A DNA stretch of 64,000 nt from Aequorivita aurantiaca (GTDB lineage Bacteria; Bacteroidota; Bacteroidia; Flavobacteriales; Flavobacteriaceae): the NCBI RefSeq assembly GCF_030410135.1, contig NZ_JAUGQQ010000002.1, positions 124,001 to 188,000 of the forward strand, written 5' to 3'. Under the pieces are notes generated by a model. That model searched no databases. It was not told the DNA's origin and saw nothing but the letters and a program-made list of their open reading frames with translations. The number at the start of each line of letters is the position of its first letter. The first letter of the stretch is position 1. Positions 1 through 64,000 of this stretch are shown in pieces. A program made the translations under genes and the position numbers.

Positions 1-14
1 TGAAAATTCAACAC

Positions 15-1004
15 CTAATTTTTCACAATTTTATAGGAACCTGCCTGACCGCCAATAATAACCTCCATGATGTAATTTCCGGTTGCTAAAGCAGCTAAAT
101 CTATTTTGGCATTGTTGGCACCTATTTTATTTTCCAGCAATTTTTGCCCCAAAAGATTGAAAATAGAAATTGAATCTATGTTGCCTTCAGCCATAACCGA
201 AAGCACGGAATTTGTAGGATTGGGGTAGAATTTAAACCCGGCCAAATTATTTTCAGCAATACTTAGAATTGGCTCCATTCCAAATTCAAGATTGCCGAAT
301 AGCTCTCCGGCATCTGCTTCTGCCTCAATTTCAATTCTTCCAATTGCCACTTCTGAGGTCACCCCAAAAAAGACTTCAGTATTTGGAAGTTGTGTGTATA
401 AGTAATCAATTAATAACATACCGTCTGTATTATAAACCCTAAAGTTATGATTGGCCACGGCATCAACAAAAATATCCATTCCCACTGCATACGTTCCAGA
501 TGGAAAATTGATTATGGTGATATCCGCAAAAAGACTTGCGCCCATCAAGGTGGAGGTATTTCCTACGGCACCCGAACCTATATAAATTACAGTATCAGTG
601 GATGCCGTTATGGTAAAACCGTCCTCAAGTTCGCCTGCGGAAAAACATCCGTCCCCTGAACTGCTAACAATGGGGCCACAAACTGAAATAATTCCCGCGC
701 CGGGTCCTCCCGAAAAATCCTCACCTATTAACGTATGCGGATATGCCGCCTGAAAAACTGTCCTATCCAAATAAAATTGAACCATAGTCGGATTTCTTTG
801 CGAGCCATTTATTTCCGTATTTGTCTTCGCTACAGACGTGTTTATGAAAATTTTTGGGGACGGCATTAAATCAGTAAAAGCAGTGGCCTCACCCGGTTTG
901 GAAAATTGAACTGTTGCAGTGCCAATATTTTTTTGTACTTGCTGAGCATAGGTTATTCCCAATAAGGAAAATAAGCTAAGGAATACTAAAATAATTTTTT
1001 TCAT
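15..1004 (-). CDS. Exported protein with type IX secretion (T9SS type A) sorting domain
   Basis: The 329-residue protein starts with a classical Sec signal peptide (Lys-Lys, a hydrophobic core, and cleavage after the Ala at about residue 20). It ends in a Por/T9SS type A sorting domain at about residues 256-329, with the FYPNPT start, the NLLGQ turn and the closing YKIVKN typical of Bacteroidota cargo. By family knowledge the tail is removed at the outer membrane and the protein is secreted or surface-anchored. The region from 25 to 250 is beta-rich with glycine- and serine-rich stretches, and I recognise no catalytic domain in it. The gene is complete (stop at 15-17). It is divergent from the AlkB-like gene, with about 165 bases between them. 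The sorting tail is certain and the cargo function unknown. Confidence 0.85.
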   Translation of the reverse strand: MKKIILVFLSLFSLLGITYAQQVQKNIGTATVQFSKPGEATAFTDLMPSPKIFINTSVAKTNTEINGSQRNPTMVQFYLDRTVFQAAYPHTLIGEDFSGGPGAGIISVCGPIVSSSGDGCFSAGELEDGFTITASTDTVIYIGSGAVGNTSTLMGASLFADITIINFPSGTYAVGMDIFVDAVANHNFRVYNTDGMLLIDYLYTQLPNTEVFFGVTSEVAIGRIEIEAEADAGELFGNLEFGMEPILSIAENNLAGFKFYPNPTNSVLSVMAEGNIDSISIFNLLGQKLLENKIGANNAKIDLAALATGNYIMEVIIGGQAGSYKIVKN

Positions 1005-1081
1005 AAGGTTTTTGTTTTGAAGTTGTTATGCCTAAATGTACTAAAAAAAAATTGTAGCTTTTTTTGCCGAAGTAATCTTTT

Positions 1082-1112
1082 TTGAAACTTTAAACTATGA
1101 ATCGTACTTTTG
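1082..1112 (+). promoter_or_regulatory. Bacteroidota-type promoter for the AlkB-like gene
   Basis: TTG at 1082-1084 and TACTTTTG at 1105-1112 are separated by 20 bases. This matches the Bacteroidota housekeeping consensus TTG, 17-23 bases, TAnnTTTG. It would place the transcription start near 1118, about 50 bases before the ATG at 1169. Confidence 0.6.
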
Positions 1113-1168
1113 ACAATGAGATCAGGAATCAGGAAACATAATCTTAACATCTATAATTTCCGCTTCAA

Positions 1169-1804
1169 ATGAATTCATCCAAACGTAATACTACGGATAG
1201 CAACCTTCTTCCAAAGGACGGGACCGTAATTTATTTGGGAAAGATTTTTTCTGATGAGGAAGCTGATTTTCACTTTAATACGCTTTTCAATACCATTCAC
1301 TGGAAAAATGATGAGGTTATGCTTTTCGGAAAAAAAATTATTACCAAACGAAAAGTAGCTTGGTATGGCGATAGGGAATTTGAATATACCTATTCAAAAA
1401 TCCGCAGAAAGGCAAAAATATGGACTCCGGAATTAATATTTCTGAAGGAACAAATTGAAGCGAAAAGCGGCGAAACTTTCAATAGCTGTCTGCTAAACCT
1501 TTACCATTCCGGAGCCGAGGGAATGGGCTGGCACAGTGATGCTGAAAGCGATTTAAAGAAGAATGCCGCTATAGTTTCCATAAGTTTTGGCGCGCAACGG
1601 AAATTTGCATTTAAACATAAAAAAACGAAGGAAACAATATCTTTAACATTGGAAAATGGAAGCGCCTTGATCATGAAAGGGATCACACAAAAATATTGGT
1701 TGCACCGACTGCCGCCTACCAAAAAAGTGCCCGGAGCAAGAATCAACCTAACTTTTAGAACAATTGACGAAGCCAAGCATAAACCTGTTTCACTTCATAA
1801 ATAA
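1169..1804 (+). CDS. AlkB-like Fe(II)/2-oxoglutarate-dependent dioxygenase
   Basis: The protein has 211 residues, the usual size for the short bacterial AlkB/ALKBH2-3-like branch. All cofactor residues are visible: the iron ligands His122 and Asp124 in WHSD, His179 in WLHRLP, and the 2-oxoglutarate-binding Arg191 and Arg197 in RINLTFR. The substrate-proximal motif NLYHSGAEGMGWHSD covers residues 110-124. By family knowledge these enzymes remove alkyl groups such as 1-methyladenine and 3-methylcytosine from DNA or RNA by oxidative demethylation in the cytoplasm. The gene stands alone behind its own promoter, and its 3' end lies 16 bases from the convergent TamB gene. I cannot tell DNA from RNA preference. 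Confidence 0.93.
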   Translation: MNSSKRNTTDSNLLPKDGTVIYLGKIFSDEEADFHFNTLFNTIHWKNDEVMLFGKKIITKRKVAWYGDREFEYTYSKIRRKAKIWTPELIFLKEQIEAKSGETFNSCLLNLYHSGAEGMGWHSDAESDLKKNAAIVSISFGAQRKFAFKHKKTKETISLTLENGSALIMKGITQKYWLHRLPPTKKVPGARINLTFRTIDEAKHKPVSLHK

Positions 1805-1820
1805 AACCATTGATTGTTTA

Positions 1821-4800
1821 CTACTCGCCAGATTCATCCTCGGTTTGTATGGCCTGCGGATCGAAATCAACGGGAAAGCTATTGTCATCCGGAATAACTG
1901 GTAGCTCAGCTTCTATTTCAATTTTCTTATTGAACAATTTCAACATCAGTTCTTGAAAGGTATTAAAATCAACAGAGTATGAAATTCCGGCACCTTGTTC
2001 AAAAATTTGGTCTTCCCCAATAAACTGTAAATCGGCCTGCCTATTAAAGAAGGTCATTCGTAGGCTTCCGTCGTCATTTATTAGCCATTGCACCTCAATA
2101 TCACCGGCCACGGAAGTTTCATTTGCGCCGCCCACTGGTACTCCCACTTTTCCGTTGATGAGAATACGTTCGGTTATTTTAGTGGAAATGGTTACATCTA
2201 CGTAGTCCGCAGTTTCTTGGTCGGGCGTATCATCACCAACAGTATATCCAAGTCCAAGCTTGAATTTTCCGTCCTGATCGGCAAAAAGATCATTCACCAA
2301 GCTAGAAACCCTATCCGCCAAAGTTCCCGCAAAAGCGTTTGAGCCACCATAGTTATCGTTAACAAAATTACCAGTCGCCAAGAGGAATATTGCTTGGTTC
2401 TGTTTTTGTTCCTCGGTTTTGAGTTTGTATTCCAACTCACTTTTTAGGGTTGAACTTACGTTTGGAAAATCAATATCAAATTTGAGGGCTGGTTGCGCAA
2501 GTTGACCATTCAAACCCACAACTACCTCTACAGGAATTTTTCGGTTTATGGAAGGATTGTCCAACAGTATGGATGGATTGGCCTGGGTTTTATATATGGC
2601 GCTTAGGTTAAGGTTTGCTTTTTCCGGTGCGCCGTCCCACGTGATGTTTCCGCCGGGAACTACCCCAATATTCCTTTGAATTACGCCGCCGTAACGAAAA
2701 TCAAATAGGCCTTCATAAATTTGAAAATCACCGTACATCTGGAATTTTCCATTGGTATTAATTTCAATAAGAAGAATTCCTGCCCCTCGGCCCTTTAAGG
2801 TTGAATTGTTCTGTTGGTCCACTACCACCTCCACTTCGGCGTTTTTATTAATGTCCAAATCGAAGTTGAGGGAAAGTCCCTTAGCTTCTTCATTAATTAA
2901 ATCTTCTCCCTTTATGCGGGCTTCTTTTTCTTTGGGCGAGAGGAAATGCACGAAGGAATCATCACTAATAGATTCCGTATCGCTGATTGGAATTTTAAAG
3001 GTTGTGCCCGGTTGGGTGGTTGCTTGCACGTCTATCACTAATTCATCTATTGGGCCCACAATATCTGCCCTTCCGCTTATAAATGCGGTGCCATAATAAA
3101 GTGCATCTTCTTCTTTGGGAGTATTTAAAACCAGCAGTCTTTCGGGGGCCTCAACATGTAAATTGAGCGCCCATTCACTAAAATTAGAATGCGTGGCATT
3201 GCCATATAAAATACCCTGGGTTTCAAATTTTGTGTCCGTGATATTGGTTCGGGCAATTTCAAATTTGTTCTTCGTTACAATTATTTGGGAATTGTTCTCA
3301 ATATCGAAATCGGTATTCAGAAATGGAATTTTCAAACCACTATTTTCCAAAGTAAAACGTCCAAGAATATCCGGAGATTTGTAACTGCCGGAAACTTTTG
3401 CATTACCCGAAATGAACCCCCGAACGTCCGTAATAACCTCGCCGCCAAAAGGACTGAAAGCCTGCATGTTGAATTGATTCAGGTCTAAATTTAAGAGTAT
3501 TTGTGGGTTTCGAGGGGAAACATCAATTTCGCCCACGGCCTGTATGGATTTAACTTCGTTGTTTGTTAGCGATGTATTTATTCTATATTTCGTTAGATCT
3601 TCGTTGCCTTCAATATTCAATTTCAAGTTGCCGAAGGGAATTTCGTTGATGTTCACATTATCAATGGTAACCGCGCTGTTGGGGTAATAAGCTCCATTTT
3701 TCTGTAAAAAATCAAAACTGCCGTTCATATTTCCGTTCAAGCGGAGGCTATCAACTTCGGGGGTAATATTGCCGATATTCACATCTTTGAAGCGAACTTT
3801 AAAATCTTTATAGGTGGAATCTCTCATTATTCCAGCCATTTGAATCACTTCATTTTCGTGGCTAAGAACCAGCGAATCGATTCGAATTTCCTTGAAATTA
3901 TCATCAAAAACAACTTTGTTCAGTTGGTTATTATTTTCATTTAAATACCAAACGTTATTTTTATAGGTTATGTCGGATTTTTTTACGCCGATAACTGATT
4001 TTCCCGCAGGGTTTATTGTATGATAAAGAGAAAGATTGAATAAATCCTCCTTTTTTTGGCCGCCCCGAAATTCCGTGCGGACGTACATAGTATCATTCAA
4101 AGTTTTGTTGATGATATCCAAATTCTTCAAATTGTAAAAACCGGTATAAACGGAATCCGCAGATATGTAAGTGTTATATAGCGGATTATCATTGTCCACT
4201 TGTATATTAAGTTTACCAATATAATTCTCAAATAGAATAATTTCAGGAGAACGGAAATCAAGTTTAAATTTCGATTGATCGGAGGATACGGCTCCCTTTA
4301 ATCGGGTATTATCTCCCAATTGGATTTCAGGCACAAATACGTCCACAATTTTGTTATAGACTACAAATTCATAATCAATGTATTGATTGGTAGTTACCTC
4401 CTGCGGAATGTAATTGGCATAGATGCTCGCGATCCCGTTTTGAAAAAGATTTGGAATATCCTCAATTAAGAATTCGCCAGAAATTTGTCCTTTTATAATA
4501 TCGGGGGAATTTATTTCAATAGTCCTTACTGGGCCATCAAAAGTTGAGGTGACGGTAAAATCGTCAAAATAGAAGTAGTCGCGCTCATTTTGGTAGAAAG
4601 TCTGGCTAAAGTTTATAGTTCCCACCAAATCGTCAATCGTTCTTCCGTCCATATCCACCACTACTTTTCCCGTGAAAACGGAAATACTATCACGGGTGAC
4701 TAAATTTAATTGATTCAATTCCGCAAATTCCACATCCGCCTCAAAATCAAAGTGATTTGTTTTTGCGGATGCATCAATGAGGCCTTTAAATTCCAATTTA

Positions 4801-6227
4801 AGGTTGGGATCGTTTATGGAAAGTTCACCGTTGAAGAGCGGGTTCTTTAAATTACCCGAAACAACAATATTTTTATAGTTATAGCCTTCAAAAACAAACG
4901 AGGAAACCGTTCCGGAAATTTCAGTGTTTACATTATCTTTATCAAAACCTCTACCGTCAAAGTTAAGATTGGCCGTCATTTTTCCGAGGGAGGTGGTATT
5001 CGCAATCCTGCCAAGGTTAAATTCCTTTAGCACCACATTACCTTTATAATGGGCAAAATCAATATTATCAATATTACCCATTTTCAACGAAACAGTGGCT
5101 TGCCCAATGCTGCTCAGCAGAATACTGTTTGTATTTAATTCATTGCCAATTATGGAAGTATTGCCACTGAAATTAAAGCCACCCAGTTCCTTAAGTTCTG
5201 CGGGAACTACTTCTCCCAACACCGTGGGCATAAATCTTCTCAAATCAAAATAATTGGAAGATATGCTATGATTGGAAGCCACAATGGAATATTCCTTTTC
5301 CGGGTCCAATAGATTATTAAAGCTGTAATTACCTTGAATATTGGTATCGCCAGTTTCCAAAAATAAATTATTGGCCACAAAATTGTTCAAAGTACCTTTA
5401 AAATCCATATTCAACAATATCAATTGATCAGGACCAAATTCATTGTAAAAACTGTTCAAATCATTAGTTGATAATTGTGAATCTTGAAAATGGGCTGTGA
5501 TCATTACCTCATTTACAAAATCGGACATTCCGTTTTCGGAATAATCTAAATCCACGTCTCCAATTAATTTGGATTCCGTGGTTTCAAGATAAAGTTCATT
5601 GAGGGTAATATTGGTTTCGGTATAGGAAAAATCAGCCTGTAAATCCTTTACATCAATACCCCATGAAGAGAGGAAGGAAAGGGTTTTTATTTCTGCCTTT
5701 ACATCGGTATCGTCAATATTAAAGTTATTGGCAATGAGATTTACATTGTCCAAAACAAATATTTCTGGTTTTTCGAGATTTTCATCCGATATTTTAACTC
5801 TGCTATTGTTAAGTGTAACATCGTTGCTGAACAACGAAAAAGGCGTAGTACTCGGTTTGTCGGTTTTAAATTTTTTAGCGAAAATGGAAAGATTGTCATT
5901 TGCTTCATCTTTATAGGTTTTCACATAAAGCTTCGCGTGGCTTAACACAATGTCACCAAAACCGAGTTCCCCATTTATCAAATTTTGAAAACTGATAATA
6001 TTTGTCTGAACTTCTTTGCTGTAAATTAAGGTATCTTGATGGTGATCGGCAATATAAACCTCACGAATGTCCACATCGCCTTTCCAGTTAAGGCCCAGGC
6101 GCTGTATGTTAATATCGGTGCCATAAGTCTCATTCAAATTAGCGGTCACCTTTTTGGCGGCCCACGTTTGTACGGCAGGAATTGAAAAAATAATTACGAT
6201 GAGCACAAGCAGCAATACGATGATCAC
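1821..6227 (-). CDS. tamB: TamB-like translocation and assembly module protein (DUF490)
   Basis: This very long protein (1468 residues from the GTG at 6225-6227) begins with an N-terminal membrane anchor of about 20 hydrophobic residues. Repetitive beta-rich sequence follows for more than 1000 residues, and the protein ends in a TamB/DUF490 C-terminal domain (about 1060-1468, with motifs such as FDFRYGGVIQ and GNITWDGAPE). TamB/AsmA-like proteins span the periplasm and serve lipid transport or outer-membrane protein assembly. The start is uncertain. An ATG at 6291-6293 is in frame, but a TAA at 6270-6272 interrupts it after seven codons. The basic stretch just upstream of the GTG (KRIKKLRKIIVRTF) looks like the natural cytoplasmic N-terminus. 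Either a non-ATG start within this stretch is used or the stop is a point mutation or sequencing error. Confidence 0.88.
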   Translation of the reverse strand: MIIVLLLVLIVIIFSIPAVQTWAAKKVTANLNETYGTDINIQRLGLNWKGDVDIREVYIADHHQDTLIYSKEVQTNIISFQNLINGELGFGDIVLSHAKLYVKTYKDEANDNLSIFAKKFKTDKPSTTPFSLFSNDVTLNNSRVKISDENLEKPEIFVLDNVNLIANNFNIDDTDVKAEIKTLSFLSSWGIDVKDLQADFSYTETNITLNELYLETTESKLIGDVDLDYSENGMSDFVNEVMITAHFQDSQLSTNDLNSFYNEFGPDQLILLNMDFKGTLNNFVANNLFLETGDTNIQGNYSFNNLLDPEKEYSIVASNHSISSNYFDLRRFMPTVLGEVVPAELKELGGFNFSGNTSIIGNELNTNSILLSSIGQATVSLKMGNIDNIDFAHYKGNVVLKEFNLGRIANTTSLGKMTANLNFDGRGFDKDNVNTEISGTVSSFVFEGYNYKNIVVSGNLKNPLFNGELSINDPNLKLEFKGLIDASAKTNHFDFEADVEFAELNQLNLVTRDSISVFTGKVVVDMDGRTIDDLVGTINFSQTFYQNERDYFYFDDFTVTSTFDGPVRTIEINSPDIIKGQISGEFLIEDIPNLFQNGIASIYANYIPQEVTTNQYIDYEFVVYNKIVDVFVPEIQLGDNTRLKGAVSSDQSKFKLDFRSPEIILFENYIGKLNIQVDNDNPLYNTYISADSVYTGFYNLKNLDIINKTLNDTMYVRTEFRGGQKKEDLFNLSLYHTINPAGKSVIGVKKSDITYKNNVWYLNENNNQLNKVVFDDNFKEIRIDSLVLSHENEVIQMAGIMRDSTYKDFKVRFKDVNIGNITPEVDSLRLNGNMNGSFDFLQKNGAYYPNSAVTIDNVNINEIPFGNLKLNIEGNEDLTKYRINTSLTNNEVKSIQAVGEIDVSPRNPQILLNLDLNQFNMQAFSPFGGEVITDVRGFISGNAKVSGSYKSPDILGRFTLENSGLKIPFLNTDFDIENNSQIIVTKNKFEIARTNITDTKFETQGILYGNATHSNFSEWALNLHVEAPERLLVLNTPKEEDALYYGTAFISGRADIVGPIDELVIDVQATTQPGTTFKIPISDTESISDDSFVHFLSPKEKEARIKGEDLINEEAKGLSLNFDLDINKNAEVEVVVDQQNNSTLKGRGAGILLIEINTNGKFQMYGDFQIYEGLFDFRYGGVIQRNIGVVPGGNITWDGAPEKANLNLSAIYKTQANPSILLDNPSINRKIPVEVVVGLNGQLAQPALKFDIDFPNVSSTLKSELEYKLKTEEQKQNQAIFLLATGNFVNDNYGGSNAFAGTLADRVSSLVNDLFADQDGKFKLGLGYTVGDDTPDQETADYVDVTISTKITERILINGKVGVPVGGANETSVAGDIEVQWLINDDGSLRMTFFNRQADLQFIGEDQIFEQGAGISYSVDFNTFQELMLKLFNKKIEIEAELPVIPDDNSFPVDFDPQAIQTEDESGE

Positions 6228-6312
6228 GAAAGTGCGGACTATTATTTTCCGAAGTTTTTTGATACGCTTTTAAAGTTTTAATTTTACAACCATTAATTAT
6301 ACCCCTTTCGCT

Positions 6313-7335
6313 TTGACACAAAAAAACTGCTATATCCTAGGTATTGAATCTTCCTGTGATGACACTGCCGCGGCAGTAATCAACAACGGTGAAATCCTGA
6401 GCAATGTTGTTGCCACTCAGGCAATTCATGAACAATACGGTGGTGTGGTTCCAGAGCTCGCCTCACGCGCACACCAACAAAATATTGTTCCTGTGGTGCA
6501 CCAAGCTTTGCGCAAGGCAAATATCGACAAAAATCAGTTATCTGCTATTGCATTTACACGAGGACCCGGCTTAATGGGTTCATTGCTTGTAGGCACCTCA
6601 TTCTCAAAATCTTTGGCAATGGGTTTAAATATTCCCTTAATTGATGTAAACCATATGCAGGCGCACATTTTGGCACATTTTATTAAAACCGAAGGACAAA
6701 CGCCCCCTAACTTTCCTTTTCTGGCAATGACCATTAGTGGCGGCCACACCCAAATTGTGAAAGTCACGGATTATTTTGAAATGGAAATAATTGGCCAAAC
6801 CATTGACGATGCTGTGGGCGAGGCATTTGACAAAAGCGCGAAAATTTTGGGTTTACCCTATCCCGGAGGACCACTGGTGGATAAATATGCTCAAAGAGGC
6901 AACCCCAAAGCCTTCCATTTTCCAAAACCGAAAGTGAGCCCGATGGATTTCAGCTTTAGTGGCTTGAAAACATCCGTTCTTTATTTCGTAGAAAAGCAAG
7001 TGGCGATAAATCCAGATTTTATTTCTGACAATATAGAAGATATTTGTGCGAGTATTCAATATACAATCGTTGATTATTTGATGGATAAATTGAAAAATGC
7101 CGTAAAGAAAACCGGCATCAAAGAAATAGCGATTGGCGGTGGAGTGTCGGCAAACAGCGGCATTCGCGACGCGCTACAGGAAGCTGAAGGGAAATATGGT
7201 TGGAAAACCCATATTCCGAAATTTGAATTCTGTACGGACAATGCCGCCATGATTGCCATGGTGGGGGAGCTGAAATACAAAACCAAAAATTTTGCGAAAA
7301 ACAATGTGGTAGCTTCCGCACGAATGCAGTTTTAA
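6313..7335 (+). CDS. tsaD: tRNA N6-adenosine threonylcarbamoyltransferase TsaD
   Basis: The 340-residue protein is of standard TsaD length. It has the N-terminal LGIESSCDDT signature (residues 9-18), the metal-binding His114 and His118 in NHMQAH, the nucleotide-binding GGGVSANSG region, and Asp309 in the C-terminal CTDNAAMIA motif. The enzyme transfers the threonylcarbamoyl group to A37 of ANN-decoding tRNAs together with TsaB and TsaE, which are not in this window. The start is TTG. No in-frame ATG lies between it and the upstream stop at 6271-6273, and TTG places the glycine-isoleucine-glutamate signature at the usual distance. The gene is divergent from tamB with under 90 bases between them, and rsmE follows 22 bases downstream, probably in the same transcript. 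Confidence 0.97.
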   Translation: MTQKNCYILGIESSCDDTAAAVINNGEILSNVVATQAIHEQYGGVVPELASRAHQQNIVPVVHQALRKANIDKNQLSAIAFTRGPGLMGSLLVGTSFSKSLAMGLNIPLIDVNHMQAHILAHFIKTEGQTPPNFPFLAMTISGGHTQIVKVTDYFEMEIIGQTIDDAVGEAFDKSAKILGLPYPGGPLVDKYAQRGNPKAFHFPKPKVSPMDFSFSGLKTSVLYFVEKQVAINPDFISDNIEDICASIQYTIVDYLMDKLKNAVKKTGIKEIAIGGGVSANSGIRDALQEAEGKYGWKTHIPKFEFCTDNAAMIAMVGELKYKTKNFAKNNVVASARMQF

Positions 7336-7357
7336 TCAAAAAAACATGACGATATAG

Positions 7358-8071
7358 ATGCAGCTTTTTTACAACCCCCATCTTTCTGAAGATACCCAGG
7401 AAATAAAATTTGATAAAGAAGAGAGCCGTCATATAGTGACGGTTCTGCGAATGAAGGAGGGACAAACGCTCACAATAACCAATGGAAAAGGCTCCTTTTT
7501 TTCGGTGGAAATCACAAATGCACATCCGAAAGCATGTTTGGCCAGTAAAATTTCCACAGAAAAACAGCCACCCATCCCCTATCAACTCCATTTGGCCGTA
7601 GCGCCTACCAAACTTAACGATCGGTACGAATGGTTTTTGGAAAAAGCTACGGAAATAGGAATAACAGAAATCTCGCCAATAATCTGCGACCATAGTGAAC
7701 GGAAAATCATAAAAAATGACCGTTATGAAAAAATCTTGCAGAGCGCAATGAAGCAATCATTGAAGGCATATCTACCAGTTTTGAACGAAGCAGTAAATTT
7801 CAATGAATTCATAGAATCACAAAAAAATTCAGTAACTCAAAAATATATCGCCCATTGTGAGCAAATGGATAAAAAAACTTTGAAGTCCATATTAAAGCCA
7901 TCACAAAACTTACTAATCCTAATTGGTCCCGAAGGCGATTTTTCTAATGAAGAAATTCAATTGGCAATTGAAAATGGCTTTGCACCCGTAAGCTTGGGCG
8001 AAACCCGTTTGCGGACCGAGACCGCCGCAATTGTTGCCTGCCACAGTGTCGCATTTATCAACCAAAAATAA
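7358..8071 (+). CDS. rsmE: 16S rRNA (uracil(1498)-N(3))-methyltransferase RsmE
   Basis: The 237-residue SPOUT-family enzyme methylates U1498 of 16S rRNA using S-adenosylmethionine. The N-terminal PUA-like part carries the SRHIVTVLRMKEG stretch (23-35). The knotted SAM site shows GPEGDFS at 190-196 and LGETRLRTETA at 213-223, both diagnostic of RsmE. The usual glycine of GPEGGFS is aspartate here, a common variation. It follows tsaD by 22 bases on the same strand, so co-transcription of two RNA-modification genes is likely. A long antisense frame over this gene is a shadow. Confidence 0.96.
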   Translation: MQLFYNPHLSEDTQEIKFDKEESRHIVTVLRMKEGQTLTITNGKGSFFSVEITNAHPKACLASKISTEKQPPIPYQLHLAVAPTKLNDRYEWFLEKATEIGITEISPIICDHSERKIIKNDRYEKILQSAMKQSLKAYLPVLNEAVNFNEFIESQKNSVTQKYIAHCEQMDKKTLKSILKPSQNLLILIGPEGDFSNEEIQLAIENGFAPVSLGETRLRTETAAIVACHSVAFINQK

Positions 8072-8133
8072 AGAAATTTCGGTGAGTGAAATCCATTAGG
8101 TTTCTATTTCCAATTTTGTATTTTTGAAACCCT

Positions 8134-8778
8134 ATGCGCATCAAACTTATTTCTCTTTTCTTTTTAATTTTCGTTACCTACGGCTCGGCTCAGGAACTTG
8201 CCCTATTGCAGTACGGCGGTGGTGGTGATTGGTATGCTAACCCAACAGCGCTCCCCAATTTGGCCAAATTCTGTAATCAAAATATAAATACCACATTAAA
8301 GGAGAAGCCCCAAACCGTAACTCCGGGAAGTGTGGAAATATTTGATTATCCATTTGTACATATGACTGGTCATGGCAATGTTTTTTTTACAACCGAGGAA
8401 GCAGAAAATATTAGAAAATATCTATTGAGCGGCGGCTTTTTGTACATTGATGACAATTATGGAATGGATAAATATATACGTGAAGAAATCGGCAAAATTT
8501 TCCCAAATAAGGAAATGAAAGAACTTCCGGCAAACTATCCAATGTTCAGCTATCATTACAAGTTTCCGCAAGGTATGCCAAAAATACACGAACACAATGG
8601 CGGTCGCCCACAGGCATTTGGGATATTTGAGGGAGATAGATTGATTCTACTTTACACTTTTGAGACTGACCTCGGCGACGGTTGGGAAAATCCAGAAGTC
8701 CACAATGATCCGCCTGAAGTGAGGCTCAAGGCACTTCAAATGGGGGCGAACATAGTTAAGTATGTTTTTGAAAATTGA
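8134..8778 (+). CDS. DUF4159 domain-containing exported protein
   Basis: The 214-residue protein has a Sec signal peptide ending near Ala19 and a single DUF4159 domain. Features typical of that family are the N-terminal LLQYGGGGDWYANPTAL, the central FVHMTGHGNVFFT, and the GGFLYIDDNYG stretch resembling a glutamine-amidotransferase-like fold. Its molecular function is not established. In Bacteroidota it is a conserved periplasmic protein of about this size. A TATTTTTG box at 8119-8126 sits only seven bases ahead of the ATG, so it would imply a very short leader if it is real. A GTG-started AI-2E-type permease follows 69 bases downstream. Confidence 0.85.
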   Translation: MRIKLISLFFLIFVTYGSAQELALLQYGGGGDWYANPTALPNLAKFCNQNINTTLKEKPQTVTPGSVEIFDYPFVHMTGHGNVFFTTEEAENIRKYLLSGGFLYIDDNYGMDKYIREEIGKIFPNKEMKELPANYPMFSYHYKFPQGMPKIHEHNGGRPQAFGIFEGDRLILLYTFETDLGDGWENPEVHNDPPEVRLKALQMGANIVKYVFEN

Positions 8779-8847
8779 TTTTGTTGCTCCATTTCCATTA
8801 ACAAAACTTTGAATTTTTGCTACTTCGGAATATAGTATATTTACGCA

Positions 8848-9942
8848 GTGAAGACCACAGCAAAAGCAATAGCCCTTGGTATTTTAAAAGCACTTTCGGT
8901 ACTGGTAGGTATCATACTTTTACTATGGTTTTTATTCGAAATTCAGGCGCTCATACTTTATATTGGGTTGGCTCTCGTGGTTTCCTTAATTGGTCGCCCC
9001 GTAGTTTTATTCCTGAAAAAGAGATTGAAGTTTCGAAATACCTTCGCATCAGTCTTAACTTTGCTTATCATTATTGGGCTTTTCAGTCTCTTACTCAGCA
9101 TTTTCGTACCCATACTCATTGAACAGGGCAAGCATATTTCCCAAATAGATTTTGAACAAGTAAAACGTGATTTAAATGAACTAAATATCCAAGCCAGTGA
9201 TTATCTTGGGGTGGACCATTTTCAATTAGTGGAGGCCGTAAAGCGAACCACTTATGTGCAGGAATTTGACCGAGAAATTATCCCAAGCTTTATCGATATT
9301 TTCTTCGGAAACATTGCCCAGACTCTTGTGGGCATTTTTTCGGTTTTATTTATATCGTTTTTTCTCTTGAAGGATGAAAATCTGATAGCGCGCTGCGTTC
9401 TGGTTTTTGCCAATAGCGGTGACGAAGAAAAATTTAAGCGTATATTAATCAAAATCAAAGAATTGTTGTCAAGATATTTTATTGGCCTGTTGCTGCAAAT
9501 CTTTTTATTGGCGCTTTTTTATTCCGTTCTTCTGCTTTATTTGGATGTAAATGATGCGGTTGCGGTTGCACTAATTTGTGCATTTTTGAACATAGTGCCC
9601 TATTTAGGACCCATAATCGCATGGATTTTAATGCTGCTTGTAGTAGTTTCAAATAACCTGGGCGCAGATTTCTCGAGCGGACTCTTGCCATTATTGCTCC
9701 TGGTTTCTGCGGGCTATGCCATTGCGCAAATTTTTGATAATTTCATATCGCAGCCCGTAATTTTCGGTCACAGCGTACGCTCCCACCCGTTGGAAATATT
9801 TATCGTAATTCTTACGGGAGGTTATCTTTTTGGAATACCGGGCATGATTCTCGCCGTACCCACTTACACGGCTCTAAAGGTAATTGCGAAGGAATTTCTT
9901 TCGGAATATAAAATTGTAAAGCGACTCACCCGAAACCTTTAA
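8848..9942 (+). CDS. AI-2E family transporter (PerM/YdiK-like permease)
   Basis: The 364-residue inner-membrane protein starts at GTG 8848-8850. Two hydrophobic segments lie near the N-terminus (about 10-50), another pair follows at 65-90, there is a soluble stretch at 95-145, and the C-terminal half has at least four more helices. This is the AI-2E/PerM topology. The C-terminal motifs (NIVPYLGPIIAWI, and the FGHSVRSHPLEIF region with GIPGMILAVP) are diagnostic. Members export small molecules or ions. Despite the family name, autoinducer-2 transport should not be assumed. The stop codon is three bases before the next gene, so the two are co-transcribed. Confidence 0.93.
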   Translation: MKTTAKAIALGILKALSVLVGIILLLWFLFEIQALILYIGLALVVSLIGRPVVLFLKKRLKFRNTFASVLTLLIIIGLFSLLLSIFVPILIEQGKHISQIDFEQVKRDLNELNIQASDYLGVDHFQLVEAVKRTTYVQEFDREIIPSFIDIFFGNIAQTLVGIFSVLFISFFLLKDENLIARCVLVFANSGDEEKFKRILIKIKELLSRYFIGLLLQIFLLALFYSVLLLYLDVNDAVAVALICAFLNIVPYLGPIIAWILMLLVVVSNNLGADFSSGLLPLLLLVSAGYAIAQIFDNFISQPVIFGHSVRSHPLEIFIVILTGGYLFGIPGMILAVPTYTALKVIAKEFLSEYKIVKRLTRNL

Positions 9943-9945
9943 ATT

Positions 9946-11115
9946 TTGTTCAACACCGCACTTTTAAAAACCGAGGTTCAGGATTTTATCCGAAATTTTC
10001 AGGGTGACATTTCAAAACTCGCATTTTCATATAGCCCTTTTGAAAATGTTTCCGTGAAGGAATTGATGCAACAAATTGAAAGTAGAAAAAAAGCAGAAAA
10101 AAAATTGCCAACCTGGTTCAAAACTCGAAATATACTTTTTCCGCCAAAGAAAAATCTGGAACAAACCTCTTCCGAAATTACGGCAAAGTATAAAGCAACG
10201 TTAATCAGCGGTGATTCAATTGCTGATATAACCGGAGGTTTCGGGGTTGACAGTTTCTACTTCAGTGATAATTTTAATTCCGTAATTCATTTTGAAACAG
10301 ATGAAGCCCTTTCAAATTTGGCAAAACATAATTTTCAGGTTTTTGGAAAAGAAAACGTGTCCTTTTTAGTAAAAGATGGATTGGAGGCGATATTTCAAAA
10401 ACATTTCAACGTAATTTATGCCGATCCTTCACGACGTCACGATAAAAAGGGGAAGGTTTTCATGCTTGCCGACTGCCAACCTAATATTCCCGATAATATT
10501 AAGCGCATATTGGAACATTGCGATACTTTCCTTTTAAAATCTTCGCCAATGCTTGACATGTCGATAGGTTTGGATGAATTGAAGAATGTGAAGCAAATTC
10601 ATATTGTTGCCGTGGAAAATGAAGTGAAGGAATTATTGTGGTTGCTTGAAAAAACGAGCGTCGGAAAAACGGAAATAAAGACCATAAATTTTACGAAATC
10701 TGGGGCTGAAAATTTTGATTTTGAATGGAATAAATCCGCAAATGCCGAATATGATTTTGCTCGAAACTATCTGTTTGAACCCAATGCCGCCATTTTAAAA
10801 AGTGGCGCTTTTACTTTAATTTCCAAAAAATTTAAGCTCAAGAAATTACACCAAAACACACATCTATATACTGGAAATAATATGATAGATTTTCCGGGAC
10901 GAAGTTTTTTTATAGAAAAAATAGTCCCGTATTCCAAAGCAGAAATGCGGGCGGCACTTACCTTTAAAAAAGCTAATATCGCAACAAGGAATTTTCCCGA
11001 ATCGGTGGAATCACTTCGGAAAAAGTGGAAAATTGCGGACGGTGGTTCGGTTTATTTATTTTTTGTGACTAATGTTGCGAACAAAAAAGAAATGATTATC
11101 TGTTCGAAAGTTTGA
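9946..11115 (+). CDS. THUMP-like class I SAM-dependent methyltransferase (PG_1098 type)
   Basis: The 389-residue protein is read from a TTG three bases after the permease stop. It has an N-terminal helical domain (1-85), a Rossmann methyltransferase core with SAM motif I DITGGFGVD at 94-102 and a YADPSRRH catalytic-type motif at 158-165, and a C-terminal THUMP-like region (about 300-389). This architecture is typical of the Bacteroidota PG_1098 family, presumed to modify RNA; the exact target base is unknown. A hairpin at 11129-11151 follows, so this gene probably ends the transcription unit that began upstream. Confidence 0.88.
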   Translation: MFNTALLKTEVQDFIRNFQGDISKLAFSYSPFENVSVKELMQQIESRKKAEKKLPTWFKTRNILFPPKKNLEQTSSEITAKYKATLISGDSIADITGGFGVDSFYFSDNFNSVIHFETDEALSNLAKHNFQVFGKENVSFLVKDGLEAIFQKHFNVIYADPSRRHDKKGKVFMLADCQPNIPDNIKRILEHCDTFLLKSSPMLDMSIGLDELKNVKQIHIVAVENEVKELLWLLEKTSVGKTEIKTINFTKSGAENFDFEWNKSANAEYDFARNYLFEPNAAILKSGAFTLISKKFKLKKLHQNTHLYTGNNMIDFPGRSFFIEKIVPYSKAEMRAALTFKKANIATRNFPESVESLRKKWKIADGGSVYLFFVTNVANKKEMIICSKV

Positions 11116-11128
11116 ACCTTAAATTAAA

Positions 11129-11151
11129 AAATCCCCAAATGATGGGGATTT
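11129..11151 (-). terminator. Hairpin between the methyltransferase gene and tRNA-Arg
   Basis: AAATCCCC and GGGGATTT form a perfect 8-bp stem with a 7-base loop. Read on the minus strand it is followed by a T-rich run, so it suits termination of the minus-strand tRNA transcript. It may also stop the plus-strand methyltransferase transcript. Confidence 0.75.
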
Positions 11152-11155
11152 AATG

Positions 11156-11229
11156 TGATCGCGACAGGATTCGAACCTGTGACCGTCTGCTTAGAAGGCA
11201 GATGCTCTATCCAGCTGAGCTACGCGACC
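11156..11229 (-). tRNA. tRNA-Arg (TCT anticodon)
   Basis: The 74-base cloverleaf reads from 11229 down to 11156. The acceptor arm GGTCGCG pairs with CGCGATC with one G-T wobble, and the discriminator is A. The D-arm, the anticodon loop CTTCTAA giving TCT, and the TTCGAAT T-loop are all intact. The 3' CCA is not encoded. It is last in a tRNA cluster Ser-Pro-Arg. An apparent protein frame on the other strand is the usual tRNA artefact. Confidence 0.97.
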
Positions 11230-11241
11230 ATTGTTAAACAA

Positions 11242-11268
11242 AAAAACCGAACTTGGTGTCCGGTTTTT
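11242..11268 (-). terminator. Hairpin between tRNA-Pro and tRNA-Arg
   Basis: AAAAACCG pairs with CGGTTTTT (8 bp) around an 11-base loop. On the minus strand the stem ends in a run of seven T, a rho-independent terminator shape directly downstream of tRNA-Pro. It may act as a partial terminator or processing signal within the tRNA cluster. Confidence 0.6.
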
Positions 11269-11269
11269 G

Positions 11270-11344
11270 TCGGGGTGGCAGGATTCGAACCTGCGGCCTC
11301 CTGCTCCCAAAGCAGGCGCGATAACCGGGCTACGCTACACCCCG
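11270..11344 (-). tRNA. tRNA-Pro (TGG anticodon)
   Basis: The 75-base gene reads from 11344 down to 11270. Acceptor arms CGGGGTG and CACCCCG pair fully and the discriminator is A. The anticodon loop TTTGGGA gives TGG (Pro). A TTCGAAT T-loop is present and no CCA is encoded. The initial C1-G72 pair is characteristic of bacterial tRNA-Pro. Confidence 0.97.
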
Positions 11345-11403
11345 TGAACAGCTACTAAAATTGCTCACTGTAATTTTGGAGTTTTTGTGAAAACTCTTTA
11401 ATG

Positions 11404-11487
11404 CGGAGAGACAGGGACTCGAACCCTGGCGACGGTTACCCGTCGACAGATTAGCAATCTGCTCCGTTACCACTCCGGCACCTCTCC
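11404..11487 (-). tRNA. tRNA-Ser (GCT anticodon)
   Basis: The 84-base class II tRNA reads from 11487 down to 11404. The acceptor arm is GGAGAGG/TCTCTCC with a terminal G-T pair, and the discriminator is G. The anticodon loop TTGCTAA gives GCT, reading AGC/AGU serine codons. The long variable arm (CGACGGGTAACCGTCG) is the class II hallmark. No CCA is encoded. Confidence 0.97.
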
Positions 11488-11637
11488 AAGTTTTTATGAA
11501 CGTGTCATCCTAAAATGCGGTTGCAAATGTAAGTTTATAAATGCTATAACGCAACAAAAAATTTACGTTTTTTTCGGAAAATTGAATCTCACTATTTTTG
11601 AGCATCTTACAAATTTAAAAAGTAACAACAATTCTAA

Positions 11638-13683
11638 TTACTCGGGATATTCAACCCTTAAATGATAGATGTTGTTCAATTTCTTTTTTAAAACTTTCTT
11701 AATCATTTCAATTTCCTTGAAAGTAATATTGGCATTCAAAAACTGACCCTGCGCCATTTGGTTGTTGATAATCTTCTCGACAAATTCATCAATAATGGAC
11801 GAGGAAGGATCTTTCAAACTTTTGCTGGCTGCCTCAACGCTGTCGGCCATCATTAAAATTGCAGTTTCCTTTGAAAAAGGAATGGGCCCCGGATAAATAA
11901 AATCTTCTTTATTGGCTGAACCCTGTTGTTCACGTTCTTTTTTATAAAAATAATAGACCAAACTTGTTCCGTGGTGTGTTCGGATAAAATCTATAATTCT
12001 GTCCGGCAGGTTGTTCTTTCGGGCTATTTCAATGCCTTTAATTACATGCTCTATTATTATTTGGGCACTTTCCTTGGGGTCTAATTCATTATGGGAATTG
12101 ATGGAGTTAGCCTGATTTTCGGTGAACATGGTAGGATTCAGCATTTTGCCGATATCGTGATAGAGTGCCCCCACCCTAACCAGCATGCTATTCGCCCCAA
12201 TTTCGTTTGCGGATGCCTCGGCCAAATTTGCCACATTTAAGGAATGGTGAAATGTTCCCGGCGCCTTGTTGGAAAGCTCCTTTAATAATTTTGAATTGGT
12301 ATCACTCAATTCCAGCAGCGAAACATCTGAAACCAATCCGAAAATTTTCTCGTAAAAATAAATCAGCGGATGAGCGAAAAGAGTTGCCAATCCGCAAAGT
12401 ATGAAATATCCGAAATTTTCCCATTCAAGTGTTTGAATGTTCCCTTCCTGAATCACAAAGAACGCAAAGTACCCAAGAATATAAATTAAGGTTATTTGCC
12501 CTACCGAAATAAAAAGATTTGCTCTTTTGTACAATTCCGAGACGGTGAGAATAGTAACGATTCCCGCGATAAATTGAAGAAACATATACTCAAAACTGTT
12601 GGGAACTATAAATCCCAATAAAAGAATGGTTAGAACGTGAACAAAAAGGCCCACACGTGGATCAAAAAAAGCTTTGAGAATAAGGGGCAAAATACATATT
12701 GGAACCACATATACATAATCGCTGTGCACTTTCAATACCAATGTGGTAAGAAATACCATCAAGAAAATATTGAAAAATATAAAAGTAACCTTGGTATTGT
12801 TGTTATAAATATAGGGCCGGTAATTTTTTAGAAATAGAAATAACATTAAAAACACCAAAGAAACGAGCATGGAATAACCCACCAAAAGCCACAAATAATT
12901 ATTCTTGCTCCAAATCTGGCTTTGGAATTCAGCCCGCAACGATTCCAGTATCTGAAATTTGTCACCTTCCACCACTTCCCCTTTTGCAATAATTCTTCCA
13001 CCTTTCTCAATAATTCCCCGGTTTGGATTTAAGGTTTTTATTTCGGCTTCTATGGACGCCTCGGTGAGTTTGGAGTTAAGTTTTACGTTGGACTCAAAAA
13101 CTTCATTCAATATGTTGTATAAAAGCACCTGTACATCTTCAAAATTATTCTTTTGTACCAGCTCCCGTACTTTTTTGTTCAGATTTTCCTTTTTAAAAAG
13201 TTGGGAATAATTGCGCTCTTCTATTTCGTTCCCCTTTTTAAGATAAATCAACCTGTTGTCATCATACGTGTGAATTTCGTCCGTAAGGCCATTTTTATAA
13301 ACTTCTGCAATAAGATTGCCTGCTAATTTTGCAACGGCTTGTTTCGGCGTTTTGTAAAGGCTGTCAATATATCGCGCTTCCAGCATTGTGTTGAACTGTT
13401 CCAAAACCCCAGCCTCCACTTCGCCATTATATTCGAAATATGGTATTGCATTCGCCTTGATTTCCTCCCGCTCTTTCTTAATGGTATCTTCATTTTTTTT
13501 AATGGTGAAATTGAAAGGCGCATAAAGATTTTCATACTGCCAAGGTTTTCCTTTTTGGAAGTTATATTTAAATTGGCCACCCTTGGGCAAAAGATAAATA
13601 ATTAGAAGTGTGGAAATTATGAAAAGAAAAACCTTGTAAATAAGGGATTGGTTTTTTGCAAACAAAGAAAAAAGGTTCTTCAT
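11638..13683 (-). CDS. 7TM-HD family phosphohydrolase (PgpH-like, probable c-di-AMP phosphodiesterase)
   Basis: The 681-residue protein has the PgpH layout. An N-terminal transmembrane helix (about 17-35) is followed by an extracytoplasmic 7TMR-HDED domain (about 45-260), seven transmembrane helices (about 265-455) and a cytoplasmic HD domain. The HD metal site is visible: His479/His480 in FHHSLN, His509-Asp510 in LYHDIGK, His570/571 in THHGT, and Asp614 in MADS. By homology to PgpH of Listeria it hydrolyses cyclic di-AMP; direct evidence for flavobacterial members is thin. The gene stands alone between the tRNA cluster and a divergent thiolase gene. Confidence 0.9.
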   Translation of the reverse strand: MKNLFSLFAKNQSLIYKVFLFIISTLLIIYLLPKGGQFKYNFQKGKPWQYENLYAPFNFTIKKNEDTIKKEREEIKANAIPYFEYNGEVEAGVLEQFNTMLEARYIDSLYKTPKQAVAKLAGNLIAEVYKNGLTDEIHTYDDNRLIYLKKGNEIEERNYSQLFKKENLNKKVRELVQKNNFEDVQVLLYNILNEVFESNVKLNSKLTEASIEAEIKTLNPNRGIIEKGGRIIAKGEVVEGDKFQILESLRAEFQSQIWSKNNYLWLLVGYSMLVSLVFLMLFLFLKNYRPYIYNNNTKVTFIFFNIFLMVFLTTLVLKVHSDYVYVVPICILPLILKAFFDPRVGLFVHVLTILLLGFIVPNSFEYMFLQFIAGIVTILTVSELYKRANLFISVGQITLIYILGYFAFFVIQEGNIQTLEWENFGYFILCGLATLFAHPLIYFYEKIFGLVSDVSLLELSDTNSKLLKELSNKAPGTFHHSLNVANLAEASANEIGANSMLVRVGALYHDIGKMLNPTMFTENQANSINSHNELDPKESAQIIIEHVIKGIEIARKNNLPDRIIDFIRTHHGTSLVYYFYKKEREQQGSANKEDFIYPGPIPFSKETAILMMADSVEAASKSLKDPSSSIIDEFVEKIINNQMAQGQFLNANITFKEIEMIKKVLKKKLNNIYHLRVEYPE

Positions 13684-13751
13684 AAAAATGATAACTTAAA
13701 GTAAAGGTATAAATAAGCAACGAGTAATCCCAAAACCAATACTTGCAAAGA

Positions 13752-13782
13752 TTGATTTTTAAGATTGAAATCCGTAATTTCG
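13752..13782 (+). promoter_or_regulatory. Probable promoter of the thiolase gene
   Basis: TTG at 13752-13754 and TAATTTCG at 13775-13782 are 20 bases apart. This fits the Bacteroidota -33/-7 consensus with one mismatch (C for T in the -7 box). It predicts transcription start near 13788, 25 bases before the ATG at 13813, and argues against translation from the in-frame ATG at 13765. Confidence 0.45.
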
Positions 13783-13812
13783 CAAACCTTATTTCATAAT
13801 ATAAACAGTAGC

Positions 13813-14991
13813 ATGAGCAATAAAGTAGTTATCGTATCGGCAGTGAGAACCCCAATCGGAAGTTTCATGGGAAGTCTTTCCTCATTGACCGCAACCCAGT
13901 TAGGTTCGGCAGCAATAAAGGGTGCAATGGAAAAAATAAATCTGGACCCTTCTTTGGTTCAGGAAGTTTTTATGGGTAATGTTGTTCAAGCCGGTGTTGG
14001 TCAAGCTCCCGCAAGACAAGCTGCCTTAGGCGCAGGAATGCCACAAACTGTTCCTTGCACTACGGTAAATAAGGTATGCGCCTCCGGTATGAAGGCGGTT
14101 ATGCAAGCAGCGCAGTCCATCGCCCTTGGGGATGTCGAAATAGTGGTTGCAGGCGGGATGGAAAGTATGAGCAATATTCCCCATTATGTCCATATGCGAA
14201 ACGGAACTAAATTTGGACCCTCCACATTAATTGATGGTATGCAAAAAGATGGATTGGTGGATGCTTATGATAATAACGCAATGGGAACCTGTGCAGATTT
14301 ATGTGCTACGGAATATAATTTTTCGCGTGAGGACCAGGATAATTTTGCCATTAAATCCTATGAGCGCTCCGCTAAAGCTTGGGCCGATGGCAAGTTTAGG
14401 GACGAAGTAATTTCTGTGGAAGTACCACAGCGCAAAGGAGAACCTATAATAGTTTCCGAAGACGAAGAATATAAAAACGTAAAAATGGATAAAATTTCAT
14501 CTTTACGACCAGCCTTTACAAAAGACGGAACAGTTACGGCCGCAAACGCTTCCACTATCAATGACGGAGCTGCCGCAATGATATTGATGAGCGAAGCAAA
14601 GGCAAGAGAATTGGGATTGAATCCATTGGCCTATATAAAAGGATATGCAGATGCAGCCCAAGAACCAAAATGGTTTACCACGGCACCGGCTAAAGCACTT
14701 CCAAAAGCCATCGCAAAAGCTGGAATTGAAATAAAAGATGTGGATTATTTCGAATTTAATGAGGCTTTTTCGGTTGTCGGGCTAGCAAATATGAAAATAT
14801 TAGGGCTTGAGGATGGCAATGTAAACGTAAACGGAGGTGCCGTTTCCCTAGGCCATCCACTTGGATGCAGTGGCGTACGTATTCTAGTTACTTTATTGAA
14901 CGTTTTAAAGCAAAACGACGCCAAGATTGGTGCCGCAGCAATTTGCAATGGCGGCGGCGGCGCTTCGGCAATGGTAATTGAAAGAACCTAA
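13813..14991 (+). CDS. Acetyl-CoA C-acyltransferase (thiolase)
   Basis: The 392-residue thiolase II family enzyme condenses or cleaves acyl-CoA and acetyl-CoA. The catalytic triad is complete: nucleophile Cys89 in NKVCASGMKA, His348 in GHPLGCSG, and Cys378 in ICNGGGGAS. Residues 1-15 match the canonical KVVIVSAVRTPIGSF start, which is why I choose ATG 13813 rather than the in-frame ATG 48 bases upstream. The predicted promoter at 13752-13782 agrees. It could act in acetoacetyl-CoA formation or in beta-oxidation; no fatty-acid oxidation partners are adjacent. An NlpC/P60 gene follows 24 bases downstream and may be co-transcribed. Confidence 0.95.
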   Translation: MSNKVVIVSAVRTPIGSFMGSLSSLTATQLGSAAIKGAMEKINLDPSLVQEVFMGNVVQAGVGQAPARQAALGAGMPQTVPCTTVNKVCASGMKAVMQAAQSIALGDVEIVVAGGMESMSNIPHYVHMRNGTKFGPSTLIDGMQKDGLVDAYDNNAMGTCADLCATEYNFSREDQDNFAIKSYERSAKAWADGKFRDEVISVEVPQRKGEPIIVSEDEEYKNVKMDKISSLRPAFTKDGTVTAANASTINDGAAAMILMSEAKARELGLNPLAYIKGYADAAQEPKWFTTAPAKALPKAIAKAGIEIKDVDYFEFNEAFSVVGLANMKILGLEDGNVNVNGGAVSLGHPLGCSGVRILVTLLNVLKQNDAKIGAAAICNGGGGASAMVIERT

Positions 14992-15015
14992 CCGAATATT
15001 CCTATAAATTTCTGA

Positions 15016-15765
15016 ATGGATTACGGTATCTGCAGTCTAAGCGTTGTCCCACTTCGAGCCGAGGCTTCCGATGTGAGCGAAATGGTTACGCAGGTACTTT
15101 ATGGCGAACATTTCAAAATATTGGAAACCCGAAAAAAGTGGAGTCGCATTCGGTTAGCTTTTGATGGTTACGAAGGGTGGATTGACAATAAACAATATTC
15201 TAATATTAATGAGGAGGATTATGCTGATTTGCAAGAACAGGAATTAAGGCTTTCCTCAGATTTGGTAGACTTTGTTACCGCTTCCAACAATCAACTTTTT
15301 TCCATCTGTTTAGGAAGCAATATCGCTGCTTCTGCATTTTTGGATCATCATTTTGAAGGAAAATTCATTTCCGGTATTCTTCAAAAAAACCATTTAATTG
15401 AAATTGCATTACTTTATCTAAACACTCCCTATTTATGGGGTGGCAAAACTCCCTTTGGAATGGACTGCAGTGGTTTTACGCAAATGGTTTATAAACTTAA
15501 CGGGTATGCGTTATTACGCGATGCAAGCCAACAGGCGAAACAGGGGGAAGCATTAAGTTTTATTGAAGAAAGTGAGCCGGGAGATCTGGCATTTTTTGAC
15601 GACGAGGAAGGTAGAATAACCCACGTTGGAATAATAATGGCTGACAATTATATTATCCACGCCCATGGAAAGGTCCGTATTGACCGTCTTGACCACAGCG
15701 GAATCTTTAATTCCGAATTGCGAAAACATACGCACAAACTTCGAGTAATTAAACGAATTATTTAA
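15016..15765 (+). CDS. C40-family NlpC/P60 peptidase with bacterial SH3 domain
   Basis: The 249-residue protein has an N-terminal SH3b-like region (about 5-60, with GEHFKILE and GYEGWID), a second beta-rich linker (75-125) and a C-terminal NlpC/P60 domain (127-249). The catalytic dyad is visible as Cys151 in GMDCSGF and His203 in ITHVG, with His215 in YIIHAHG as the third polar residue. Such enzymes cut gamma-D-glutamyl-diaminopimelate bonds in peptidoglycan stem peptides. No signal peptide is evident, as in other flavobacterial homologues that may act on imported muropeptides in the cytoplasm. It lies 24 bases after thiolase and ends at a shared terminator. Confidence 0.9.
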   Translation: MDYGICSLSVVPLRAEASDVSEMVTQVLYGEHFKILETRKKWSRIRLAFDGYEGWIDNKQYSNINEEDYADLQEQELRLSSDLVDFVTASNNQLFSICLGSNIAASAFLDHHFEGKFISGILQKNHLIEIALLYLNTPYLWGGKTPFGMDCSGFTQMVYKLNGYALLRDASQQAKQGEALSFIEESEPGDLAFFDDEEGRITHVGIIMADNYIIHAHGKVRIDRLDHSGIFNSELRKHTHKLRVIKRII

Positions 15766-15770
15766 AAGCA

Positions 15771-15798
15771 AAAATCCCCTGAATTCTCAGGGGATTTT
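15771..15798. terminator. Bidirectional terminator between NlpC/P60 and TPR genes
   Basis: AAAATCCCCTGA and TCAGGGGATTTT form a perfect 12-bp stem with the 4-base loop ATTC. It sits between convergent genes ending at 15765 and 15828, with A and T runs on either side that suit termination in both directions. Confidence 0.9.
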
Positions 15799-15827
15799 GT
15801 CTTAATTAAATCAGGTGAACATTAACC

Positions 15828-17081
15828 TTATTTTTCCAAGGATTCAAGTTTCGCTTTCATTTCCTTGTATTTTGCATCGTCGGCCAGCTGCCCATAAATG
15901 TTCATTAAGGTTCTAACAACTTCCTTGCTATTTGGTTGCAAAACAAGAGCTTTCTCCAGATAGGGAAGGGTTTCGGTATAAATATCATTCCGTTGCTGTT
16001 TCAATTCATCATATCTTTGGTTGTCTGCCCTTGAGTTTCCTAAACTATTCATTTCCTCAACCAACGCGTCTTCACCAGAAAGTTTTAAAACTGCAATGTT
16101 GATTAAAGCCGCTTCATATTCTGGTTTTAGCTCTAGCGCCTTTTGATAATATTTAATTGCCTCTTCCTTCTGCCCAATTTCTGCACTTCCAACGCCAAGG
16201 TTAAAATAAACTTCTGGATTCTCAGGATCTGAAGCTACAATCTGTCCCATCAGTTGGTTATAGCGGGAAATATCTCCCATTTTATAACTCATATCGGCAT
16301 CGGCACGCATCAAGTAGATATCGTTTGGATTTTCGGCTCTGGCCGTTTTCATAAGTGCCGTTGCTTTTTCATTATCGCCTTGTTCAATATAAATAAGGGT
16401 CATGTTCCGAAGAATTTCGCCTTTTTTTGATTCGCCAACACGCTTTTCAGGCTTAATATATTGACCAGACTTTACTGCAATATTCCTAACATTTTCATTT
16501 TCAAAGGATTCAACCTCGCCTGTTTCCTTATTTGTGGCGACAAATTCTTCTTTTTCACCGGTGTAGCCAGCATCCAGTGCCATTTGATAATATTTCAATG
16601 CAGACTCATAGTCCTTACCGTTAACCGCATTGCTCGCGGCATAATATAAATCCGACGGATCTTTTGTTACTAAATAACTGGTGTAAAGTTTTTCCGTTGC
16701 TGTTTTGTACTGTCCAGATGTTTGGTCCTGCACAGCGCTGTTGATAAGGGCAGCACGAAGGTTCTGGATTGGAGCGGCTAATTGAGATTCAATTTTGGGA
16801 TCCAATGTGAGCGCTTGGTTAAAAGCTTCAGCGGCATTTTTCAATTTTGTAAAATCTGAACTTCCGGATCCTAAAAGCGCTTGGCCTCGTGCGGCGTAGT
16901 ACTGGGCCTTGACGTCATTATCCACCGAGCCGAGCATCGGTTCCGCTTCTTTTAGATAATTTAATGCCTCATTGTAATCGTTAGACTGTATGGCCTTTTC
17001 AGCTTTCTTTATTTCTTTTTTTTGTCCAAATGAAATAGCAGATACAAAAGCCAGTCCTGTTATTAAAATTCGTGTTTTCAT
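15828..17081 (-). CDS. Exported tetratricopeptide-repeat protein
   Basis: The 417-residue protein has a signal peptide (cleavage after the Gly near residue 19) and several TPR units. Clear repeats lie around residues 25-60, 150-180, 235-325 (PEVYFNLGVGSAEIGQKEEAIKYYQKALELKPEYEAA is interrupted only by natural variation) and 365-410. It starts 10 bases after the gyrA stop, so the two genes almost certainly share a transcript. TPR proteins scaffold other proteins; nothing here identifies the partner. Location is probably periplasmic or outer-membrane associated. The gyrA-TPR pairing looks like simple operon linkage and does not imply a role in DNA topology. Confidence 0.88.
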   Translation of the reverse strand: MKTRILITGLAFVSAISFGQKKEIKKAEKAIQSNDYNEALNYLKEAEPMLGSVDNDVKAQYYAARGQALLGSGSSDFTKLKNAAEAFNQALTLDPKIESQLAAPIQNLRAALINSAVQDQTSGQYKTATEKLYTSYLVTKDPSDLYYAASNAVNGKDYESALKYYQMALDAGYTGEKEEFVATNKETGEVESFENENVRNIAVKSGQYIKPEKRVGESKKGEILRNMTLIYIEQGDNEKATALMKTARAENPNDIYLMRADADMSYKMGDISRYNQLMGQIVASDPENPEVYFNLGVGSAEIGQKEEAIKYYQKALELKPEYEAALINIAVLKLSGEDALVEEMNSLGNSRADNQRYDELKQQRNDIYTETLPYLEKALVLQPNSKEVVRTLMNIYGQLADDAKYKEMKAKLESLEK

Positions 17082-17091
17082 GTGTTAAAGT

Positions 17092-19617
17092 TTATTCGTT
17101 ATTTTCGGTTTGAGTTTCGTTATTATCAAGAGTAGTGCCATCAATGTTTTCTGCGCTATTGGCTATATCATTTTCATCGTCATCCTTCATTGCCTTTGCA
17201 ACAGCTGCAATGGCGTCATCTTCTCTTACCTTTATTAATCGTACACCTTGCGTAGCTCGGCCCATAACACGAAGATCGGAAACGGCCATTCGAATAGCTA
17301 TACCGGATTTGTTAATAATCATTAAATCATCATCGTCGGTCACATTTTTGATGGCTACTAATTTACCGGTTTTTTCGGTAATATTAATTGTTTTCACGCC
17401 TTTTCCACCTCGGTTGGTAATTCGATAATCTTCGATAGATGAGCGTTTTCCGTAACCATTTTCTGAAACAACAAGAATTTCGGAATCCCCTTCCTCCACG
17501 GCAATCATCCCTATAACTTCGTCACTTTTATTGCCGAGGGAAATACCTCTCACCCCTGAAGCATTCCTACCCATAGGTCTTGTTTTTTCCTCTTCGAAAC
17601 GAATTGCCTTTCCAGACTTCACTGCCAACATAACCTGGCTTTTGCCTGTTGTAAGTTTTGCCTCAAGCAATTCATCGTCTTCGCGAATGGTGATTGCGTT
17701 TATTCCGTTGGCTCGCGGCCTAGAATATTGTTCCAATGGTGTTTTCTTTACTTGACCTTTTTTGGTAGCCATTATAACATAGTGGCTGTTAATGTAATCT
17801 TCATTTTTTAGGTCCTGGGTACAGATGAAAGCTTTCACTTTATCATCCGATTCTATGTTTATTAGGTTTTGAATTGCGCGTCCCTTTGAAGTTCGTGTAC
17901 CTTCGGGAATTTCAAAAACCCGCATCCAGAAACATTTACCCTTTTGGGTGAAGAACAACATATACTGATGGTTTGTACCCACAAAAAGATGTTCCAGAAA
18001 ATCCTCATTTCTGGTAGCGGAGCCTTTTTGGCCCACTCCGCCCCTATTCTGTGTTTTATATTCGGAAAGGGATGTACGTTTTATGTAGCCGGCATGGGAA
18101 ATGGTAATTACCACTTGCTCGTCTGCTATCAAATCGGTAATGCTTACGTCCCCGCCTGCGTATTCGATAATTGATCTGCGCTCGTCACCGTATTTTGTTC
18201 GAATTTCTGCAAGCTCTTCTTTGATGATCTGCATTCTACGATCCTTGCTCGCAAGAATTTCCTTATAATCCTGAATTGTTTTCATCAATTCCTCATACTC
18301 ACTTCGAAGTTTGTCCTGCTCCAGCCCCGTTAATTGGCGCAAGCGCATTTCAACAATTGCTTTGGCCTGGATTTCCGTTAACTTGAAAGTCTCCATCAAT
18401 CGTTCCCTTGCTTCATCGGCATTGGAGGAAGCTCGAATCAAACGTATTACTTCATCAATATTGTCTGAAGCTATAATTAGTCCTTCTAATATATGGGCGC
18501 GCTCTTCTGCCTTTCGAAGCAAATACTCCGTACGTCGAACCACAACCTCGTGGCGATGCTCAACGAAATAATGGATTAGTTCCTTTAAATTCAGCATTTG
18601 GGGCCTTCCCTTTACAAGCGCAATATTGTTTACACTGAAACTGGATTGAAGGGAGGTATATTTATATAGAGTATTTAGGACGATGTTTGGAATTGCGTCC
18701 CGCTTCAAGATGTATACGATGCGCATTCCATTTCTGTCACTTTCATCGCGAATGTTGGAAATTCCTTCAATTTTCTTTTCGTTTACCATATCAGCGGTTT
18801 TTTTTATCATTTCCGCCTTATTCACTTGATATGGTATTTCTGTAACGATAATACATTCCCTGCCTTGAACTTCTTCAAAACTGGCTTTTGCGCGCATCAC
18901 TACTCTGCCACGCCCGGTATGGAACGCTTCGCGAACGCCCTCATAACCGTAAATTATTCCTCCGGTGGGAAAATCGGGCGCCTTGATATGCTGCATTAGC
19001 TCATCAATTTCTATATCATTATTTTCAATATAAGCTATGGTCCCGTTTACAACCTCGGTTAGGTTATGCGGCGGCATATTAGTTGCCATACCTACGGCAA
19101 TTCCGGAGGCGCCATTTATCAAAAGCCCCGGAACACGTGTGGGAAGTACAGTTGGTTCCTTTAAAGTATCGTCAAAGTTTAGTTGGTGGTCAACGGTTTC
19201 TTTGTCAATATCAGCAAGCATGTCTTCAGAAATTTTCTGCATTCTTGCTTCGGTATAACGCATTGCGGCAGGACTGTCGCCGTCAACGCTTCCAAAGTTT
19301 CCTTGTCCGTCCACTAACATATAACGTAAGCTCCACTCCTGCGCCATACGAACCATTGCGTCATAAACGGAGGTATCACCGTGGGGGTGATACTTACCGA
19401 GAACTTCTCCCACGATTCTTGCGGATTTTTTATGTGCCCCTGTGGCCCTAACACCCAGTTCGTGCATGCCGAACAAAACCCGTCTGTGAACAGGTTTCAT
19501 TCCATCACGAACGTCTGGCAGCGCACGTGACACTATGACCGACATCGAATAATCGATGTAAGCCGATTTCATTTCATCTTCAATATTTATGGGGATTAAT
19601 TTCTCACCTTCAGCCAT
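17092..19617 (-). CDS. gyrA: DNA gyrase subunit A
   Basis: The 841-residue protein carries the GyrA N-terminal breakage-reunion domain with catalytic Tyr121 in AMRYTEARM and the quinolone region [10 protein letters not shown] at 77-86. The C-terminal beta-pinwheel includes a GyrA-box-like QNRGGVG and a second NRGGKG blade motif, which favours gyrase over topoisomerase IV. The C-terminus ends in an acidic, asparagine-rich tail. GyrA with GyrB introduces negative supercoils; gyrB is not in the window. Thr82 occupies the position of the E. coli Ser83. A lone TAnnTTTG match (19721-19728, minus strand) lies about 100 bases upstream and may be its promoter. Confidence 0.97.
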
Positions 19618-19874
19618 AAGAAAATAGGTTTATTTATCGTTGTTAAACTAATGGAGCAAGATACACATTTCCGTAGGCCTAACAGGGTTTTTTGGCCTTC
19701 GTTATTCACGAATTTATTAACAAAATTAGGGGTCATTTTCGTTGATAAGTATCACAGAAAATTCTTTGAATTCCCTTATATATTTTGTCCTTTTACTAAA
19801 ATGATATCGAATAGGAACAGTTTTTGCCCTATTTTGGTTAATTTAGTACCAAACAGAAGAGAGGATTTTAAAAT

Positions 19875-22430
19875 ATGGATGATAATTTTTCCCCAAGAGT
19901 TAAAGATGTAATTGCATACAGCAAAGAAGAAGCACTACGCTTAGGCCACGATTTTATTGGCACCGAACATTTAATGCTCGGATTGTTGAGAGATGGCAAC
20001 GGCAAGGCGGTAACAATTCTTAACGCACTTGCAATAGACCTAAACCATTTAAGAAGAAAAGTAGAAATATTAAGCCCAGCAAATCCGGGCATTACCACAA
20101 ACACAAACGATAAAAAGAATCTGCACCTAACGCGACAAGCGGAAAGGGCGCTTAAAACTACCTTTTTGGAAGCAAAGCTTTTTCAGAGCAATTCCATCAA
20201 TACGGCGCATTTGCTTTTGTGTATTTTACGGAATGAAAATGACCCCACCACTAAAATGTTGAACAAAATGAAGATTGACTATGATGTGGTAAAAGACCAA
20301 TTTAAACTCATGATAACAAATGATGACGATTATATAGACAACACCCCGAGTGCCGAATCATTTCCCAATGATGACGATACCGCAGCTGAAGATGCTGGCA
20401 AGGAAAACCTATTCGCCGGAACTGCATCAAAAACCAATAAAAAATCCAAAACCCCTGTATTGGATAATTTTGGTAGGGACCTGACTGCCATGGCCGAAGA
20501 AGGAAAACTTGATCCAGTTGTGGGCCGCGAAAGTGAAATTCAGCGAGTCTCGCAAATTTTGAGCAGAAGAAAGAAAAACAATCCACTATTGATTGGTGAG
20601 CCTGGGGTTGGAAAATCAGCCATTGCGGAAGGTTTGGCGCTTCGTATTATTCAACGTAAAGTTTCCCGAATTCTTTATGATAAACGGGTAGTTACGCTCG
20701 ATTTGGCTAGCCTTGTTGCGGGAACCAAATATCGCGGACAATTTGAAGAACGTATGAAAGCGGTTATGAACGAACTTGAAAAGAATGACGACATAATTCT
20801 TTTCATTGATGAAATACATACCATAGTTGGTGCCGGTGGCGCCACGGGTTCTTTGGATGCTTCCAACATGTTTAAGCCTGCCTTGGCAAGAGGCGAAATA
20901 CAATGCATTGGTGCTACAACTTTGGATGAATATAGACAGTATATCGAAAAAGATGGTGCGCTGGAAAGACGCTTCCAAAAAGTATTGGTGGAACCGACCA
21001 CGGTTGAGGAAACTATTGAAATTCTAACAAATATTAAAGATAAGTACGAATCGCACCATAACGTAATCTATACCGATGAAGCAATTAAAGCGTGTGTTAC
21101 GTTAACCAATCGCTATATGACTGAGCGATTTTTGCCAGACAAAGCTATTGATGCTTTGGACGAAGCAGGTTCCCGCGTTCATATTACCAATATACATGTT
21201 CCAGACAAGATTTTGGAATTAGAGAAGCAGTTGGAAGAAGTTCGAGAGTTGAAGAATACTGTAGTTAAAAAACAGAAATACGAAGAAGCCGCTAAACTTA
21301 GGGACGACGAGAAAAATTTCGAAAAAGAGCTCGCCATCCAGCAAGAACAGTGGGAAGAAGATTCAAAACTTCATAAAGAAACCGTATCTGAGGAAAACGT
21401 AGCTGAAGTAGTTTCTATGATGACGGGAATTCCTGTCAATAGAATTGCGCAGACCGAAAGCACCAAACTAGCCGCACTTCCCGACCGTATTAAAGGAAAG
21501 GTAATTGGGCAGGATGAAGCCGTTGCTAAGGTGGTAAAAGCAATTCAAAGGAACAGAGCCGGACTAAAAGATCCGAACAAGCCTATTGGCTCTTTCATAT
21601 TTCTAGGGCAAACGGGGGTTGGAAAAACCCAATTGGCCAAAGTGCTGGCCCGGGAATTGTTTGATTCTGAAAACGCTTTAATTCGAATTGACATGAGCGA
21701 GTATATGGAAAAATTCGCTATTTCAAGATTGGTCGGAGCACCTCCCGGGTATGTGGGTTACGAAGAAGGCGGCCAACTAACCGAAAAAATCAGAAGAAAA
21801 CCCTATGCCGTTGTACTTTTGGATGAAATAGAAAAAGCACATCCTGATGTTTTCAATATGTTATTACAGGTTTTGGATGATGGTTATTTGACAGATAGCC
21901 TTGGGAGAAAAATTGACTTTCGGAATACCATTATAATAATGACCTCAAATATTGGGGCACGCCAAATAAAAGATTTCGGCCAAGGTGTTGGTTTCGGCAC
22001 TTCCGCAAGAAAAGATCAGGAAGATGCGCATACAAAAAGTGTGATAGAAAATGCATTAAAGAAAACCTTTGCGCCAGAATTCCTTAACCGTATTGATGAT
22101 GTAATGGTCTTCAATGCGCTTGAAAGAGAAGATATCCATAAAATTATTGATATTGAATTGGATAAGCTCTTTCTTCGAATTGCAGATTTAGGTTACGATC
22201 TGAAGCTTACGGACACCGCAAAGGATTATATTGCAGACAAAGGTTTTGACAAGCAATATGGGGCAAGACCTCTGAATAGGGCTATCCAAAAATACATTGA
22301 AGATGCCCTTGCAGAGGAAATCATTAACAGCAATGTGCAGGAAGGTGATGCGATAATTATGGATCTTGATGAAAAGTCAAAAGAGTTGACTATCAAAATC
22401 AAAAAGCAAAAAAATACGACCGAATCTTAA
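19875..22430 (+). CDS. clpC: ATP-dependent Clp protease ATP-binding subunit ClpC
   Basis: The 851-residue AAA+ unfoldase is of the ClpC/MecB type. An N-terminal double Clp_N domain (about 1-145) precedes AAA-1 with Walker A GEPGVGKSA at 241-249, followed by the FIDEIHT Walker B motif. A UVR-type coiled middle domain contains KYEEAAKLRDDE (roughly 455-490). AAA-2 has GQTGVGKTQ and LLDEIEKAHPDVF, and a C-terminal ClpB-D2-small-like domain follows. It feeds substrates to ClpP for degradation and takes part in stress protein quality control. No CtsR or McsAB partner is present, as expected outside Firmicutes. The leader is about 250 bases from gyrA, divergently oriented, and a strong terminator follows. 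Confidence 0.96.
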   Translation: MDDNFSPRVKDVIAYSKEEALRLGHDFIGTEHLMLGLLRDGNGKAVTILNALAIDLNHLRRKVEILSPANPGITTNTNDKKNLHLTRQAERALKTTFLEAKLFQSNSINTAHLLLCILRNENDPTTKMLNKMKIDYDVVKDQFKLMITNDDDYIDNTPSAESFPNDDDTAAEDAGKENLFAGTASKTNKKSKTPVLDNFGRDLTAMAEEGKLDPVVGRESEIQRVSQILSRRKKNNPLLIGEPGVGKSAIAEGLALRIIQRKVSRILYDKRVVTLDLASLVAGTKYRGQFEERMKAVMNELEKNDDIILFIDEIHTIVGAGGATGSLDASNMFKPALARGEIQCIGATTLDEYRQYIEKDGALERRFQKVLVEPTTVEETIEILTNIKDKYESHHNVIYTDEAIKACVTLTNRYMTERFLPDKAIDALDEAGSRVHITNIHVPDKILELEKQLEEVRELKNTVVKKQKYEEAAKLRDDEKNFEKELAIQQEQWEEDSKLHKETVSEENVAEVVSMMTGIPVNRIAQTESTKLAALPDRIKGKVIGQDEAVAKVVKAIQRNRAGLKDPNKPIGSFIFLGQTGVGKTQLAKVLARELFDSENALIRIDMSEYMEKFAISRLVGAPPGYVGYEEGGQLTEKIRRKPYAVVLLDEIEKAHPDVFNMLLQVLDDGYLTDSLGRKIDFRNTIIIMTSNIGARQIKDFGQGVGFGTSARKDQEDAHTKSVIENALKKTFAPEFLNRIDDVMVFNALEREDIHKIIDIELDKLFLRIADLGYDLKLTDTAKDYIADKGFDKQYGARPLNRAIQKYIEDALAEEIINSNVQEGDAIIMDLDEKSKELTIKIKKQKNTTES

Positions 22431-22450
22431 TTATAGCTTAGCGCTCAATT

Positions 22451-22486
22451 ATCCCCCGAACTACAATTCGGGGGATTTTTTTTTTT
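22451..22486 (+). terminator. Rho-independent terminator of clpC
   Basis: ATCCCCCGAA and TTCGGGGGAT form a perfect 10-bp stem with a 6-base loop, followed by a run of ten T. It lies about 20 bases after the clpC stop codon. Confidence 0.95.
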
Positions 22487-22543
22487 GACTTTTATTTTTC
22501 CCAGCTCAAAATTCCGTAAATTAGAGAGACAAAAATTCTCAAT

Positions 22544-22921
22544 ATGGCTGATGTTTTATACTTTGAATTTGGAGAAATGCGTATTTTCAGCAACTTTGTC
22601 CTTGTCATAATGAAAGAGGGAATTACGGTTAAGCCGGAATATAACGATGACTTGTTAGAGGTTTCAGAAAAGTATTTTAGAGACCGACCCTTTGGCTACA
22701 TTACATTTCGAAAAAATAGCTATGCAGTAAATCCGATGGTTTATTTCAAAACTTCAGAAATTAAAAACTTGGTAGCTTTTGCTGTAGTTTCCACCGATGG
22801 ACTGAAAATTGCCAATTTGGAATTGGAAAAACGATTTCTGAAAAAACCCTTTAAACATTTCAAAAATCTGGACGAAGCTAAAATGTGGGTAAACGAAATG
22901 ATTGACAACACGCCTGGGTAA
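22544..22921 (+). CDS. Conserved hypothetical protein
   Basis: The 125-residue acidic/basic-mixed protein has no signal peptide or membrane segment, so it is probably cytoplasmic. The alternating beta-alpha pattern (a strand at 12-26, helix 35-45, strands at 52-60 and 77-86, C-terminal helix 107-120) resembles small SpoIIAA/STAS-like proteins common in Bacteroidota, but I cannot make that assignment firmly. It stands between the clpC terminator and a convergent T9SS cargo gene, with only nine bases between the stops. The coding pattern and clean start after a terminator support a real gene. Confidence 0.7.
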   Translation: MADVLYFEFGEMRIFSNFVLVIMKEGITVKPEYNDDLLEVSEKYFRDRPFGYITFRKNSYAVNPMVYFKTSEIKNLVAFAVVSTDGLKIANLELEKRFLKKPFKHFKNLDEAKMWVNEMIDNTPG

Positions 22922-22930
22922 GCGAGAAAA

Positions 22931-23815
22931 TTACTTTACAATTTTAAAAATCTTCTTGGTCTGGCCCCAACCAGTAATTCTAATTAAATACATTCCATTT
23001 TGATAATTTGACAAATCAATAGATATAGACCTTTGACCGTTATTGGATTTCGTATAAATTATTTTCCCTGTAACATCAAATACAGTTACTGTTTTCACGG
23101 GTTCCGTATTGCTCAAAATGCATATATTTTTATTTGCTGGTTTTGAAACGATTACCTTCTGCAAATTGTGTTTTTTATTTTCCAATATTAGCGGCAAACA
23201 ATCATTGATGGAATCGAGGTTTGCATAAAAGGCTTCCGAATTCTTAAAAAAGCAACTGAGATGGCCTACTTCGTTTATATTGGGGTGACCGCCGGGGGCA
23301 TTCACCATTGAAAGGGATCCAACCCCTTCAATCCAAACTGCGTTTTCTGTGCTTGCGGTATTTCCCGGTGCGGGTGAAAAATAAAAATGTTTGTATTGAT
23401 TGCCGTCAATCAATGGCCTTTCAATTATAGAATCCAAAATAAACGGACCGCCTTCTTGTGGAAACGGACTTATGGGATTTTTCATTTGGAATGTAGCACC
23501 AACATCCAATGAAAAATCATATAACAAAAATTCCTCATTTAATCCAGGGGAGGCAATTTTTAAATAAACTTGTTTTGAAACTATATCCTCGCGAAGTAAA
23601 AAACTACGAGAAATATAATGGTAACCATCCAAAATCTTATAGTTTTTTCCATCAACCAACGTGTCTCCATCAGTAAAATAAACATCCGTCAAGCATCCAA
23701 AATGGCAGGTAGTAAAATGCCATTCATTAATATTATCGAGAAGCGGTTTGTAATTTTGCGCAATAATTGAGAAACCTAAAAGTAAAAAACTGAATGTTAG
23801 GATTTTCTGTTTCAT
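22931..23815 (-). CDS. Exported protein with type IX secretion (T9SS type A) sorting domain
   Basis: The 294-residue protein has a Sec signal peptide (cleavage near Ala19) and a C-terminal Por/T9SS sorting domain (about 225-294). The tail shows TVFDVTGKIIY, YQNGMYLIRITG and the terminal basic IFKIVK, all typical. The central region is a beta-rich domain with an LDSINDCLP segment common in flavobacterial secreted proteins of unknown function. It should be secreted or surface-attached by the same T9SS as the cargo at the left edge of the window. I see no recognisable enzymatic motif. Confidence 0.85.
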   Translation of the reverse strand: MKQKILTFSFLLLGFSIIAQNYKPLLDNINEWHFTTCHFGCLTDVYFTDGDTLVDGKNYKILDGYHYISRSFLLREDIVSKQVYLKIASPGLNEEFLLYDFSLDVGATFQMKNPISPFPQEGGPFILDSIIERPLIDGNQYKHFYFSPAPGNTASTENAVWIEGVGSLSMVNAPGGHPNINEVGHLSCFFKNSEAFYANLDSINDCLPLILENKKHNLQKVIVSKPANKNICILSNTEPVKTVTVFDVTGKIIYTKSNNGQRSISIDLSNYQNGMYLIRITGWGQTKKIFKIVK

Positions 23816-23836
23816 TATATGCTTTTTCAGTTTTTT

Positions 23837-25348
23837 TTACCCAAATAAAATTTCAGGGTCAATGTCCAATGTATCCAAAAAGCCAACACTTGCGTGGATA
23901 TCCTCTGCCAATACACGGTCATTTTCCACAAAAGGAACGATGGAACGGTACGGTTTAAGAAATGATTCTACCAAAGGAGACGATTTTTTTGGCGCTCTGA
24001 ATTTAAGTGCTTGCGAAGCATTCATCAATTCAATGGCGAGTATTGTTTCCAAATTTTCAATAACTCGCAAACATTTGGTTGCGCCGTTGGCACCCATGCT
24101 CACGTGATCTTCCTGTCCATTGGAGGAAACAATTGAATCTACCGATGCGGGTGTGGCCAACTGTTTGTTTTGGCTCACTATACTTGCAGCGGTGTACTGC
24201 GGAATCATGAATCCGCTATTCAGCCCAGGATTGTCAACCAAAAATGCCGGTAATTCGCGAAGCCCAGAAACCAGTTGGTAGGTTCTTCTTTCGGAAATAT
24301 TACCTAACTCTGCCATTGCGATGGCCAGATAATCCAATGCCAGGGCCAGCGGTTGTCCGTGAAAATTTCCCCCTGAAATAATGATGTCTTCGTTTACGAA
24401 AATGTTTGGATTGTCCGTTACTGAATTTATTTCGGTTTTGAAGGTTTTATGCACAAATTGCAGCGTATCTTTCGTTGCTCCATGAACTTGGGGAATACAA
24501 CGGAAGGAATATGGATCCTGAACATTTTTCTTTTCGGAAAGTCCCAATTCGCTCCCTTCCAAAAATTCCAGGATTTGCTCGGCTGTCTTTACCTGCCCTC
24601 TGTGTGGACGCACTAAATGAACTAAGGCATTGAAGGGGCTCATATTGCAATCAAAAGCGTCAATGGATACAGCTCCAATTAAATCTGCCAAATATGAAAG
24701 CTTATAGCTTTTAAGAAGCATGTAAACCCCATAGGCACTCATAAACTGTGTGCCATTCAACAGCGCCAAACCTTCCTTTGCCTGCAGTTCAATAGGTTCC
24801 CAATTGAACTTTTTCAGCAATTTTTCAGAAGTCATTCTTTCGCCACTGTAATACACTTCCCCTTTCCCAAGCAATGGAAGTGAAAGATGTGCTAACGGTG
24901 CCAAATCGCCAGAAGCACCAAGGCTTCCCTGTGTATAAATAACTGGTAAAATATCGTTGTTATAAAAATCAATCAGCCTCTCAACAGTTTCGGGTTGTAC
25001 TCCGCTATAACCATAGCTTAACGATTGTATTTTCAGCAAAAGCATCAATTTAATAATTGGTTTTGGAACATATTCACCTGTGCCGCATGCGTGGCTCATC
25101 ACTAAGTTTTCTTGCAATTTTGAAAGGTTTTCCGAGGAAATCTTCACATTGCAGAGGGAACCAAATCCTGTATTAATGCCATATACCGGAGTCTGATTAT
25201 CCTTCATTTTATGGACCAGATATTCCCGGGATTTTTTAATATTCAGTTGCGCCTCCTCAGACAGCGCTAACTTTTTATGGCTATCAATAATTTCTTTGAC
25301 TAGGGCCAAATCCAAAATTTCAGAGCTTATGTAGTGGGTATCTTGCAT
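23837..25348 (-). CDS. hutH: Histidine ammonia-lyase
   Basis: From ATG at 25346-25348 the protein has 503 residues, the usual length for bacterial HutH. The electrophilic MIO cofactor forms from Ala145-Ser146-Gly147 in GSLGASGDLAPLAH, and the catalytic Tyr56 lies in YGINTGFG. The SHACGTG stretch at 85-91 follows the histidine-lyase rather than tyrosine-lyase pattern. It deaminates L-histidine to trans-urocanate in the cytoplasm. No hutU, hutI or hutG is adjacent, so the rest of the pathway must be elsewhere. An in-frame TTG 21 bases upstream is a less likely start. Aromatic-amino-acid activity cannot be fully excluded from sequence alone. Confidence 0.93.
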   Translation of the reverse strand: MQDTHYISSEILDLALVKEIIDSHKKLALSEEAQLNIKKSREYLVHKMKDNQTPVYGINTGFGSLCNVKISSENLSKLQENLVMSHACGTGEYVPKPIIKLMLLLKIQSLSYGYSGVQPETVERLIDFYNNDILPVIYTQGSLGASGDLAPLAHLSLPLLGKGEVYYSGERMTSEKLLKKFNWEPIELQAKEGLALLNGTQFMSAYGVYMLLKSYKLSYLADLIGAVSIDAFDCNMSPFNALVHLVRPHRGQVKTAEQILEFLEGSELGLSEKKNVQDPYSFRCIPQVHGATKDTLQFVHKTFKTEINSVTDNPNIFVNEDIIISGGNFHGQPLALALDYLAIAMAELGNISERRTYQLVSGLRELPAFLVDNPGLNSGFMIPQYTAASIVSQNKQLATPASVDSIVSSNGQEDHVSMGANGATKCLRVIENLETILAIELMNASQALKFRAPKKSSPLVESFLKPYRSIVPFVENDRVLAEDIHASVGFLDTLDIDPEILFG

Positions 25349-25539
25349 TGGGAAAGAAACTTTTCGCAAAAATACTATTTTTAAACTGTTGTGCTAGTAT
25401 TCTATGTTTCAAAAGCAGTTTTACGTTGGAATATAAAATAACGTGCAAAAACGCGGTAAAAAAATATTGTAACTTTTTCTCTATGTTGAAGCTGAAAGCA
25501 TTCATATTAATTTTTTTCGAACAATTTCGGAAATGGTTC

Positions 25540-27078
25540 TTACGCCATAGGTTCCGATTGTGGTTCTTCTTTTGAGAAAAGATCCAAATATGCTTCCGAT
25601 AAATTTCCAATAATATCACTGGCCATTGTGGCCTCATAACCCATTAATTCCGCAGCAATGTCACCAGCGCGACCGTGGATATAAACTCCAAAAACAGCTG
25701 CGAGTAAAGCATCATAACCCTGGGAAAGTAGTCCGGCCACAACTCCGCTCAGGCTATCGCCACTACCGGCTGTGGCCATTCCAGGATTTCCCGATGAGTT
25801 TATATATAGCTTATCATTAAATACGGTAATGGTATAAGCTCCTTTAATGATGACCACAACCCCGTGTTTTTTTGAGAACTTTTTTACTTTTTCAAGTTTA
25901 TCGTAATCGTTTTTCCACTTGCCCACTAAGCCTTTCAATTCACCCGGATGGGGTGTCAATACTGAATTTTTCGGAAGTGATTTCAATAATTCCCTGTTCT
26001 CAGAAATTATGTTGAGTGCATCGGCATCAATAACGAAAGGAGTTTTGTTGTTTTTAAATAATTTTTCGAGTGCTGAAACGGTTGCCTCGTTTTTACCGAT
26101 TCCCATCCCAATCCCAATTGCGGACGGTTCAAAGTCATAGGTAATTTCGCTAAGAAACTCCTCTTCCTTGTCCGTTAGCACCATAGCCTCCGGCACTGTG
26201 CTTTGCAAAATTGAATAGCCACACTTTGGAACAAATGCCGTAACCATTCCCGCCCCAATCCTAAAAGCCGCTGTTGATGCCAACACTGCAGCCCCTATTT
26301 TCCCATAACTGCCGGCAATTATCAAGGTGTGGCCATAAGTGCCTTTGTGTCCAAATTTTTCACGGGTTCGGTAAAACCGCTGCGCTTCCGCTTTTGAGAT
26401 AATCTGCGCCAAAGGTTCAGTTTTTTGAAGATATTCCAAATCTAGACCAATATCCAAAACATCAAAATTGGAAACAAAAACCCCTGTTTCCGGTAAAAAG
26501 AAAGATAGTTTTGGAGTCTGGAAAGTTAGGGTATGGTTGGCCTTAATTACCGCTTCCATATCTTCCAACGGCGCATTGGCCGATAATCCGCTGGGAATAT
26601 CAATTGCCAGTATGAAAGCCTGGCTGCGGTTGAGATATTGAATTAAATTTTTGACCCATCCGCTGGGGCAGCGGTTTAGGCCAATTCCGAAAATGGCATC
26701 CACAATAATATCATCGGGATTTATTTGAGGAAAATCATCCTCGCCTTTCATTAGGCTGGGCCATTTTTTGGTTGCGTTTTTAATTTTATCGTAATTAATT
26801 AAAAAGTTTTTGGAACGTTTGTCGCTACAATTCACTACATACACGTGCACGTTATAACCATGCTCAATCAGTAATCTGCCAACCACCAGACCATCACCGC
26901 CGTTGTTCCCAATGCCGCAAAAAATATGGAATTTAACGGGTGCGCCCTGCATTCTTTTTTGCAGCCAATTAAATATTTTCGTTCCGGCTCGCTCCATCAG
27001 CGCCTCCGAAGTGATTTCCTGTTTTTCGAGAGTTGTTTTATCGGCCTCGTACAATTGTTCCGCGGAGAATATTTTCAT
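25540..27078 (-). CDS. nnr: Bifunctional NAD(P)H-hydrate epimerase / ADP-dependent NAD(P)HX dehydratase
   Basis: The 512-residue fusion has an N-terminal YjeF_N epimerase domain (about 1-215, with FCGIGNNGGDGLVVGRLL and the VDAIFGIG motif) and a C-terminal ribokinase-fold carbohydrate kinase-like dehydratase domain (about 230-500, with AGSYGKIGAAVLAS, LTPHPGEL and the catalytic GNPGMATAGSGDSLSG). It repairs damaged, hydrated NADH and NADPH; the epimerase interconverts R and S forms and the dehydratase uses ADP in bacteria. This is a metabolite-repair housekeeping gene. It ends about 190 bases from hutH on the same strand, and nothing links the two functionally. Confidence 0.95.
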   Translation of the reverse strand: MKIFSAEQLYEADKTTLEKQEITSEALMERAGTKIFNWLQKRMQGAPVKFHIFCGIGNNGGDGLVVGRLLIEHGYNVHVYVVNCSDKRSKNFLINYDKIKNATKKWPSLMKGEDDFPQINPDDIIVDAIFGIGLNRCPSGWVKNLIQYLNRSQAFILAIDIPSGLSANAPLEDMEAVIKANHTLTFQTPKLSFFLPETGVFVSNFDVLDIGLDLEYLQKTEPLAQIISKAEAQRFYRTREKFGHKGTYGHTLIIAGSYGKIGAAVLASTAAFRIGAGMVTAFVPKCGYSILQSTVPEAMVLTDKEEEFLSEITYDFEPSAIGIGMGIGKNEATVSALEKLFKNNKTPFVIDADALNIISENRELLKSLPKNSVLTPHPGELKGLVGKWKNDYDKLEKVKKFSKKHGVVVIIKGAYTITVFNDKLYINSSGNPGMATAGSGDSLSGVVAGLLSQGYDALLAAVFGVYIHGRAGDIAAELMGYEATMASDIIGNLSEAYLDLFSKEEPQSEPMA

Positions 27079-27209
27079 TTTTTAAGACAATTAAGCGTTA
27101 TTTTCAAAGATAGCAACATTCTTTTGCTTTGTTGAAAAGAACGTTTATAACTAATTGTGAAGCGTCCGAAATAACCTCTGATTATTTATAATTTTAGAAA
27201 AAACCATAC

Positions 27210-27614
27210 ATGGAATCACGCGATAGTTCACTGCTCCGTATGCGCCCCGAAATTGCCTCGGCAAAAAACTTTCCATTGATGACTGCTGACGAATGTTTTC
27301 AAAACAGAACTTTGCGCCCCGTGGCAAAGCTTCAGAACGATTTATTGTTGGCGGTTTTTAAAAATTATGTGGTGAAACACAAAAACGTTTTTTATGATCT
27401 CACCATCGATAAAAGACTGGATTATATTGAGAATGCCATTCACAAGGATATGAAATTCAGAAATTCGCTAAAAGGTATTATTATTGGCCAATTCACTTTG
27501 GATGAATTTGACGTTTATATACAAAACTCTTCCGCCCTCAACAAGCGGATGATGGACATCGTGAAGGATCGCTTGAAAAGTAATATTCAGCTTTTGGACT
27601 ATCAATATGCTTGA
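27210..27614 (+). CDS. Conserved flavobacterial hypothetical protein
   Basis: The 134-residue, charged, mostly helical protein has no signal peptide. The middle part (LRPVAKLQNDLLLAVFKNY and KRLDYIENAIHKD) resembles short proteins that databases often label glyoxalase in Flavobacteriaceae. None of the metal ligands of the glyoxalase fold are evident, so I do not adopt that name. It is a single-gene unit, convergent with the DUF2461 gene across a 47-base gap containing an AT-rich inverted repeat (27631-27638 and 27657-27664). Confidence 0.72.
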   Translation: MESRDSSLLRMRPEIASAKNFPLMTADECFQNRTLRPVAKLQNDLLLAVFKNYVVKHKNVFYDLTIDKRLDYIENAIHKDMKFRNSLKGIIIGQFTLDEFDVYIQNSSALNKRMMDIVKDRLKSNIQLLDYQYA

Positions 27615-27661
27615 TGTGACGAGTATTAAATAACTATATTTTAGATATTTAAGAGTTATAG

Positions 27662-28339
27662 TTAAAGTAGAGATTCACCATTTAAATCTGTTGTCAACAC
27701 TTCACTCATATAATCGAAAAATGGCCTTAGCAGTTGATAATGCATAATCACGTTTTCACCAAAATCTGGCGAAAATACTTCAGCATCAGTAAATGGATGT
27801 CTAACAAAAAAGCTTTTAAGCCGGATTAGATCGATATTTCCATCTTCTTTATTGAAACCTTTTGGAGCAGTTTTGACCGCATATTCCTGATTGAAGTTTC
27901 CAAAGGCTCTTTTAAATTCAGTATTGCTTAAAATTTTTCGAATACTATTCCCATCCATTTCAAATTCCTTTCGAATTCTAAGCAGGTCGGGAGGAATCGG
28001 ATCGAAAAATCCCCCCGCCAAATAGCTATTGCCGGACTCTAGACGAAGATAATAACCCCCACGTCTGTGAGCCCCTGCCCTACTGAAACTCACGCTTCGG
28101 TGGACATTGTAGGGTGTTTTGTCATTACTGAAACGGATGTCTCGGTTAATTCGGAATATTTTTGTTTTCGCTATTTCATCGGTGCGATTGAGACCAGTTG
28201 CCACTGCGTCATAAAAACTTCGAAAGGCCTTTTCATGTGCCAAATATTCCTGCTTGTGCTCCTGCATCCAGTCGCGGTTATTGTTCTGCTTTAATCTTAA
28301 AAGAAAATCGAAAGCAGTTTTTGGAATGGTGGGGGTCAT
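27662..28339 (-). CDS. DUF2461 domain-containing protein
   Basis: From ATG at 28337-28339 the product has 225 residues, matching the DUF2461/TIGR02453 family length. Hallmarks are FLLRLKQNNNRDWMQEHKQEY near the N-terminus (broken here by normal spacing), IFRINRDIRFSNDKTPYN in the middle and the GGYYLRLESG strand. The fold is cytoplasmic and its biochemical role is not established. A longer reading from an upstream in-frame start adds 15 residues that do not fit the family, so the shorter start is preferred. It is divergent from a small membrane-protein gene. Confidence 0.88.
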   Translation of the reverse strand: MTPTIPKTAFDFLLRLKQNNNRDWMQEHKQEYLAHEKAFRSFYDAVATGLNRTDEIAKTKIFRINRDIRFSNDKTPYNVHRSVSFSRAGAHRRGGYYLRLESGNSYLAGGFFDPIPPDLLRIRKEFEMDGNSIRKILSNTEFKRAFGNFNQEYAVKTAPKGFNKEDGNIDLIRLKSFFVRHPFTDAEVFSPDFGENVIMHYQLLRPFFDYMSEVLTTDLNGESLL

Positions 28340-28449
28340 ATAAATTATTTTTCTGTGGAAAGTTAAGCAATGTGGATGGTTCATAACAAACCAATATTTT
28401 TTTGCAGATTATTACTACATTTATAAAAACAACATTAAACCTAAGAAAA

Positions 28450-28884
28450 ATGAACACCAATGCAAAACCAAATACAGCCTTTTGGATAATTGCCGTTGCC
28501 GCACTTTTATGGAACATTATTGGAGTGTATTTCTGGCTTTTGGAATATTTTCTGATGACTGACGAAATTAGGGCCACTATTCCCGCAGAGCAGGTAGAAC
28601 TGATGGCCAACGCACCAGCTTGGAGCATGTATATTTATGCCATAGCCGTTTTCGGGGGATTGTTGGGCAGCTTGATTTTATTGCTTCGGAAGAGACTTGC
28701 GATCGGCCTTTTTTTGATTTCGCTTATCGCCGTGCTATTGTTGCAATTGTATTGGATTTTCGCAATGGATTTAGTGGAAGTGATGGGACCACAATCTTTA
28801 ATAATGCCATTATTGGTAATAGCTGTGGCTATTTTTGAATATTTTTACAGTAAAGGTGCAGCTCGAAATGGATGGCTGGTTTAA
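28450..28884 (+). CDS. Four-helix integral membrane protein of unknown function
   Basis: From ATG 28450 the product has 144 residues with four hydrophobic segments (about 10-33, 56-79, 85-107 and 114-134). A polar, acidic loop between the first two contains MTDEIRATIPAEQVE. Similar Bacteroidota proteins are sometimes labelled sugar transporter in databases, but nothing in the sequence supports a transport substrate. The extended reading from 28402 adds a segment overlapping the divergent promoter region and is unlikely. It is a single-gene unit. Confidence 0.75.
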   Translation: MNTNAKPNTAFWIIAVAALLWNIIGVYFWLLEYFLMTDEIRATIPAEQVELMANAPAWSMYIYAIAVFGGLLGSLILLLRKRLAIGLFLISLIAVLLLQLYWIFAMDLVEVMGPQSLIMPLLVIAVAIFEYFYSKGAARNGWLV

Positions 28885-28994
28885 ATATAGTCAGACCATA
28901 AATTGCGTTTAGAAAAGACTACAATGCGCTCCTCTTTTCGAAAAAAAGAATTCCCATTATGGGTCAAGTTGTGCTGCAATGAAAATTTGCAGCT

Positions 28995-29471
28995 TCAATG
29001 TTCTTTTATTTTTTTAATCAAAAATTTGGCGAGAGAAATCATAAGAATTGCGATGGGTATAATAGTTAAATTCCAATTATAATTCCCTGAAGCAATAAAC
29101 ACATCACCAATAAAAAGGACTACTAAAGTTGTTAATACCGTATCCCAGAGTATTAATTTGAGTTGCGTAAAATTTTCTACGTGCAACCAGGGCGGGGCAA
29201 TTCCTTCCAAATGGGCCATAATCTTTGAAGATTTTGGGAAGAAAAGTTGCAGAAATCCAATGGAAAAAATTAAAAACAGAAATCCTATTAAAAAAAGATC
29301 CAAGGCTTGAAAGAGTTTTAACCCTGGTCTTCCTTCCGATAAAATTTCACCCAGTAGAATTCCGATAAGTCCAAGGGAGGCTTCATAAACTCCTAAACCA
29401 ATAAATATAATTCCGATAATGAAGGTGGTAATAATAGGAATTCCGATTATTATTTTTAAAATTGTTCTCAT
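28995..29471 (-). CDS. YqhA/UPF0114 family membrane protein
   Basis: The 158-residue protein has four predicted transmembrane helices (about 8-30, 53-76, 103-125 and 131-150). The central ALDLFLIGFLFLIFSIGF with the downstream PPWLHVENFTQLK motif is characteristic of the UPF0114/YqhA family. The family function is unknown; it sits in the inner membrane. It is the last gene of a long minus-strand series, 65 bases after the DUF502 gene. A weak inverted repeat (GCTGCAA/TTGCAGC, 28973-28993) just beyond its stop may serve as a terminator. Confidence 0.82.
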   Translation of the reverse strand: MRTILKIIIGIPIITTFIIGIIFIGLGVYEASLGLIGILLGEILSEGRPGLKLFQALDLFLIGFLFLIFSIGFLQLFFPKSSKIMAHLEGIAPPWLHVENFTQLKLILWDTVLTTLVVLFIGDVFIASGNYNWNLTIIPIAILMISLAKFLIKKIKEH

Positions 29472-29536
29472 AATATTTGATTTTTTGTAGCTTAATTGCG
29501 CCGTTGCAAAAGGATTTATTGAATTGCGATTTTGTT

Positions 29537-30145
29537 TTAATCGAATATAGATTTATCAATCTTCCCTTCAAGAATTTGTCGGAAATCCTGACCTAGTTTT
29601 CTGTAGATTTTTATAACATTGATTTCATCAATATCCAATTTTTTCAAGCGCTCATTTTTCACAAGCACGACATCGCCTTCCATTGGATTTGGCGCGCTAG
29701 GGATGAAAACAACATTAATGTCCATATCTACTCGATCCATTAAAAAACCCACTTGCCAAACTTCTTCAATGTTCACCAAAACCACTTCTTTTAAGTTTTT
29801 AGATTCGAACCCTGCGGCCCTTTCAGTCATTCCTTTTACTAGGGTATAGCCTGGAATATTGGAAAAGATATTCGTCTCAATCCAATCCTTTACAGGACTT
29901 GATTTTTTTCTTCTTGCCACCAATCCGGCAATAAAGCATACTAATAGCAAAATGAGCACGGCTATAATTCTGGCCATAGTTTCTTCACCGAAAAACGAAA
30001 TATCTATTTTATCAGCAATGGGAGCGGTAATACGCCGAAAAATTTCGATTATTTTCAACAGTAAAAAAATGAACAATGCCAACGGGAATATGAAAAAGAG
30101 CCCGCCAATTAAAGTAGTCTTTACAAACAGTAGTATTCTTTTCAT
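29537..30145 (-). CDS. DUF502 domain-containing inner-membrane protein
   Basis: From ATG at 30143-30145 the product has 202 residues. Two transmembrane segments (about 5-30 and 55-80) are followed by a cytoplasmic beta-rich domain, matching DUF502. The FVKTTLIGGLFFIFPLALF start, the IPGYTLVKGMTERAAGFE stretch and the FIPSAPNPMEGDVVLVKNE region are diagnostic. The function is unestablished. A TTG reading six codons longer exists but is less likely. It lies 23 bases after a probable outer-membrane transporter gene, so they may be co-transcribed. Confidence 0.88.
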   Translation of the reverse strand: MKRILLFVKTTLIGGLFFIFPLALFIFLLLKIIEIFRRITAPIADKIDISFFGEETMARIIAVLILLLVCFIAGLVARRKKSSPVKDWIETNIFSNIPGYTLVKGMTERAAGFESKNLKEVVLVNIEEVWQVGFLMDRVDMDINVVFIPSAPNPMEGDVVLVKNERLKKLDIDEINVIKIYRKLGQDFRQILEGKIDKSIFD

Positions 30146-30168
30146 AAAACCTTTCGTTTTCAATTATT

Positions 30169-31086
30169 TTAAAATATTGTTGACCAAACAGCACTAATAC
30201 TGTTTGTGTCTGCCCCAATATTTGTCAGCGTTTGGGACCGAACGTAAACTACTTTAAGGGATTGCATTTTCATTATGGGCATTGCAAAGGAAACGCCGGC
30301 CAAAATATTTTCCTGATCGTCATTATGGGGAATATTGTTCACAATGGATTGCCCCGCCAAACCTGTTCCCAAGCTCAATGAGGCCCACATTGTCGGTTTA
30401 AACTTCCGTACCAAATGTGTTTGCAATGCAAAAACTGGATCTTGCTCGCGCTTTTTGCCGTTGAAAAATTCATTATTGTCCGTAAAAAAAAATACTGATC
30501 CCGTTAATTCATACGACCATTTATTCCAAGTGTGCACAAAACCAATTTGTGGCCGGAACACAAAGCGGTTCTGGCCTAAATTTAGAAGTTTATCATCATA
30601 ATATTGCCCCAGCGGAAAAGTAATGGACAGAGATGCGCCAACAACAGTATGTGTTGGATGCACCAATAAATATTCCTGTAGTTCTTTTGCCTCCATTGCC
30701 GGCGGGCCAAGGAAGTTGAGGGACAGCCGCAATCTAGGATCTGCAAAGCCGTTTCGGGACACTTCCGCGGTAAGACCATCCAACAATCCCTTCCAATGGG
30801 CAAAGGCATATGGCAGCAATACATCAACCCGTGCCAATTTATGGCCAAGTTTGAAAGGTCGAACATATTGAATTGCGAATGTATTTACGGCAACAGTAGC
30901 ATCTTCAATGTGAATTACCGGATCAAAGGCAATTTTGCCTTCAGTATAAACATAACCTATGCCTATGACATTGGTTTTTAAGGGTAAAGGGGTCCAACGT
31001 CTCGGTTCCACATCCTGTGCATAACCCTTAGGGTTACAACCAAGATGTAAGCAAAAGAGCAGAATTATGAAATGCGAAGGCGCCAT
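30169..31086 (-). CDS. Outer-membrane transporter, SphA/MetA-pathway-of-phenol-degradation type
   Basis: The 305-residue protein has a signal peptide (cleavage near Ala24) and an amphipathic beta-strand pattern throughout, ending in a C-terminal aromatic residue (Phe) typical of outer-membrane barrels. Segments such as RPFKLGHKLARVDVLLPYAFAHWKG, interrupted by normal loops, and the LSITFPLGQYYDDKLLNLG motif with FRPQIGFVHTW match the family named for phenol degradation (SphA-like). The actual substrate is unknown and the name should not be read as evidence for aromatic catabolism. It belongs to the minus-strand block of envelope genes. Confidence 0.82.
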   Translation of the reverse strand: MAPSHFIILLFCLHLGCNPKGYAQDVEPRRWTPLPLKTNVIGIGYVYTEGKIAFDPVIHIEDATVAVNTFAIQYVRPFKLGHKLARVDVLLPYAFAHWKGLLDGLTAEVSRNGFADPRLRLSLNFLGPPAMEAKELQEYLLVHPTHTVVGASLSITFPLGQYYDDKLLNLGQNRFVFRPQIGFVHTWNKWSYELTGSVFFFTDNNEFFNGKKREQDPVFALQTHLVRKFKPTMWASLSLGTGLAGQSIVNNIPHNDDQENILAGVSFAMPIMKMQSLKVVYVRSQTLTNIGADTNSISAVWSTIF

Positions 31087-31129
31087 GTTTTTTGCAAACC
31101 AAATATTTATTTGAAATATTTTATATTCA

Positions 31130-31810
31130 TTATTTGTCGGTTTCTAATGCCTTGATCATTGTGTCAATGTATTGTTTGGCACTTTTATGCGCATCATTCG
31201 GATCATCCAAACGTGTGGTTACAACCGCCACCAATTGGTTTTCTTCAGTCTCATCAAGAATGTATGCAACAGTCTCCAAAACATAAGTTGTTTCCTCTGT
31301 GGTTTCTGAAGGAATATAGCCGCCGAAGGAACTGTAGTAACCTCCGTAAGCATAAGGGTAGCTATAATAATTATAGAAACTGCCGTAATATCCCGGATAA
31401 TATGCCGAATATAATCCGCCTGTATAAAACCCATCCGTGGTGGTCCTCACGGTTTGCTGCTTATCCTTTACCACTGTTAAAAGTACGGCGTTGAGTCCTT
31501 CAGTTTTCATGAGGGTTTTTAACAAAGTGAGCCGTTCCTCTGTCATTTCCCGGTGGGGGTGGATATGTGGAGCTTTGTTGTAGCTTTCCGTAGCTTTAAT
31601 GCCTCGTGCCCTTAAGGCATCTGCCATTGCACTCTCAAAAGCGAAACGTGCGTCATTATTTGAAGTTCGCGCAATAACCAACACGTTTTTTTTCTTAAAA
31701 AGATCAACTACTGACGGTTCGGCTTTCCATGAATCCAATATTTTGGAACTGGAACAACTTTGAAGGGATATAAGAATAAGAGTTAAAATGAGAATACAAT
31801 AGTTTTTCAT
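31130..31810 (-). CDS. Lipoprotein of an unnamed family, copy 1 of 3
   Basis: The 226-residue product has a lipoprotein signal with lipobox LQSC (Cys19). The mature part opens with a VLVIARTSNNDARFAFE motif. It continues with GIKATESYNKAP, a Tyr/Gly-rich low-complexity stretch (about 135-168), and a C-terminal ETVAYILDETEENQLVAVVTT strand pair. Two paralogues with the same order of motifs lie at 33080-33751 and 34672-35310. I do not recognise a named domain; the fold looks alpha/beta. It sits 41 bases downstream of an Omp85-type barrel gene, so an outer-membrane lipoprotein role near that barrel is plausible but not shown. Confidence 0.82.
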   Translation of the reverse strand: MKNYCILILTLILISLQSCSSSKILDSWKAEPSVVDLFKKKNVLVIARTSNNDARFAFESAMADALRARGIKATESYNKAPHIHPHREMTEERLTLLKTLMKTEGLNAVLLTVVKDKQQTVRTTTDGFYTGGLYSAYYPGYYGSFYNYYSYPYAYGGYYSSFGGYIPSETTEETTYVLETVAYILDETEENQLVAVVTTRLDDPNDAHKSAKQYIDTMIKALETDK

Positions 31811-31851
31811 AATTAATAATTTAAGTGCTTTATATGTTTATTTAAATAGTT

Positions 31852-32946
31852 TCAAAATGCCTCTTCAATACCGAAATAAATTCCTGTGGTGCCGTCGCGT
31901 CCCACGCCTATGTCCATTCTTAAATTTACATGTTCCTTTTTATTGAAGAGGTATCTAAGGCCACCGCCGAAACTGTATTTCAATTCCTTTAAATTTAGAT
32001 CGGTAATTTCCGAGCTTACATCCCCAATTCCTCCAAAAGCCACAAAACCCCAGCTTTTCCAAAAATACTGACGGTATTCGGTTTGGAGCGAGAAATAATT
32101 ATTGTCCCTGTACCTACCCAGAAAATATCCCCGCATACGCTGATGTCCACCCAAGGCTGGCAATTCATAAAACGGTACGTCGCCGCTAACGTTTTTGAAG
32201 TAAAAATTTGTGGCCAAAACCTGATTTTTGAAAATCTTTTTATAATATCTCACATCTATTTCAAAAGTGGTGTAGGTGTAATCGCTGGGTTCGGTATAAA
32301 CTAATAGTTTTATGAATTGATAGTGGCCAGATGTTGGATAGAACAAGTTATCGCGTCGGTCCCAAACCAAATCGATTCCCGCGCCAAAAATATCGCCACC
32401 TTCATAGCCAATAACGGTTTCATCAATTAAGAATTGATTTTCCTCCACGTCAACTATGGTGGTATGTTTATAATCCAAAACGAATCCAAAACGGTCAGAA
32501 AAAAATAGAAAAGGTGGGATTTGAACTTCCAATTGTATATTAAAATCTTCCCGCAAAAAATCTTCTGTTCCCGTTTCAATAGTTTCATTGCCGATGCCCC
32601 AGAATTTATCTTGGGAGAAGCTGAAAGACACCGGCATTTGCACCACTAGATTATTGGAATTGAAGTAAATACTCGGATTCACGGAAAATTTGTACTGCTT
32701 ATTTGAAGTATAAAAAGCACCAAAGCCGATTTTGGAAGGTCTTAAATTTTTTGAATCATTCTTTGTATAAAACAATATTATGCCGCCGGCACCCACCGCA
32801 GCTTGTGTTTCGGGAGAATAAAAAGCATAAGGATACCCATTGAAGGTGAATTTTTTTACTTTCACAGAATCTTTGCTGCGCACCACCATGGAGTCAATAA
32901 TTTGTTTCCCATCTTGGGAAAAACCGAATATGGGTAGCGCAATCAA
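31852..32946 (-). CDS. BamA/TamA-family (Omp85-type) outer-membrane barrel without POTRA domains
   Basis: The 364-residue frame holds little more than a 16-strand-type Omp85 barrel. The family motif is LGGHQRMRGYFLGRYRD, whose RGY corresponds to the conserved (V)RG(F/Y) of loop 6, and the C-terminus is aromatic (EEAF). There is no room for POTRA repeats. The conventional start is TTG at 32944-32946, but the reading frame stays open upstream to an ATT at 32968-32970. Starting there gives a perfect signal peptide (IKKSLLILLIALPIFGFSQ), while the TTG start removes its basic n-region. True initiation at ATT, or an ATG-to-ATT change, is possible. A paralogue lies at 50544-51683. Confidence 0.85.
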   Translation of the reverse strand: MIALPIFGFSQDGKQIIDSMVVRSKDSVKVKKFTFNGYPYAFYSPETQAAVGAGGIILFYTKNDSKNLRPSKIGFGAFYTSNKQYKFSVNPSIYFNSNNLVVQMPVSFSFSQDKFWGIGNETIETGTEDFLREDFNIQLEVQIPPFLFFSDRFGFVLDYKHTTIVDVEENQFLIDETVIGYEGGDIFGAGIDLVWDRRDNLFYPTSGHYQFIKLLVYTEPSDYTYTTFEIDVRYYKKIFKNQVLATNFYFKNVSGDVPFYELPALGGHQRMRGYFLGRYRDNNYFSLQTEYRQYFWKSWGFVAFGGIGDVSSEITDLNLKELKYSFGGGLRYLFNKKEHVNLRMDIGVGRDGTTGIYFGIEEAF

Positions 32947-33079
32947 TAATATGAGCAGTGATTTTTTAATGTTGAATTATTTCATATTAATTGTAGAATC
33001 TGATGTGGAAGGCACTCTGGCTTAATTATCGTTCGGAAATATTAGTTTCCTTGATTTTAAAATTTAGAAAGTATATGTT

Positions 33080-33751
33080 TCAATTGTCATCAAAACTTTT
33101 TGTAATCGCCTTTACGTATTGTTCTGCAGCTTCCGATGCTTTTTGAGGCTCCTCAATTTTTGAGGTCACAACTGCAATTAATTGTTTTTCACCGGTATTC
33201 TCTAAATTGTAAATTAAAGTTTCCAAAACATAGTTATGGGCCGTGGAAGTAGTATAGGTTTCGGGCACATAATTTCCCGTGGAAACGTAGGACATCGGAT
33301 TGTGATAATAATCTGTGAACCCGCCATAATACACCGGGTAATATTCACTATAGTTCTCCCCGGCATAATATCCTCCATCTTTAGTAGTTTTGGTTAGATC
33401 CTCTACTTTCTTAACTACGGTTAGCACTACTCCATTAAACCCTTCACTCTCCAATATAGCTATAATTTCGCCCCTACTTTCCTCTGTAACTTTCTGGTCT
33501 GGGTTTAAATCTGGAAATTTTGTAAAACTCGCAGTGGCTTTCAAGCCTTTTTCCGTCATCTGTTTTACGATTTCATTCTCAAAAGCAATTCGGGCTTGTT
33601 TGTTTGCTGTCCTTGCAATGACAATAAAATTATTTTCCTTGGCTTGCTCTATATTTTCTGTCTTCCATGAGCTCAGCACTTTTACACTTGAACAACCGAT
33701 TATAAAAAGCGGTAGAGCAACGGCGATGATTATACTGGTTATTTTTTTCAT
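33080..33751 (-). CDS. Lipoprotein of an unnamed family, copy 2 of 3
   Basis: The 223-residue product has lipobox IIGC (Cys20). The mature chain starts SSVKVLSSWKTEN, then FIVIARTANKQARIAFE, GLKATASFTKFPDL and GFNGVVLTVVKKVEDL. A tyrosine-rich middle follows (about 125-165), and the end is ETLIYNLENTGEKQLIAVVTS. All of these align in order with the copy at 31130-31810, and more distantly with the copy at 34672-35310. No named domain is recognised. Neighbours on both sides are outer-membrane barrels, suggesting an envelope role. Confidence 0.82.
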   Translation of the reverse strand: MKKITSIIIAVALPLFIIGCSSVKVLSSWKTENIEQAKENNFIVIARTANKQARIAFENEIVKQMTEKGLKATASFTKFPDLNPDQKVTEESRGEIIAILESEGFNGVVLTVVKKVEDLTKTTKDGGYYAGENYSEYYPVYYGGFTDYYHNPMSYVSTGNYVPETYTTSTAHNYVLETLIYNLENTGEKQLIAVVTSKIEEPQKASEAAEQYVKAITKSFDDN

Positions 33752-33853
33752 TATAAATTAAATTTTGAATAATTCGAAGGATGAAATAGATATTACTTCA
33801 AAACATTTTTTGTACTCAAGCTTGAAAAAAGCAATCTTTTGATTTGCGTAATT

Positions 33854-34579
33854 TTAGAAGGAATACCCAACAGAAATGCCATAACGAAGACTCAGCAAGT
33901 TAAAATTGGATTTTCTTTCCGAAGCACTGAACCTAAAATTACCATCCAACAATTCAAAAATGTGGTAATTCTCAAGCGCTTGATTTAAATCCTCGTAAAA
34001 CTCATCAGGCAAATCCTTTGTGTTTTTTATGGAAAAATTATAAAATCCTGTGCCAGGGCCAGCAATCAAAAAATCTACGGTCCATCTTTTAGATACGGGC
34101 AGTTTATATCCTACCAATAAGCCAATTGAGGTCACTTTTATATCGGCTTGAAATGCTATTTCATATTCTTCAAAGGAATTTGTGAAATACCTCCCGTTTA
34201 AGTCCGATTTATAATCGGAATATTTAAGGTATGCGCCAAAATAAAACCCGCGCATGGAGGCCTGTCCGGAATTATTTAAATAATATCGCACCTCGGGTAC
34301 AAGTTTGTAGCCCGAATAGGTTATACCGTTTGTTTTTATTTTATCGGTATCCAGTCCGGCTAAATTTATGATGCCATTTTCCCCTTTAAATCCAATTCCC
34401 AAATTGGCGGTAAAATGCTTGCTGAGCATTCGTTCGTATTTCAGTTGGAATGCGCCATCGAGTAAATCTGATATTACTAGATCAATTTCGTTTTTAGCCT
34501 TCAGGTCCTCTTCTGGATTTTGGGCATTTAAACTGTATAACGTTAGTAGAAAAATGACGGAAAGGAATAGCTTTTTCAT
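33854..34579 (-). CDS. Predicted outer-membrane beta-barrel protein
   Basis: The 241-residue protein has a signal peptide (cleavage after Ala19). Its amphipathic strand pattern is typical of small barrels: FQLKYERMLSKHFTANLGIGF, YKLVPEVRYYLN, GFYFGAYLKYSDYK and LRYGISVGYSF. The C-terminal Phe suits BAM-dependent insertion. It resembles DUF3575-type barrels of Bacteroidota, but I cannot confirm membership. It is preceded by a 92-base gap with a small palindrome ATTAGT-ATA-ACTAAT at 34598-34612, about 20 bases upstream of its start, which could be an operator. Confidence 0.78.
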   Translation of the reverse strand: MKKLFLSVIFLLTLYSLNAQNPEEDLKAKNEIDLVISDLLDGAFQLKYERMLSKHFTANLGIGFKGENGIINLAGLDTDKIKTNGITYSGYKLVPEVRYYLNNSGQASMRGFYFGAYLKYSDYKSDLNGRYFTNSFEEYEIAFQADIKVTSIGLLVGYKLPVSKRWTVDFLIAGPGTGFYNFSIKNTKDLPDEFYEDLNQALENYHIFELLDGNFRFSASERKSNFNLLSLRYGISVGYSF

Positions 34580-34671
34580 GTTGAAATTTTTAGTTTAATT
34601 AGTATAACTAATGTAGATAAATTAACCCAATTCAAGCTAATGGCGGAATATTTAATTACCTAATAATCAAA

Positions 34672-35310
34672 TTACTGTGCAATGTTTTCTAATAATAATT
34701 GATCCACCAATTCCTTTGAATATTTTTCGATGGAACCCGTTAACGAGCTCGGATCCTTCACTTGAAACCTTCCCACCCACTGTAAGTTATCTTTATCCGA
34801 TTCGGTGATGTCATAAAGACAACTTTCCAAAGTGTATTCCGTGCCAATTTGCACTTGATCTGGCTCCCAATAGTTCACTGGATAGGCGCCATAATAGCGA
34901 CCAAATCTTCCGTACCGCATTGGTACATAGGCGGTAGAAGTTCCACCGGAAACCACATCAGAATATTGATCCTTACTTAGCAAGTTTGTAATAATTACCC
35001 CTGTATATCCATCGGCTACCAACTTGGCCCTTAATTCTTCAACATCCTTTTCGTTTAATTGCTTTGAGAAACTATTCGTTTGAATGACTGCCATAGATGA
35101 GAACGCCTTTATACCCTGAGCCGCAAAATCTTGGACCATTTGATTTTCAAATTGTAAACGGGTAGTTTTGTCTTTGGAATTAGCAAAAATCAAAATCTTA
35201 TCGTACTTCTTTTTAACCTTGCTAACATTTGTGGAACTCTGCAAATAGGGAGTTGCACAGCTAATTATTAGAAAGGAAAGAAAACCGAATATGAGGATAA
35301 TCTTTTTCAT
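34672..35310 (-). CDS. Lipoprotein of an unnamed family, copy 3 of 3
   Basis: The 212-residue product has lipobox IISC (Cys18). The same motif order as in the other two copies is visible but more diverged: ILIFANSKDKTTRLQFE, GIKAFSSMAVIQ, GYTGVIITNLLSKDQ, a shorter Tyr/Arg-rich middle (about 127-147), and TLESCLYDITESDKDNLQWVGR. It starts six bases after the stop of the preceding gene and is therefore the last member of a three-gene transcript with the Gly-zipper protein and the 257-residue exported protein. Confidence 0.8.
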   Translation of the reverse strand: MKKIILIFGFLSFLIISCATPYLQSSTNVSKVKKKYDKILIFANSKDKTTRLQFENQMVQDFAAQGIKAFSSMAVIQTNSFSKQLNEKDVEELRAKLVADGYTGVIITNLLSKDQYSDVVSGGTSTAYVPMRYGRFGRYYGAYPVNYWEPDQVQIGTEYTLESCLYDITESDKDNLQWVGRFQVKDPSSLTGSIEKYSKELVDQLLLENIAQ

Positions 35311-35316
35311 TTTTTT

Positions 35317-36090
35317 TTACTTTTTTTGGGTTTCGGGATTATATGAATATTGAGGCAGATACCAACCTTCGAGGGTTTGGGCATTGCTGACAAGTTCCAT
35401 CATTGCCACCCATAAAACAGCACCTTCCTCCCCTAACAGAGCTATGCTTTCCTGAAGTTCTTTTTGATAATCTAATGGCGTTTTGGACCATGTAGTGAAC
35501 ATAATAACGGGCTGGTCAAGACCAATTACGCCTTTAAATACTCGAAAGCCACTTTTAACTCCCTTAGTTTGGTATAAGTTTTTATAGGCTAGAAGTATTT
35601 GATCTGCTTCCTTTTCTGTTCCCGGTTCAAAATATAAATAATTCCACCTTCGGTAAGGGGCATCTTCAAGCCATACCTTTCCATCTGGAACGTAAGACAT
35701 TTCAGACTCATATTTTACTACATAATAGCTGTAGCTTTCTATGGTTTCATTTAGGTCACTCCAAATCAAGTCAAACTCGGCAGACCTTTCCTTTCCTTTT
35801 ATGAAGGATTCTAATCCGCCATCCATATCGTTCATATTCTTGAGCGGGGTTACGTGCGAGTAATTAAAATTATCTTGCAACTGAGTCATGTAGCTCACGT
35901 GTTTTACATTATTTTCTGTTAGAAACTGCTTTAAATCAGACAGAGTCGCTTCGTAATATTTTGTCATGGATGGTTTGACTATGTCCTCTCTAACCATTAT
36001 ATATTTCCAGTCCTTATCAGAAATCTGTGCAAATGCCCCTTCAAAGCAGGAAATGAAGAGCAATAATAATATTGTAGTTATTTTTTTCAT
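35317..36090 (-). CDS. Exported protein of unknown function
   Basis: The 257-residue protein has a signal peptide (basic start, hydrophobic core, cleavage near Ala21-Gln22). The rest is soluble and rich in aromatic residues. Two similar halves may be present, each with a strand leading to a long helix (about 23-110 and 128-235), suggestive of a duplicated dimeric alpha/beta barrel (NIPSNAP/ABM-like). That is a guess from pattern only. It lies 20 bases after the Gly-zipper gene and 6 bases before the lipoprotein gene, so it is in an operon with both. Confidence 0.72.
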   Translation of the reverse strand: MKKITTILLLLFISCFEGAFAQISDKDWKYIMVREDIVKPSMTKYYEATLSDLKQFLTENNVKHVSYMTQLQDNFNYSHVTPLKNMNDMDGGLESFIKGKERSAEFDLIWSDLNETIESYSYYVVKYESEMSYVPDGKVWLEDAPYRRWNYLYFEPGTEKEADQILLAYKNLYQTKGVKSGFRVFKGVIGLDQPVIMFTTWSKTPLDYQKELQESIALLGEEGAVLWVAMMELVSNAQTLEGWYLPQYSYNPETQKK

Positions 36091-36110
36091 TTGTTGATAT
36101 TTAAAGGGAT

Positions 36111-36620
36111 TTATTTGACCGTATAATTCTTTGCTTCCAGGCAGGCTGAAAAAGCCTTTCTAAATCCATCTTCAAGATTTTTATTGGCCTGCGCGGCTTG
36201 ATTATTAGCTTGATTTTGGGCGGAAGCTTTTTGCATATTCCCTCTTCTTCTTCCCACTACTGCGCCACTTACGGCACCAATGGCTGCACCTTTTCCAGCA
36301 TCGCCGGCAATGGCACCTATGGCAACTCCCACTGCGGCACCTCCAGCAGAACCTACTACCGCTGCGCCATCTGGTCCGGTTGGCACTTGTTGGGCCTTTA
36401 CCACGGTTGGGTTAATGGGATCATAACCAGATTGCTCAACTGCCCAGGTGTAGCAGGCAGACTGATCCTGCGCTTGTTGCTCGGCAGATTGGTTTTTCGT
36501 TGGGAATACATATACGCTCATTTTCTTTGCAACCGCCTCTCCCGCACTTTGCGCGAAAGTGCCGAATGATATACCTATTTGAAACAGTAATAAAATTGAA
36601 GTAAATATTATTTTTTTCAT
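36111..36620 (-). CDS. Glycine-zipper domain exported protein
   Basis: From ATG at 36618-36620 the product has 169 residues with a signal peptide ending near Ala23. Residues 84-124 form a glycine-zipper segment (repeated GxxxG/A pattern: GAAVVGSAGGAAVG, AIGAIAG, GAAIGAVSGAVVG) of the YMGG/OmpA-SlyB-like type that inserts in or packs against membranes. The tail is a Gln/Asn/Ala-rich helix with two Cys residues overall (56 and 160) that could pair. A longer reading adds 22 residues that spoil the signal peptide. It is first of a three-gene transcript running to 34672. Confidence 0.82.
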   Translation of the reverse strand: MKKIIFTSILLLFQIGISFGTFAQSAGEAVAKKMSVYVFPTKNQSAEQQAQDQSACYTWAVEQSGYDPINPTVVKAQQVPTGPDGAAVVGSAGGAAVGVAIGAIAGDAGKGAAIGAVSGAVVGRRRGNMQKASAQNQANNQAAQANKNLEDGFRKAFSACLEAKNYTVK

Positions 36621-36646
36621 CTTTTTACATATTTGATTATAATGAA

Positions 36647-36697
36647 AATGCCCATTAATTGTTTTTAGGTTAATGGAAAATATCAAAAATGGGCATT
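36647..36697 (-). terminator. Inverted repeat between two exported-protein genes
   Basis: AATGCCCATT (36647-36656) and AATGGGCATT (36688-36697) are a perfect 10-bp inverted repeat separated by 31 bases. It lies just after the stop of the 159-residue protein on the minus strand and 27 bases before the next start. It may be an attenuating terminator or an RNA-processing hairpin; the long loop makes termination uncertain. Confidence 0.45.
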
Positions 36698-36715
36698 AGC
36701 ATAGTTTCTATTGGT

Positions 36716-37195
36716 TTAATTTCCGAATTCTCCAATAATGGGTATTCTTTCAAATATAGCCGCCCTGATTTGGGTGAGTATATAACCCTCTAACTGAAAA
36801 AACTGCGCGGCAACTTTTGATCCCGACGCTTTTTTTATTTTTTTATAATATTGGTCAATCAACTTGTCCGTTTCCTTTTGCAGTGATATCATATTGGCTA
36901 TCACTTCATCATATTTGGCATTATCCAGATTGTTGTAATTTTCCACATAATCTGCCATTACGGCTACTCTCCTTTTTCCCAATTCCTTTCGCTTGGTTTC
37001 ATATTCATCATAGAGTGTCCAGAAAGTTTCTCCGGCATCGTTGCCTACAAAATCGGCTACGATCGCCTTTTTTTCCATTCCAAAAACGGATTGGATTAGG
37101 TCTGTTTCTTCCTTGTTGGATTGCGCATTGACGGTTTGATTAAAAAATACCGACATAAAAAGGATGCTTACTACGCTTAAAAATGTTTTTTTCAT
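36716..37195 (-). CDS. Small exported helical protein of unknown function
   Basis: The 159-residue product has a signal peptide (cleavage after Ala24). The mature part is almost entirely helical and rich in charged residues. A central KRRVAVMADYVENYNNLDN and a C-terminal SKVAAQFFQLEGYILTQIR region recall Spy/CpxP-like periplasmic helical proteins, but the LTxxQ signature of that family is not visible. It belongs to the minus-strand envelope block and has a 164-base upstream gap that holds two adjacent palindromes. Confidence 0.75.
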   Translation of the reverse strand: MKKTFLSVVSILFMSVFFNQTVNAQSNKEETDLIQSVFGMEKKAIVADFVGNDAGETFWTLYDEYETKRKELGKRRVAVMADYVENYNNLDNAKYDEVIANMISLQKETDKLIDQYYKKIKKASGSKVAAQFFQLEGYILTQIRAAIFERIPIIGEFGN

Positions 37196-37254
37196 TTGTA
37201 TTGGTTTTTTGATTTGATTATTAATTTATTCTCAGTTTTGAAATGATTTTGACT

Positions 37255-37277
37255 TCCGGCCGGAGCAATAATTATTG
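37255..37277. repeat. Two adjacent perfect palindromes upstream of an exported-protein gene
   Basis: TCCGGCCGGA (37255-37264) is followed directly by CAATAATTATTG (37266-37277). Both are perfect palindromes. A further CCGGAA half-site copy lies nearby at about 37290. They sit about 60-80 bases ahead of the start at 37195 and could be an operator or a folded RNA element between the DUF1254 gene and this gene. Confidence 0.4.
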
Positions 37278-37359
37278 TGGAAAAATCTGCCGGAATTCGT
37301 TTCTTTTCTTATTTACTTCATTTTTTGCATTTTAAATTATTCGTTTTAAAAGACTTGGT

Positions 37360-38943
37360 TTATTTCACAAGTTCGAATTCACCGGGTTGCCAAGATCTGT
37401 CGAACCAAGGCTCCAATGGGCCATAGAGTCTAAACAACACAAAAAATCCTTTTCCCGGGACGGATTGTAGCCAGTTAGCCTCACTTCCTTTGGGGGCGTT
37501 ATTGGTTGGTCCAAAATATATGGTTACTGAGCCATCATCATTTTTAACCAATGGCGTTCTTTGACTGCTCACACTGGGTAGGGATTGGTCCGTTTGTAGC
37601 ATAGAGCGAGTTTGTGGGTCATACATAACCACTGACCAAAATTCTTTTGCGGGTACATTTGCGGGAATATTTAAAGTGTAATTTTTCTTTCCATCCAAAT
37701 AATTTCCGTCGGAATCACGCATGCCAAGTGCGTACTGTGATCCTAACCCTATCATTTTCATTACCATTGCGGGAGTATTAACCGTAGCGGCGTAGAAAAA
37801 TCTTGTTCTGGCGTCTAAATAACGACCCCCATTGCCTTCGTCTTTTATCCATTCATAATTGCCGCCAAGAAATCCTGATTCCCATGAGCCTTTTTCAAAA
37901 ATCCGGGCTTCCTTTTCCCGAGATTTAAATACAATTGCTCTTGCAGTGGCATTGCCCACGATAACCGCATCTCTTAAGATCCCTTCCAATCTTTGATCGG
38001 GTGCAAAAGGTTTTCCTTTTTCAATTCCGATGCTGGCAAATAATCCGCGTAATTCGGGATCTAAAAATGAAATCGGTTCGCGTTGAACTACGTGGTCCAA
38101 TTCTTCGTAAAATTCATAATCATTGGCATGAATGGTATTGAAGGCTTTCTTGGATGCGTTAATAAATTCCATTTTTGGCTGATTGTCCTTGTCTTTTAGT
38201 GGATACACCTTTAAACCTTCCCGATACATTTTTGAGGAAGATTCTGGTTTTGCATCAACTAAAAATCCTCTTAAGATTACCCAATTCACATAACTGGACG
38301 AATTCGCCACGAAATAGCCCGAAGGTATTTCCCCTTCATAATTTGGAGGTAAGATGAGATATTTTCCGCCTTTTCCACGATCGGGGCCCGGAGCGCCCAT
38401 ATCAATTACAAATCTGAAGTAGGCATCATTAACGGTTCCCGGACCAGAGCCGGCCGGAACTTCCACTACCGTTGGACCATCTTTTTCAAGATCTAAAAAC
38501 ATACTTGCATATACGGTACTAGTATTGCCTGTTAGAAACAATGGATTTGAATCCATTAGTTCATCAAAAATTAAAACTTGATTTGAATTTGTCGCGCCCA
38601 TGTCCTCAGATCCCAAACGGAGCCCTTCTATAGAGGTAGCGGGAATGCCACTCAAAAAGGTTTCAACCCCTCTGGCGAAATCAAGTTGATCATAAACTTT
38701 TTGAACGGTTTCATCGGAAGGTAAACCATCAAAGAAATTGAGCGTCCCTATTCGTGTCTCTACCACATCCGGCGTCAATATTTTTTCAGGTATGTCGGTA
38801 TTATATTTGGCTTTAATGGAATCTATTGATTGTGCTTCCTGAACATTATCCGTTGTCAATTCCTTCTTCTCTGCATTTTGGCATCCAAAAGCCAAGAGCG
38901 ATATGATGCTGATTGTAATTGGTAATTTAAGTCTGTAATTCAT
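37360..38943 (-). CDS. DUF1254/DUF1214 domain-containing lipoprotein
   Basis: The 527-residue protein has a lipoprotein signal with Cys21 (LLAFGC). DUF1254 (about 60-200, with VYDQLDFARGVETFLSGIPA) precedes DUF1214 (about 400-510, with NIPANVPAKEFWSVVMYDPQTRSML and the GSEANWLQSVPGKGFFVLFRLYGP end, both split by normal spacing here). The family is widespread in bacteria and some viruses; no activity is established to my knowledge. It is upstream of other exported genes in the same orientation and carries the shared upstream element at 38973-38994. A lipid-anchored, outer-membrane position facing periplasm or surface is expected. Confidence 0.9.
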   Translation of the reverse strand: MNYRLKLPITISIISLLAFGCQNAEKKELTTDNVQEAQSIDSIKAKYNTDIPEKILTPDVVETRIGTLNFFDGLPSDETVQKVYDQLDFARGVETFLSGIPATSIEGLRLGSEDMGATNSNQVLIFDELMDSNPLFLTGNTSTVYASMFLDLEKDGPTVVEVPAGSGPGTVNDAYFRFVIDMGAPGPDRGKGGKYLILPPNYEGEIPSGYFVANSSSYVNWVILRGFLVDAKPESSSKMYREGLKVYPLKDKDNQPKMEFINASKKAFNTIHANDYEFYEELDHVVQREPISFLDPELRGLFASIGIEKGKPFAPDQRLEGILRDAVIVGNATARAIVFKSREKEARIFEKGSWESGFLGGNYEWIKDEGNGGRYLDARTRFFYAATVNTPAMVMKMIGLGSQYALGMRDSDGNYLDGKKNYTLNIPANVPAKEFWSVVMYDPQTRSMLQTDQSLPSVSSQRTPLVKNDDGSVTIYFGPTNNAPKGSEANWLQSVPGKGFFVLFRLYGPLEPWFDRSWQPGEFELVK

Positions 38944-38972
38944 TTTTTTATAGTATTAAAAAGATTGATATA

Positions 38973-38994
38973 ATTAAACTCAATAAGGTATTTG
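38973..38994 (-). promoter_or_regulatory. Shared upstream element, copy A (DUF1254 gene)
   Basis: On the minus strand this reads CAAATACCTTATTGAGTTTA plus AT, about 30-50 bases before the ATG. Its core AATACCTTATTGAGT is identical over 15 bases to copy B at 43440-43456 and similar to copies C and D. The constant position relative to starts suggests a promoter or regulator site. Confidence 0.45.
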
Positions 38995-39031
38995 AAGGCT
39001 GCTAATTCATTCATAATCTGAAGCAACCAAT

Positions 39032-39844
39032 TTAGTTCCCCGTCGGAAAAAGAAGTATGAACTGCGCCCTAAAACCCCAGTCTGAAGCGTTCCCGTTACC
39101 ATAAGGAATGCGTGGTCCTAACGCCACTTGCGCCAATTGCTTGCCCAATTTTATCACTTTCGAACCTCCCACATTTATGGTTCCTACTGTGGCATCGGCA
39201 TCCCAATTTTGACTTAATTCGGTATTAAGATTTACGGCATAGCCACCTTTAAAATTTTTTCCAAAAAATGGCTGGAAAAAGCTATTGTTGATATCTGCCC
39301 TAGTATCACTCCCGGCAATAGACCACACGTGATTAAATAAAAGCCCTATCGTTACTGTTTCAATTTGCATTAAGCCGACAGCCGTTGGACCGATGCCCAA
39401 TTTTTCAGAACCTAATAGTTGATCGGTAGCTGTTGGCACGGTTAATACGGGACCAACTCCCCAAATCAATCCTCCTTTAGTTGGTGCTTTGGGAGAAAAA
39501 AAGGCACTTGCGGTAATGTCGCCCAGACCAAATTGGTTTCCGCTTGGTCCGTAAATATCGGTTTGGGAAATTATTGGAAGAATTGCCCTTGTTATTAAAT
39601 TCCAATTTTCGCCAATGCTCACTGGAACGACTGGCTGAAGATTTATAAGGACACGGGATCCATTATTGGGGTCGTAACCAAAGTCGAAATTTCCTTGTAT
39701 TGGAACACTTATTAGGCTGGCAATAGGGTTCTGAAGTTGTTTTGCCAAAGCGTCCGCTCCAGCCGTTTGGGCGGGTGGATCGTCTTGGGAATAGGCAATA
39801 GTTCCTATTAATATTGCAAAACTTAGAAATAAGATATTTTTCAT
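39032..39844 (-). CDS. Predicted outer-membrane transporter (family often mislabelled neuromedin U)
   Basis: The 270-residue protein has a signal peptide (cleavage near Ser19-Gln20). A short alanine/proline-rich linker is followed by a beta-barrel pattern with QGNFDFGYDPNNGSR, LITRAILPIISQ, GLGDITASAFFSPK and the final LGPRIPYGNGNASDWGFR. These features match a bacterial outer-membrane family commonly misannotated as neuromedin U and related to MetA-pathway transporters. It has its own upstream element (copy D at 39869-39893). It lies between arylsulfatase and DUF1254 genes on the same strand. Confidence 0.82.
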   Translation of the reverse strand: MKNILFLSFAILIGTIAYSQDDPPAQTAGADALAKQLQNPIASLISVPIQGNFDFGYDPNNGSRVLINLQPVVPVSIGENWNLITRAILPIISQTDIYGPSGNQFGLGDITASAFFSPKAPTKGGLIWGVGPVLTVPTATDQLLGSEKLGIGPTAVGLMQIETVTIGLLFNHVWSIAGSDTRADINNSFFQPFFGKNFKGGYAVNLNTELSQNWDADATVGTINVGGSKVIKLGKQLAQVALGPRIPYGNGNASDWGFRAQFILLFPTGN

Positions 39845-39868
39845 TGTTATTTTTTAGGTTTCAATTAG

Positions 39869-39893
39869 ATTAAAATTCATTAAGGCGTATTAG
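39869..39893 (-). promoter_or_regulatory. Shared upstream element, copy D (outer-membrane transporter gene)
   Basis: On the minus strand the element reads CTAATACGCCTTAATGAATT with TTAAT following, 25-50 bases before the start. It resembles copies A and B with a two-base insertion (CG) in the middle and an A-for-T change. Confidence 0.35.
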
Positions 39894-39957
39894 CACCAAT
39901 TTCATTATAAGAATGTCAGTGTAAAAATTTGTACCTGCCATACCGAGTTTGGAAATG

Positions 39958-42303
39958 TTATTTTAAATCTACAGTTACTTCATTTATTTTGCCGGTGAAC
40001 CTGGTTTCATCGGGGCCATACCCAATACCTTCGGCAACTGGGGTTTGGTTGTCAAGGCCAACATCTGCAGTTTCATCGGCAGAAAAAATGTTTGGTTGTG
40101 TTTTTTCAATTCTTCCTTTTCCAACTTCTTTTCCATCCACGTACAGAGTAGCCAAACCTCCCTTGCCAAGGCCATCGCCATCATATTTAAAATCAACTTT
40201 TACTGTAGTTGGACCTTTCGCCAATTTATCACTACCAGTAATAACGTACCGATCTAGGCCAAGAAAATTGTATGTAAAGGCCGGAATACCGTCCTTCATA
40301 TACATAGACCAGCCGCCGAATCGACCTCCTTGAGCCAATATAACACCGTTGGCCGCATCTTGTGGAAGATCTAATTTTGCCGTAACTGAGAATGATTTGT
40401 TTTTAATGTTTATAAATGTATTCTCCATCATTCCTTCCATTCCTTCATATAATTTCAAAGATTTTCTGCCTGCCAAAATATCGGGACGTCCGGCTAGTTC
40501 CGCATTGGTTCTCAATATTGTGCGATCATCAATGGGAAGTACGTGATATTTTTGCGCCTCATACATAAACAAACCTTTCATTTCCTCTAATTTTTCTGGA
40601 TATTGGGAGGCTAGGTTATTGGAAAGACTGAAATCTTCCTTCGTATTATACAATTCCCAAACATCATCCTTCAAATTGGGAAGGTTATTAACCTGCCAGG
40701 CTGCTCTATGAATGGTTCGTGCAAACCAACCATTGTTATAAAGAGCGCGATTACCGAACATTTCGAAATATTGAATGGTATGTCTTTCCGCAGCTTTGGC
40801 ATCATTCAAAGTATATGCAAAACTGGTTCCTTCTATGGGAATTTGCGGAACCCCGTTAACAACTTTGGGTTCGGGCAGGCCAGCCAATTCTAAAATGGTC
40901 GGGGTAACATCAATTACGTGGGTGAACTGGCTCCGCAGCCCACTCTTTTCTTTTATCCCTTGTGGATAATGAACAATCATTCCATTGCGCGTTCCGCCAA
41001 AATCTGAAGCTACTTGTTTGGTCCATTTAAAGGGTGCATCGAAGGCAACGGCCCATCCGGCGGCCATGTGTGGAAATGTGGACGGACCACCCCACTCATC
41101 CATTAAAGGAAGCAAATCTTCCACTTTTTCCTCTACACCATTAAAGTAGGTCATTTCGTTATACATTCCCACCATACCGCCTTCTGCACTTGTACCGTTA
41201 TCCCCAGCAACAAAAATAAATAGGGTGTTATCCATTTCTCCAATCTCGGTTATGGCATCCATTAATCTTCCCACTTCATAATCTGTCATTTCCATAAAGC
41301 CGGCGAATACTTCTGCTTGGCGAGCAAATAGTCTTCTTTCGTTGTCTGTAAGTTTATCCCAATCTTTTATATCCTTTGGTTTCGGGGTGAGATTTGTGTT
41401 TTGAGGGATTATACCCATACTTTTCATTTTTTTCACGGTTTCTTCCCGTGTAACATCCCATCCTTTGTCAAACTGACCTTTGTATTTATCGGACCATTCT
41501 TTCGATACGTGGTGTGGTGCATGCACTGCCCCAGTTGCAAAATAGACGAAGAATGGTTTATCTGGAGTCATGGATTGTTGCGCTTTTACCCAGTTGATGG
41601 CCTGATTTGTCATGTCCGTGGTAAAGTGGTAATTATCCATTTTTGGTGGGTTCACTTTTTTAAGTCCATCATAAATAAGGGGCGCCCACTGATCTGTTTC
41701 TCCGCCAATGAATCCATAGAATTTATCAAAACCTTGGTAAGTTGGCCATCTATCAAACGGGCCGGAAACGGAAGTTTCCCAAGCTGCTGTTTCGTGCCAC
41801 TTTCCGAAGGCTCCGGTACTGTATCCATTTAATTTCAACATTTCGGCGAGTGGCGCTACACTACTGGGAAGTGAACCAGTATTGCCCGGATAGGCCGTAG
41901 CCGTTTCCATAATGGATCCTGTATTGGCAGTATGATGATTTCTTCCAGTCTTAATGGCCATTCTTGAAGGGGAACATAGGGAAGTTGTATGAAAATTATT
42001 ATACCGCAATCCATTGCTCGCAAGTCTATCCATAGTGGGTGTTTTTATTGGTCCACCAAAGGTAGTAGTGGCTCCAAAACCCAAATCGTCTATGAGTACA
42101 ATTACCACGTTTGGTGCTCCCTTTGGGGGTGTAACATTAAAGGGTTTGGGTGGTTTGGTGTTTCGAACATCCAGTTCTGTATAGGTCTGTGGCTCGGGTG
42201 GAACTATTGGCAATATTTCTCGGTTGAGGATCTCCTGTGCTTTTAAACCTGTAAAGCACATAAGTACCAATAATAAGGCGAAGGATAGTTTTGTTGATTT
42301 CAT
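39958..42303 (-). CDS. Arylsulfatase, exported
   Basis: The 781-residue type I sulfatase has a signal peptide (cleavage near Ala22). The metal-binding Asp72-Asp73 lie in VIVLIDDLGFG. The Cys-type nucleophile is Cys110 in CSPSR (110-114), followed by TGRNHH. The cysteine must be converted to formylglycine by a maturase not seen in this window. The C-terminal portion (about 560-781) includes a beta-sandwich accessory domain. It should hydrolyse sulfate esters in the periplasm. A second paralogue of similar length lies at 47713-50091. No SusC/SusD or glycoside hydrolase is adjacent, so a polysaccharide-utilisation role is unsupported and the substrate is unknown. Confidence 0.93.
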   Translation of the reverse strand: MKSTKLSFALLLVLMCFTGLKAQEILNREILPIVPPEPQTYTELDVRNTKPPKPFNVTPPKGAPNVVIVLIDDLGFGATTTFGGPIKTPTMDRLASNGLRYNNFHTTSLCSPSRMAIKTGRNHHTANTGSIMETATAYPGNTGSLPSSVAPLAEMLKLNGYSTGAFGKWHETAAWETSVSGPFDRWPTYQGFDKFYGFIGGETDQWAPLIYDGLKKVNPPKMDNYHFTTDMTNQAINWVKAQQSMTPDKPFFVYFATGAVHAPHHVSKEWSDKYKGQFDKGWDVTREETVKKMKSMGIIPQNTNLTPKPKDIKDWDKLTDNERRLFARQAEVFAGFMEMTDYEVGRLMDAITEIGEMDNTLFIFVAGDNGTSAEGGMVGMYNEMTYFNGVEEKVEDLLPLMDEWGGPSTFPHMAAGWAVAFDAPFKWTKQVASDFGGTRNGMIVHYPQGIKEKSGLRSQFTHVIDVTPTILELAGLPEPKVVNGVPQIPIEGTSFAYTLNDAKAAERHTIQYFEMFGNRALYNNGWFARTIHRAAWQVNNLPNLKDDVWELYNTKEDFSLSNNLASQYPEKLEEMKGLFMYEAQKYHVLPIDDRTILRTNAELAGRPDILAGRKSLKLYEGMEGMMENTFINIKNKSFSVTAKLDLPQDAANGVILAQGGRFGGWSMYMKDGIPAFTYNFLGLDRYVITGSDKLAKGPTTVKVDFKYDGDGLGKGGLATLYVDGKEVGKGRIEKTQPNIFSADETADVGLDNQTPVAEGIGYGPDETRFTGKINEVTVDLK

Positions 42304-42321
42304 TTTATTTGTTTTTAATTA

Positions 42322-42344
42322 ATTTAAATTCAATATCTTATTTG
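42322..42344 (-). promoter_or_regulatory. Shared upstream element, copy C (first arylsulfatase gene)
   Basis: On the minus strand it reads CAAATAAGATATTGAATTTA with AAT following, about 20-40 bases before the ATG. It keeps the CAAATA start, the TATTGA centre and the TTTAA tail of copy A, with three changes in the middle. Confidence 0.35.
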
Positions 42345-42351
42345 TGAGACT

Positions 42352-43152
42352 CTAAAAATTAAAACCCAGTCGCACCACTGCACCATAAGTATCAACATTG
42401 TAAAGAAAACGTTCTGAGCCACTTCCGCTGTCATAGTCTATTCCAATTACCCGATAACCTAAGGATGTTTGAAAGAGTTCCGAAAATTTATACCCGAAAT
42501 CTGCCTGCACTTGCCAGGTAAAGTCTGATCCAATTCCAAAACCACCAAAATCGCCACGTGCATTGTAAATCCAATTATTATGAATAATTCCTTGAGACCT
42601 GGCCACAAATACCGGATCAACCCAAGTTTCATTGGTGGAAGCATTTCTGTTTGTTAGCAGCGTCGAAGTATTTATCTCCATATCTAGACTTACCAATCTT
42701 AAAGCCAGCCCTGCATCCAACCAAGGGGCGACGCGTCGCAAACCAGCCACTTCCCAAGCTATTTGTTGCATTGTGACATCGCCCCCGGTTATAAACTTTC
42801 CCGTTTCAATATCTTGGCCCAGCTTCATGTATAGCACATCGGAAGTTATTGCCCAAGTTTCGTTGGTAGCTTCCATATAAAGCATGGCTCCCATTTTTAG
42901 ATGTCCAAAAATGTCGCCAACGCTAGCATCAACTTCAACGGGCGGAATGAGTTCGCCGATTCCGGTTTCGCCACTCATATTTGGCAACATGATATAGGGT
43001 TCAATAACAAATCTCCATTCTGAACTTTGCTCTTGCGGCTGAATTTCTTCCTGGGCATACAGGAATAAGCTTGCTGAGAAAAATATAATGGAGAAAATGA
43101 ATGGTATCTTGGGCAGCGTTTTCATAGGCATTGAATTTAATTTCGATATCAT
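42352..43152 (-). CDS. Predicted outer-membrane beta-barrel protein
   Basis: The 266-residue frame has a signal peptide best seen from the internal Met10 (MKTLPKIPFIFSIIFF, cleavage after Tyr-Ala). An amphipathic strand pattern runs to the end, with FVIEPYIMLPNMSGETG, LDAGLALRLVSLDMEIN, GDFGGFGIGSDFTWQVQADFG and the terminal VVRLGFNF. It resembles small barrels of the outer-membrane-protein-beta-barrel group. The reading starts immediately at the stop codon of the preceding small gene (TAA then ATG), so the two are translationally linked. True initiation may be at 43125. Confidence 0.75.
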   Translation of the reverse strand: MISKLNSMPMKTLPKIPFIFSIIFFSASLFLYAQEEIQPQEQSSEWRFVIEPYIMLPNMSGETGIGELIPPVEVDASVGDIFGHLKMGAMLYMEATNETWAITSDVLYMKLGQDIETGKFITGGDVTMQQIAWEVAGLRRVAPWLDAGLALRLVSLDMEINTSTLLTNRNASTNETWVDPVFVARSQGIIHNNWIYNARGDFGGFGIGSDFTWQVQADFGYKFSELFQTSLGYRVIGIDYDSGSGSERFLYNVDTYGAVVRLGFNF

Positions 43153-43398
43153 TTAAGTTGATTCGTTTTTGCTGAGCATTCTGAAGATTTCCTCTTCCAG
43201 ATTTTGCTTTACGTCTTCGTATTCCTCAAGTTGGATTCGGTATTTATTTGAATTTTTCTTCTGTTCCATTATATAGCTAGTACACAAAATGTAATCTTTA
43301 CAGATATCCCGAAAATTTTCGTCAGATTCGAACAGAAATTCAATCCTTTCCTCAAAATCTGGAAATAGACTAACAATAGAATGAATGCTTTTCTCCAT
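43153..43398 (-). CDS. Small hypothetical protein upstream of an outer-membrane protein
   Basis: From ATG at 43396-43398 the product has 81 residues (a TTG reading adds ten). It is acidic, helical and without signal peptide: MEKSIHSIVSLFPDFEERIE, then a Cys pair (CKDYILC) and a C-terminal coiled region. It probably works in the cytoplasm. I do not recognise the family. Its stop directly abuts the next start. The upstream region carries both the shared element (copy B) and the palindrome at 43468-43483. Confidence 0.7.
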   Translation of the reverse strand: MEKSIHSIVSLFPDFEERIEFLFESDENFRDICKDYILCTSYIMEQKKNSNKYRIQLEEYEDVKQNLEEEIFRMLSKNEST

Positions 43399-43439
43399 TG
43401 AAGTTGTATTGCTATTTAATGCAAGCAAGTAAAACTACG

Positions 43440-43456
43440 ACTCAATAAGGTATTAG
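43440..43456 (-). promoter_or_regulatory. Shared upstream element, copy B (small protein and outer-membrane protein unit)
   Basis: On the minus strand it reads CTAATACCTTATTGAGT, about 42-58 bases before the ATG at 43398. Fifteen bases (AATACCTTATTGAGT) are identical to copy A. A 16-base palindrome lies 11 bases further upstream. Confidence 0.45.
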
Positions 43457-43467
43457 GTAAGTTCAAT

Positions 43468-43483
43468 ACGGTTACTTAACCGT
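43468..43483. promoter_or_regulatory. Perfect palindrome, probable operator (site 1)
   Basis: ACGGTTACTTAACCGT is ACGGTTA and its exact reverse complement around a 2-base centre. The flanks AAT and TAAA are also shared with site 2 at 50164-50179. The two sites differ only at one symmetric base pair (G-C against C-G), which keeps the dyad in both. It lies 70-85 bases upstream of the small gene at 43398. Confidence 0.6.
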
Positions 43484-43569
43484 TAAATGGGAAGTTAAAA
43501 ATTGGCTGTAGCAGCGTAGAAATTTATTAAGTAGAGCGCCTAGGAATGAATAATAATGGTATGCTAATT

Positions 43570-45186
43570 TCAGGCAGTGGCGCGTTGCGCTTTCTGGATA
43601 CCTTGTACCATTTTTTCTATAATTTCAGTATCGAGCAGGAAAGAACTTAAATGTTCTTCAAGATTTTCCACAATTTCCGGAAAATTCTGGGTTAAATTTT
43701 TCAAATCCCTTTGGGCTTCTTCAACCATTCCAAGTTCTGCCTTGGCCAAAACTTTGGTTAAAGGATCCAGAAAAACGTCTGGAACTTCTATTTTTTCAGC
43801 ATAAATTAAAGCTTCCTTATAACGGCCTGCTTTAAATCGGGCCAGGAAAAATCCGAGAAAAAACCACCATGGACAATTTGGGTTAAGGTCGAGAGAGTTT
43901 GTAAGCATTATATCTGCCCGTTTATATTCCCCTACACACGCCAGGCCAAAACCAATGGCACCCATGGCGGAAACTGAGGAAGGGTTTAGCGCCATACAAC
44001 TTTCCATTGCTTTTATAGCTTCCTCCTTTCTTTTTAAATAAATATTTGCCCAGGCAAATTCTTGATATGCATATTGACAGTGCGGATCTATTTTTATGGC
44101 CTTTTTAGCAAGTTCATAAGCTTTCAAAACAGGCTCGTCCACGGTTGGAAATCCGAGGGAATATGCATCAAGATATAATTCTGAAAGCATCGCTAACCCT
44201 GTAGCATAGTTAGGAGATTGAACCATTGCTTCCTCAAGGGCTTGGCGCGTTTGGTTATAAGCTTCAAGTGAAAAATTCATATGAAAATAATAATTCCACA
44301 ACGCGGCATCGAAGGAATGAATACTAGGCAAGGTTTTACGATGGGTTTTTGAATCTTCGTGAATTATTATACCATAAAAACCTCCCAAAAGTGAGCATAC
44401 TTCGTTAACAATTTGGTCCTGAATATCTATTAACGTATCAAGATTTAAAGGGTTATTATAAGTTTGGGACCAAACCTGCATTCCATCCAAAGTTTTCACC
44501 AAACATATATTTACCCTTATTTCATGTGTGGAGCGCTTTACAGAACCTGTAATAAGATAATGAGCGCCCAAATCTGAACCAATGCTTCTAATATCCTCTG
44601 GCTCCGATATATATTTTCGAGTGGAATAATGTGCTACCACTGCAATTTCCTGAAAATTGCTGAAAATGCGGGTGAGTTCCTCTCCAAATCCATCCACAAA
44701 AAATTGATAGTCGTTATTTGGACACAAATTCCGAAACGGAAGAACGGCAAGGGTAAGTTTTGATCTTGAAAATTGTTTTATTGGCTTTTCATTTTCGGAA
44801 ACGTTATTAGTGTTGTACTCCAACCTTGGCCTAAAAACTGGCACATACGTACCTTTTACCACTTCAATCCGAATGGTATTGGAATTACCGTTACTGGTAT
44901 AATACTCATTTAATAATCGTCTAAGTCTGCCTGCATGAATTCTGACAATGGCATCAACTTGGGGATTGAATGAACTCGATTTTCCGAGGGCATTTACCGC
45001 TATGGTATATTCCTTTAAATTTTCGGTTCGATTGTCAAGGGTTTCATGGACTATATATTTCAGAAAGTTTGAAAGCACGGTAGAACGAGCAAACAATTGG
45101 CTTGAGAGAATTAGGTGCAATTCTCCAACAATTTCCTTTTCTGAATATTTGTACAATTCGTTATTTTCTTGAGTGTTTAAAAGCAT
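43570..45186 (-). CDS. TolB-like/TPR protein with adenylate-cyclase-associated N-terminal domain; candidate regulator
   Basis: The 538-residue protein has no signal peptide. Residues 18-122 form a domain (LSNFLKYIVHETL, LKEYTIAVNALGK, VDAIVRIHAGRLRRLLNEYY, VVKGTYVPVF) found at the N-terminus of bacterial proteins often annotated as TolB-like, TPR or adenylate cyclase. Residues 144-255 are TolB/FlgO-like (LAVLPFRNL, FVDGFGEELTRIF, GAHYLITGSVKR). TPR units follow (about 300-500). There is no cyclase catalytic domain. The layout is regulator-like, comparable to CadC-type proteins with a soluble input domain, but DNA binding is not demonstrated. It is the only such gene in the envelope block and sits between the two palindromic operator candidates. 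Confidence 0.8.
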   Translation of the reverse strand: MLLNTQENNELYKYSEKEIVGELHLILSSQLFARSTVLSNFLKYIVHETLDNRTENLKEYTIAVNALGKSSSFNPQVDAIVRIHAGRLRRLLNEYYTSNGNSNTIRIEVVKGTYVPVFRPRLEYNTNNVSENEKPIKQFSRSKLTLAVLPFRNLCPNNDYQFFVDGFGEELTRIFSNFQEIAVVAHYSTRKYISEPEDIRSIGSDLGAHYLITGSVKRSTHEIRVNICLVKTLDGMQVWSQTYNNPLNLDTLIDIQDQIVNEVCSLLGGFYGIIIHEDSKTHRKTLPSIHSFDAALWNYYFHMNFSLEAYNQTRQALEEAMVQSPNYATGLAMLSELYLDAYSLGFPTVDEPVLKAYELAKKAIKIDPHCQYAYQEFAWANIYLKRKEEAIKAMESCMALNPSSVSAMGAIGFGLACVGEYKRADIMLTNSLDLNPNCPWWFFLGFFLARFKAGRYKEALIYAEKIEVPDVFLDPLTKVLAKAELGMVEEAQRDLKNLTQNFPEIVENLEEHLSSFLLDTEIIEKMVQGIQKAQRATA

Positions 45187-45614
45187 TGAAAATTGAATTT
45201 GGTTTTAGGTCGACGAATAAAAATTTATAACTAAAAAGTATATTTCAATTGTTGATTATTTTCGGCTCGACCCCATCTTTTCCAAGCTCTAATTACGAAA
45301 AGTCTTAAAAAATCATAATGTATTATTGCTGTATAATGCTATAATGGCGATTTCTCAATTATGTTTTTATAATTATTTTAACAAATATAGAAAAAAAAAT
45401 ACCGCTTTTTCTATTAAATAATCCCTTGAACCTGAGAAATATGTAAAATCCTAAGATTTATTTTGTTTAAAATAAACTCAAAAACCTTAAACCTATTGGT
45501 TTTATTGGTTTTTTTAAAATTAAAATTTTCGGCAAACTGTAATAAAAAAATTGCCAACCTTGCCCCATGGCAAAGTTGGCAATGTAAATTTTAAATAAAT
45601 ATATATGGTGAGAA
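45187..45614. other. Non-coding gap between regulator-like and carbonic anhydrase genes
   Basis: The 428-base stretch is extremely AT-rich. It should contain the promoter of the regulator-like gene (start 45186, minus strand), but I find no clear TAnnTTTG pair. The right end holds the terminator of the carbonic anhydrase unit (45543-45583). I see no open frame with coding character. Confidence 0.7.
45543..45583 (-). terminator. Rho-independent terminator of the sulfatase-porin-carbonic anhydrase unit
   Basis: ATTGCCAAC/GTTGGCAAT continues inward with TTGCC/GGCAA to give a long, nearly perfect stem with the 4-base loop CCAT (45550-45583). On the minus strand seven T follow (45543-45549). It lies about 30 bases after the carbonic anhydrase stop. 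Confidence 0.93.
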
Positions 45615-46433
45615 CTACTTGCTCAAATATACCTTCCTATCATTCAAGGGTTGGGTGGGCCTGTAATTGTATCGTGGCATTAAATCAGCTATAGCTTTTG
45701 CCTGCGCTGCTGATATGCTTAGCGGTTCTGTAAATATGAACCAATTTACCCCTTCCGTGCAAGGAGGCGTAGTCAGCGATCCTTTGTAATAATAGTGCTC
45801 AAAATTGCCTAAAATATATTTCGAAAAACTATGGGGCTGACCAATGGTCTTTGTTTCGCCTGCTTGTACAGGCAAATAGGTTTCAATAAAATCAAATGTC
45901 TTGCTTTCCTTTCCTTCCTCAACCATAATTGCCAATACTACATATTCCTTATCGCTACTTACATGAACTAGGTGTACTACAAGTGGGTAGTGCATCCCAT
46001 TTATGGAATGTTCGGATGCTGCATGGAAATGAAACTGTACCAAATCATACCGCTTTCCTTTAAAATCGACATAATTGTCTTTGGCTTCAAAATTATATTG
46101 AATGGAGTGGCCATTGTTAGTAACATCGTGGATAAGCGTTGAGGCGTCATAATGAATATCCGATGCTTTTAATCCGGAGGCTTGTGACACTACATTTGCT
46201 GTTACAATATCTATGGGAGATTGATGACTGCCTCCGCAAGTAGATTCCTTTTCAATTTCGGCCCAATGTTCCGGGCTACTCTCACCATCATATCCCCAAT
46301 GTTTCGGTTTTTCGGTGGTTTCTTCCACTACAACTTCAGTGGTTTCACCTTCGTTTTCTGTTTTCTTTTCGTCCTTGCATGATACTATAAATACCATTGC
46401 GAAAAGTATGGCTAATGCTCCTAGTTTTTTCAT
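45615..46433 (-). CDS. Alpha-carbonic anhydrase, lipoprotein
   Basis: From ATG at 46431-46433 the product has 272 residues with a lipoprotein signal (VFIVSC, Cys19) and an acidic linker. The catalytic domain starts at HWGYDG. Zinc ligands His135 and His137 (QFHFH) and His154 (VVHLVH) are present, as are Glu141 (the Thr199 gatekeeper Glu106 equivalent) and the disulfide pair around Cys66 and PPCTEG. The position equivalent to Glu117 of human CA II is Val152, an unusual change. It hydrates CO2 at the outer face of the envelope. It follows a DcaP-like porin by 47 bases and ends at a strong terminator. Confidence 0.93.
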   Translation of the reverse strand: MKKLGALAILFAMVFIVSCKDEKKTENEGETTEVVVEETTEKPKHWGYDGESSPEHWAEIEKESTCGGSHQSPIDIVTANVVSQASGLKASDIHYDASTLIHDVTNNGHSIQYNFEAKDNYVDFKGKRYDLVQFHFHAASEHSINGMHYPLVVHLVHVSSDKEYVVLAIMVEEGKESKTFDFIETYLPVQAGETKTIGQPHSFSKYILGNFEHYYYKGSLTTPPCTEGVNWFIFTEPLSISAAQAKAIADLMPRYNYRPTQPLNDRKVYLSK

Positions 46434-46480
46434 GATTTTACTATTTTCGTTGATAATTAATTTGTTATATTTTGAATCCA

Positions 46481-47617
46481 TTACATATTAAAGCTATAGC
46501 GAACACTCAGTTGCAAACGGTTGGCAGTACCATCCGCGCCATTATAATCCTCTCTATTTCCTCTTAAATATTCCACACCTATAAAGGTTCCATTCATTAC
46601 GTAGTAGATTAAATTTGCCGCAAAGTAATCTGTTGATTCCAAGGCAGAAGTTGGCTGGCCGGCTGTGTTTTCTACCTTTCCATAATTATACACTAGTAAC
46701 GATGAAAGTTTATCGGTCCAAAAGTGTTCAATTCCAAATGTTAACCCTAAATCAGTGAGGGGTTCCAAATTGCCATTTTGGTCCAATGCTACAGATTGGC
46801 CGCCACGGTACCTGCCAATTCCGGGCCCATAGACCACTTGATAAATTATTTTATCTTTTTTCAGAAAATTGAATTGACCGGATAAATTTCCACCGTATAG
46901 TGTGATGTCATCTTTATTACCGGCGTCGTAGCGGTAGCGAATGGATGCCAAAAATCCTGAAATTTGAATATGGCCCCAATTTTTCGTCACCCGAAATCGC
47001 CCGGTAAGGTCTGGAAGCGGGTTCTCAAATTTCCCCGCCTGAACTGGAGCCTGCCCTGTAGCCTTTGATTCTTCCAAGGCAACACCAAAATACATATCAT
47101 CTGAAATGGCATGTTTGTAGCGCAACATACCCTGGCGAGCGAAAGCATATGCTGCAGGTTTTTCAAAATCGAGGGTTGCCGGAATAATATTTTCATCCAT
47201 AAAATTCGACCAAGTTTGTCCTGCCAGCAAACCTTTATATTCTACATAAGCGTGCCTAATCCTAAGGGAACTGCCCGATCCATAAAAGTCCCCTTCAATG
47301 TAGGCTCGTAACCCTCTTTCAGGATATTTTACATCTAGCTTTAAACGTGTTTCCTTTACATTAAAATGTGTGGATTCCCCTTTGCTTCCATCGGTTGGTA
47401 TTTTTGAAACATCAAAAAAGTCTGGTGAATCGATGGCATCAAAATCATGGATTAAATCCGTTTTCACGTATCCGCCGAACGTAAATATAACCGGGGTTTT
47501 AGGAATTTGCCACCATCCTGCGGGCAATTCGGAAATCTGAGGGGCTTGTTCTTCTTGGGAAAAAATGGTTGTTCCCGCTAACAAACATATTATCAGAAAA
47601 AGTGTGTTTATTTTCAT
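46481..47617 (-). CDS. DcaP-like outer-membrane porin
   Basis: The 378-residue protein has a signal peptide (cleavage near Ser20-Gln21). A barrel of DcaP type follows, with the FTFGGYVKTDLIHDFDAI start, KETRLKLDVKYPERGLRAYIEGDF, the GLLAGQTWSNFMD stretch and a C-terminal QLSVRYSFNM. DcaP-like porins allow uptake of small anionic substrates such as dicarboxylates. It lies between the second arylsulfatase gene (95 bases upstream) and the carbonic anhydrase gene (47 bases downstream), so sulfated or carboxylated compounds may be handled together. That link is an inference from context. Confidence 0.85.
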   Translation of the reverse strand: MKINTLFLIICLLAGTTIFSQEEQAPQISELPAGWWQIPKTPVIFTFGGYVKTDLIHDFDAIDSPDFFDVSKIPTDGSKGESTHFNVKETRLKLDVKYPERGLRAYIEGDFYGSGSSLRIRHAYVEYKGLLAGQTWSNFMDENIIPATLDFEKPAAYAFARQGMLRYKHAISDDMYFGVALEESKATGQAPVQAGKFENPLPDLTGRFRVTKNWGHIQISGFLASIRYRYDAGNKDDITLYGGNLSGQFNFLKKDKIIYQVVYGPGIGRYRGGQSVALDQNGNLEPLTDLGLTFGIEHFWTDKLSSLLVYNYGKVENTAGQPTSALESTDYFAANLIYYVMNGTFIGVEYLRGNREDYNGADGTANRLQLSVRYSFNM

Positions 47618-47641
47618 TTTCTAAACGATTTTAAATGAAAT

Positions 47642-47680
47642 GAGAGAGAAATATTTTTTAATCGAAAAATTTTCTCCCTC
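47642..47680 (-). repeat. Imperfect inverted repeat between arylsulfatase and porin genes
   Basis: GAGAGAGAAA (47642-47651) and TTTCTCCCTC (47671-47680) pair at 9 of 10 positions across a 19-base AT-rich spacer. It may be an mRNA hairpin that differentially stabilises the downstream porin and carbonic anhydrase message. Confidence 0.35.
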
Positions 47681-47712
47681 ATTAAACTAGAGTTTATTTT
47701 ATTTGGATAAAT

Positions 47713-50091
47713 TTATTTTTGAGGATACCAAATCTTTGTAGTGCCCATGGTTCCATTAAACTCAAATGGCGCTTTGTCATAATAATCCATAGAAACTGGT
47801 GAGCCCAAATCACTTCCAAAATCCAAACAATCATTTGCAGTAAATACCAGGGGGGCCGTAATTGGAACCCGTCCTGTCGCCACCTCTTTTCCATTTACTG
47901 TTAAGGTAATATCCATTGGCGATCCTGGCTTAGCCGCAGCCAATCTGGAAACCACCCCAATTTTTACCTTACCCGTAGGCAACTTTGTTTTCGATTTGAT
48001 TTGTGTTCTATTGATTTCAAATAAATTATATTCATAACACAAATAACCATCTTGGATATAACAGGAGAGTCCGCCAGAAAAACCGCCGAGGGCGTATAAA
48101 ACTCCGTTGGCGTTTTCAGGAACGGTTATTTCCATGCTTATATCGTTATCAAATTTTCCAAGTTTTGGGGCTGTAAATTCTGGCATACGCTCTATCCTTC
48201 CTGTAAAAGTCCAGTCTGTAAAAGGGGTTGCCGGGGCATCTTCAGGATGATAAACAACAGACCATAGTCCACCGCCAATGGGCAGGTTTTTGTTTTTTGC
48301 AGATTCTACCAAGAACATGCTTTTCATTTCGGCCAATTTTTCTGGATTCTTTTTGGATAAATCATTTGCTTGACTCCAATCTTCATTTAAATTGTAAAGT
48401 TCCCAAGTATCCTCTTGTGGATTCCAATTGGCGGCACCGGGCGGCAAGCCGGGCACCCAAGGATTCCGAAGTCCGAAGGCAGAAGCAAACCATCCGTCAT
48501 AATAGAGACCGCGACTTCCCATAATATCAAAAAACTGAAGTTTTCGAGTGCCTTCGGCCTTTGCATTTGCAAATGTGTAGTTCATACTTACCCCGTGGAT
48601 AGGATCCTGGGTAAAGCCATTCACTACTTTTGGTTCCTCAATATTGACGGCTTCATAAATAGTTGGCACAATATCAATAACGTGGTGAAACTGCGGGCGT
48701 GGCGTGTTGTCGTGCTTAATGTTTTTAGGCCAAGAAATTGCCATTGGTTGTCTTGTGCCACCAAAGTGGGCCGCGATCAATTTTGTGGACTTGTATGGTG
48801 TTGAACCTGCCCATGCCCAGCCGGCATTGTACATATTGTCGGTTTTTGGAGATCCCAAGGCGTCCAAACCACCAAGTTCTTCCAAGGCATCAATATGTTG
48901 TTGTATAGTCGTTGGAATACCGTTTTGTGCCAGTAATTCGCTAATACTTCCGTTTTGACCTTCAGCTGAAGATCCATTATCGCCCCATATGTAAAAAATT
49001 AGCGTGTTGTCCAGCTTGCCTTGTTTCTCAATCTCATCAATAAGTAATCCTGCGTTGTAGTCTGTGTGTTCCGCAAATCCTGCAAAAACCTCCATAAGCC
49101 TACTTTGAAAAGCTCTTTCAGATTCTGGAATATCACTCCATCCCTTCATAGTTGGATTCCGCTCGGTTAACTGTGCATCTTGAGGAATCCAACCCAATTC
49201 CTTTTGTTTCTTAAATGCTCTCTTGCGATACTCATCCCATCCATCATCAAATTTACCTTTGTATTTATCTGCCCATTCCTTGGCTACGTGATGCGGCCCG
49301 TGTACGGCACCGGGTGCCCAATACATAAAAAACGGTTTATCGGGAGCAAAAGCCTGTTGCTCCCTTAACCACTTTATGGCATCTTCGGTAATATCTTCCG
49401 TTAGATGGTAATAATCATGGCCTTGAGTAGTCTCAGGATGCTCCACTACTGTGGTATTGCGAACCATGTGAGGTTCATACTGTGATGCTTCGCCAGCCAA
49501 GAAACCATAAAAATATTCAAATCCATACCCCGTGGGCCAGTAGTCAAACGGACCTTTTGAGGTAGTTAGCTCTGCTGGGGTATTGTGCCATTTTCCAAAA
49601 GCACTGGTATTGTAGCCATAAGCCTTTAAAACTTCTGCCGCGGTTGCAGCAGTTTTAGGAATGGTACCGCTGAATCCGTCCCAGTCATTCGCTATTTCAG
49701 CTATTTGTCCGTTACCCACTGCGGTATGGTTTCTACCGGTAAGAATGGATGCACGTGTAGGTGAACACATTGCCGTGGAGTGAAATCTGTTATAAGAAAT
49801 CCCTTGGTTTGCAATCCTACTTAAATTGGGGGTATTTATTTCACCACCATAAGTTGACGGTGTACCTGGTCCGGCATCGTCAATAAGGATTATGAGAATG
49901 TTGGGCGCATCTTTAGAAAGTCGTTGCGGATCTACTCGTTTTTTATAAGTAGATGTCTTCATAGTAAGCCCAGCTTGACTCGCCGAAGGAGTTGGCGGAA
50001 ATGGCAGCACGTCCTGCCCCATCGTAATATGGGGCCATATAAAGAGTAAGGCTCCAGCAATAATAGTTGTGAATGAGATTTTTGAGTTCAT
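47713..50091 (-). CDS. Arylsulfatase, exported (second copy)
   Basis: The 792-residue type I sulfatase has a signal peptide (cleavage near Gly25-Gln26). Metal-binding Asp71-Asp72 lie in LIILIDDAGPG and the nucleophile Cys109 in CSPTR (109-113), followed by TGRNHTAVG. A C-terminal beta-rich accessory domain lies at about 570-792. It shares length and layout with the sulfatase at 39958-42303 but differs in the nucleophile motif (CSPTR against CSPSR). The upstream region carries a TAnnTTTG box, a 15-base inverted repeat and the palindrome of site 2. It heads a unit with a porin and a carbonic anhydrase. Confidence 0.93.
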   Translation of the reverse strand: MNSKISFTTIIAGALLFIWPHITMGQDVLPFPPTPSASQAGLTMKTSTYKKRVDPQRLSKDAPNILIILIDDAGPGTPSTYGGEINTPNLSRIANQGISYNRFHSTAMCSPTRASILTGRNHTAVGNGQIAEIANDWDGFSGTIPKTAATAAEVLKAYGYNTSAFGKWHNTPAELTTSKGPFDYWPTGYGFEYFYGFLAGEASQYEPHMVRNTTVVEHPETTQGHDYYHLTEDITEDAIKWLREQQAFAPDKPFFMYWAPGAVHGPHHVAKEWADKYKGKFDDGWDEYRKRAFKKQKELGWIPQDAQLTERNPTMKGWSDIPESERAFQSRLMEVFAGFAEHTDYNAGLLIDEIEKQGKLDNTLIFYIWGDNGSSAEGQNGSISELLAQNGIPTTIQQHIDALEELGGLDALGSPKTDNMYNAGWAWAGSTPYKSTKLIAAHFGGTRQPMAISWPKNIKHDNTPRPQFHHVIDIVPTIYEAVNIEEPKVVNGFTQDPIHGVSMNYTFANAKAEGTRKLQFFDIMGSRGLYYDGWFASAFGLRNPWVPGLPPGAANWNPQEDTWELYNLNEDWSQANDLSKKNPEKLAEMKSMFLVESAKNKNLPIGGGLWSVVYHPEDAPATPFTDWTFTGRIERMPEFTAPKLGKFDNDISMEITVPENANGVLYALGGFSGGLSCYIQDGYLCYEYNLFEINRTQIKSKTKLPTGKVKIGVVSRLAAAKPGSPMDITLTVNGKEVATGRVPITAPLVFTANDCLDFGSDLGSPVSMDYYDKAPFEFNGTMGTTKIWYPQK

Positions 50092-50125
50092 CGGATTTTA
50101 TATAAAATTGTGAAATAGATATAAC

Positions 50126-50160
50126 CAAAATTATATGTTTCATAAACACTATATAAGTGT
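50126..50160 (-). promoter_or_regulatory. Probable promoter box and inverted repeat of the second sulfatase unit
   Basis: The minus strand reads TAATTTTG at 50133-50126, an exact match to the Bacteroidota -7 consensus TAnnTTTG. Just upstream, ACACT-ATATA-AGTGT (50146-50160) is a perfect inverted repeat lying where the -33 box would be. No consensus TTG is found there, as would be expected for an activator-dependent promoter. Confidence 0.4.
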
Positions 50161-50163
50161 AAT

Positions 50164-50179
50164 ACCGTTACTTAACGGT
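50164..50179. promoter_or_regulatory. Perfect palindrome, probable operator (site 2)
   Basis: ACCGTTACTTAACGGT is ACCGTTA and its exact reverse complement around CT. It matches site 1 at 43468-43483 except for one compensated base pair, and it shares the flanking AAT and TAAA. It lies upstream of the likely promoter of the sulfatase unit, where an activator would bind. Confidence 0.6.
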
Positions 50180-50500
50180 TAAAAAGTTGCTCTTCAATTT
50201 CATTTTTTCAATCGTAAAATAATCGTTTTTCGGGTTATTGAAAATAAGATTCGCCACACGTAAGTATTTCCAAAAAGGATTTTACGTTGGAATAAAATTT
50301 TTATTAAGTGCTTATAAATACAGGCCTAAGAAGCTATTCTTTATTTCGAATTCGATCATCCGAAAATGAAAATCTAACGAAAGATATTCAAAGGCAGAAG
50401 GAAATTTTATACTCTTCATAAAACCATTTTGGGCTCACCAAAATGGATGTGGGAAAACGGGCTCCCATATTCAAGGTGTACCATTTATCAATTTTATCTT

Positions 50501-50508
50501 TATTTTTG
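50501..50508 (+). promoter_or_regulatory. Candidate -7 box of the second Omp85-type gene
   Basis: TATTTTTG fits TAnnTTTG exactly and lies 36 bases before the ATG at 50544. No TTG is found at the right distance upstream, so this is only half of a promoter. Confidence 0.3.
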
Positions 50509-50543
50509 AACTGCTCGAATTATCTAACATACAGATTCACTTT

Positions 50544-51683
50544 ATGATACTGAAAAAAGCTTTGGTTATTTATTCTTTATTGCTTTTTTCTTCCCACGGA
50601 ATTATAGCCCAAAATGACCAAACGGAAAAGCCAACGGATAGTCTATCAAAATTTGACCGTTTTAATAAAAAAGCCGAGGCGCTTTTCAAAATTATTCCCG
50701 TACCCATCGTAAGCTATTCCAGTGAGGCGGGTAATATTTTTGGACTCGCAAAATTCAATGCATTTCATCCTGTTAAAAACGACACCCTAAGCAAACCATC
50801 GAAGATTTCAGAGTTGGTTACTTTTTCATCAAAAGGGAGGATAAATGTGGTAGTTGCCAACGATTTAATATTAAAGGAAAACAAGTATATACTGATTAGT
50901 TTTTTTAATTATAAGGAAGTTCCCGAATATATTTTTGGCATTGGCAATGATGTTTCCATTGATGATGTGGAAGAAATTTCAACCCAACAAATTCGTTTCA
51001 AAACCAACCCAATGGTACGGATATATGAAAATCTTTATTTGGGCGGCATAGTTGATATTGCAGATTATATTAAGGTTGAAACCGATTCCACTAGTTTTTT
51101 GGTTGAAAATCAAGTCACGGGACTTAATGGCGGCACCAACTTCGGATTGGGCCTTTCACTGGATTTTGATAGCCGAGAAAACCGATACAACCCGTCCAAT
51201 GGCGCATTTGCGTCAGCCCAATTAATATTTAATGAAAAGGCATTGGGCAGTGCATACCAATACTCCCGGTTTGAATTGGATTTGCGCAAATATTTTAATC
51301 CGTGGCTGGAACACGTAATAGCGGTGCAGGCCACAACAACAGCCCTGGGTGGCGATGCACCTTTCTATAATTTGGCACTGCTTGGCGGAGCCAATAAAAT
51401 GAGAGGATATTACGAAGGCGCCCTTCGGGATAAAATATTGGTTGATACACAACTAGAGTATCGTATGCCCGTATGGAATATTTTTGGGGTCGTGGGCTGG
51501 GTAGGTACTGGCCGGGTTGCACCTGCCTATAAAAAATTATCTTTTGAGGATTTTTGGCCGTCGTACGGAGGTGGTTTGCGCATTCAAGTTGACAGTAAAA
51601 ACAAAGTGAATCTACGGTTGGATTTCGGGTTTGGGAGAGATGGCATCCATGGTACTTATATAAGCTTTGCGGAAGCATTTTAA
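50544..51683 (+). CDS. BamA/TamA-family (Omp85-type) outer-membrane barrel without POTRA domains
   Basis: The 379-residue protein has a signal peptide (cleavage after Ala22-Gln23), a short linker (DQTEKPTDSLSKFDRF) and an Omp85-type barrel. The conserved LLGGANKMRGYYEGALRDK contains the loop 6 RGY, and the C-terminal strand is GRDGIHGTYISFAEAF. It aligns along its length with the protein at 31852-32946; both end in the same GRDG...EAF pattern. Without POTRA domains these barrels are not the BAM core. They may be lipid-, protein- or enzyme-associated transport barrels. It is preceded by a possible -7 box and is transcribed alone. Confidence 0.87.
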   Translation: MILKKALVIYSLLLFSSHGIIAQNDQTEKPTDSLSKFDRFNKKAEALFKIIPVPIVSYSSEAGNIFGLAKFNAFHPVKNDTLSKPSKISELVTFSSKGRINVVVANDLILKENKYILISFFNYKEVPEYIFGIGNDVSIDDVEEISTQQIRFKTNPMVRIYENLYLGGIVDIADYIKVETDSTSFLVENQVTGLNGGTNFGLGLSLDFDSRENRYNPSNGAFASAQLIFNEKALGSAYQYSRFELDLRKYFNPWLEHVIAVQATTTALGGDAPFYNLALLGGANKMRGYYEGALRDKILVDTQLEYRMPVWNIFGVVGWVGTGRVAPAYKKLSFEDFWPSYGGGLRIQVDSKNKVNLRLDFGFGRDGIHGTYISFAEAF

Positions 51684-52015
51684 TAGATCCGTTGGCGTTT
51701 GGATTGTGGTCGGAATACTTAAATTGTGGAAGAGAAAATTATAAAAATCACGACTTGAGATAGACGCTCTCTGAAGAGAGAAAAATGGAAATTTTAGTCT
51801 ATTTTTATTTAATAATAATCTGGAATTCCTTAAAAAATTTTACAATCAGACTTGCGGATTGTTTTGAAGTGAGACTGATTCACATCGATAGTCATAAATC
51901 TAATTCAATTTCTGCTAGTTTTTATTCTCAGTGGAAATAGTTAATTTCTTAATCCATTGCTTCAGAATCGAATTGATAAATCGCTCAAAAGTTTAACCAT
52001 TAAATTTTAATAATT
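51684..52015. other. Non-coding gap between Omp85-type and DUF4251 genes
   Basis: The 332-base gap is AT-rich. A short inverted repeat CTCT-CTGA-AGAG around 51772 and a 51-codon open frame (51785-51940) are present, but neither looks functional. The promoter of the DUF4251 gene should lie here, though I find no clear consensus. Confidence 0.6.
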
Positions 52016-52528
52016 ATGAAAAATCCAGTTTTTATACTATTGTGGCTGTGTTTGTCCATCGGCAATCTCGGCTTCGCACAAGAAGAAACAAAAAAGCAAC
52101 AAAAGGCAGAGCGGAAAGCAGAATTGAACAAGGAAATTGCACAGCTTATAGATTCACGGGAATACGCCTTTGTTGCCAACACCGTGTTACCGCTTAGTCT
52201 GCCGCCCATAAATTTAAATCCAGGTTCCGCCGATGTCATTTTCGGCCCAGAAATGGTTACAAGCAACCTCCCCTTTTTCGGAGTGGCATATAGTGGTGCA
52301 GACCTTAGCCATGACCAAGGAATGGCTTTTTCCGGTGCACCAACGAATTACAAAATAAAAAACCGAAAGAAAACATATGATATTGAAATGGACATAAAAA
52401 CAGATAATGATAGTTATAGCCTTTCTCTTTCGGTTGGTCTGGATGGAAATGCATTGTTGACCATTTCCAGCACACATAGAAGTGATGTTTCTTATTCTGG
52501 GAATATCGCCAGAATTAGGAAAGAATAA
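52016..52528 (+). CDS. DUF4251 domain-containing exported protein
   Basis: The 170-residue protein has a signal peptide (cleavage after Ala19-Gln20) and then a highly charged helical linker (EETKKQQKAERKAELNKE). The DUF4251 domain spans about 45-170, with the motifs YAFVANTVLPL, FFGVAYSGAD, YKIKNRKKTYDIEMDIK and YSLSLSVGLDGNALLTI. The family is confined to Bacteroidota. It is thought to be periplasmic and its function is not known. A weak hairpin (52529-52555) follows its stop. Confidence 0.87.
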   Translation: MKNPVFILLWLCLSIGNLGFAQEETKKQQKAERKAELNKEIAQLIDSREYAFVANTVLPLSLPPINLNPGSADVIFGPEMVTSNLPFFGVAYSGADLSHDQGMAFSGAPTNYKIKNRKKTYDIEMDIKTDNDSYSLSLSVGLDGNALLTISSTHRSDVSYSGNIARIRKE

Positions 52529-52555
52529 TTCCCGGTAATTAATCAAAAACGGGAA
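52529..52555 (+). terminator. Weak hairpin after the DUF4251 gene
   Basis: TTCCCG and CGGGAA form a 6-bp stem with a 15-base loop directly after the stop codon. It is followed by an A-rich rather than T-rich run, so it may be an attenuator rather than a full terminator. Confidence 0.3.
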
Positions 52556-52593
52556 AAATAAAAATCTAACTAGCGCACACCAAAACTACTAAT

Positions 52594-54246
52594 ATGCGAA
52601 CCGCCACTCGTACATCCGGATTTAAGCCAAGGATTTCTTTCCGCTTCCTTCTTTTCAGCGCTTTATTGGTCGGTAGCTCTTTTATCCAAATTAAGGCTCA
52701 AGAAATTTCAACCGAAACACCCAAAAATGAAGAGGTTTTTGAAGTAGCTTCTGTAAAGTTGGATGGTAATGAACTGTTCAAAGTGCGGGGTGTTAGCTCT
52801 TTTCCTGCAACGGAACGAGCGATTCTAGTTAGCCAGCGCATCAAAGACGCGGCGAGTAATGATGCTTTCAATCCTGAAAATATTACGGTTGACCATAATT
52901 TGGAATATAGTATAATAAGGGCGGGGGATTTGGCAATAATCAGAATTTTTGAGGCTGATGCAAAACTAGAAGGTATATCCAGAAATGTACTAGCGGAAAT
53001 CCTACGCGAAAACATCGCAAACAGCATTGTAAAATACAGATATGCTAGAAGTCAATCTGTAATTTTAAGAGGTTTGTTATATTCGGCCATAGCGATTGTT
53101 GTTTTTATAATCGTTTTACTTTTAACACTTTGGTTGTTTAGGGTAATTAGAAGGAATATTCAAAGACGCATTGAAAAAAGGATAGCTTCAGTAGAAAGCA
53201 TCTCCTTCAATCTTATTAAATCGAACCATCTTTGGAGAGCGTTTCATGTATTGCTGAATACCTTCCGTGCTATTCTTTTGGTTTATCTCAGCGTGGTTTT
53301 TATTGACTATGTTCTTAGTCTTTTTCCATGGACCAACGCGCTATCAAAATATATCCTGAACCTGATTTTTGATCCAGTTAAGAAATTGGGCTTGGCGTTC
53401 TTAAATTATATTCCTAAACTAATTTTTCTGATTGTAATTTATTTTATCACCAAATATCTACTTCAACTTATCAAGTTATTTTTTTCAGGGATTCAGCAGG
53501 GTGCTATATTTATTAAAGATTTTAAACCTGAATGGGCCAGTTCTACTTATAAAATTGTTCGAATTTTGGTTCTTGCACTTGCGTTGGTTATTGCCTATCC
53601 ATATATCCCGGGATCAGACTCTGTTGCTTTTAAAGGAGTTTCAGTTTTTATAGGTATCATTTTTTCGTTAGGGTCTTCTTCATTTATCGGCAACTTAATA
53701 GCTGGGTATTCCATGATTTATCGGGGAGCCTTCAAAGTGGGTGACCGGATTGAAGTAGACGGCCAAATTGGGTACGTGGAAGAACAAAAATTATTGGTTA
53801 CACGCCTTCGCTCGCATAAAAATGAGGAAATCGTACTTCCTAATTCGGTATTGCTAAACAGCAAAATAATCAATTACTCCAGCCGCTCTACAGATGCAGG
53901 CGTGGTAATTCATGTAATGATAGGCATAGGCTATGAAACGCCTTGGAGACAAGTAGATGCAATGCTGAAACTTGCGGCAAAACGTACAGAAGGCCTTTTG
54001 GATACTCCCCCACCCTTCGTATTGAAAAAAGCATTGGCAGACTTTGCCGTCAATTATGAAATCAATGCTTACTGCAAGGATATTTTAAATATAAATTCTA
54101 TTTATTCTGAATTGAATCAAAATATTTTAGATGTATTCAATGAAAACAATGTACAGATAATGACTCCGTCCTACGAAGCGGATCCGGAATTGCCGAAAGT
54201 TGTTCCGCAAGATCAATGGCATACGCCTTTAGCTAAAGAAGATTAG
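52594..54246 (+). CDS. MscS-family mechanosensitive ion channel protein
   Basis: The 550-residue protein has an N-terminal signal segment (about 15-36) and a periplasmic domain (37-155). Transmembrane helices lie at about 160-183, 225-245, 270-292, 320-340 and 345-372. The MscS pore and beta domain follows, with the pore helix IIFSLGSSSFIGNLIAGYSMI at 355-375 (broken by normal spacing) and the RGAFKVGDRIEVDGQIGYVEE motif at 378-397. Such channels open under membrane tension to release solutes on hypo-osmotic shock. The DUF2490 gene follows with one base between stop and start, so the two are co-translated. Confidence 0.92.
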   Translation: MRTATRTSGFKPRISFRFLLFSALLVGSSFIQIKAQEISTETPKNEEVFEVASVKLDGNELFKVRGVSSFPATERAILVSQRIKDAASNDAFNPENITVDHNLEYSIIRAGDLAIIRIFEADAKLEGISRNVLAEILRENIANSIVKYRYARSQSVILRGLLYSAIAIVVFIIVLLLTLWLFRVIRRNIQRRIEKRIASVESISFNLIKSNHLWRAFHVLLNTFRAILLVYLSVVFIDYVLSLFPWTNALSKYILNLIFDPVKKLGLAFLNYIPKLIFLIVIYFITKYLLQLIKLFFSGIQQGAIFIKDFKPEWASSTYKIVRILVLALALVIAYPYIPGSDSVAFKGVSVFIGIIFSLGSSSFIGNLIAGYSMIYRGAFKVGDRIEVDGQIGYVEEQKLLVTRLRSHKNEEIVLPNSVLLNSKIINYSSRSTDAGVVIHVMIGIGYETPWRQVDAMLKLAAKRTEGLLDTPPPFVLKKALADFAVNYEINAYCKDILNINSIYSELNQNILDVFNENNVQIMTPSYEADPELPKVVPQDQWHTPLAKED

Positions 54247-54247
54247 C

Positions 54248-55042
54248 ATGAGAATCTTGTTGGCCAATTTCGTCGTGTTCTTTTCATTGTCCTCCCTGCT
54301 GGCGCAAGATTCTATCGTAGACAAGGAGGTAAAAGTGAACCAACAATTTTGGATTGATTATAATTTTCATTCGCCTTTAAATGAAATAAAGGGATTGAAT
54401 ACGCAAGTCGGGTTTCGAAAGATAGAACCTGAAGTTTATAATAAATATTTAATTCATTCCTCTTTATATTTCAAAAACCAAAAATCACCGAAATTCCTAG
54501 GTTTAAAAAAACCATTCATTGATACCTATCATTTGGGCGCGGGCGCGATATATACACAAAATTATAATGCCGATGACAACTTTGAGTTGCGGTTGATGCA
54601 GGGTCTAAAATTTCATATTCCCACAATTAAAGCACTTACATTTCATAATTATGTGCGGCTGGAAGAACGTTTTCAAAATAATTTGAACGGATCAGGTTGG
54701 ACCCCAGGAATGCGGCTTCGATATAGGCTTTCTACGGAATTGGCGTGGGGAAATCTCTTTAAATTCACTCACGGATTTTATTTTCCTATTAGCGGTGAAG
54801 TTTTCGTAAACCTAAAAAAATCTGACAGATACAATGATTTATTGCGCATTTCTCCCGGGATGGGTTACCGAACAAATAATAATTGGAAATTTGAATTATA
54901 CCTAATCTTCAATAGAACTAAAAACATAACTGAGACCAACCAAAAATCCAGCGATTTCATTCTGAGACTTCGAATTATTAATGATAGTAAGAAAAAGTAT
55001 ACAGACCCTTCCGATGTTTCTCTACCTATTGATGAAGACTAA
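54248..55042 (+). CDS. DUF2490 domain-containing outer-membrane protein
   Basis: The 264-residue protein has a signal peptide (cleavage near Ala18-Gln19) and a DUF2490 barrel pattern: QQFWIDYNFHSPLNEIKGL, the HNYVRLEERFQNN and RLRYRLSTELAWG segments, and a C-terminal FILRLRIINDSKKK. DUF2490 proteins are small Bacteroidota barrels without known activity. It begins one base after the MscS-type gene, so it is expressed with it. A joint response to osmotic stress is a reasonable inference, not shown. Confidence 0.85.
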   Translation: MRILLANFVVFFSLSSLLAQDSIVDKEVKVNQQFWIDYNFHSPLNEIKGLNTQVGFRKIEPEVYNKYLIHSSLYFKNQKSPKFLGLKKPFIDTYHLGAGAIYTQNYNADDNFELRLMQGLKFHIPTIKALTFHNYVRLEERFQNNLNGSGWTPGMRLRYRLSTELAWGNLFKFTHGFYFPISGEVFVNLKKSDRYNDLLRISPGMGYRTNNNWKFELYLIFNRTKNITETNQKSSDFILRLRIINDSKKKYTDPSDVSLPIDED

Positions 55043-55096
55043 TGTGTGGGTGAAAGACCTTTAAAATTATTTGATAAAAAAAATATAAAATCTTAA

Positions 55097-55867
55097 TTAT
55101 CCCGTGATTTTTGGAATTGGATAGTCCACTTCATCAGTAATAGTTTCAACGTTCCCTGCATACTGCTTTCCGCGTAATTTCGCAACGGGGTGTGCTTGCA
55201 ATTCATTGTCCGGGTATTCCCTTATTAATTCCTTTATTGCTTTAATATCGAGCGCATCATTTATGGGGTTTAGCCACTTCTCCTCCAATTCAGTGGGCAG
55301 GATAACGGGCATTCGTGGCCCTTCCAATTTTGGATTATTATGAATTTTTGCCATGAAGGAATTTCCTTGAGTCGAAACGATGGAAAAAGTATTTAAAATT
55401 CCACCCGTTTCAGGGTTTGTCCATTCACTATAAAGTGCCGCCAACGCGAGGGGCTGTTGGTCTTTTCGGTATATGTAAAAGGGATAGACACTTTTGTTGC
55501 AGTGATGGTGTTCAAAAAAACCATCGACGTATAAAATGCAACGATGGTTTTTTGCCGCATCGCGAAAGGACGATTTTTCAAAGATTGTTTCTCCTCTTGC
55601 GTTCAAGGTATTGTTCCATTGCTTTTTCATTGCAGCTTCATTCTTTACCCAATGCGGGACTAGGCCCCATGTGGCTACTTCAGGGAAGTTTGGGGAACGG
55701 TCTGTATAAATCAAAAGGTCTGGATGGTTAAAGCCGGAACTATGGAAAAGCGGAAGATCTGTAAAAGGCAACAGTTTTTCTAAAATTTCTTCAACTGCAT
55801 GCTCATCGTTTTTGCGCCTTGCCCTGCTTAGTTGGGCTTCGAGACTTGCTTTTATATCGTAACACAT
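55097..55867 (-). CDS. SOS response-associated peptidase family protein (SRAP, HMCES/YedK type)
   Basis: From ATG at 55865-55867 the protein has 256 residues and starts Met-Cys, so Cys2 becomes the N-terminal catalytic nucleophile. Downstream family motifs are present: NARGETIFEKSSFRD, RCILYVDGFFEHH with the active-site Glu, and PRMPVILP. The protein forms a covalent crosslink to abasic sites in single-stranded DNA and protects replication. The His that normally directly precedes RMP is separated from it by a short insert (IHNNPKLEGPRMP). A longer reading would bury Cys2 and is rejected. Convergent with the DUF2490 gene. Confidence 0.93.
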   Translation of the reverse strand: MCYDIKASLEAQLSRARRKNDEHAVEEILEKLLPFTDLPLFHSSGFNHPDLLIYTDRSPNFPEVATWGLVPHWVKNEAAMKKQWNNTLNARGETIFEKSSFRDAAKNHRCILYVDGFFEHHHCNKSVYPFYIYRKDQQPLALAALYSEWTNPETGGILNTFSIVSTQGNSFMAKIHNNPKLEGPRMPVILPTELEEKWLNPINDALDIKAIKELIREYPDNELQAHPVAKLRGKQYAGNVETITDEVDYPIPKITG

Positions 55868-56118
55868 AGTGTTGTTTTTAACATAGCCCACAAGTTACTT
55901 AAAACTCTAGATATTAAAATAATTGTTTCTAAAGACGATAATTTAAATGTAAAAGGACTTGAGTGATATTTATTCATTTCAAAGAATTAATACGCGAGAC
56001 ATTATTTCAATAAGATAAAGCTCAATGTACTTTTGGGTTAATTTTAAAATGTTTCCCGTTAAAATATTATAGATTTAATAATTATATTCACCCAACTAAC
56101 AATTTAAAACAAAAAACA

Positions 56119-56274
56119 ATGGCAGACATTTTATGGATTATTGTAGTCCTTCTCGTATTGGGTTGGCTATTCGGATTTTTCCTTTTTCCGGCAATAGGTG
56201 GTATCATCCATATATTGCTGGTGATTGCGGTAATTATGATTGTTTACAAATTACTTACCGGAAGAAGACCTTAA
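56119..56274 (+). CDS. Lmo0937-family small membrane protein
   Basis: This short frame encodes 51 residues: MADILWIIVVLLVLGW, then LFGFFLFPAIGGIIHILL, a second hydrophobic segment and the basic end TGRRP. Two hydrophobic segments separated by a Gly-Gly turn and a final Arg-Arg-Pro are typical of the Lmo0937 family of about 50 residues. It is an inner-membrane miniprotein of unknown, possibly stress-linked, role. A terminator hairpin lies 21 bases after the stop. Confidence 0.85.
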   Translation: MADILWIIVVLLVLGWLFGFFLFPAIGGIIHILLVIAVIMIVYKLLTGRRP

Positions 56275-56294
56275 AAATTTCAATACCCAATTAC

Positions 56295-56331
56295 AAAGAC
56301 TTTCACGGCTACGGCTTTGAAAGTCTTTTTT
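56295..56331 (+). terminator. Rho-independent terminator of the Lmo0937-type gene
   Basis: CAAAGACTTTCA and TTGAAAGTCTTT pair over 11 positions around an 11-base loop and end in a T-rich run. It follows the small membrane-protein gene and is about 100 bases from the end of the convergent EamA gene. Confidence 0.85.
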
Positions 56332-56433
56332 ATTTTATAGAATTTCATGGATTTTTCATGGGAAACGAAATAGCTGCATTTCCAATTTCGCATTGGATAT
56401 TTTTGATGGAATGGAAGAAATCGAATTTAAGAT

Positions 56434-57375
56434 TTAGTCCTTTCCTTGTTTTTTCAATCTTCCCGAAAATCTTGGAATAGTTAGGGAAGTTTTGGAGGTA
56501 TTAATGAAATAGACACCAGTTAATAATACTGCGGCGGCAATAATGGATTGAGTGGTTATTTGTTCCTCCAAAATATACCACCCAAGAATTAATGCGATAA
56601 TTGGGTTAACTAAGGTTGATGTGGCCACCTTGTCGGGTGAAACGGTTTTCAACAAATAGTTGAAGGAAGTGAAGGCTACAATGCTTCCAAAAACAATCAA
56701 AAGTACCATGCTTATTTGCACAGGTTGGTTCCAATTAGTAGGCGCAATCCACGTTTCTCCGAAAGCTATACTTGCAATTGCGAGCGTAAGGCCGGCGGTA
56801 AACATTTGGTAACCGGTATTTACAAAAAAGTTTTTGGGAAGATCCGCCTTTCCAACAAACAGGCTGCCGTAGGCCCAGCTAAGCATGCACCCAAAAATCA
56901 TCAACATTCCCTTTATAGTATCCTGACTAGTTATTATTTGTTTTTGCCCAACAAGTAGAAAAATGCCAATTATTCCCAATCCCACTCCAACGAACGACAT
57001 AGGTTTTATTCGTTTTCCCTGCAAGATTCGCATCAGCAACAAAACAACCAAAGGTTGGGCAGAAATTTCCAAGGCAGCAAAACCACTATCAACATACTTC
57101 AGCGCCCAAACGATAACCCCGTTTCCGAAAGAGAGAAATAGCACCCCTACAATATATGCGTTTATGAACTGCTTTCGCGATATTGCAAGGCTCTTACCCA
57201 AAACCAAGGAAATAATAAAAATAAGCAGACCGGCAGCGGTATACCTAATTGAAGCCAAAAAGAAAGGTTCCAATTGCGCTACGGCAACTTTGTTCAACAT
57301 ATATGTTGAGCCCCAAATAACGTAAATGGAGAAAAAAGCAAGGATGATAATCAGAGTTTTTTTGGATAATGACAT
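56434..57375 (-). CDS. EamA-family (DMT superfamily) permease
   Basis: The 313-residue inner-membrane protein has ten hydrophobic segments in two homologous halves, the EamA/RhaT arrangement. The N-terminal IYVIWGSTYMLNKVAV and the repeat-two VNPIIALILGWYILEEQ motifs are typical of drug/metabolite exporters. Such proteins export amino acids or related metabolites, and substrate cannot be deduced. The gene is a single unit; its start is about 260 bases from the divergent TIR-STAND pair. Confidence 0.92.
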   Translation of the reverse strand: MSLSKKTLIIILAFFSIYVIWGSTYMLNKVAVAQLEPFFLASIRYTAAGLLIFIISLVLGKSLAISRKQFINAYIVGVLFLSFGNGVIVWALKYVDSGFAALEISAQPLVVLLLMRILQGKRIKPMSFVGVGLGIIGIFLLVGQKQIITSQDTIKGMLMIFGCMLSWAYGSLFVGKADLPKNFFVNTGYQMFTAGLTLAIASIAFGETWIAPTNWNQPVQISMVLLIVFGSIVAFTSFNYLLKTVSPDKVATSTLVNPIIALILGWYILEEQITTQSIIAAAVLLTGVYFINTSKTSLTIPRFSGRLKKQGKD

Positions 57376-57637
57376 TCGGAATAGTGATGTTTTTTTTTGG
57401 GGTTACGAAGATAGGTAATTGATGAATGCTTTATTAAGGATTTTGGGTGGCATTTTAAAGGCTACGGATTTTCATGAAAATTCTCAAGCAGGAAAAAAAA
57501 ATTTCTTTTATTTAAAAAAACGTTTCTATATTTTACTGAAAATTAGAATGATATATACTTTACTATTTGTAAATTAGTACCTTAGTATTCTTCCCCACAC
57601 ATTTTTTTTAGCTACATATTATTTAAAATCCTACTCT

Positions 57638-59149
57638 ATGGCCTTAATTCCTGGATATGAATACGACATTTTTATAAGTTATGTCCACGCTGATAATGAG
57701 TCTGAAACTTTTGGCGAGGATGGATGGATTGATCAGTTTTATAAATATTTGGACACCAAACTGAACAAACATTCCAAAGACATTAAAATTTGGTGGGACA
57801 GCAAAAACCTGGATCGCAGTGAGGTGTTTGACAATTCCATAGCCGAGGCAATAGATAAATCTGCCATAATGATTTGTCTGTATTCTAGATTATACCCACA
57901 ATCTGATTACTGCTTAAAAGAATTGGACCATTTCTATACAAAGGCGAACAAGGAAGAAGTAGGTTTAATCGTAGGTAACCGTTCACGAATTATTCCGGTA
58001 TTTATGTCTAATATTCCACATTCCAATTGGCTGGATAAACTTTCCGGTACCAGCGGATTTCCATTTCATGATAATAATGACTACGGTGATCCGCTTAAGA
58101 ATACCAGTCCGGAATTTAGTGCACAAATGATTCAACTTCGTAATGCGTTAGTGAAAATTTTTGAGGATTTTCCAAAGGAAATAACCCAAGTCAAAAAACC
58201 CATACCCATTACACAAGAAAAAGACAAAGGATTTACGATATACTTATCCGAGGTCAATGATTCCATGTTTGATAGAAGAGAGGGAATTATAGCAGATTTA
58301 AAAGGAAAAGGATATAATATTACCGTAGCCGACACATCCTTTACTGATGTTGAAACCCACGAAAAAGCAACAACCCACGCTATTGAAAACTCACAGTTAG
58401 CGGTACATATTTTAGGCGATTTTCCAGGTCGAAAAATTCCGGGCGAAAGCGTTGCGCGTTTTATTCAGAGTCAAGCCGAAATAGGCTTAAAATTGAAAAC
58501 CCCACAATTGATTTGGGTTTCCAGAGATATTGATTTCAATAATTTAGAAAATGAACAGCATCGGGAATTTTTGAAAGGCCTGAAGGATGGCACACTTTCA
58601 ACTAAAAAATACGAATTCGTTCGGGGCAACGAAGGCGAATTGGCGATGTTAATTGATGAATACGCCAAACAATTGCAGGAAAGATTGTCACAAAAAATGG
58701 AAGAAAACAAAGCTACAAATGGTACCGCCATAAAAGTATTGTTGGATACCCATACGGATGATTTTAAGCAAGCCTTCAATCTTAAAAAAATTCTCAATGA
58801 ATATAATGTCGATTTAATTTTTAATCCCGAGGACGGCGACCCACAGGAGAATATTAAATCCCTATACTCCAACATCAGCGAGGCCAAAAAATTTATTTTC
58901 CTGTACGGCAATGAAACCCATAAGGATTGGGTAGATATTCGAGTTAAAAACACACTCAAAAAGTTAATGGACTATGACCGTTATGGCCAAGACATATTTA
59001 TATATGTAACCCCCCCAGAGAAATCGACCGATGCTATAAAGGTAGCCCAGAACCCAATGGTAAAATTGGTGGACCAAAGCCATAGCAGTCATTTGGATGG
59101 TGCATCCTTAGAGGCCTTTCTCAATGATCTAAAATCTGAAAATCAATGA
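57638..59149 (+). CDS. Triple TIR-fold protein, candidate immune effector/adaptor
   Basis: The 503-residue cytoplasmic protein has three consecutive alpha/beta TIR-like modules. Module 1 (about 8-180) is a genuine TIR: YDIFISYVHADNE at 9-21, IKIWWDSKNL at 49-58 and SDYCLKELDHF at 89-99. Glu95 matches the catalytic glutamate of bacterial TIR NADases. Module 2 (198-345) is a TIR-related domain with the LAVHILGDFPGRKIPGES signature at 254-271 and lacks the glutamate motif. Module 3 (364-500) starts AIKVLLDTHTDDF and includes FIFLYGNETHKDWVDIRVK. Its stop overlaps the next start by four bases (ATGA). Loss of NAD+ upon activation is the expected activity of module 1; the roles of modules 2 and 3 are unknown. 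Confidence 0.85.
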   Translation: MALIPGYEYDIFISYVHADNESETFGEDGWIDQFYKYLDTKLNKHSKDIKIWWDSKNLDRSEVFDNSIAEAIDKSAIMICLYSRLYPQSDYCLKELDHFYTKANKEEVGLIVGNRSRIIPVFMSNIPHSNWLDKLSGTSGFPFHDNNDYGDPLKNTSPEFSAQMIQLRNALVKIFEDFPKEITQVKKPIPITQEKDKGFTIYLSEVNDSMFDRREGIIADLKGKGYNITVADTSFTDVETHEKATTHAIENSQLAVHILGDFPGRKIPGESVARFIQSQAEIGLKLKTPQLIWVSRDIDFNNLENEQHREFLKGLKDGTLSTKKYEFVRGNEGELAMLIDEYAKQLQERLSQKMEENKATNGTAIKVLLDTHTDDFKQAFNLKKILNEYNVDLIFNPEDGDPQENIKSLYSNISEAKKFIFLYGNETHKDWVDIRVKNTLKKLMDYDRYGQDIFIYVTPPEKSTDAIKVAQNPMVKLVDQSHSSHLDGASLEAFLNDLKSENQ

Positions 59150-61374
59150 GTGACTCCTTCTTTAATCCGTATGTAGGCCTTCGACCATTTCAGGAAGAGG
59201 AAAACCTTCTGTTCTTTGGCCGCGACGAACAAACCTTGGAACTTTTACAACGACTGCACGCAAACCGTTTCGTGGCTGTTGTTGGTAGTTCAGGAAGCGG
59301 AAAATCCTCCTTAATTCGGGCCGGATTAATCCCTGCACTAAAAGGGGGATTTCTCGTAGAAAATAGTAGTCAATGGTTAATTGCCATTATGAAACCCGGA
59401 CAGAATCCGGTGTATAACCTGGCAGCAACAATATTAAATCAAATCGATCCAAACATCACCACTGCGCAAATTCAGGCATTCGTAATACGAATTAAAAAAG
59501 AAGGAGCTTCAGCTATTTTGGATGTTATTGAGCCACTTCGCGAAAATAAAAATTCTAACTTTTTTCTATTGGTGGATCAGTTTGAGGAGCTTTTTCGGTT
59601 TTCGCTAAAACAAAAAGATGCAGCCTTCAAAACCGAGGCAATCGATTTTGTAAATCTCATCTTAAAACTATCCGAACAAAAACAAATTCCGTTTTATGTG
59701 GTGTTGACCATGCGTTCAGACTTTATTGGCGATTGCGCCGAATTTTTCGGTCTACCTGAAGCCTTGAACAAAAGTCAATACCTTGTGCCTCGGCTCAACC
59801 GCTTTGAACTTAAAAAAGTAATTGAGGGCCCAGCCAAATTGTATGGAGGAAAATTCAATGCCGCCCTTACCTCACAACTTATTAATGATTTAGGCGAAGT
59901 GAAAGATGAACTACCATTGGTGCAACACGCATTAATGAGAATGTGGACACATAAATATCCTGCCAGTGCCCACGGTGAATTAGACCTTCAAGACTATAAT
60001 GATATTGGCGGAATTGAAAATGCCTTGTCTGTACACGCCAATGAGGCTTTAAATGAATTGTCACCGGATGAGCAAGCCCTGGCCAAAGTACTTTTCCAAG
60101 CATTGACAACCATAGACGAAAATGGCCGAAAAATACGGCGACCTGCAAAACTCAGCGATTTAAGGGAGCTTACCGGTGCCAGTGAAGAAAAACTTTTGAA
60201 AATAATAAACAACTTCATTAGAAATAATCGGTCTTTTCTCGTTCTTACCAACATTGGCGATTCAACGGATAAACTTATTGATATTTCCCACGAGAGCCTC
60301 ATTCGGCATTGGAAAAATCTAAACAATTGGGTTGATGAGGAAAGCGAGGCGGCAATACACTATAAGCATTTATGCGATGCTTATAATGCCCACAGGGAAG
60401 ACCGGAAGGATCTATTATCGGGAAGGGAATTTGAAATTACGCAAGAGTGGTTTGAAAAGTTCAGGCCCAATAAAATTTGGGCCGCCCGATACAATGAGCA
60501 TTTTCCTGAAGCCACGAAATATCTCGCTGACAGTGCAAAAATCCATAACGCGAAAAAACGAAACGCGAGAAGATTGCGTCGGGTAAAAAAAATAAGCAGA
60601 TATACCATAGTTTCCCTAGCTTTTATTGGGCTGTTCACCTATTTTATCTTTCAGCCAAGCATGGAACAATTGGATTGGAGAACGGCAGTTTCCGAAAATA
60701 ATGAAGAAGCCTATTCTACTTATTTGGAAGCACATCCAAAAGGAGAATATGCCGAAATAGCCCAAAACTTCCTTGATTCCACAATGCTACAACAGGCTTG
60801 GCAATTAGCTTCAAAAGAAAACACTGTAAAGGCATACCAAAAATATCTGAACGTTGCTGCCACCGAGAAAGATTCGCTCAACAATATCTTGGGATATTCA
60901 AAATTCGCAAAGGATACCTTGGTGGCGCTGGAGAGAATTGAATCGCTAAAGGATAGGATGGCCAATTCCAATCTAGATGAAACCGCTTGGAATACGGCCC
61001 AAGAAAAAAACAGTCTGGCTTCCTATTTAAGATATATTAAAAATGATTCCATTTTAGGGACCCACGATGACGATGCTTATAAAAAAATTCAGGAAATTGG
61101 AAAAAATGGCTTTCTGTACAGTGGAAGATCTTCGGCCAATAAAATTCCAAATTCCATATTTAAAATAATTTACAGAAAGGATAGCGCTTTCAATAGTAAC
61201 GATATTCCGCAGCCAAATGATATAGTAAAAGCGAACGAAAACCGCTATATATACAAGGATATTAATGTGAACAACAAATCTGGAAACAGTATTAGAATAG
61301 GAGATATTTACCTAATAAAGAGTGTGAATTTACAGGCAAACGCTGTTTTTGTGGAGATACTTTATGAGCCCTGA
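59146..61374 (+). CDS. Membrane-anchored STAND-type NTPase (nSTAND1) with C-terminal repeats
   Basis: The 742-residue protein begins with the NPYVGLRPFQEEENLLFFGRDE signature of nSTAND1 modules. It has Walker A GSSGSGKS at 47-54, Walker B FFLLVDQFEEL at 139-149, TMRSDF at 188-193 and LPLVQHALMRMW at 256-267. A winged-helix-like region (about 300-390) carries ISHESLIRHW. Positively charged residues (470-484) precede a single transmembrane segment (486-503), so the C-terminal part should lie outside the cytoplasm. It contains three Trp-led repeats starting at Trp511, Trp552 and Trp615 (pattern WxxAxxxN...Y..YL) and a final beta-rich domain (655-742). It is translationally coupled to the TIR gene. 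Confidence 0.88.
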   Translation: MSDSFFNPYVGLRPFQEEENLLFFGRDEQTLELLQRLHANRFVAVVGSSGSGKSSLIRAGLIPALKGGFLVENSSQWLIAIMKPGQNPVYNLAATILNQIDPNITTAQIQAFVIRIKKEGASAILDVIEPLRENKNSNFFLLVDQFEELFRFSLKQKDAAFKTEAIDFVNLILKLSEQKQIPFYVVLTMRSDFIGDCAEFFGLPEALNKSQYLVPRLNRFELKKVIEGPAKLYGGKFNAALTSQLINDLGEVKDELPLVQHALMRMWTHKYPASAHGELDLQDYNDIGGIENALSVHANEALNELSPDEQALAKVLFQALTTIDENGRKIRRPAKLSDLRELTGASEEKLLKIINNFIRNNRSFLVLTNIGDSTDKLIDISHESLIRHWKNLNNWVDEESEAAIHYKHLCDAYNAHREDRKDLLSGREFEITQEWFEKFRPNKIWAARYNEHFPEATKYLADSAKIHNAKKRNARRLRRVKKISRYTIVSLAFIGLFTYFIFQPSMEQLDWRTAVSENNEEAYSTYLEAHPKGEYAEIAQNFLDSTMLQQAWQLASKENTVKAYQKYLNVAATEKDSLNNILGYSKFAKDTLVALERIESLKDRMANSNLDETAWNTAQEKNSLASYLRYIKNDSILGTHDDDAYKKIQEIGKNGFLYSGRSSANKIPNSIFKIIYRKDSAFNSNDIPQPNDIVKANENRYIYKDINVNNKSGNSIRIGDIYLIKSVNLQANAVFVEILYEP

Positions 61375-61377
61375 TCC

Positions 61378-62724
61378 CTATTTGCCTCTCTTATTTTTCC
61401 GAAAATTTTTGTCGCCGCGCGTTTTGGGCTTTTTATATTTCTGCTTTATAGTACGGTTGTAAGAACCTCCCAGGTTTTCCTTTTTGTTTTTTTCTTTCTT
61501 TTCGTGGAAAGCCGGTCCAGCTTCTTCTAAATTTTGAGGATTGTTAATTTCAATAATCTGCGGCTGTTCCTCGAAAGTAAGCTGAGTTGATACTTCAACT
61601 TCCCCGGGGAGTTGCATTTCCGTAATTTTTATTCCCATTAAATCCTCAATGGCCTGTTTAGCGTTTTCCTCGTTGGGGGTGTACAATAATATTGATGTTC
61701 CTTCCTGCTCTGCCCGCCCCGTTCTTCCAATGCGGTGCATATAGTTTTCAGGAAAATAGGGAACGTCGAAATTTATTACGTGGCTAATTCGTTCCAAATC
61801 CAGCCCGCGGGACATAACATCAGTTGTTACCAAAATACGCGTCTTTTCTGCATTAAAATTTTCAATGGATCTTATTCTGTAATTCTGGGTTTTATTGGAA
61901 TGGATTACGGCCACCTCACTCCCAAAGAATTCATCCAAAATATCAAAAAGAAGATCGGCGCTTTTTTTATTGGGAACGAAAACGAGCACTTTTTTAAAAT
62001 CGCTTTCATTTTGAAGCAGATATTTTAGCAGGTTCGCTTTTGTGTAAAAATTGGGAACCGAGTAGGCAAATTGTTTAATGGTTTCCAAGGGGGTTCCGCT
62101 AACCGCCACCGAGACGGTTGTTGGGGCAATAAAAAAATCGTGTATAAAAACATTCACATCGTCTGTCATGGTAGCGGAAAACATGATGTTTTGACGTTTG
62201 TTCGGGAGCAGTTCCAAAATATTGGTAAGCTGAAATCGGAATCCGAGATCCAGCATTACGTCTACTTCATCTATCACCACTTTTTTAATAGCCTTCAGTT
62301 GCAGTGCCCGACTTACAACCAAATCATATAATCTTCCGGGAGTGGCCACTATAATATCGGAACCTTGGGCAACATCTTCCTTTTGTCGGTTAATGTTGGT
62401 GCCTCCAAATACGCCTTTAACTCTTATTGAAGCATATTTTCCGAATTTTTCAATTTCCTCCACCACCTGGATAACTAATTCTCGCGTGGGCACGAGAACT
62501 AACACTCTTGGATTTATCTCTTTCGAAAATTTTAGGTCCTGCAAAATTGGAAGCATATATGCAAGTGTTTTTCCGGTTCCCGTTTGCGCTATCCCAACCA
62601 TATCAGTCCCAGACATAATTACCGAAAATGATTGTGCTTGAATGGGCGTGGGTTTTTCAAAACCCAAATCGGACATGGCATATTGCAGCTGGTTGGAAAT
62701 GTTGAAATCAGTAAATGTTTCCAT
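61378..62724 (-). CDS. DEAD-box RNA helicase, DEVD variant
   Basis: The 448-residue protein has the complete helicase core: Q motif with PTPIQ (26-30), AQTGTGKT (46-53), PTREL (79-83), ATPGR (127-131), DEVD (152-155) in place of DEAD, SAT (183-185) and HRIGRTGR in the second domain. The C-terminal tail (about 385-448) is lysine-rich and probably binds RNA. Such enzymes remodel RNA in ribosome assembly or cold adaptation. Its stop lies three bases from the STAND gene stop. A TAnnTTTG box lies 17-24 bases upstream of the start. The DEVD form occurs in other bacterial helicases. Confidence 0.93.
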   Translation of the reverse strand: METFTDFNISNQLQYAMSDLGFEKPTPIQAQSFSVIMSGTDMVGIAQTGTGKTLAYMLPILQDLKFSKEINPRVLVLVPTRELVIQVVEEIEKFGKYASIRVKGVFGGTNINRQKEDVAQGSDIIVATPGRLYDLVVSRALQLKAIKKVVIDEVDVMLDLGFRFQLTNILELLPNKRQNIMFSATMTDDVNVFIHDFFIAPTTVSVAVSGTPLETIKQFAYSVPNFYTKANLLKYLLQNESDFKKVLVFVPNKKSADLLFDILDEFFGSEVAVIHSNKTQNYRIRSIENFNAEKTRILVTTDVMSRGLDLERISHVINFDVPYFPENYMHRIGRTGRAEQEGTSILLYTPNEENAKQAIEDLMGIKITEMQLPGEVEVSTQLTFEEQPQIIEINNPQNLEEAGPAFHEKKEKNKKENLGGSYNRTIKQKYKKPKTRGDKNFRKNKRGK

Positions 62725-62740
62725 TCTTGTTTATTTCCTG

Positions 62741-62748
62741 CAAAAATA
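62741..62748 (-). promoter_or_regulatory. Candidate -7 box of the DEAD-box helicase gene
   Basis: On the minus strand the sequence is TATTTTTG, an exact TAnnTTTG match 17-24 bases ahead of the ATG. No TTG lies at a suitable distance upstream, so the call is tentative. Confidence 0.3.
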
Positions 62749-62837
62749 GCGTTTCACGCACGAATTTTGACCATTTTTGAATTTAATGACCTCTATTTTA
62801 AAATATAAATAAATTTATTGATTTATAAGATTAATCG

Positions 62838-64000
62838 TTAATCGGCATTTGGGTTCATCTTTTTTAGAGCGTTGGTTGCATAATCTGCGCCGAAGTTAGC
62901 ATTCAAATTCAATGATTCTGCGCGTCCCAAAGAGTACAAAACATAATCAACGCCCGGTTTGGAATAGCAAACAATCAAATCTGCCAAAACATTGTATGCG
63001 CCTTTTGTTTTTTTGGAAGTTGCATTCAAATCACCATAAGCCGCAGATGCAAAGGCCGAACAGTCCACCAATTTGTTTTGGTTATTGATGTAATTTTTCC
63101 CAGCGATAACTTGGCATCCTGCGGACCAATTGGAAGATCCAATTCCCGACCAGTGAATATTGATGCTGTTGTTCACCTCCAGACTGTTACTTCCTTTTAA
63201 TGCAAGATCCTGAGGTGTAAGCGCATTATTTCTATCAAGGTCGCGAAGAATTATAACTCCCGCCGGGTCATAAGGCTTTAGTGCGCGATAGATTTTTTGT
63301 TCCTCGGAAATTTTATGCCATCCAAACCTATATTTATGCTGTCCTTCAACGAGTGAAGGCGGAATATTTTTCGAAACCATACCTTTACTCGGATCCGTGG
63401 AACCCCAGAATTTGAAAACCATACCGTTAACGAGCAATACAAAAAGATCGTCATTTGCCCGTTTAACTGCTTCAGCTTTTTCTTGATTTCGCCGTATTCC
63501 AATTAAATGGATTTCATCGGGGGAAAAGTTCCAATCCTTCACTTTTAGGGTTGAATATGTTTTAGATAGCTCGTTCACCGCTTTCATAATTGGTCCGGAA
63601 TTTCTCTGATAATGTTCTTTCGAAGTATTCAACAATTTTATCCAATCACTGAATTCCTTGGATGGTTTCTCCGAAGACACACTGCCCCACTCTGCTGTTA
63701 TTCCATTGTTTTTCCAACGCTGTATGTGCTTCATAGTTCCATTTCCCACTATGCCATCGGGCACCATCTGTGGGTCACCTTCTGGATCGATGGTTCGAAT
63801 ATATTCTTGAAATAGCCGTGCGGCAGATTGCGTAACATAATCAAAAACACCATCCACAACTCCCCGAGGCATGAAGCCTGCTTTATATAGAAATTGTTGC
63901 AGTTGGAAAACATCATTACCATTTTCTTGGCGAAAGGAGCGCCAACTGGTACGATCATCATCCCGAAAGGAAACGGCTGACGTTGTTAGCCCATCTTTAT
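62838..64000 (-). CDS. Peptidoglycan-binding-domain protein with LD-transpeptidase-like C-terminal motif (5' end outside window)
   Basis: The reading frame stays open to the right edge (42 more codons beyond the internal Met at 63872), so the gene is cut by the window. The visible N-part holds a peptidoglycan-binding type repeat (DVFQLQQFLYKAGFM, then DGVFDYVTQSAARLFQEY and DGIVGNGTMKHIQRW). The middle is helical. The last third contains IHWSGIGSS and SAGCQVI (about 85-100 residues from the end), which resembles the His and S-x-G-C pattern of the YkuD fold, and a VDCSAFASAAYGD stretch. It probably binds or processes cell wall. Phage-type or self-encoded origin cannot be decided. Confidence 0.75.
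   Translation of the reverse strand, partial: KDGLTTSAVSFRDDDRTSWRSFRQENGNDVFQLQQFLYKAGFMPRGVVDGVFDYVTQSAARLFQEYIRTIDPEGDPQMVPDGIVGNGTMKHIQRWKNNGITAEWGSVSSEKPSKEFSDWIKLLNTSKEHYQRNSGPIMKAVNELSKTYSTLKVKDWNFSPDEIHLIGIRRNQEKAEAVKRANDDLFVLLVNGMVFKFWGSTDPSKGMVSKNIPPSLVEGQHKYRFGWHKISEEQKIYRALKPYDPAGVIILRDLDRNNALTPQDLALKGSNSLEVNNSINIHWSGIGSSNWSAGCQVIAGKNYINNQNKLVDCSAFASAAYGDLNATSKKTKGAYNVLADLIVCYSKPGVDYVLYSLGRAESLNLNANFGADYATNALKKMNPNAD

Follow-up and report, generated by a model that had tools for sequence, protein, structure and literature searches.

Sensing of invaders that have already entered the cell is the mode generally ascribed to the best known bacterial NLR-like systems, and plant TIR-NLR receptors are single polypeptides. 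The usual architecture of antiviral STAND proteins, as set out in the relevant part of PMC10907252, has the effector fused N-terminally. A passage of PMC8195603 presents a gene pair, bDLD3-STAND-FGS and bDLD3-TIR, with a Death-like adaptor domain in both proteins. The DUF4062 enzyme family was reported in 2026 as killing infected cells; the sections of PMC13174449 on the family describe Swarozyc as one protein that senses the phage portal with its own C-terminal domain and uses the DUF4062 Glu97, and list TEP1, NWD1, NWD2 and NPHP3 as DUF4062-NACHT proteins.

Here we describe a pair of genes from the marine bacterium Aequorivita (Flavobacteriaceae), lying in an analyzed DNA stretch of 64,000 nucleotides (the window), which joins TIR NADases, DUF4062 and nSTAND1, separately described so far, in one operon-like unit. 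No published description of this pair was found among open-licence PMC papers. On balance, and with a modest lean only, we read the pair as a split, outward-looking NLR-like receptor, in which an nSTAND1 switch gates a separate TIR NADase.

Organization and conservation of the gene pair

Reading of the ORFs confirmed the two genes of the original prediction and their 4-nt overlap (Table 1); both are located on the same strand and share the sequence ATGA (59146-59149).

Table 1. Features of the TIR/nSTAND1 locus (positions refer to the window)
Feature	Position	Strand	Details and basis
TIR protein gene (P0001)	57638..59149	+	503 aa, three-domain TIR - D2 - D3; ORF, translation, Pfam, 11-sequence alignment
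D1, N-terminal TIR domain, residues 11-127	57668..58018	+	TIR_2 51.5 bits; predicted NADase
Codon of Glu95, predicted catalytic glutamate	57920..57922	+	alignment to plant TIR structures; conservation
D2, DUF4062-like (TIR-like NADase) domain	58226..58687, approximate	+	DUF4062 alignment; gene order
Codon of Gln279, at DUF4062 catalytic Glu position	58472..58474	+	alignment
D3, C-terminal alpha/beta, possibly TIR-like	58727..59146, approximate	+	conservation; low-confidence secondary structure
nSTAND1 ATPase gene (P0002)	59146..61374	+	742 aa; start overlaps TIR stop by 4 nt
nSTAND1 NTPase module, residues 8-421	59167..60408	+	Pfam nSTAND1 338.7 bits
Walker A GSSGSGKSS, residues 47-55, Lys53	59284..59310	+	read in translation
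Single predicted transmembrane segment, residues 488-506	60607..60663	+	hydropathy; charge flanks
C-terminal variable region, predicted extracytoplasmic sensor	60664..61371	+	repeats, low-confidence secondary structure

An nSTAND1 gene was the next gene, on the same strand, in all 14 loci (7 Aequorivita and 7 other Flavobacteriaceae genomes) in which one contig carries the TIR gene as well as the beginning of the gene after it. The overlap of the two genes ranged from 1 to 17 nt and was exactly 4 nt in 10 of these loci. The set includes G247, whose STAND gene leaves the contig and contains a run of N, and G303, whose STAND gene is interrupted by a run of N, and excludes G413, in which the pair is split across contigs. 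The STAND gene is divided over two ORFs in G584 and G150, and loci L003, L004, L005 and L002 were taken as G417, G398, G414 and G413, each being counted once.

Among 199 sampled Flavobacteriaceae genomes nSTAND1 (E≤1e-40) was present in five, four of which carry exactly this pair. Over 24 pairs, the TIR and STAND distances were correlated (r=0.936; 0 of 5000 permutations), a value that still includes the kinship of the species. Six of the 18 nSTAND1 loci of the phylum sample had no adjoining TIR gene, and 11 were classed as TIR-adjacent, including L053 and L119, which fall below the TIR_2 cut-off (24.7 and 23.4 v 28 bits), as well as L057 and L110, relatives of L053 that were included without a TIR scan. 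The genome samples were drawn evenly, overlap between searches and retain near-identical genomes. The earlier claim that both genes belong together, together with the co-occurrence check proposed for it, is backed by the 14 of 14 pairing in the readable loci, and the TIR and nSTAND1 genes are a real unit.

A scan for sigma-70-type promoters gave fewer sites than were found in shuffled sequences. TAnnTTTG, the −7 pattern of Bacteroidota, is absent from positions 57201-57640.

The TIR domain

P0001 scored above the Pfam cut-offs for two models (TIR_2, 51.5 v 28 bits; TIR, 43 v 21.3), and the structures matched by the D1 profile include Cat1, RPP1 and further TIR domains. In the alignment with plant TIR structures (matches with E 0.026 and 0.049), Glu95 falls on their Glu in "CLxEL" and is placed where the catalytic Glu belongs, at the start of helix alpha-C. 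The Pfam scores and the alignment therefore bear out the presence of a true TIR domain with Glu95, and the suggested conservation check gave the same picture: all 11 sequences of the alignment, namely P0001 and 10 relatives with identities of 33-79%, have this residue, and Glu occupies this position in 32 of 35 wider TIR proteins, as read from an alignment that is unsure in L118, L119, L143, L151 and L153. All three exceptions come from one family (L053, L057 and L110), and therefore the TIR/STAND layout can persist without Glu95.

The D2 and D3 domains

Several features had escaped the original prediction: residues 197-503 of the TIR protein, which make up two further domains, the DUF4062-like D2 being one of them; the probable outward topology of the STAND protein; and the repeat region and beta-rich part in the C-terminal third of the latter.

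The DUF4062 score of P0001 (24.5 bits) is just under the Pfam cut-off of 24.7, which is passed by the D2 domains of L053 (26.5), L108 (33.6), L111 (34.2), L142 (32.7), L144 (29.6) and L154 (26.2). The catalytic Glu of the DUF4062 SYTxxE motif is missing from D2 of P0001, where Gln279 is present instead. Within this column, which was set via the KpSwz E97A chain given in the pertinent section of PMC13174449, we found Gln in 40 of 40 D2 domains versus Glu in six of six DUF4062 references; Gln is also present in short D2 genes and in D2-STAND fusions (L146-L148, L150, L152). The uniform Gln predicts that a relative of an enzyme family that reportedly kills infected cells became a docking part.

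Two other assignments were considered and rejected: Glu281 as the catalytic residue of D2 (the column is that of Gln279, and Glu281 is not conserved), and D2 as a second active NADase site (from the alignment to six DUF4062 proteins and KpSwz).

Among 325 class genomes, 15 contained matches to the D2 profile, 20 in total; 17 of these adjoin nSTAND1 or are fused to it, a proportion that may run somewhat high, as the profile was built from 14 proteins that all adjoin nSTAND1. Three of the 17 are single polypeptides with nSTAND1. The association is missing at three places: L145, which is at a contig edge; L149, which has no nSTAND1; and the second copy in L152, which is separated from nSTAND1 by one gene. 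L143 and L153, counted among the D2 places, have no Pfam TIR match and match only our own TIR profile, weakly. L108 and L111 retain D2-D3 behind a TIR domain of another type (TIR_2 80 and 81 bits). Because it stands beside or within nSTAND1 proteins at 17 of 20 places, D2 looks like a constant part that would couple the TIR protein to nSTAND1.

D3 contains a conserved KDWVxxR motif, with Arg435 at the corresponding place. When D2-D3 was used as a profile against solved structures, the search returned nothing meaningful. Both AlphaFold models, one from 5 and one from 4 close relatives, were of low quality (mean pLDDT 50.6 and 48.4) and gave no support for contacts; D2 (about 200-350) alone reached about 70-86 pLDDT in most blocks, with alternating strands and helices. 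Foldseek with the first of these models gave mixed weak matches, some of which are TIR domains.

The nSTAND1 protein and its topology

The nSTAND1 score of P0002 far exceeds the Pfam cut-off (338.7 v 27.1 bits), and since the match starts at residue 8, there is no room for an N-terminal effector in this protein. Walker A is invariant in four of four Aequorivita proteins, and Walker B reads LLVDQFEEL (residues 141-149). With the hydrophobic segment at residues 488-506, the Pfam match and these motifs agree with the nSTAND1 ATPase carrying Walker A and B and one membrane segment that had been claimed.

Membrane helices can be oriented by the positive-inside rule. The net charge around the segment of P0002, one of the less hydrophobic in the set (mean hydropathy 1.64), is +7 before and −4 after. 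A hydrophobic helix follows the ATPase in 45 of 48 STAND ORFs, and 44 of these 45 have more net positive charge before the helix than after it (one tie, none reversed); a helix is lacking in three ORFs, namely the truncated pieces from G303 and G584 and the ORF of G402, whose value of 1.35 is below the threshold of 1.4. If the ATPase is cytosolic and the membrane is crossed once, the C-terminal region of the STAND protein probably faces outside.

This region contains "AWxxA..YxxYL" helical repeats and a small beta-rich part, and its identity against P0002 is 44-70%, versus 80-84% for the ATPase. Some pairs of STAND proteins with 50-65% ATPase identity have no C-terminal similarity. WD40 and TPR were found in the C-termini of TIR-paired STAND proteins, and LRR in the DUF4062-paired STAND protein of G150; the C-terminal region is swappable (WD40, TPR and other types). 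For the small beta part, DUF5776 gave sub-threshold matches in four of nine members (best E 0.0032) and was not used.

WD40, TPR and LRR repeats are typical sensors of cytosolic NLRs, and characterized antiviral STAND proteins are cytosolic. The occurrence of such repeats among the sensors could thus point to a cytosolic anti-phage STAND protein, the helix of which would be a tether or buried, and the sensor of which would recognize an intracellular phage protein, as in Avs and bNACHT, upon which the TIR domain would deplete NAD+; the part of PMC10907252 on characterized antiviral STAND proteins does describe phage proteins bound via C-terminal sensors. We nevertheless consider this explanation unlikely, in view of the helix in 45 of 48 STAND ORFs, the inside-positive bias in 44 of 45, and the genes for outer-membrane proteins that immediately follow nSTAND1 at a number of loci: barrel genes in L053, L057, L110, L113 and L115 and a TonB-dependent receptor gene in L109. 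The barrel-gene loci have nSTAND1 without TIR or with a Glu-less TIR, and are not of the window's type.

Distribution and genomic context

The TIR/nSTAND1 module is patchy, being present in eight of 28 Aequorivita genomes. It lies between EamA and DEAD-helicase genes in six of them, these genes being close neighbours in 20 others, and at least 4 presence/absence changes are forced on the helicase tree. No relatives of P0001 were detected in the viral contigs, plasmid and phage collections searched, and visual reading of 13 empty junctions and of both junctions in the window showed no evident target-site duplication. Of the "stable chromosomal locus" originally proposed, the chromosomal part stands, whereas stability is not supported by the distribution and the forced changes.

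The neighbourhood in the window is housekeeping, and the following 19 kb are ordinary-looking (by eye). Among eight flanking genes only the DEAD helicase matched PADLOC (E≤1e-5). Its matches are to many generic PADLOC helicase models. The anticipated enrichment near defence genes was not seen in the window, but three relatives have a SLATT gene upstream and a caspase/TPR-S gene downstream of the pair.

The SLATT/DUF4231 gene, directly upstream in three of seven non-Aequorivita genomes, could indicate a signalling system in which a partner effector, e.g. a SLATT pore, is opened by an ADP-ribose-type messenger that TIR would produce, the window keeping two of three genes. By visual reading of the ORFs, the other 11 of the 14 loci have no such gene directly upstream, and a search of the window's own genome for DUF4231 gave no match (E≤0.001), as was equally the case in control genomes; this appears to us the least probable of the explanations considered.

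Patchiness, fast-diverging or swapped sensors and conflict-system neighbours are typical of immunity. The patchy presence within the genus, the C-terminal divergence, the sensor swapping and the neighbours in the three relatives therefore argue against a non-defence role, in which the pair would serve surface-living Bacteroidota as a switch for envelope stress, cell death or kin recognition, TIR being partly a scaffold. We regard such a role as improbable, although it would suit the L053/L057/L110 family, which keeps the layout with a Glu-less TIR and an adjoining outer-membrane barrel gene, and the lack of defence genes near the window module.

Proposed model

According to the split-receptor reading that we favour, the nSTAND1 protein would be held in the inner membrane by its one helix, with the ATPase switch in the cytosol and, beyond the membrane, the variable C-terminal sensor. 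This protein would hold the TIR protein through D2 (probably also D3), the former being a DUF4062-NADase relative with Gln for the catalytic Glu that may act as an adaptor. Once the sensor meets its signal, which might be a phage that has reached the envelope or some other insult to this layer, the STAND module would bind or exchange ATP and oligomerize, and the oligomer would bring TIR domains together. The gathered TIR domains are predicted to cleave NAD+ through Glu95, leading to growth stop or cell death. The original idea that STAND switches and TIR executes fits the domain make-up of the pair; its functional side, that is TIR-STAND contact, an outside sensor, oligomerization, NADase activity and phage as target, is what we infer.

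If the sensor is truly outside, this would be an NLR-like system watching the envelope, and the exchangeable outer domains would be a ready set of recognition modules. More tentatively, and with somewhat less confidence than even, Bacteroidota may possess transmembrane NLR-like receptors that form a class of their own, with exchangeable outer sensors (WD40, TPR, LRR and others), a membrane-anchored nSTAND1 switch that relays the outside signal, cytosolic TIR effectors and a dedicated pseudo-NADase DUF4062 adaptor. Such a class would correspond, in bacteria, to the immune receptors of cell surfaces, the dead DUF4062 being its constant plug.

Comparison with known systems

Within the TIR part only, the pair resembles Thoeris ThsB, PDC-S66 (a PADLOC candidate), Aga_TIR (the short-Argonaute TIR) and FxsC. 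The PADLOC ThsB profile scored 15.6 bits (E 0.0017) against P0001 and better in some relatives; ThsB matched eight of 11 aligned members (best 4.8e-7), PDC-S66 nine of 11 (best 1.1e-7) and Aga_TIR two, and the FxsC match (42.2 bits) compares with a cut-off of 130. In contrast to all four, the partner in the window is nSTAND1, and their own partners are not among the P0002 matches listed. ThsA was not among the PADLOC matches of P0002 or the eight flanking genes, and the Thoeris pairing is thus absent.

Swarozyc (the DUF4062 antiphage NADase; KpSwz, PDB 10wc) shares with the pair the TIR-like family, of which D2 is a recognizable relative, and NAD+ depletion, the output predicted for the window pair. 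However, in the window pair D2 has Gln, a separate TIR domain would be the enzyme, and sensing would fall to the separate STAND protein. TEP1, NWD1, NWD2 and NPHP3, as far as the corresponding section of their source describes them, also combine a TIR-like domain with an adjacent STAND-type ATPase, in several of them together with WD40, but they are single eukaryotic polypeptides with NACHT, whereas the window has nSTAND1, two genes and a membrane helix.

Avs/antiviral STAND and bNACHT systems likewise combine a STAND switch, a variable C-terminal sensor and a toxic effector; no Avs models were among the PADLOC matches of P0002 at E≤1. The effector in the window is encoded separately, unlike theirs, and the STAND protein has a membrane helix. 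The bDLD3 pair, to judge from the passage on it, is similar in having two genes, a STAND protein with a sensor and a TIR protein, linked by an adaptor. The candidate for this part in the window, the DUF4062-like D2, is confined to the TIR protein; Death-like and effector-associated Pfam models matched neither protein at E≤1, and Pfam may omit some such domains. Plant TIR-NLR receptors have TIR, a nucleotide-binding switch and a repeat sensor in series, as here, where the system is split and the sensor is predicted to lie outside.

The TIR/nSTAND1 gene pair

The two genes of the pair (see table) overlap by 4 nt, the start of P0002 lying across the stop of P0001. The N-terminus of P0001 is a TIR domain scoring well over the Pfam cut-off, in which Glu95 aligns with the catalytic Glu of TIRs from plants. 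P0002 comprises an nSTAND1 ATPase (338.7 bits with Pfam), then a single hydrophobic segment and finally a C-terminal stretch of approx. 236 residues; a search of its own genome listed one nSTAND1 match, the window copy. The ORFs are exactly those of the original prediction in coordinates, overlap, TIR domain with Glu95, nSTAND1 domain and single hydrophobic segment, and its main proposal, that the STAND protein senses a signal and triggers the TIR protein, is plausible.

Genes of the pair in the window
Gene	Product	Position	Length	Basis
P0001	TIR protein	57638-59149	503 aa	ORF + Pfam
P0002	nSTAND1 ATPase	59146-61374	742 aa	ORF + Pfam

Matches to P0001 were found in 14 of 397 Flavobacteriaceae genomes, over the full length in eight (its own included) and over the TIR part alone in the other six; the family is present in 8 of 28 Aequorivita genomes. 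Pairing was assessed in all 14 full-length relatives (from seven Aequorivita genomes and seven of other Flavobacteriaceae) whose contig includes the TIR gene together with the beginning of the gene after it, leaving out G413, whose pair is broken over two contigs. In all 14, nSTAND1 lies directly downstream on the same strand, with overlaps of 4 nt (10 loci), 1 nt (two), 8 nt (one) and 17 nt (one), which bears out the expected co-occurrence. Across 24 TIR/STAND pairs, TIR distances correlate with STAND distances (r=0.936; reached in 0 of 5000 permutations), a correlation owed in part to common species descent.

At E<=1e-40, nSTAND1 was detected in 5 of 199 Flavobacteriaceae genomes, four of which carry a pair of the P0001/P0002 type; in the fifth (G150) a DUF4062 ORF precedes a STAND-LRR ORF. 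Within a phylum sample of 247 genomes, 14 carry nSTAND1 at E<=1e-60, amounting to 18 loci. Of these, 11 adjoin a TIR or TIR-derived gene (four under the Pfam TIR cut-off or not scored against it) and one has the TIR fused; the other six have no TIR neighbour, which counts against a TIR-coupled receptor.

At loci L109, L112, L113-L115 and L117 the nSTAND1 genes lack a TIR; their neighbours are genes judged by eye to be STAS-like or transporter-like, and outer-membrane protein genes (by Pfam for L109, L113 and L115), suggesting a non-TIR nSTAND1 branch. In L052 (1626-9013) a TIR gene, nSTAND1, a hydrolase with TPR-S and a MAP3K_TRAF_bd/TPR-S gene stand in a row on one strand.

The DUF4062-like domain as a proposed link to nSTAND1

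Two further domains of P0001 follow the TIR. D2 (residues 197-350) scored 24.5 bits with DUF4062 against a cut-off of 24.7, which six relatives exceeded (26.2 to 34.2 bits). D3 (364-503), of uncertain fold, carries a conserved KDWVxxR motif and has Arg at the place of a TIR's Glu. A May 2026 preprint (PMC13174449) describes DUF4062 as a TIR-like NADase family, named Swarozyc, whose antiphage role needs Glu97 of the protein KpSwz, and describes the KpSwz structures as E97A constructs.

In an alignment that combined 40 D2 domains and six DUF4062 references, one column is Glu, within the motif S/T-x-T-x-x-E, in every reference and Gln in every D2 domain (Gln279 in the window). The solved KpSwz chain identifies this column as the catalytic one: aligned to L140, 10wc_A carries Ala against the motif Glu, as expected of E97A. 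Given Gln at this position throughout, D2 is predicted to be inactive.

A D2-D3 profile search of 325 genomes of the class gave 20 matches in 15 genomes, 17 of them directly beside nSTAND1 or in the same polypeptide: three D2-nSTAND1 fusions (L146, L148, L150), two short D2 genes adjoining nSTAND1 (L147, L152), and a further 12 nSTAND1-adjoining genes that begin with a TIR or degenerate TIR. The remaining three comprise a contig edge, a locus without nSTAND1 and one with an intervening gene. L108 and L111 retain D2-D3 after a different type of TIR. Judged from gene architecture, the fusions and this swap at the N-terminus suggest that D2(-D3) is the portion that would meet the STAND protein.

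In L119, L154 and L155 a TIR-D2 gene precedes two tandem nSTAND1 genes. In L054 (7772-10960) a TIR-D2 protein is fused to ~800 residues of unrecognised type, and no nSTAND1 gene was found over the 17 kb around it.

Conservation of Glu95

The expected conservation of Glu95 holds for 32 of 35 TIR proteins and fails in three, all of one family with an adjoining barrel gene. This loss counts against the NADase reading, as some members of the wider group may function with no such activity. L053, L057 and L110 keep the TIR-D2-D3 and nSTAND1 layout with a TIR lacking Glu95, and an outer-membrane beta-barrel gene directly follows the pair; in these loci neither the TIR nor D2 appears to be catalytically active.

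Predicted membrane helix and C-terminal sensor

A hydrophobic helix follows the ATPase part within 220 residues in 45 of 48 STAND ORFs, and in 44 of the 45 the flank preceding it has a more positive net charge than the one following it (one tie, none reversed; +7 and -4 in P0002). Since positive charge precedes the helix, and given a cytosolic ATPase, this pattern places the C-terminal region putatively outside, although the P0002 helix is among the weaker ones, which tells against an outward topology. Structure models were too poor in quality for use.

The C-terminal region varies among proteins that are alike elsewhere: the ATPase of G000 shares 60% identity with that of G279 and 63% with that of G397, with undetectable C-terminal similarity. 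Among five Aequorivita species with the same sensor type, identity to P0002 is 80-84% in the ATPase and 44-70% in the C-terminal region. According to Pfam, TIR-paired STANDs carry WD40 (G247, weaker in G336) or TPR (G444), and the DUF4062-paired STAND of G150 carries LRR. Pfam also identified an outer-membrane barrel gene directly downstream of nSTAND1 in L053, L057, L110, L113 and L115, and a TonB-dependent receptor gene in L109; these neighbours fit a sensor at the envelope, although the loci concerned are of a subtype other than the window's.

Genomic location

Of the 28 Aequorivita genomes, 20 have an EamA-type transporter gene and a DEAD-helicase gene close together, separated by roughly 45-300 bp. 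In one genome ~1.3 kb separates them, and in G416, where the module adjoins EamA, they are at different places. The module lies between them in six Aequorivita genomes, including the window and G413 (read across two contigs); in G397, which belongs to the 20, a diverged copy is found on the opposite side of the helicase. On the helicase-protein tree, module presence needs at least six changes, four forced by well supported branches, and is not clearly more clustered than when shuffled (117 of 500 as low). The module is therefore chromosomal and gained or lost repeatedly; of the stable chromosomal locus originally suggested as possible, the chromosomal part is supported and the stability is not (8 of 28 genomes, four forced changes). 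No relatives were found in plasmid, phage and viral collections.

The eight flanking window genes gave no PADLOC match except the DEAD helicase, which matches many generic helicase models, and the 19 kb after the module appear by eye to hold housekeeping-like genes. Enrichment near defence genes is not seen in the window flanks. In three relatives (L039, L042, L043) the TIR gene is immediately preceded by a SLATT/DUF4231 gene, and a convergent caspase-hydrolase-TPR-S gene lies downstream, possibly a larger conflict cluster.

L051, L040, L041 and window positions 56434-63872 hold differing module versions near the same EamA, helicase and peptidoglycan-type genes, at differing positions and in different genera, giving the impression of a site at which the module has landed repeatedly.

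Comparison with known systems

Sequence comparisons suggest that the pair forms an NLR-like receptor split over two proteins and probably facing outward, in which a TIR would be the effector and a pseudo-DUF4062 domain the adaptor. Its parts are individually of known kinds. The original prediction knew of no described system with exactly this pair and topology; the TIR/pseudo-DUF4062/nSTAND1 combination was not found in the open-licence papers searched, and no phage or NAD+ experiment on a member came to light. In L107 (G150:C1, 4549-8711) a DUF4062 ORF with a catalytic-type Glu is followed, with a 4-nt overlap and the ATPase split over both ORFs, by an nSTAND1-TM-LRR ORF, an arrangement that constitutes a bacterial parallel to TIR-NB-LRR receptors.
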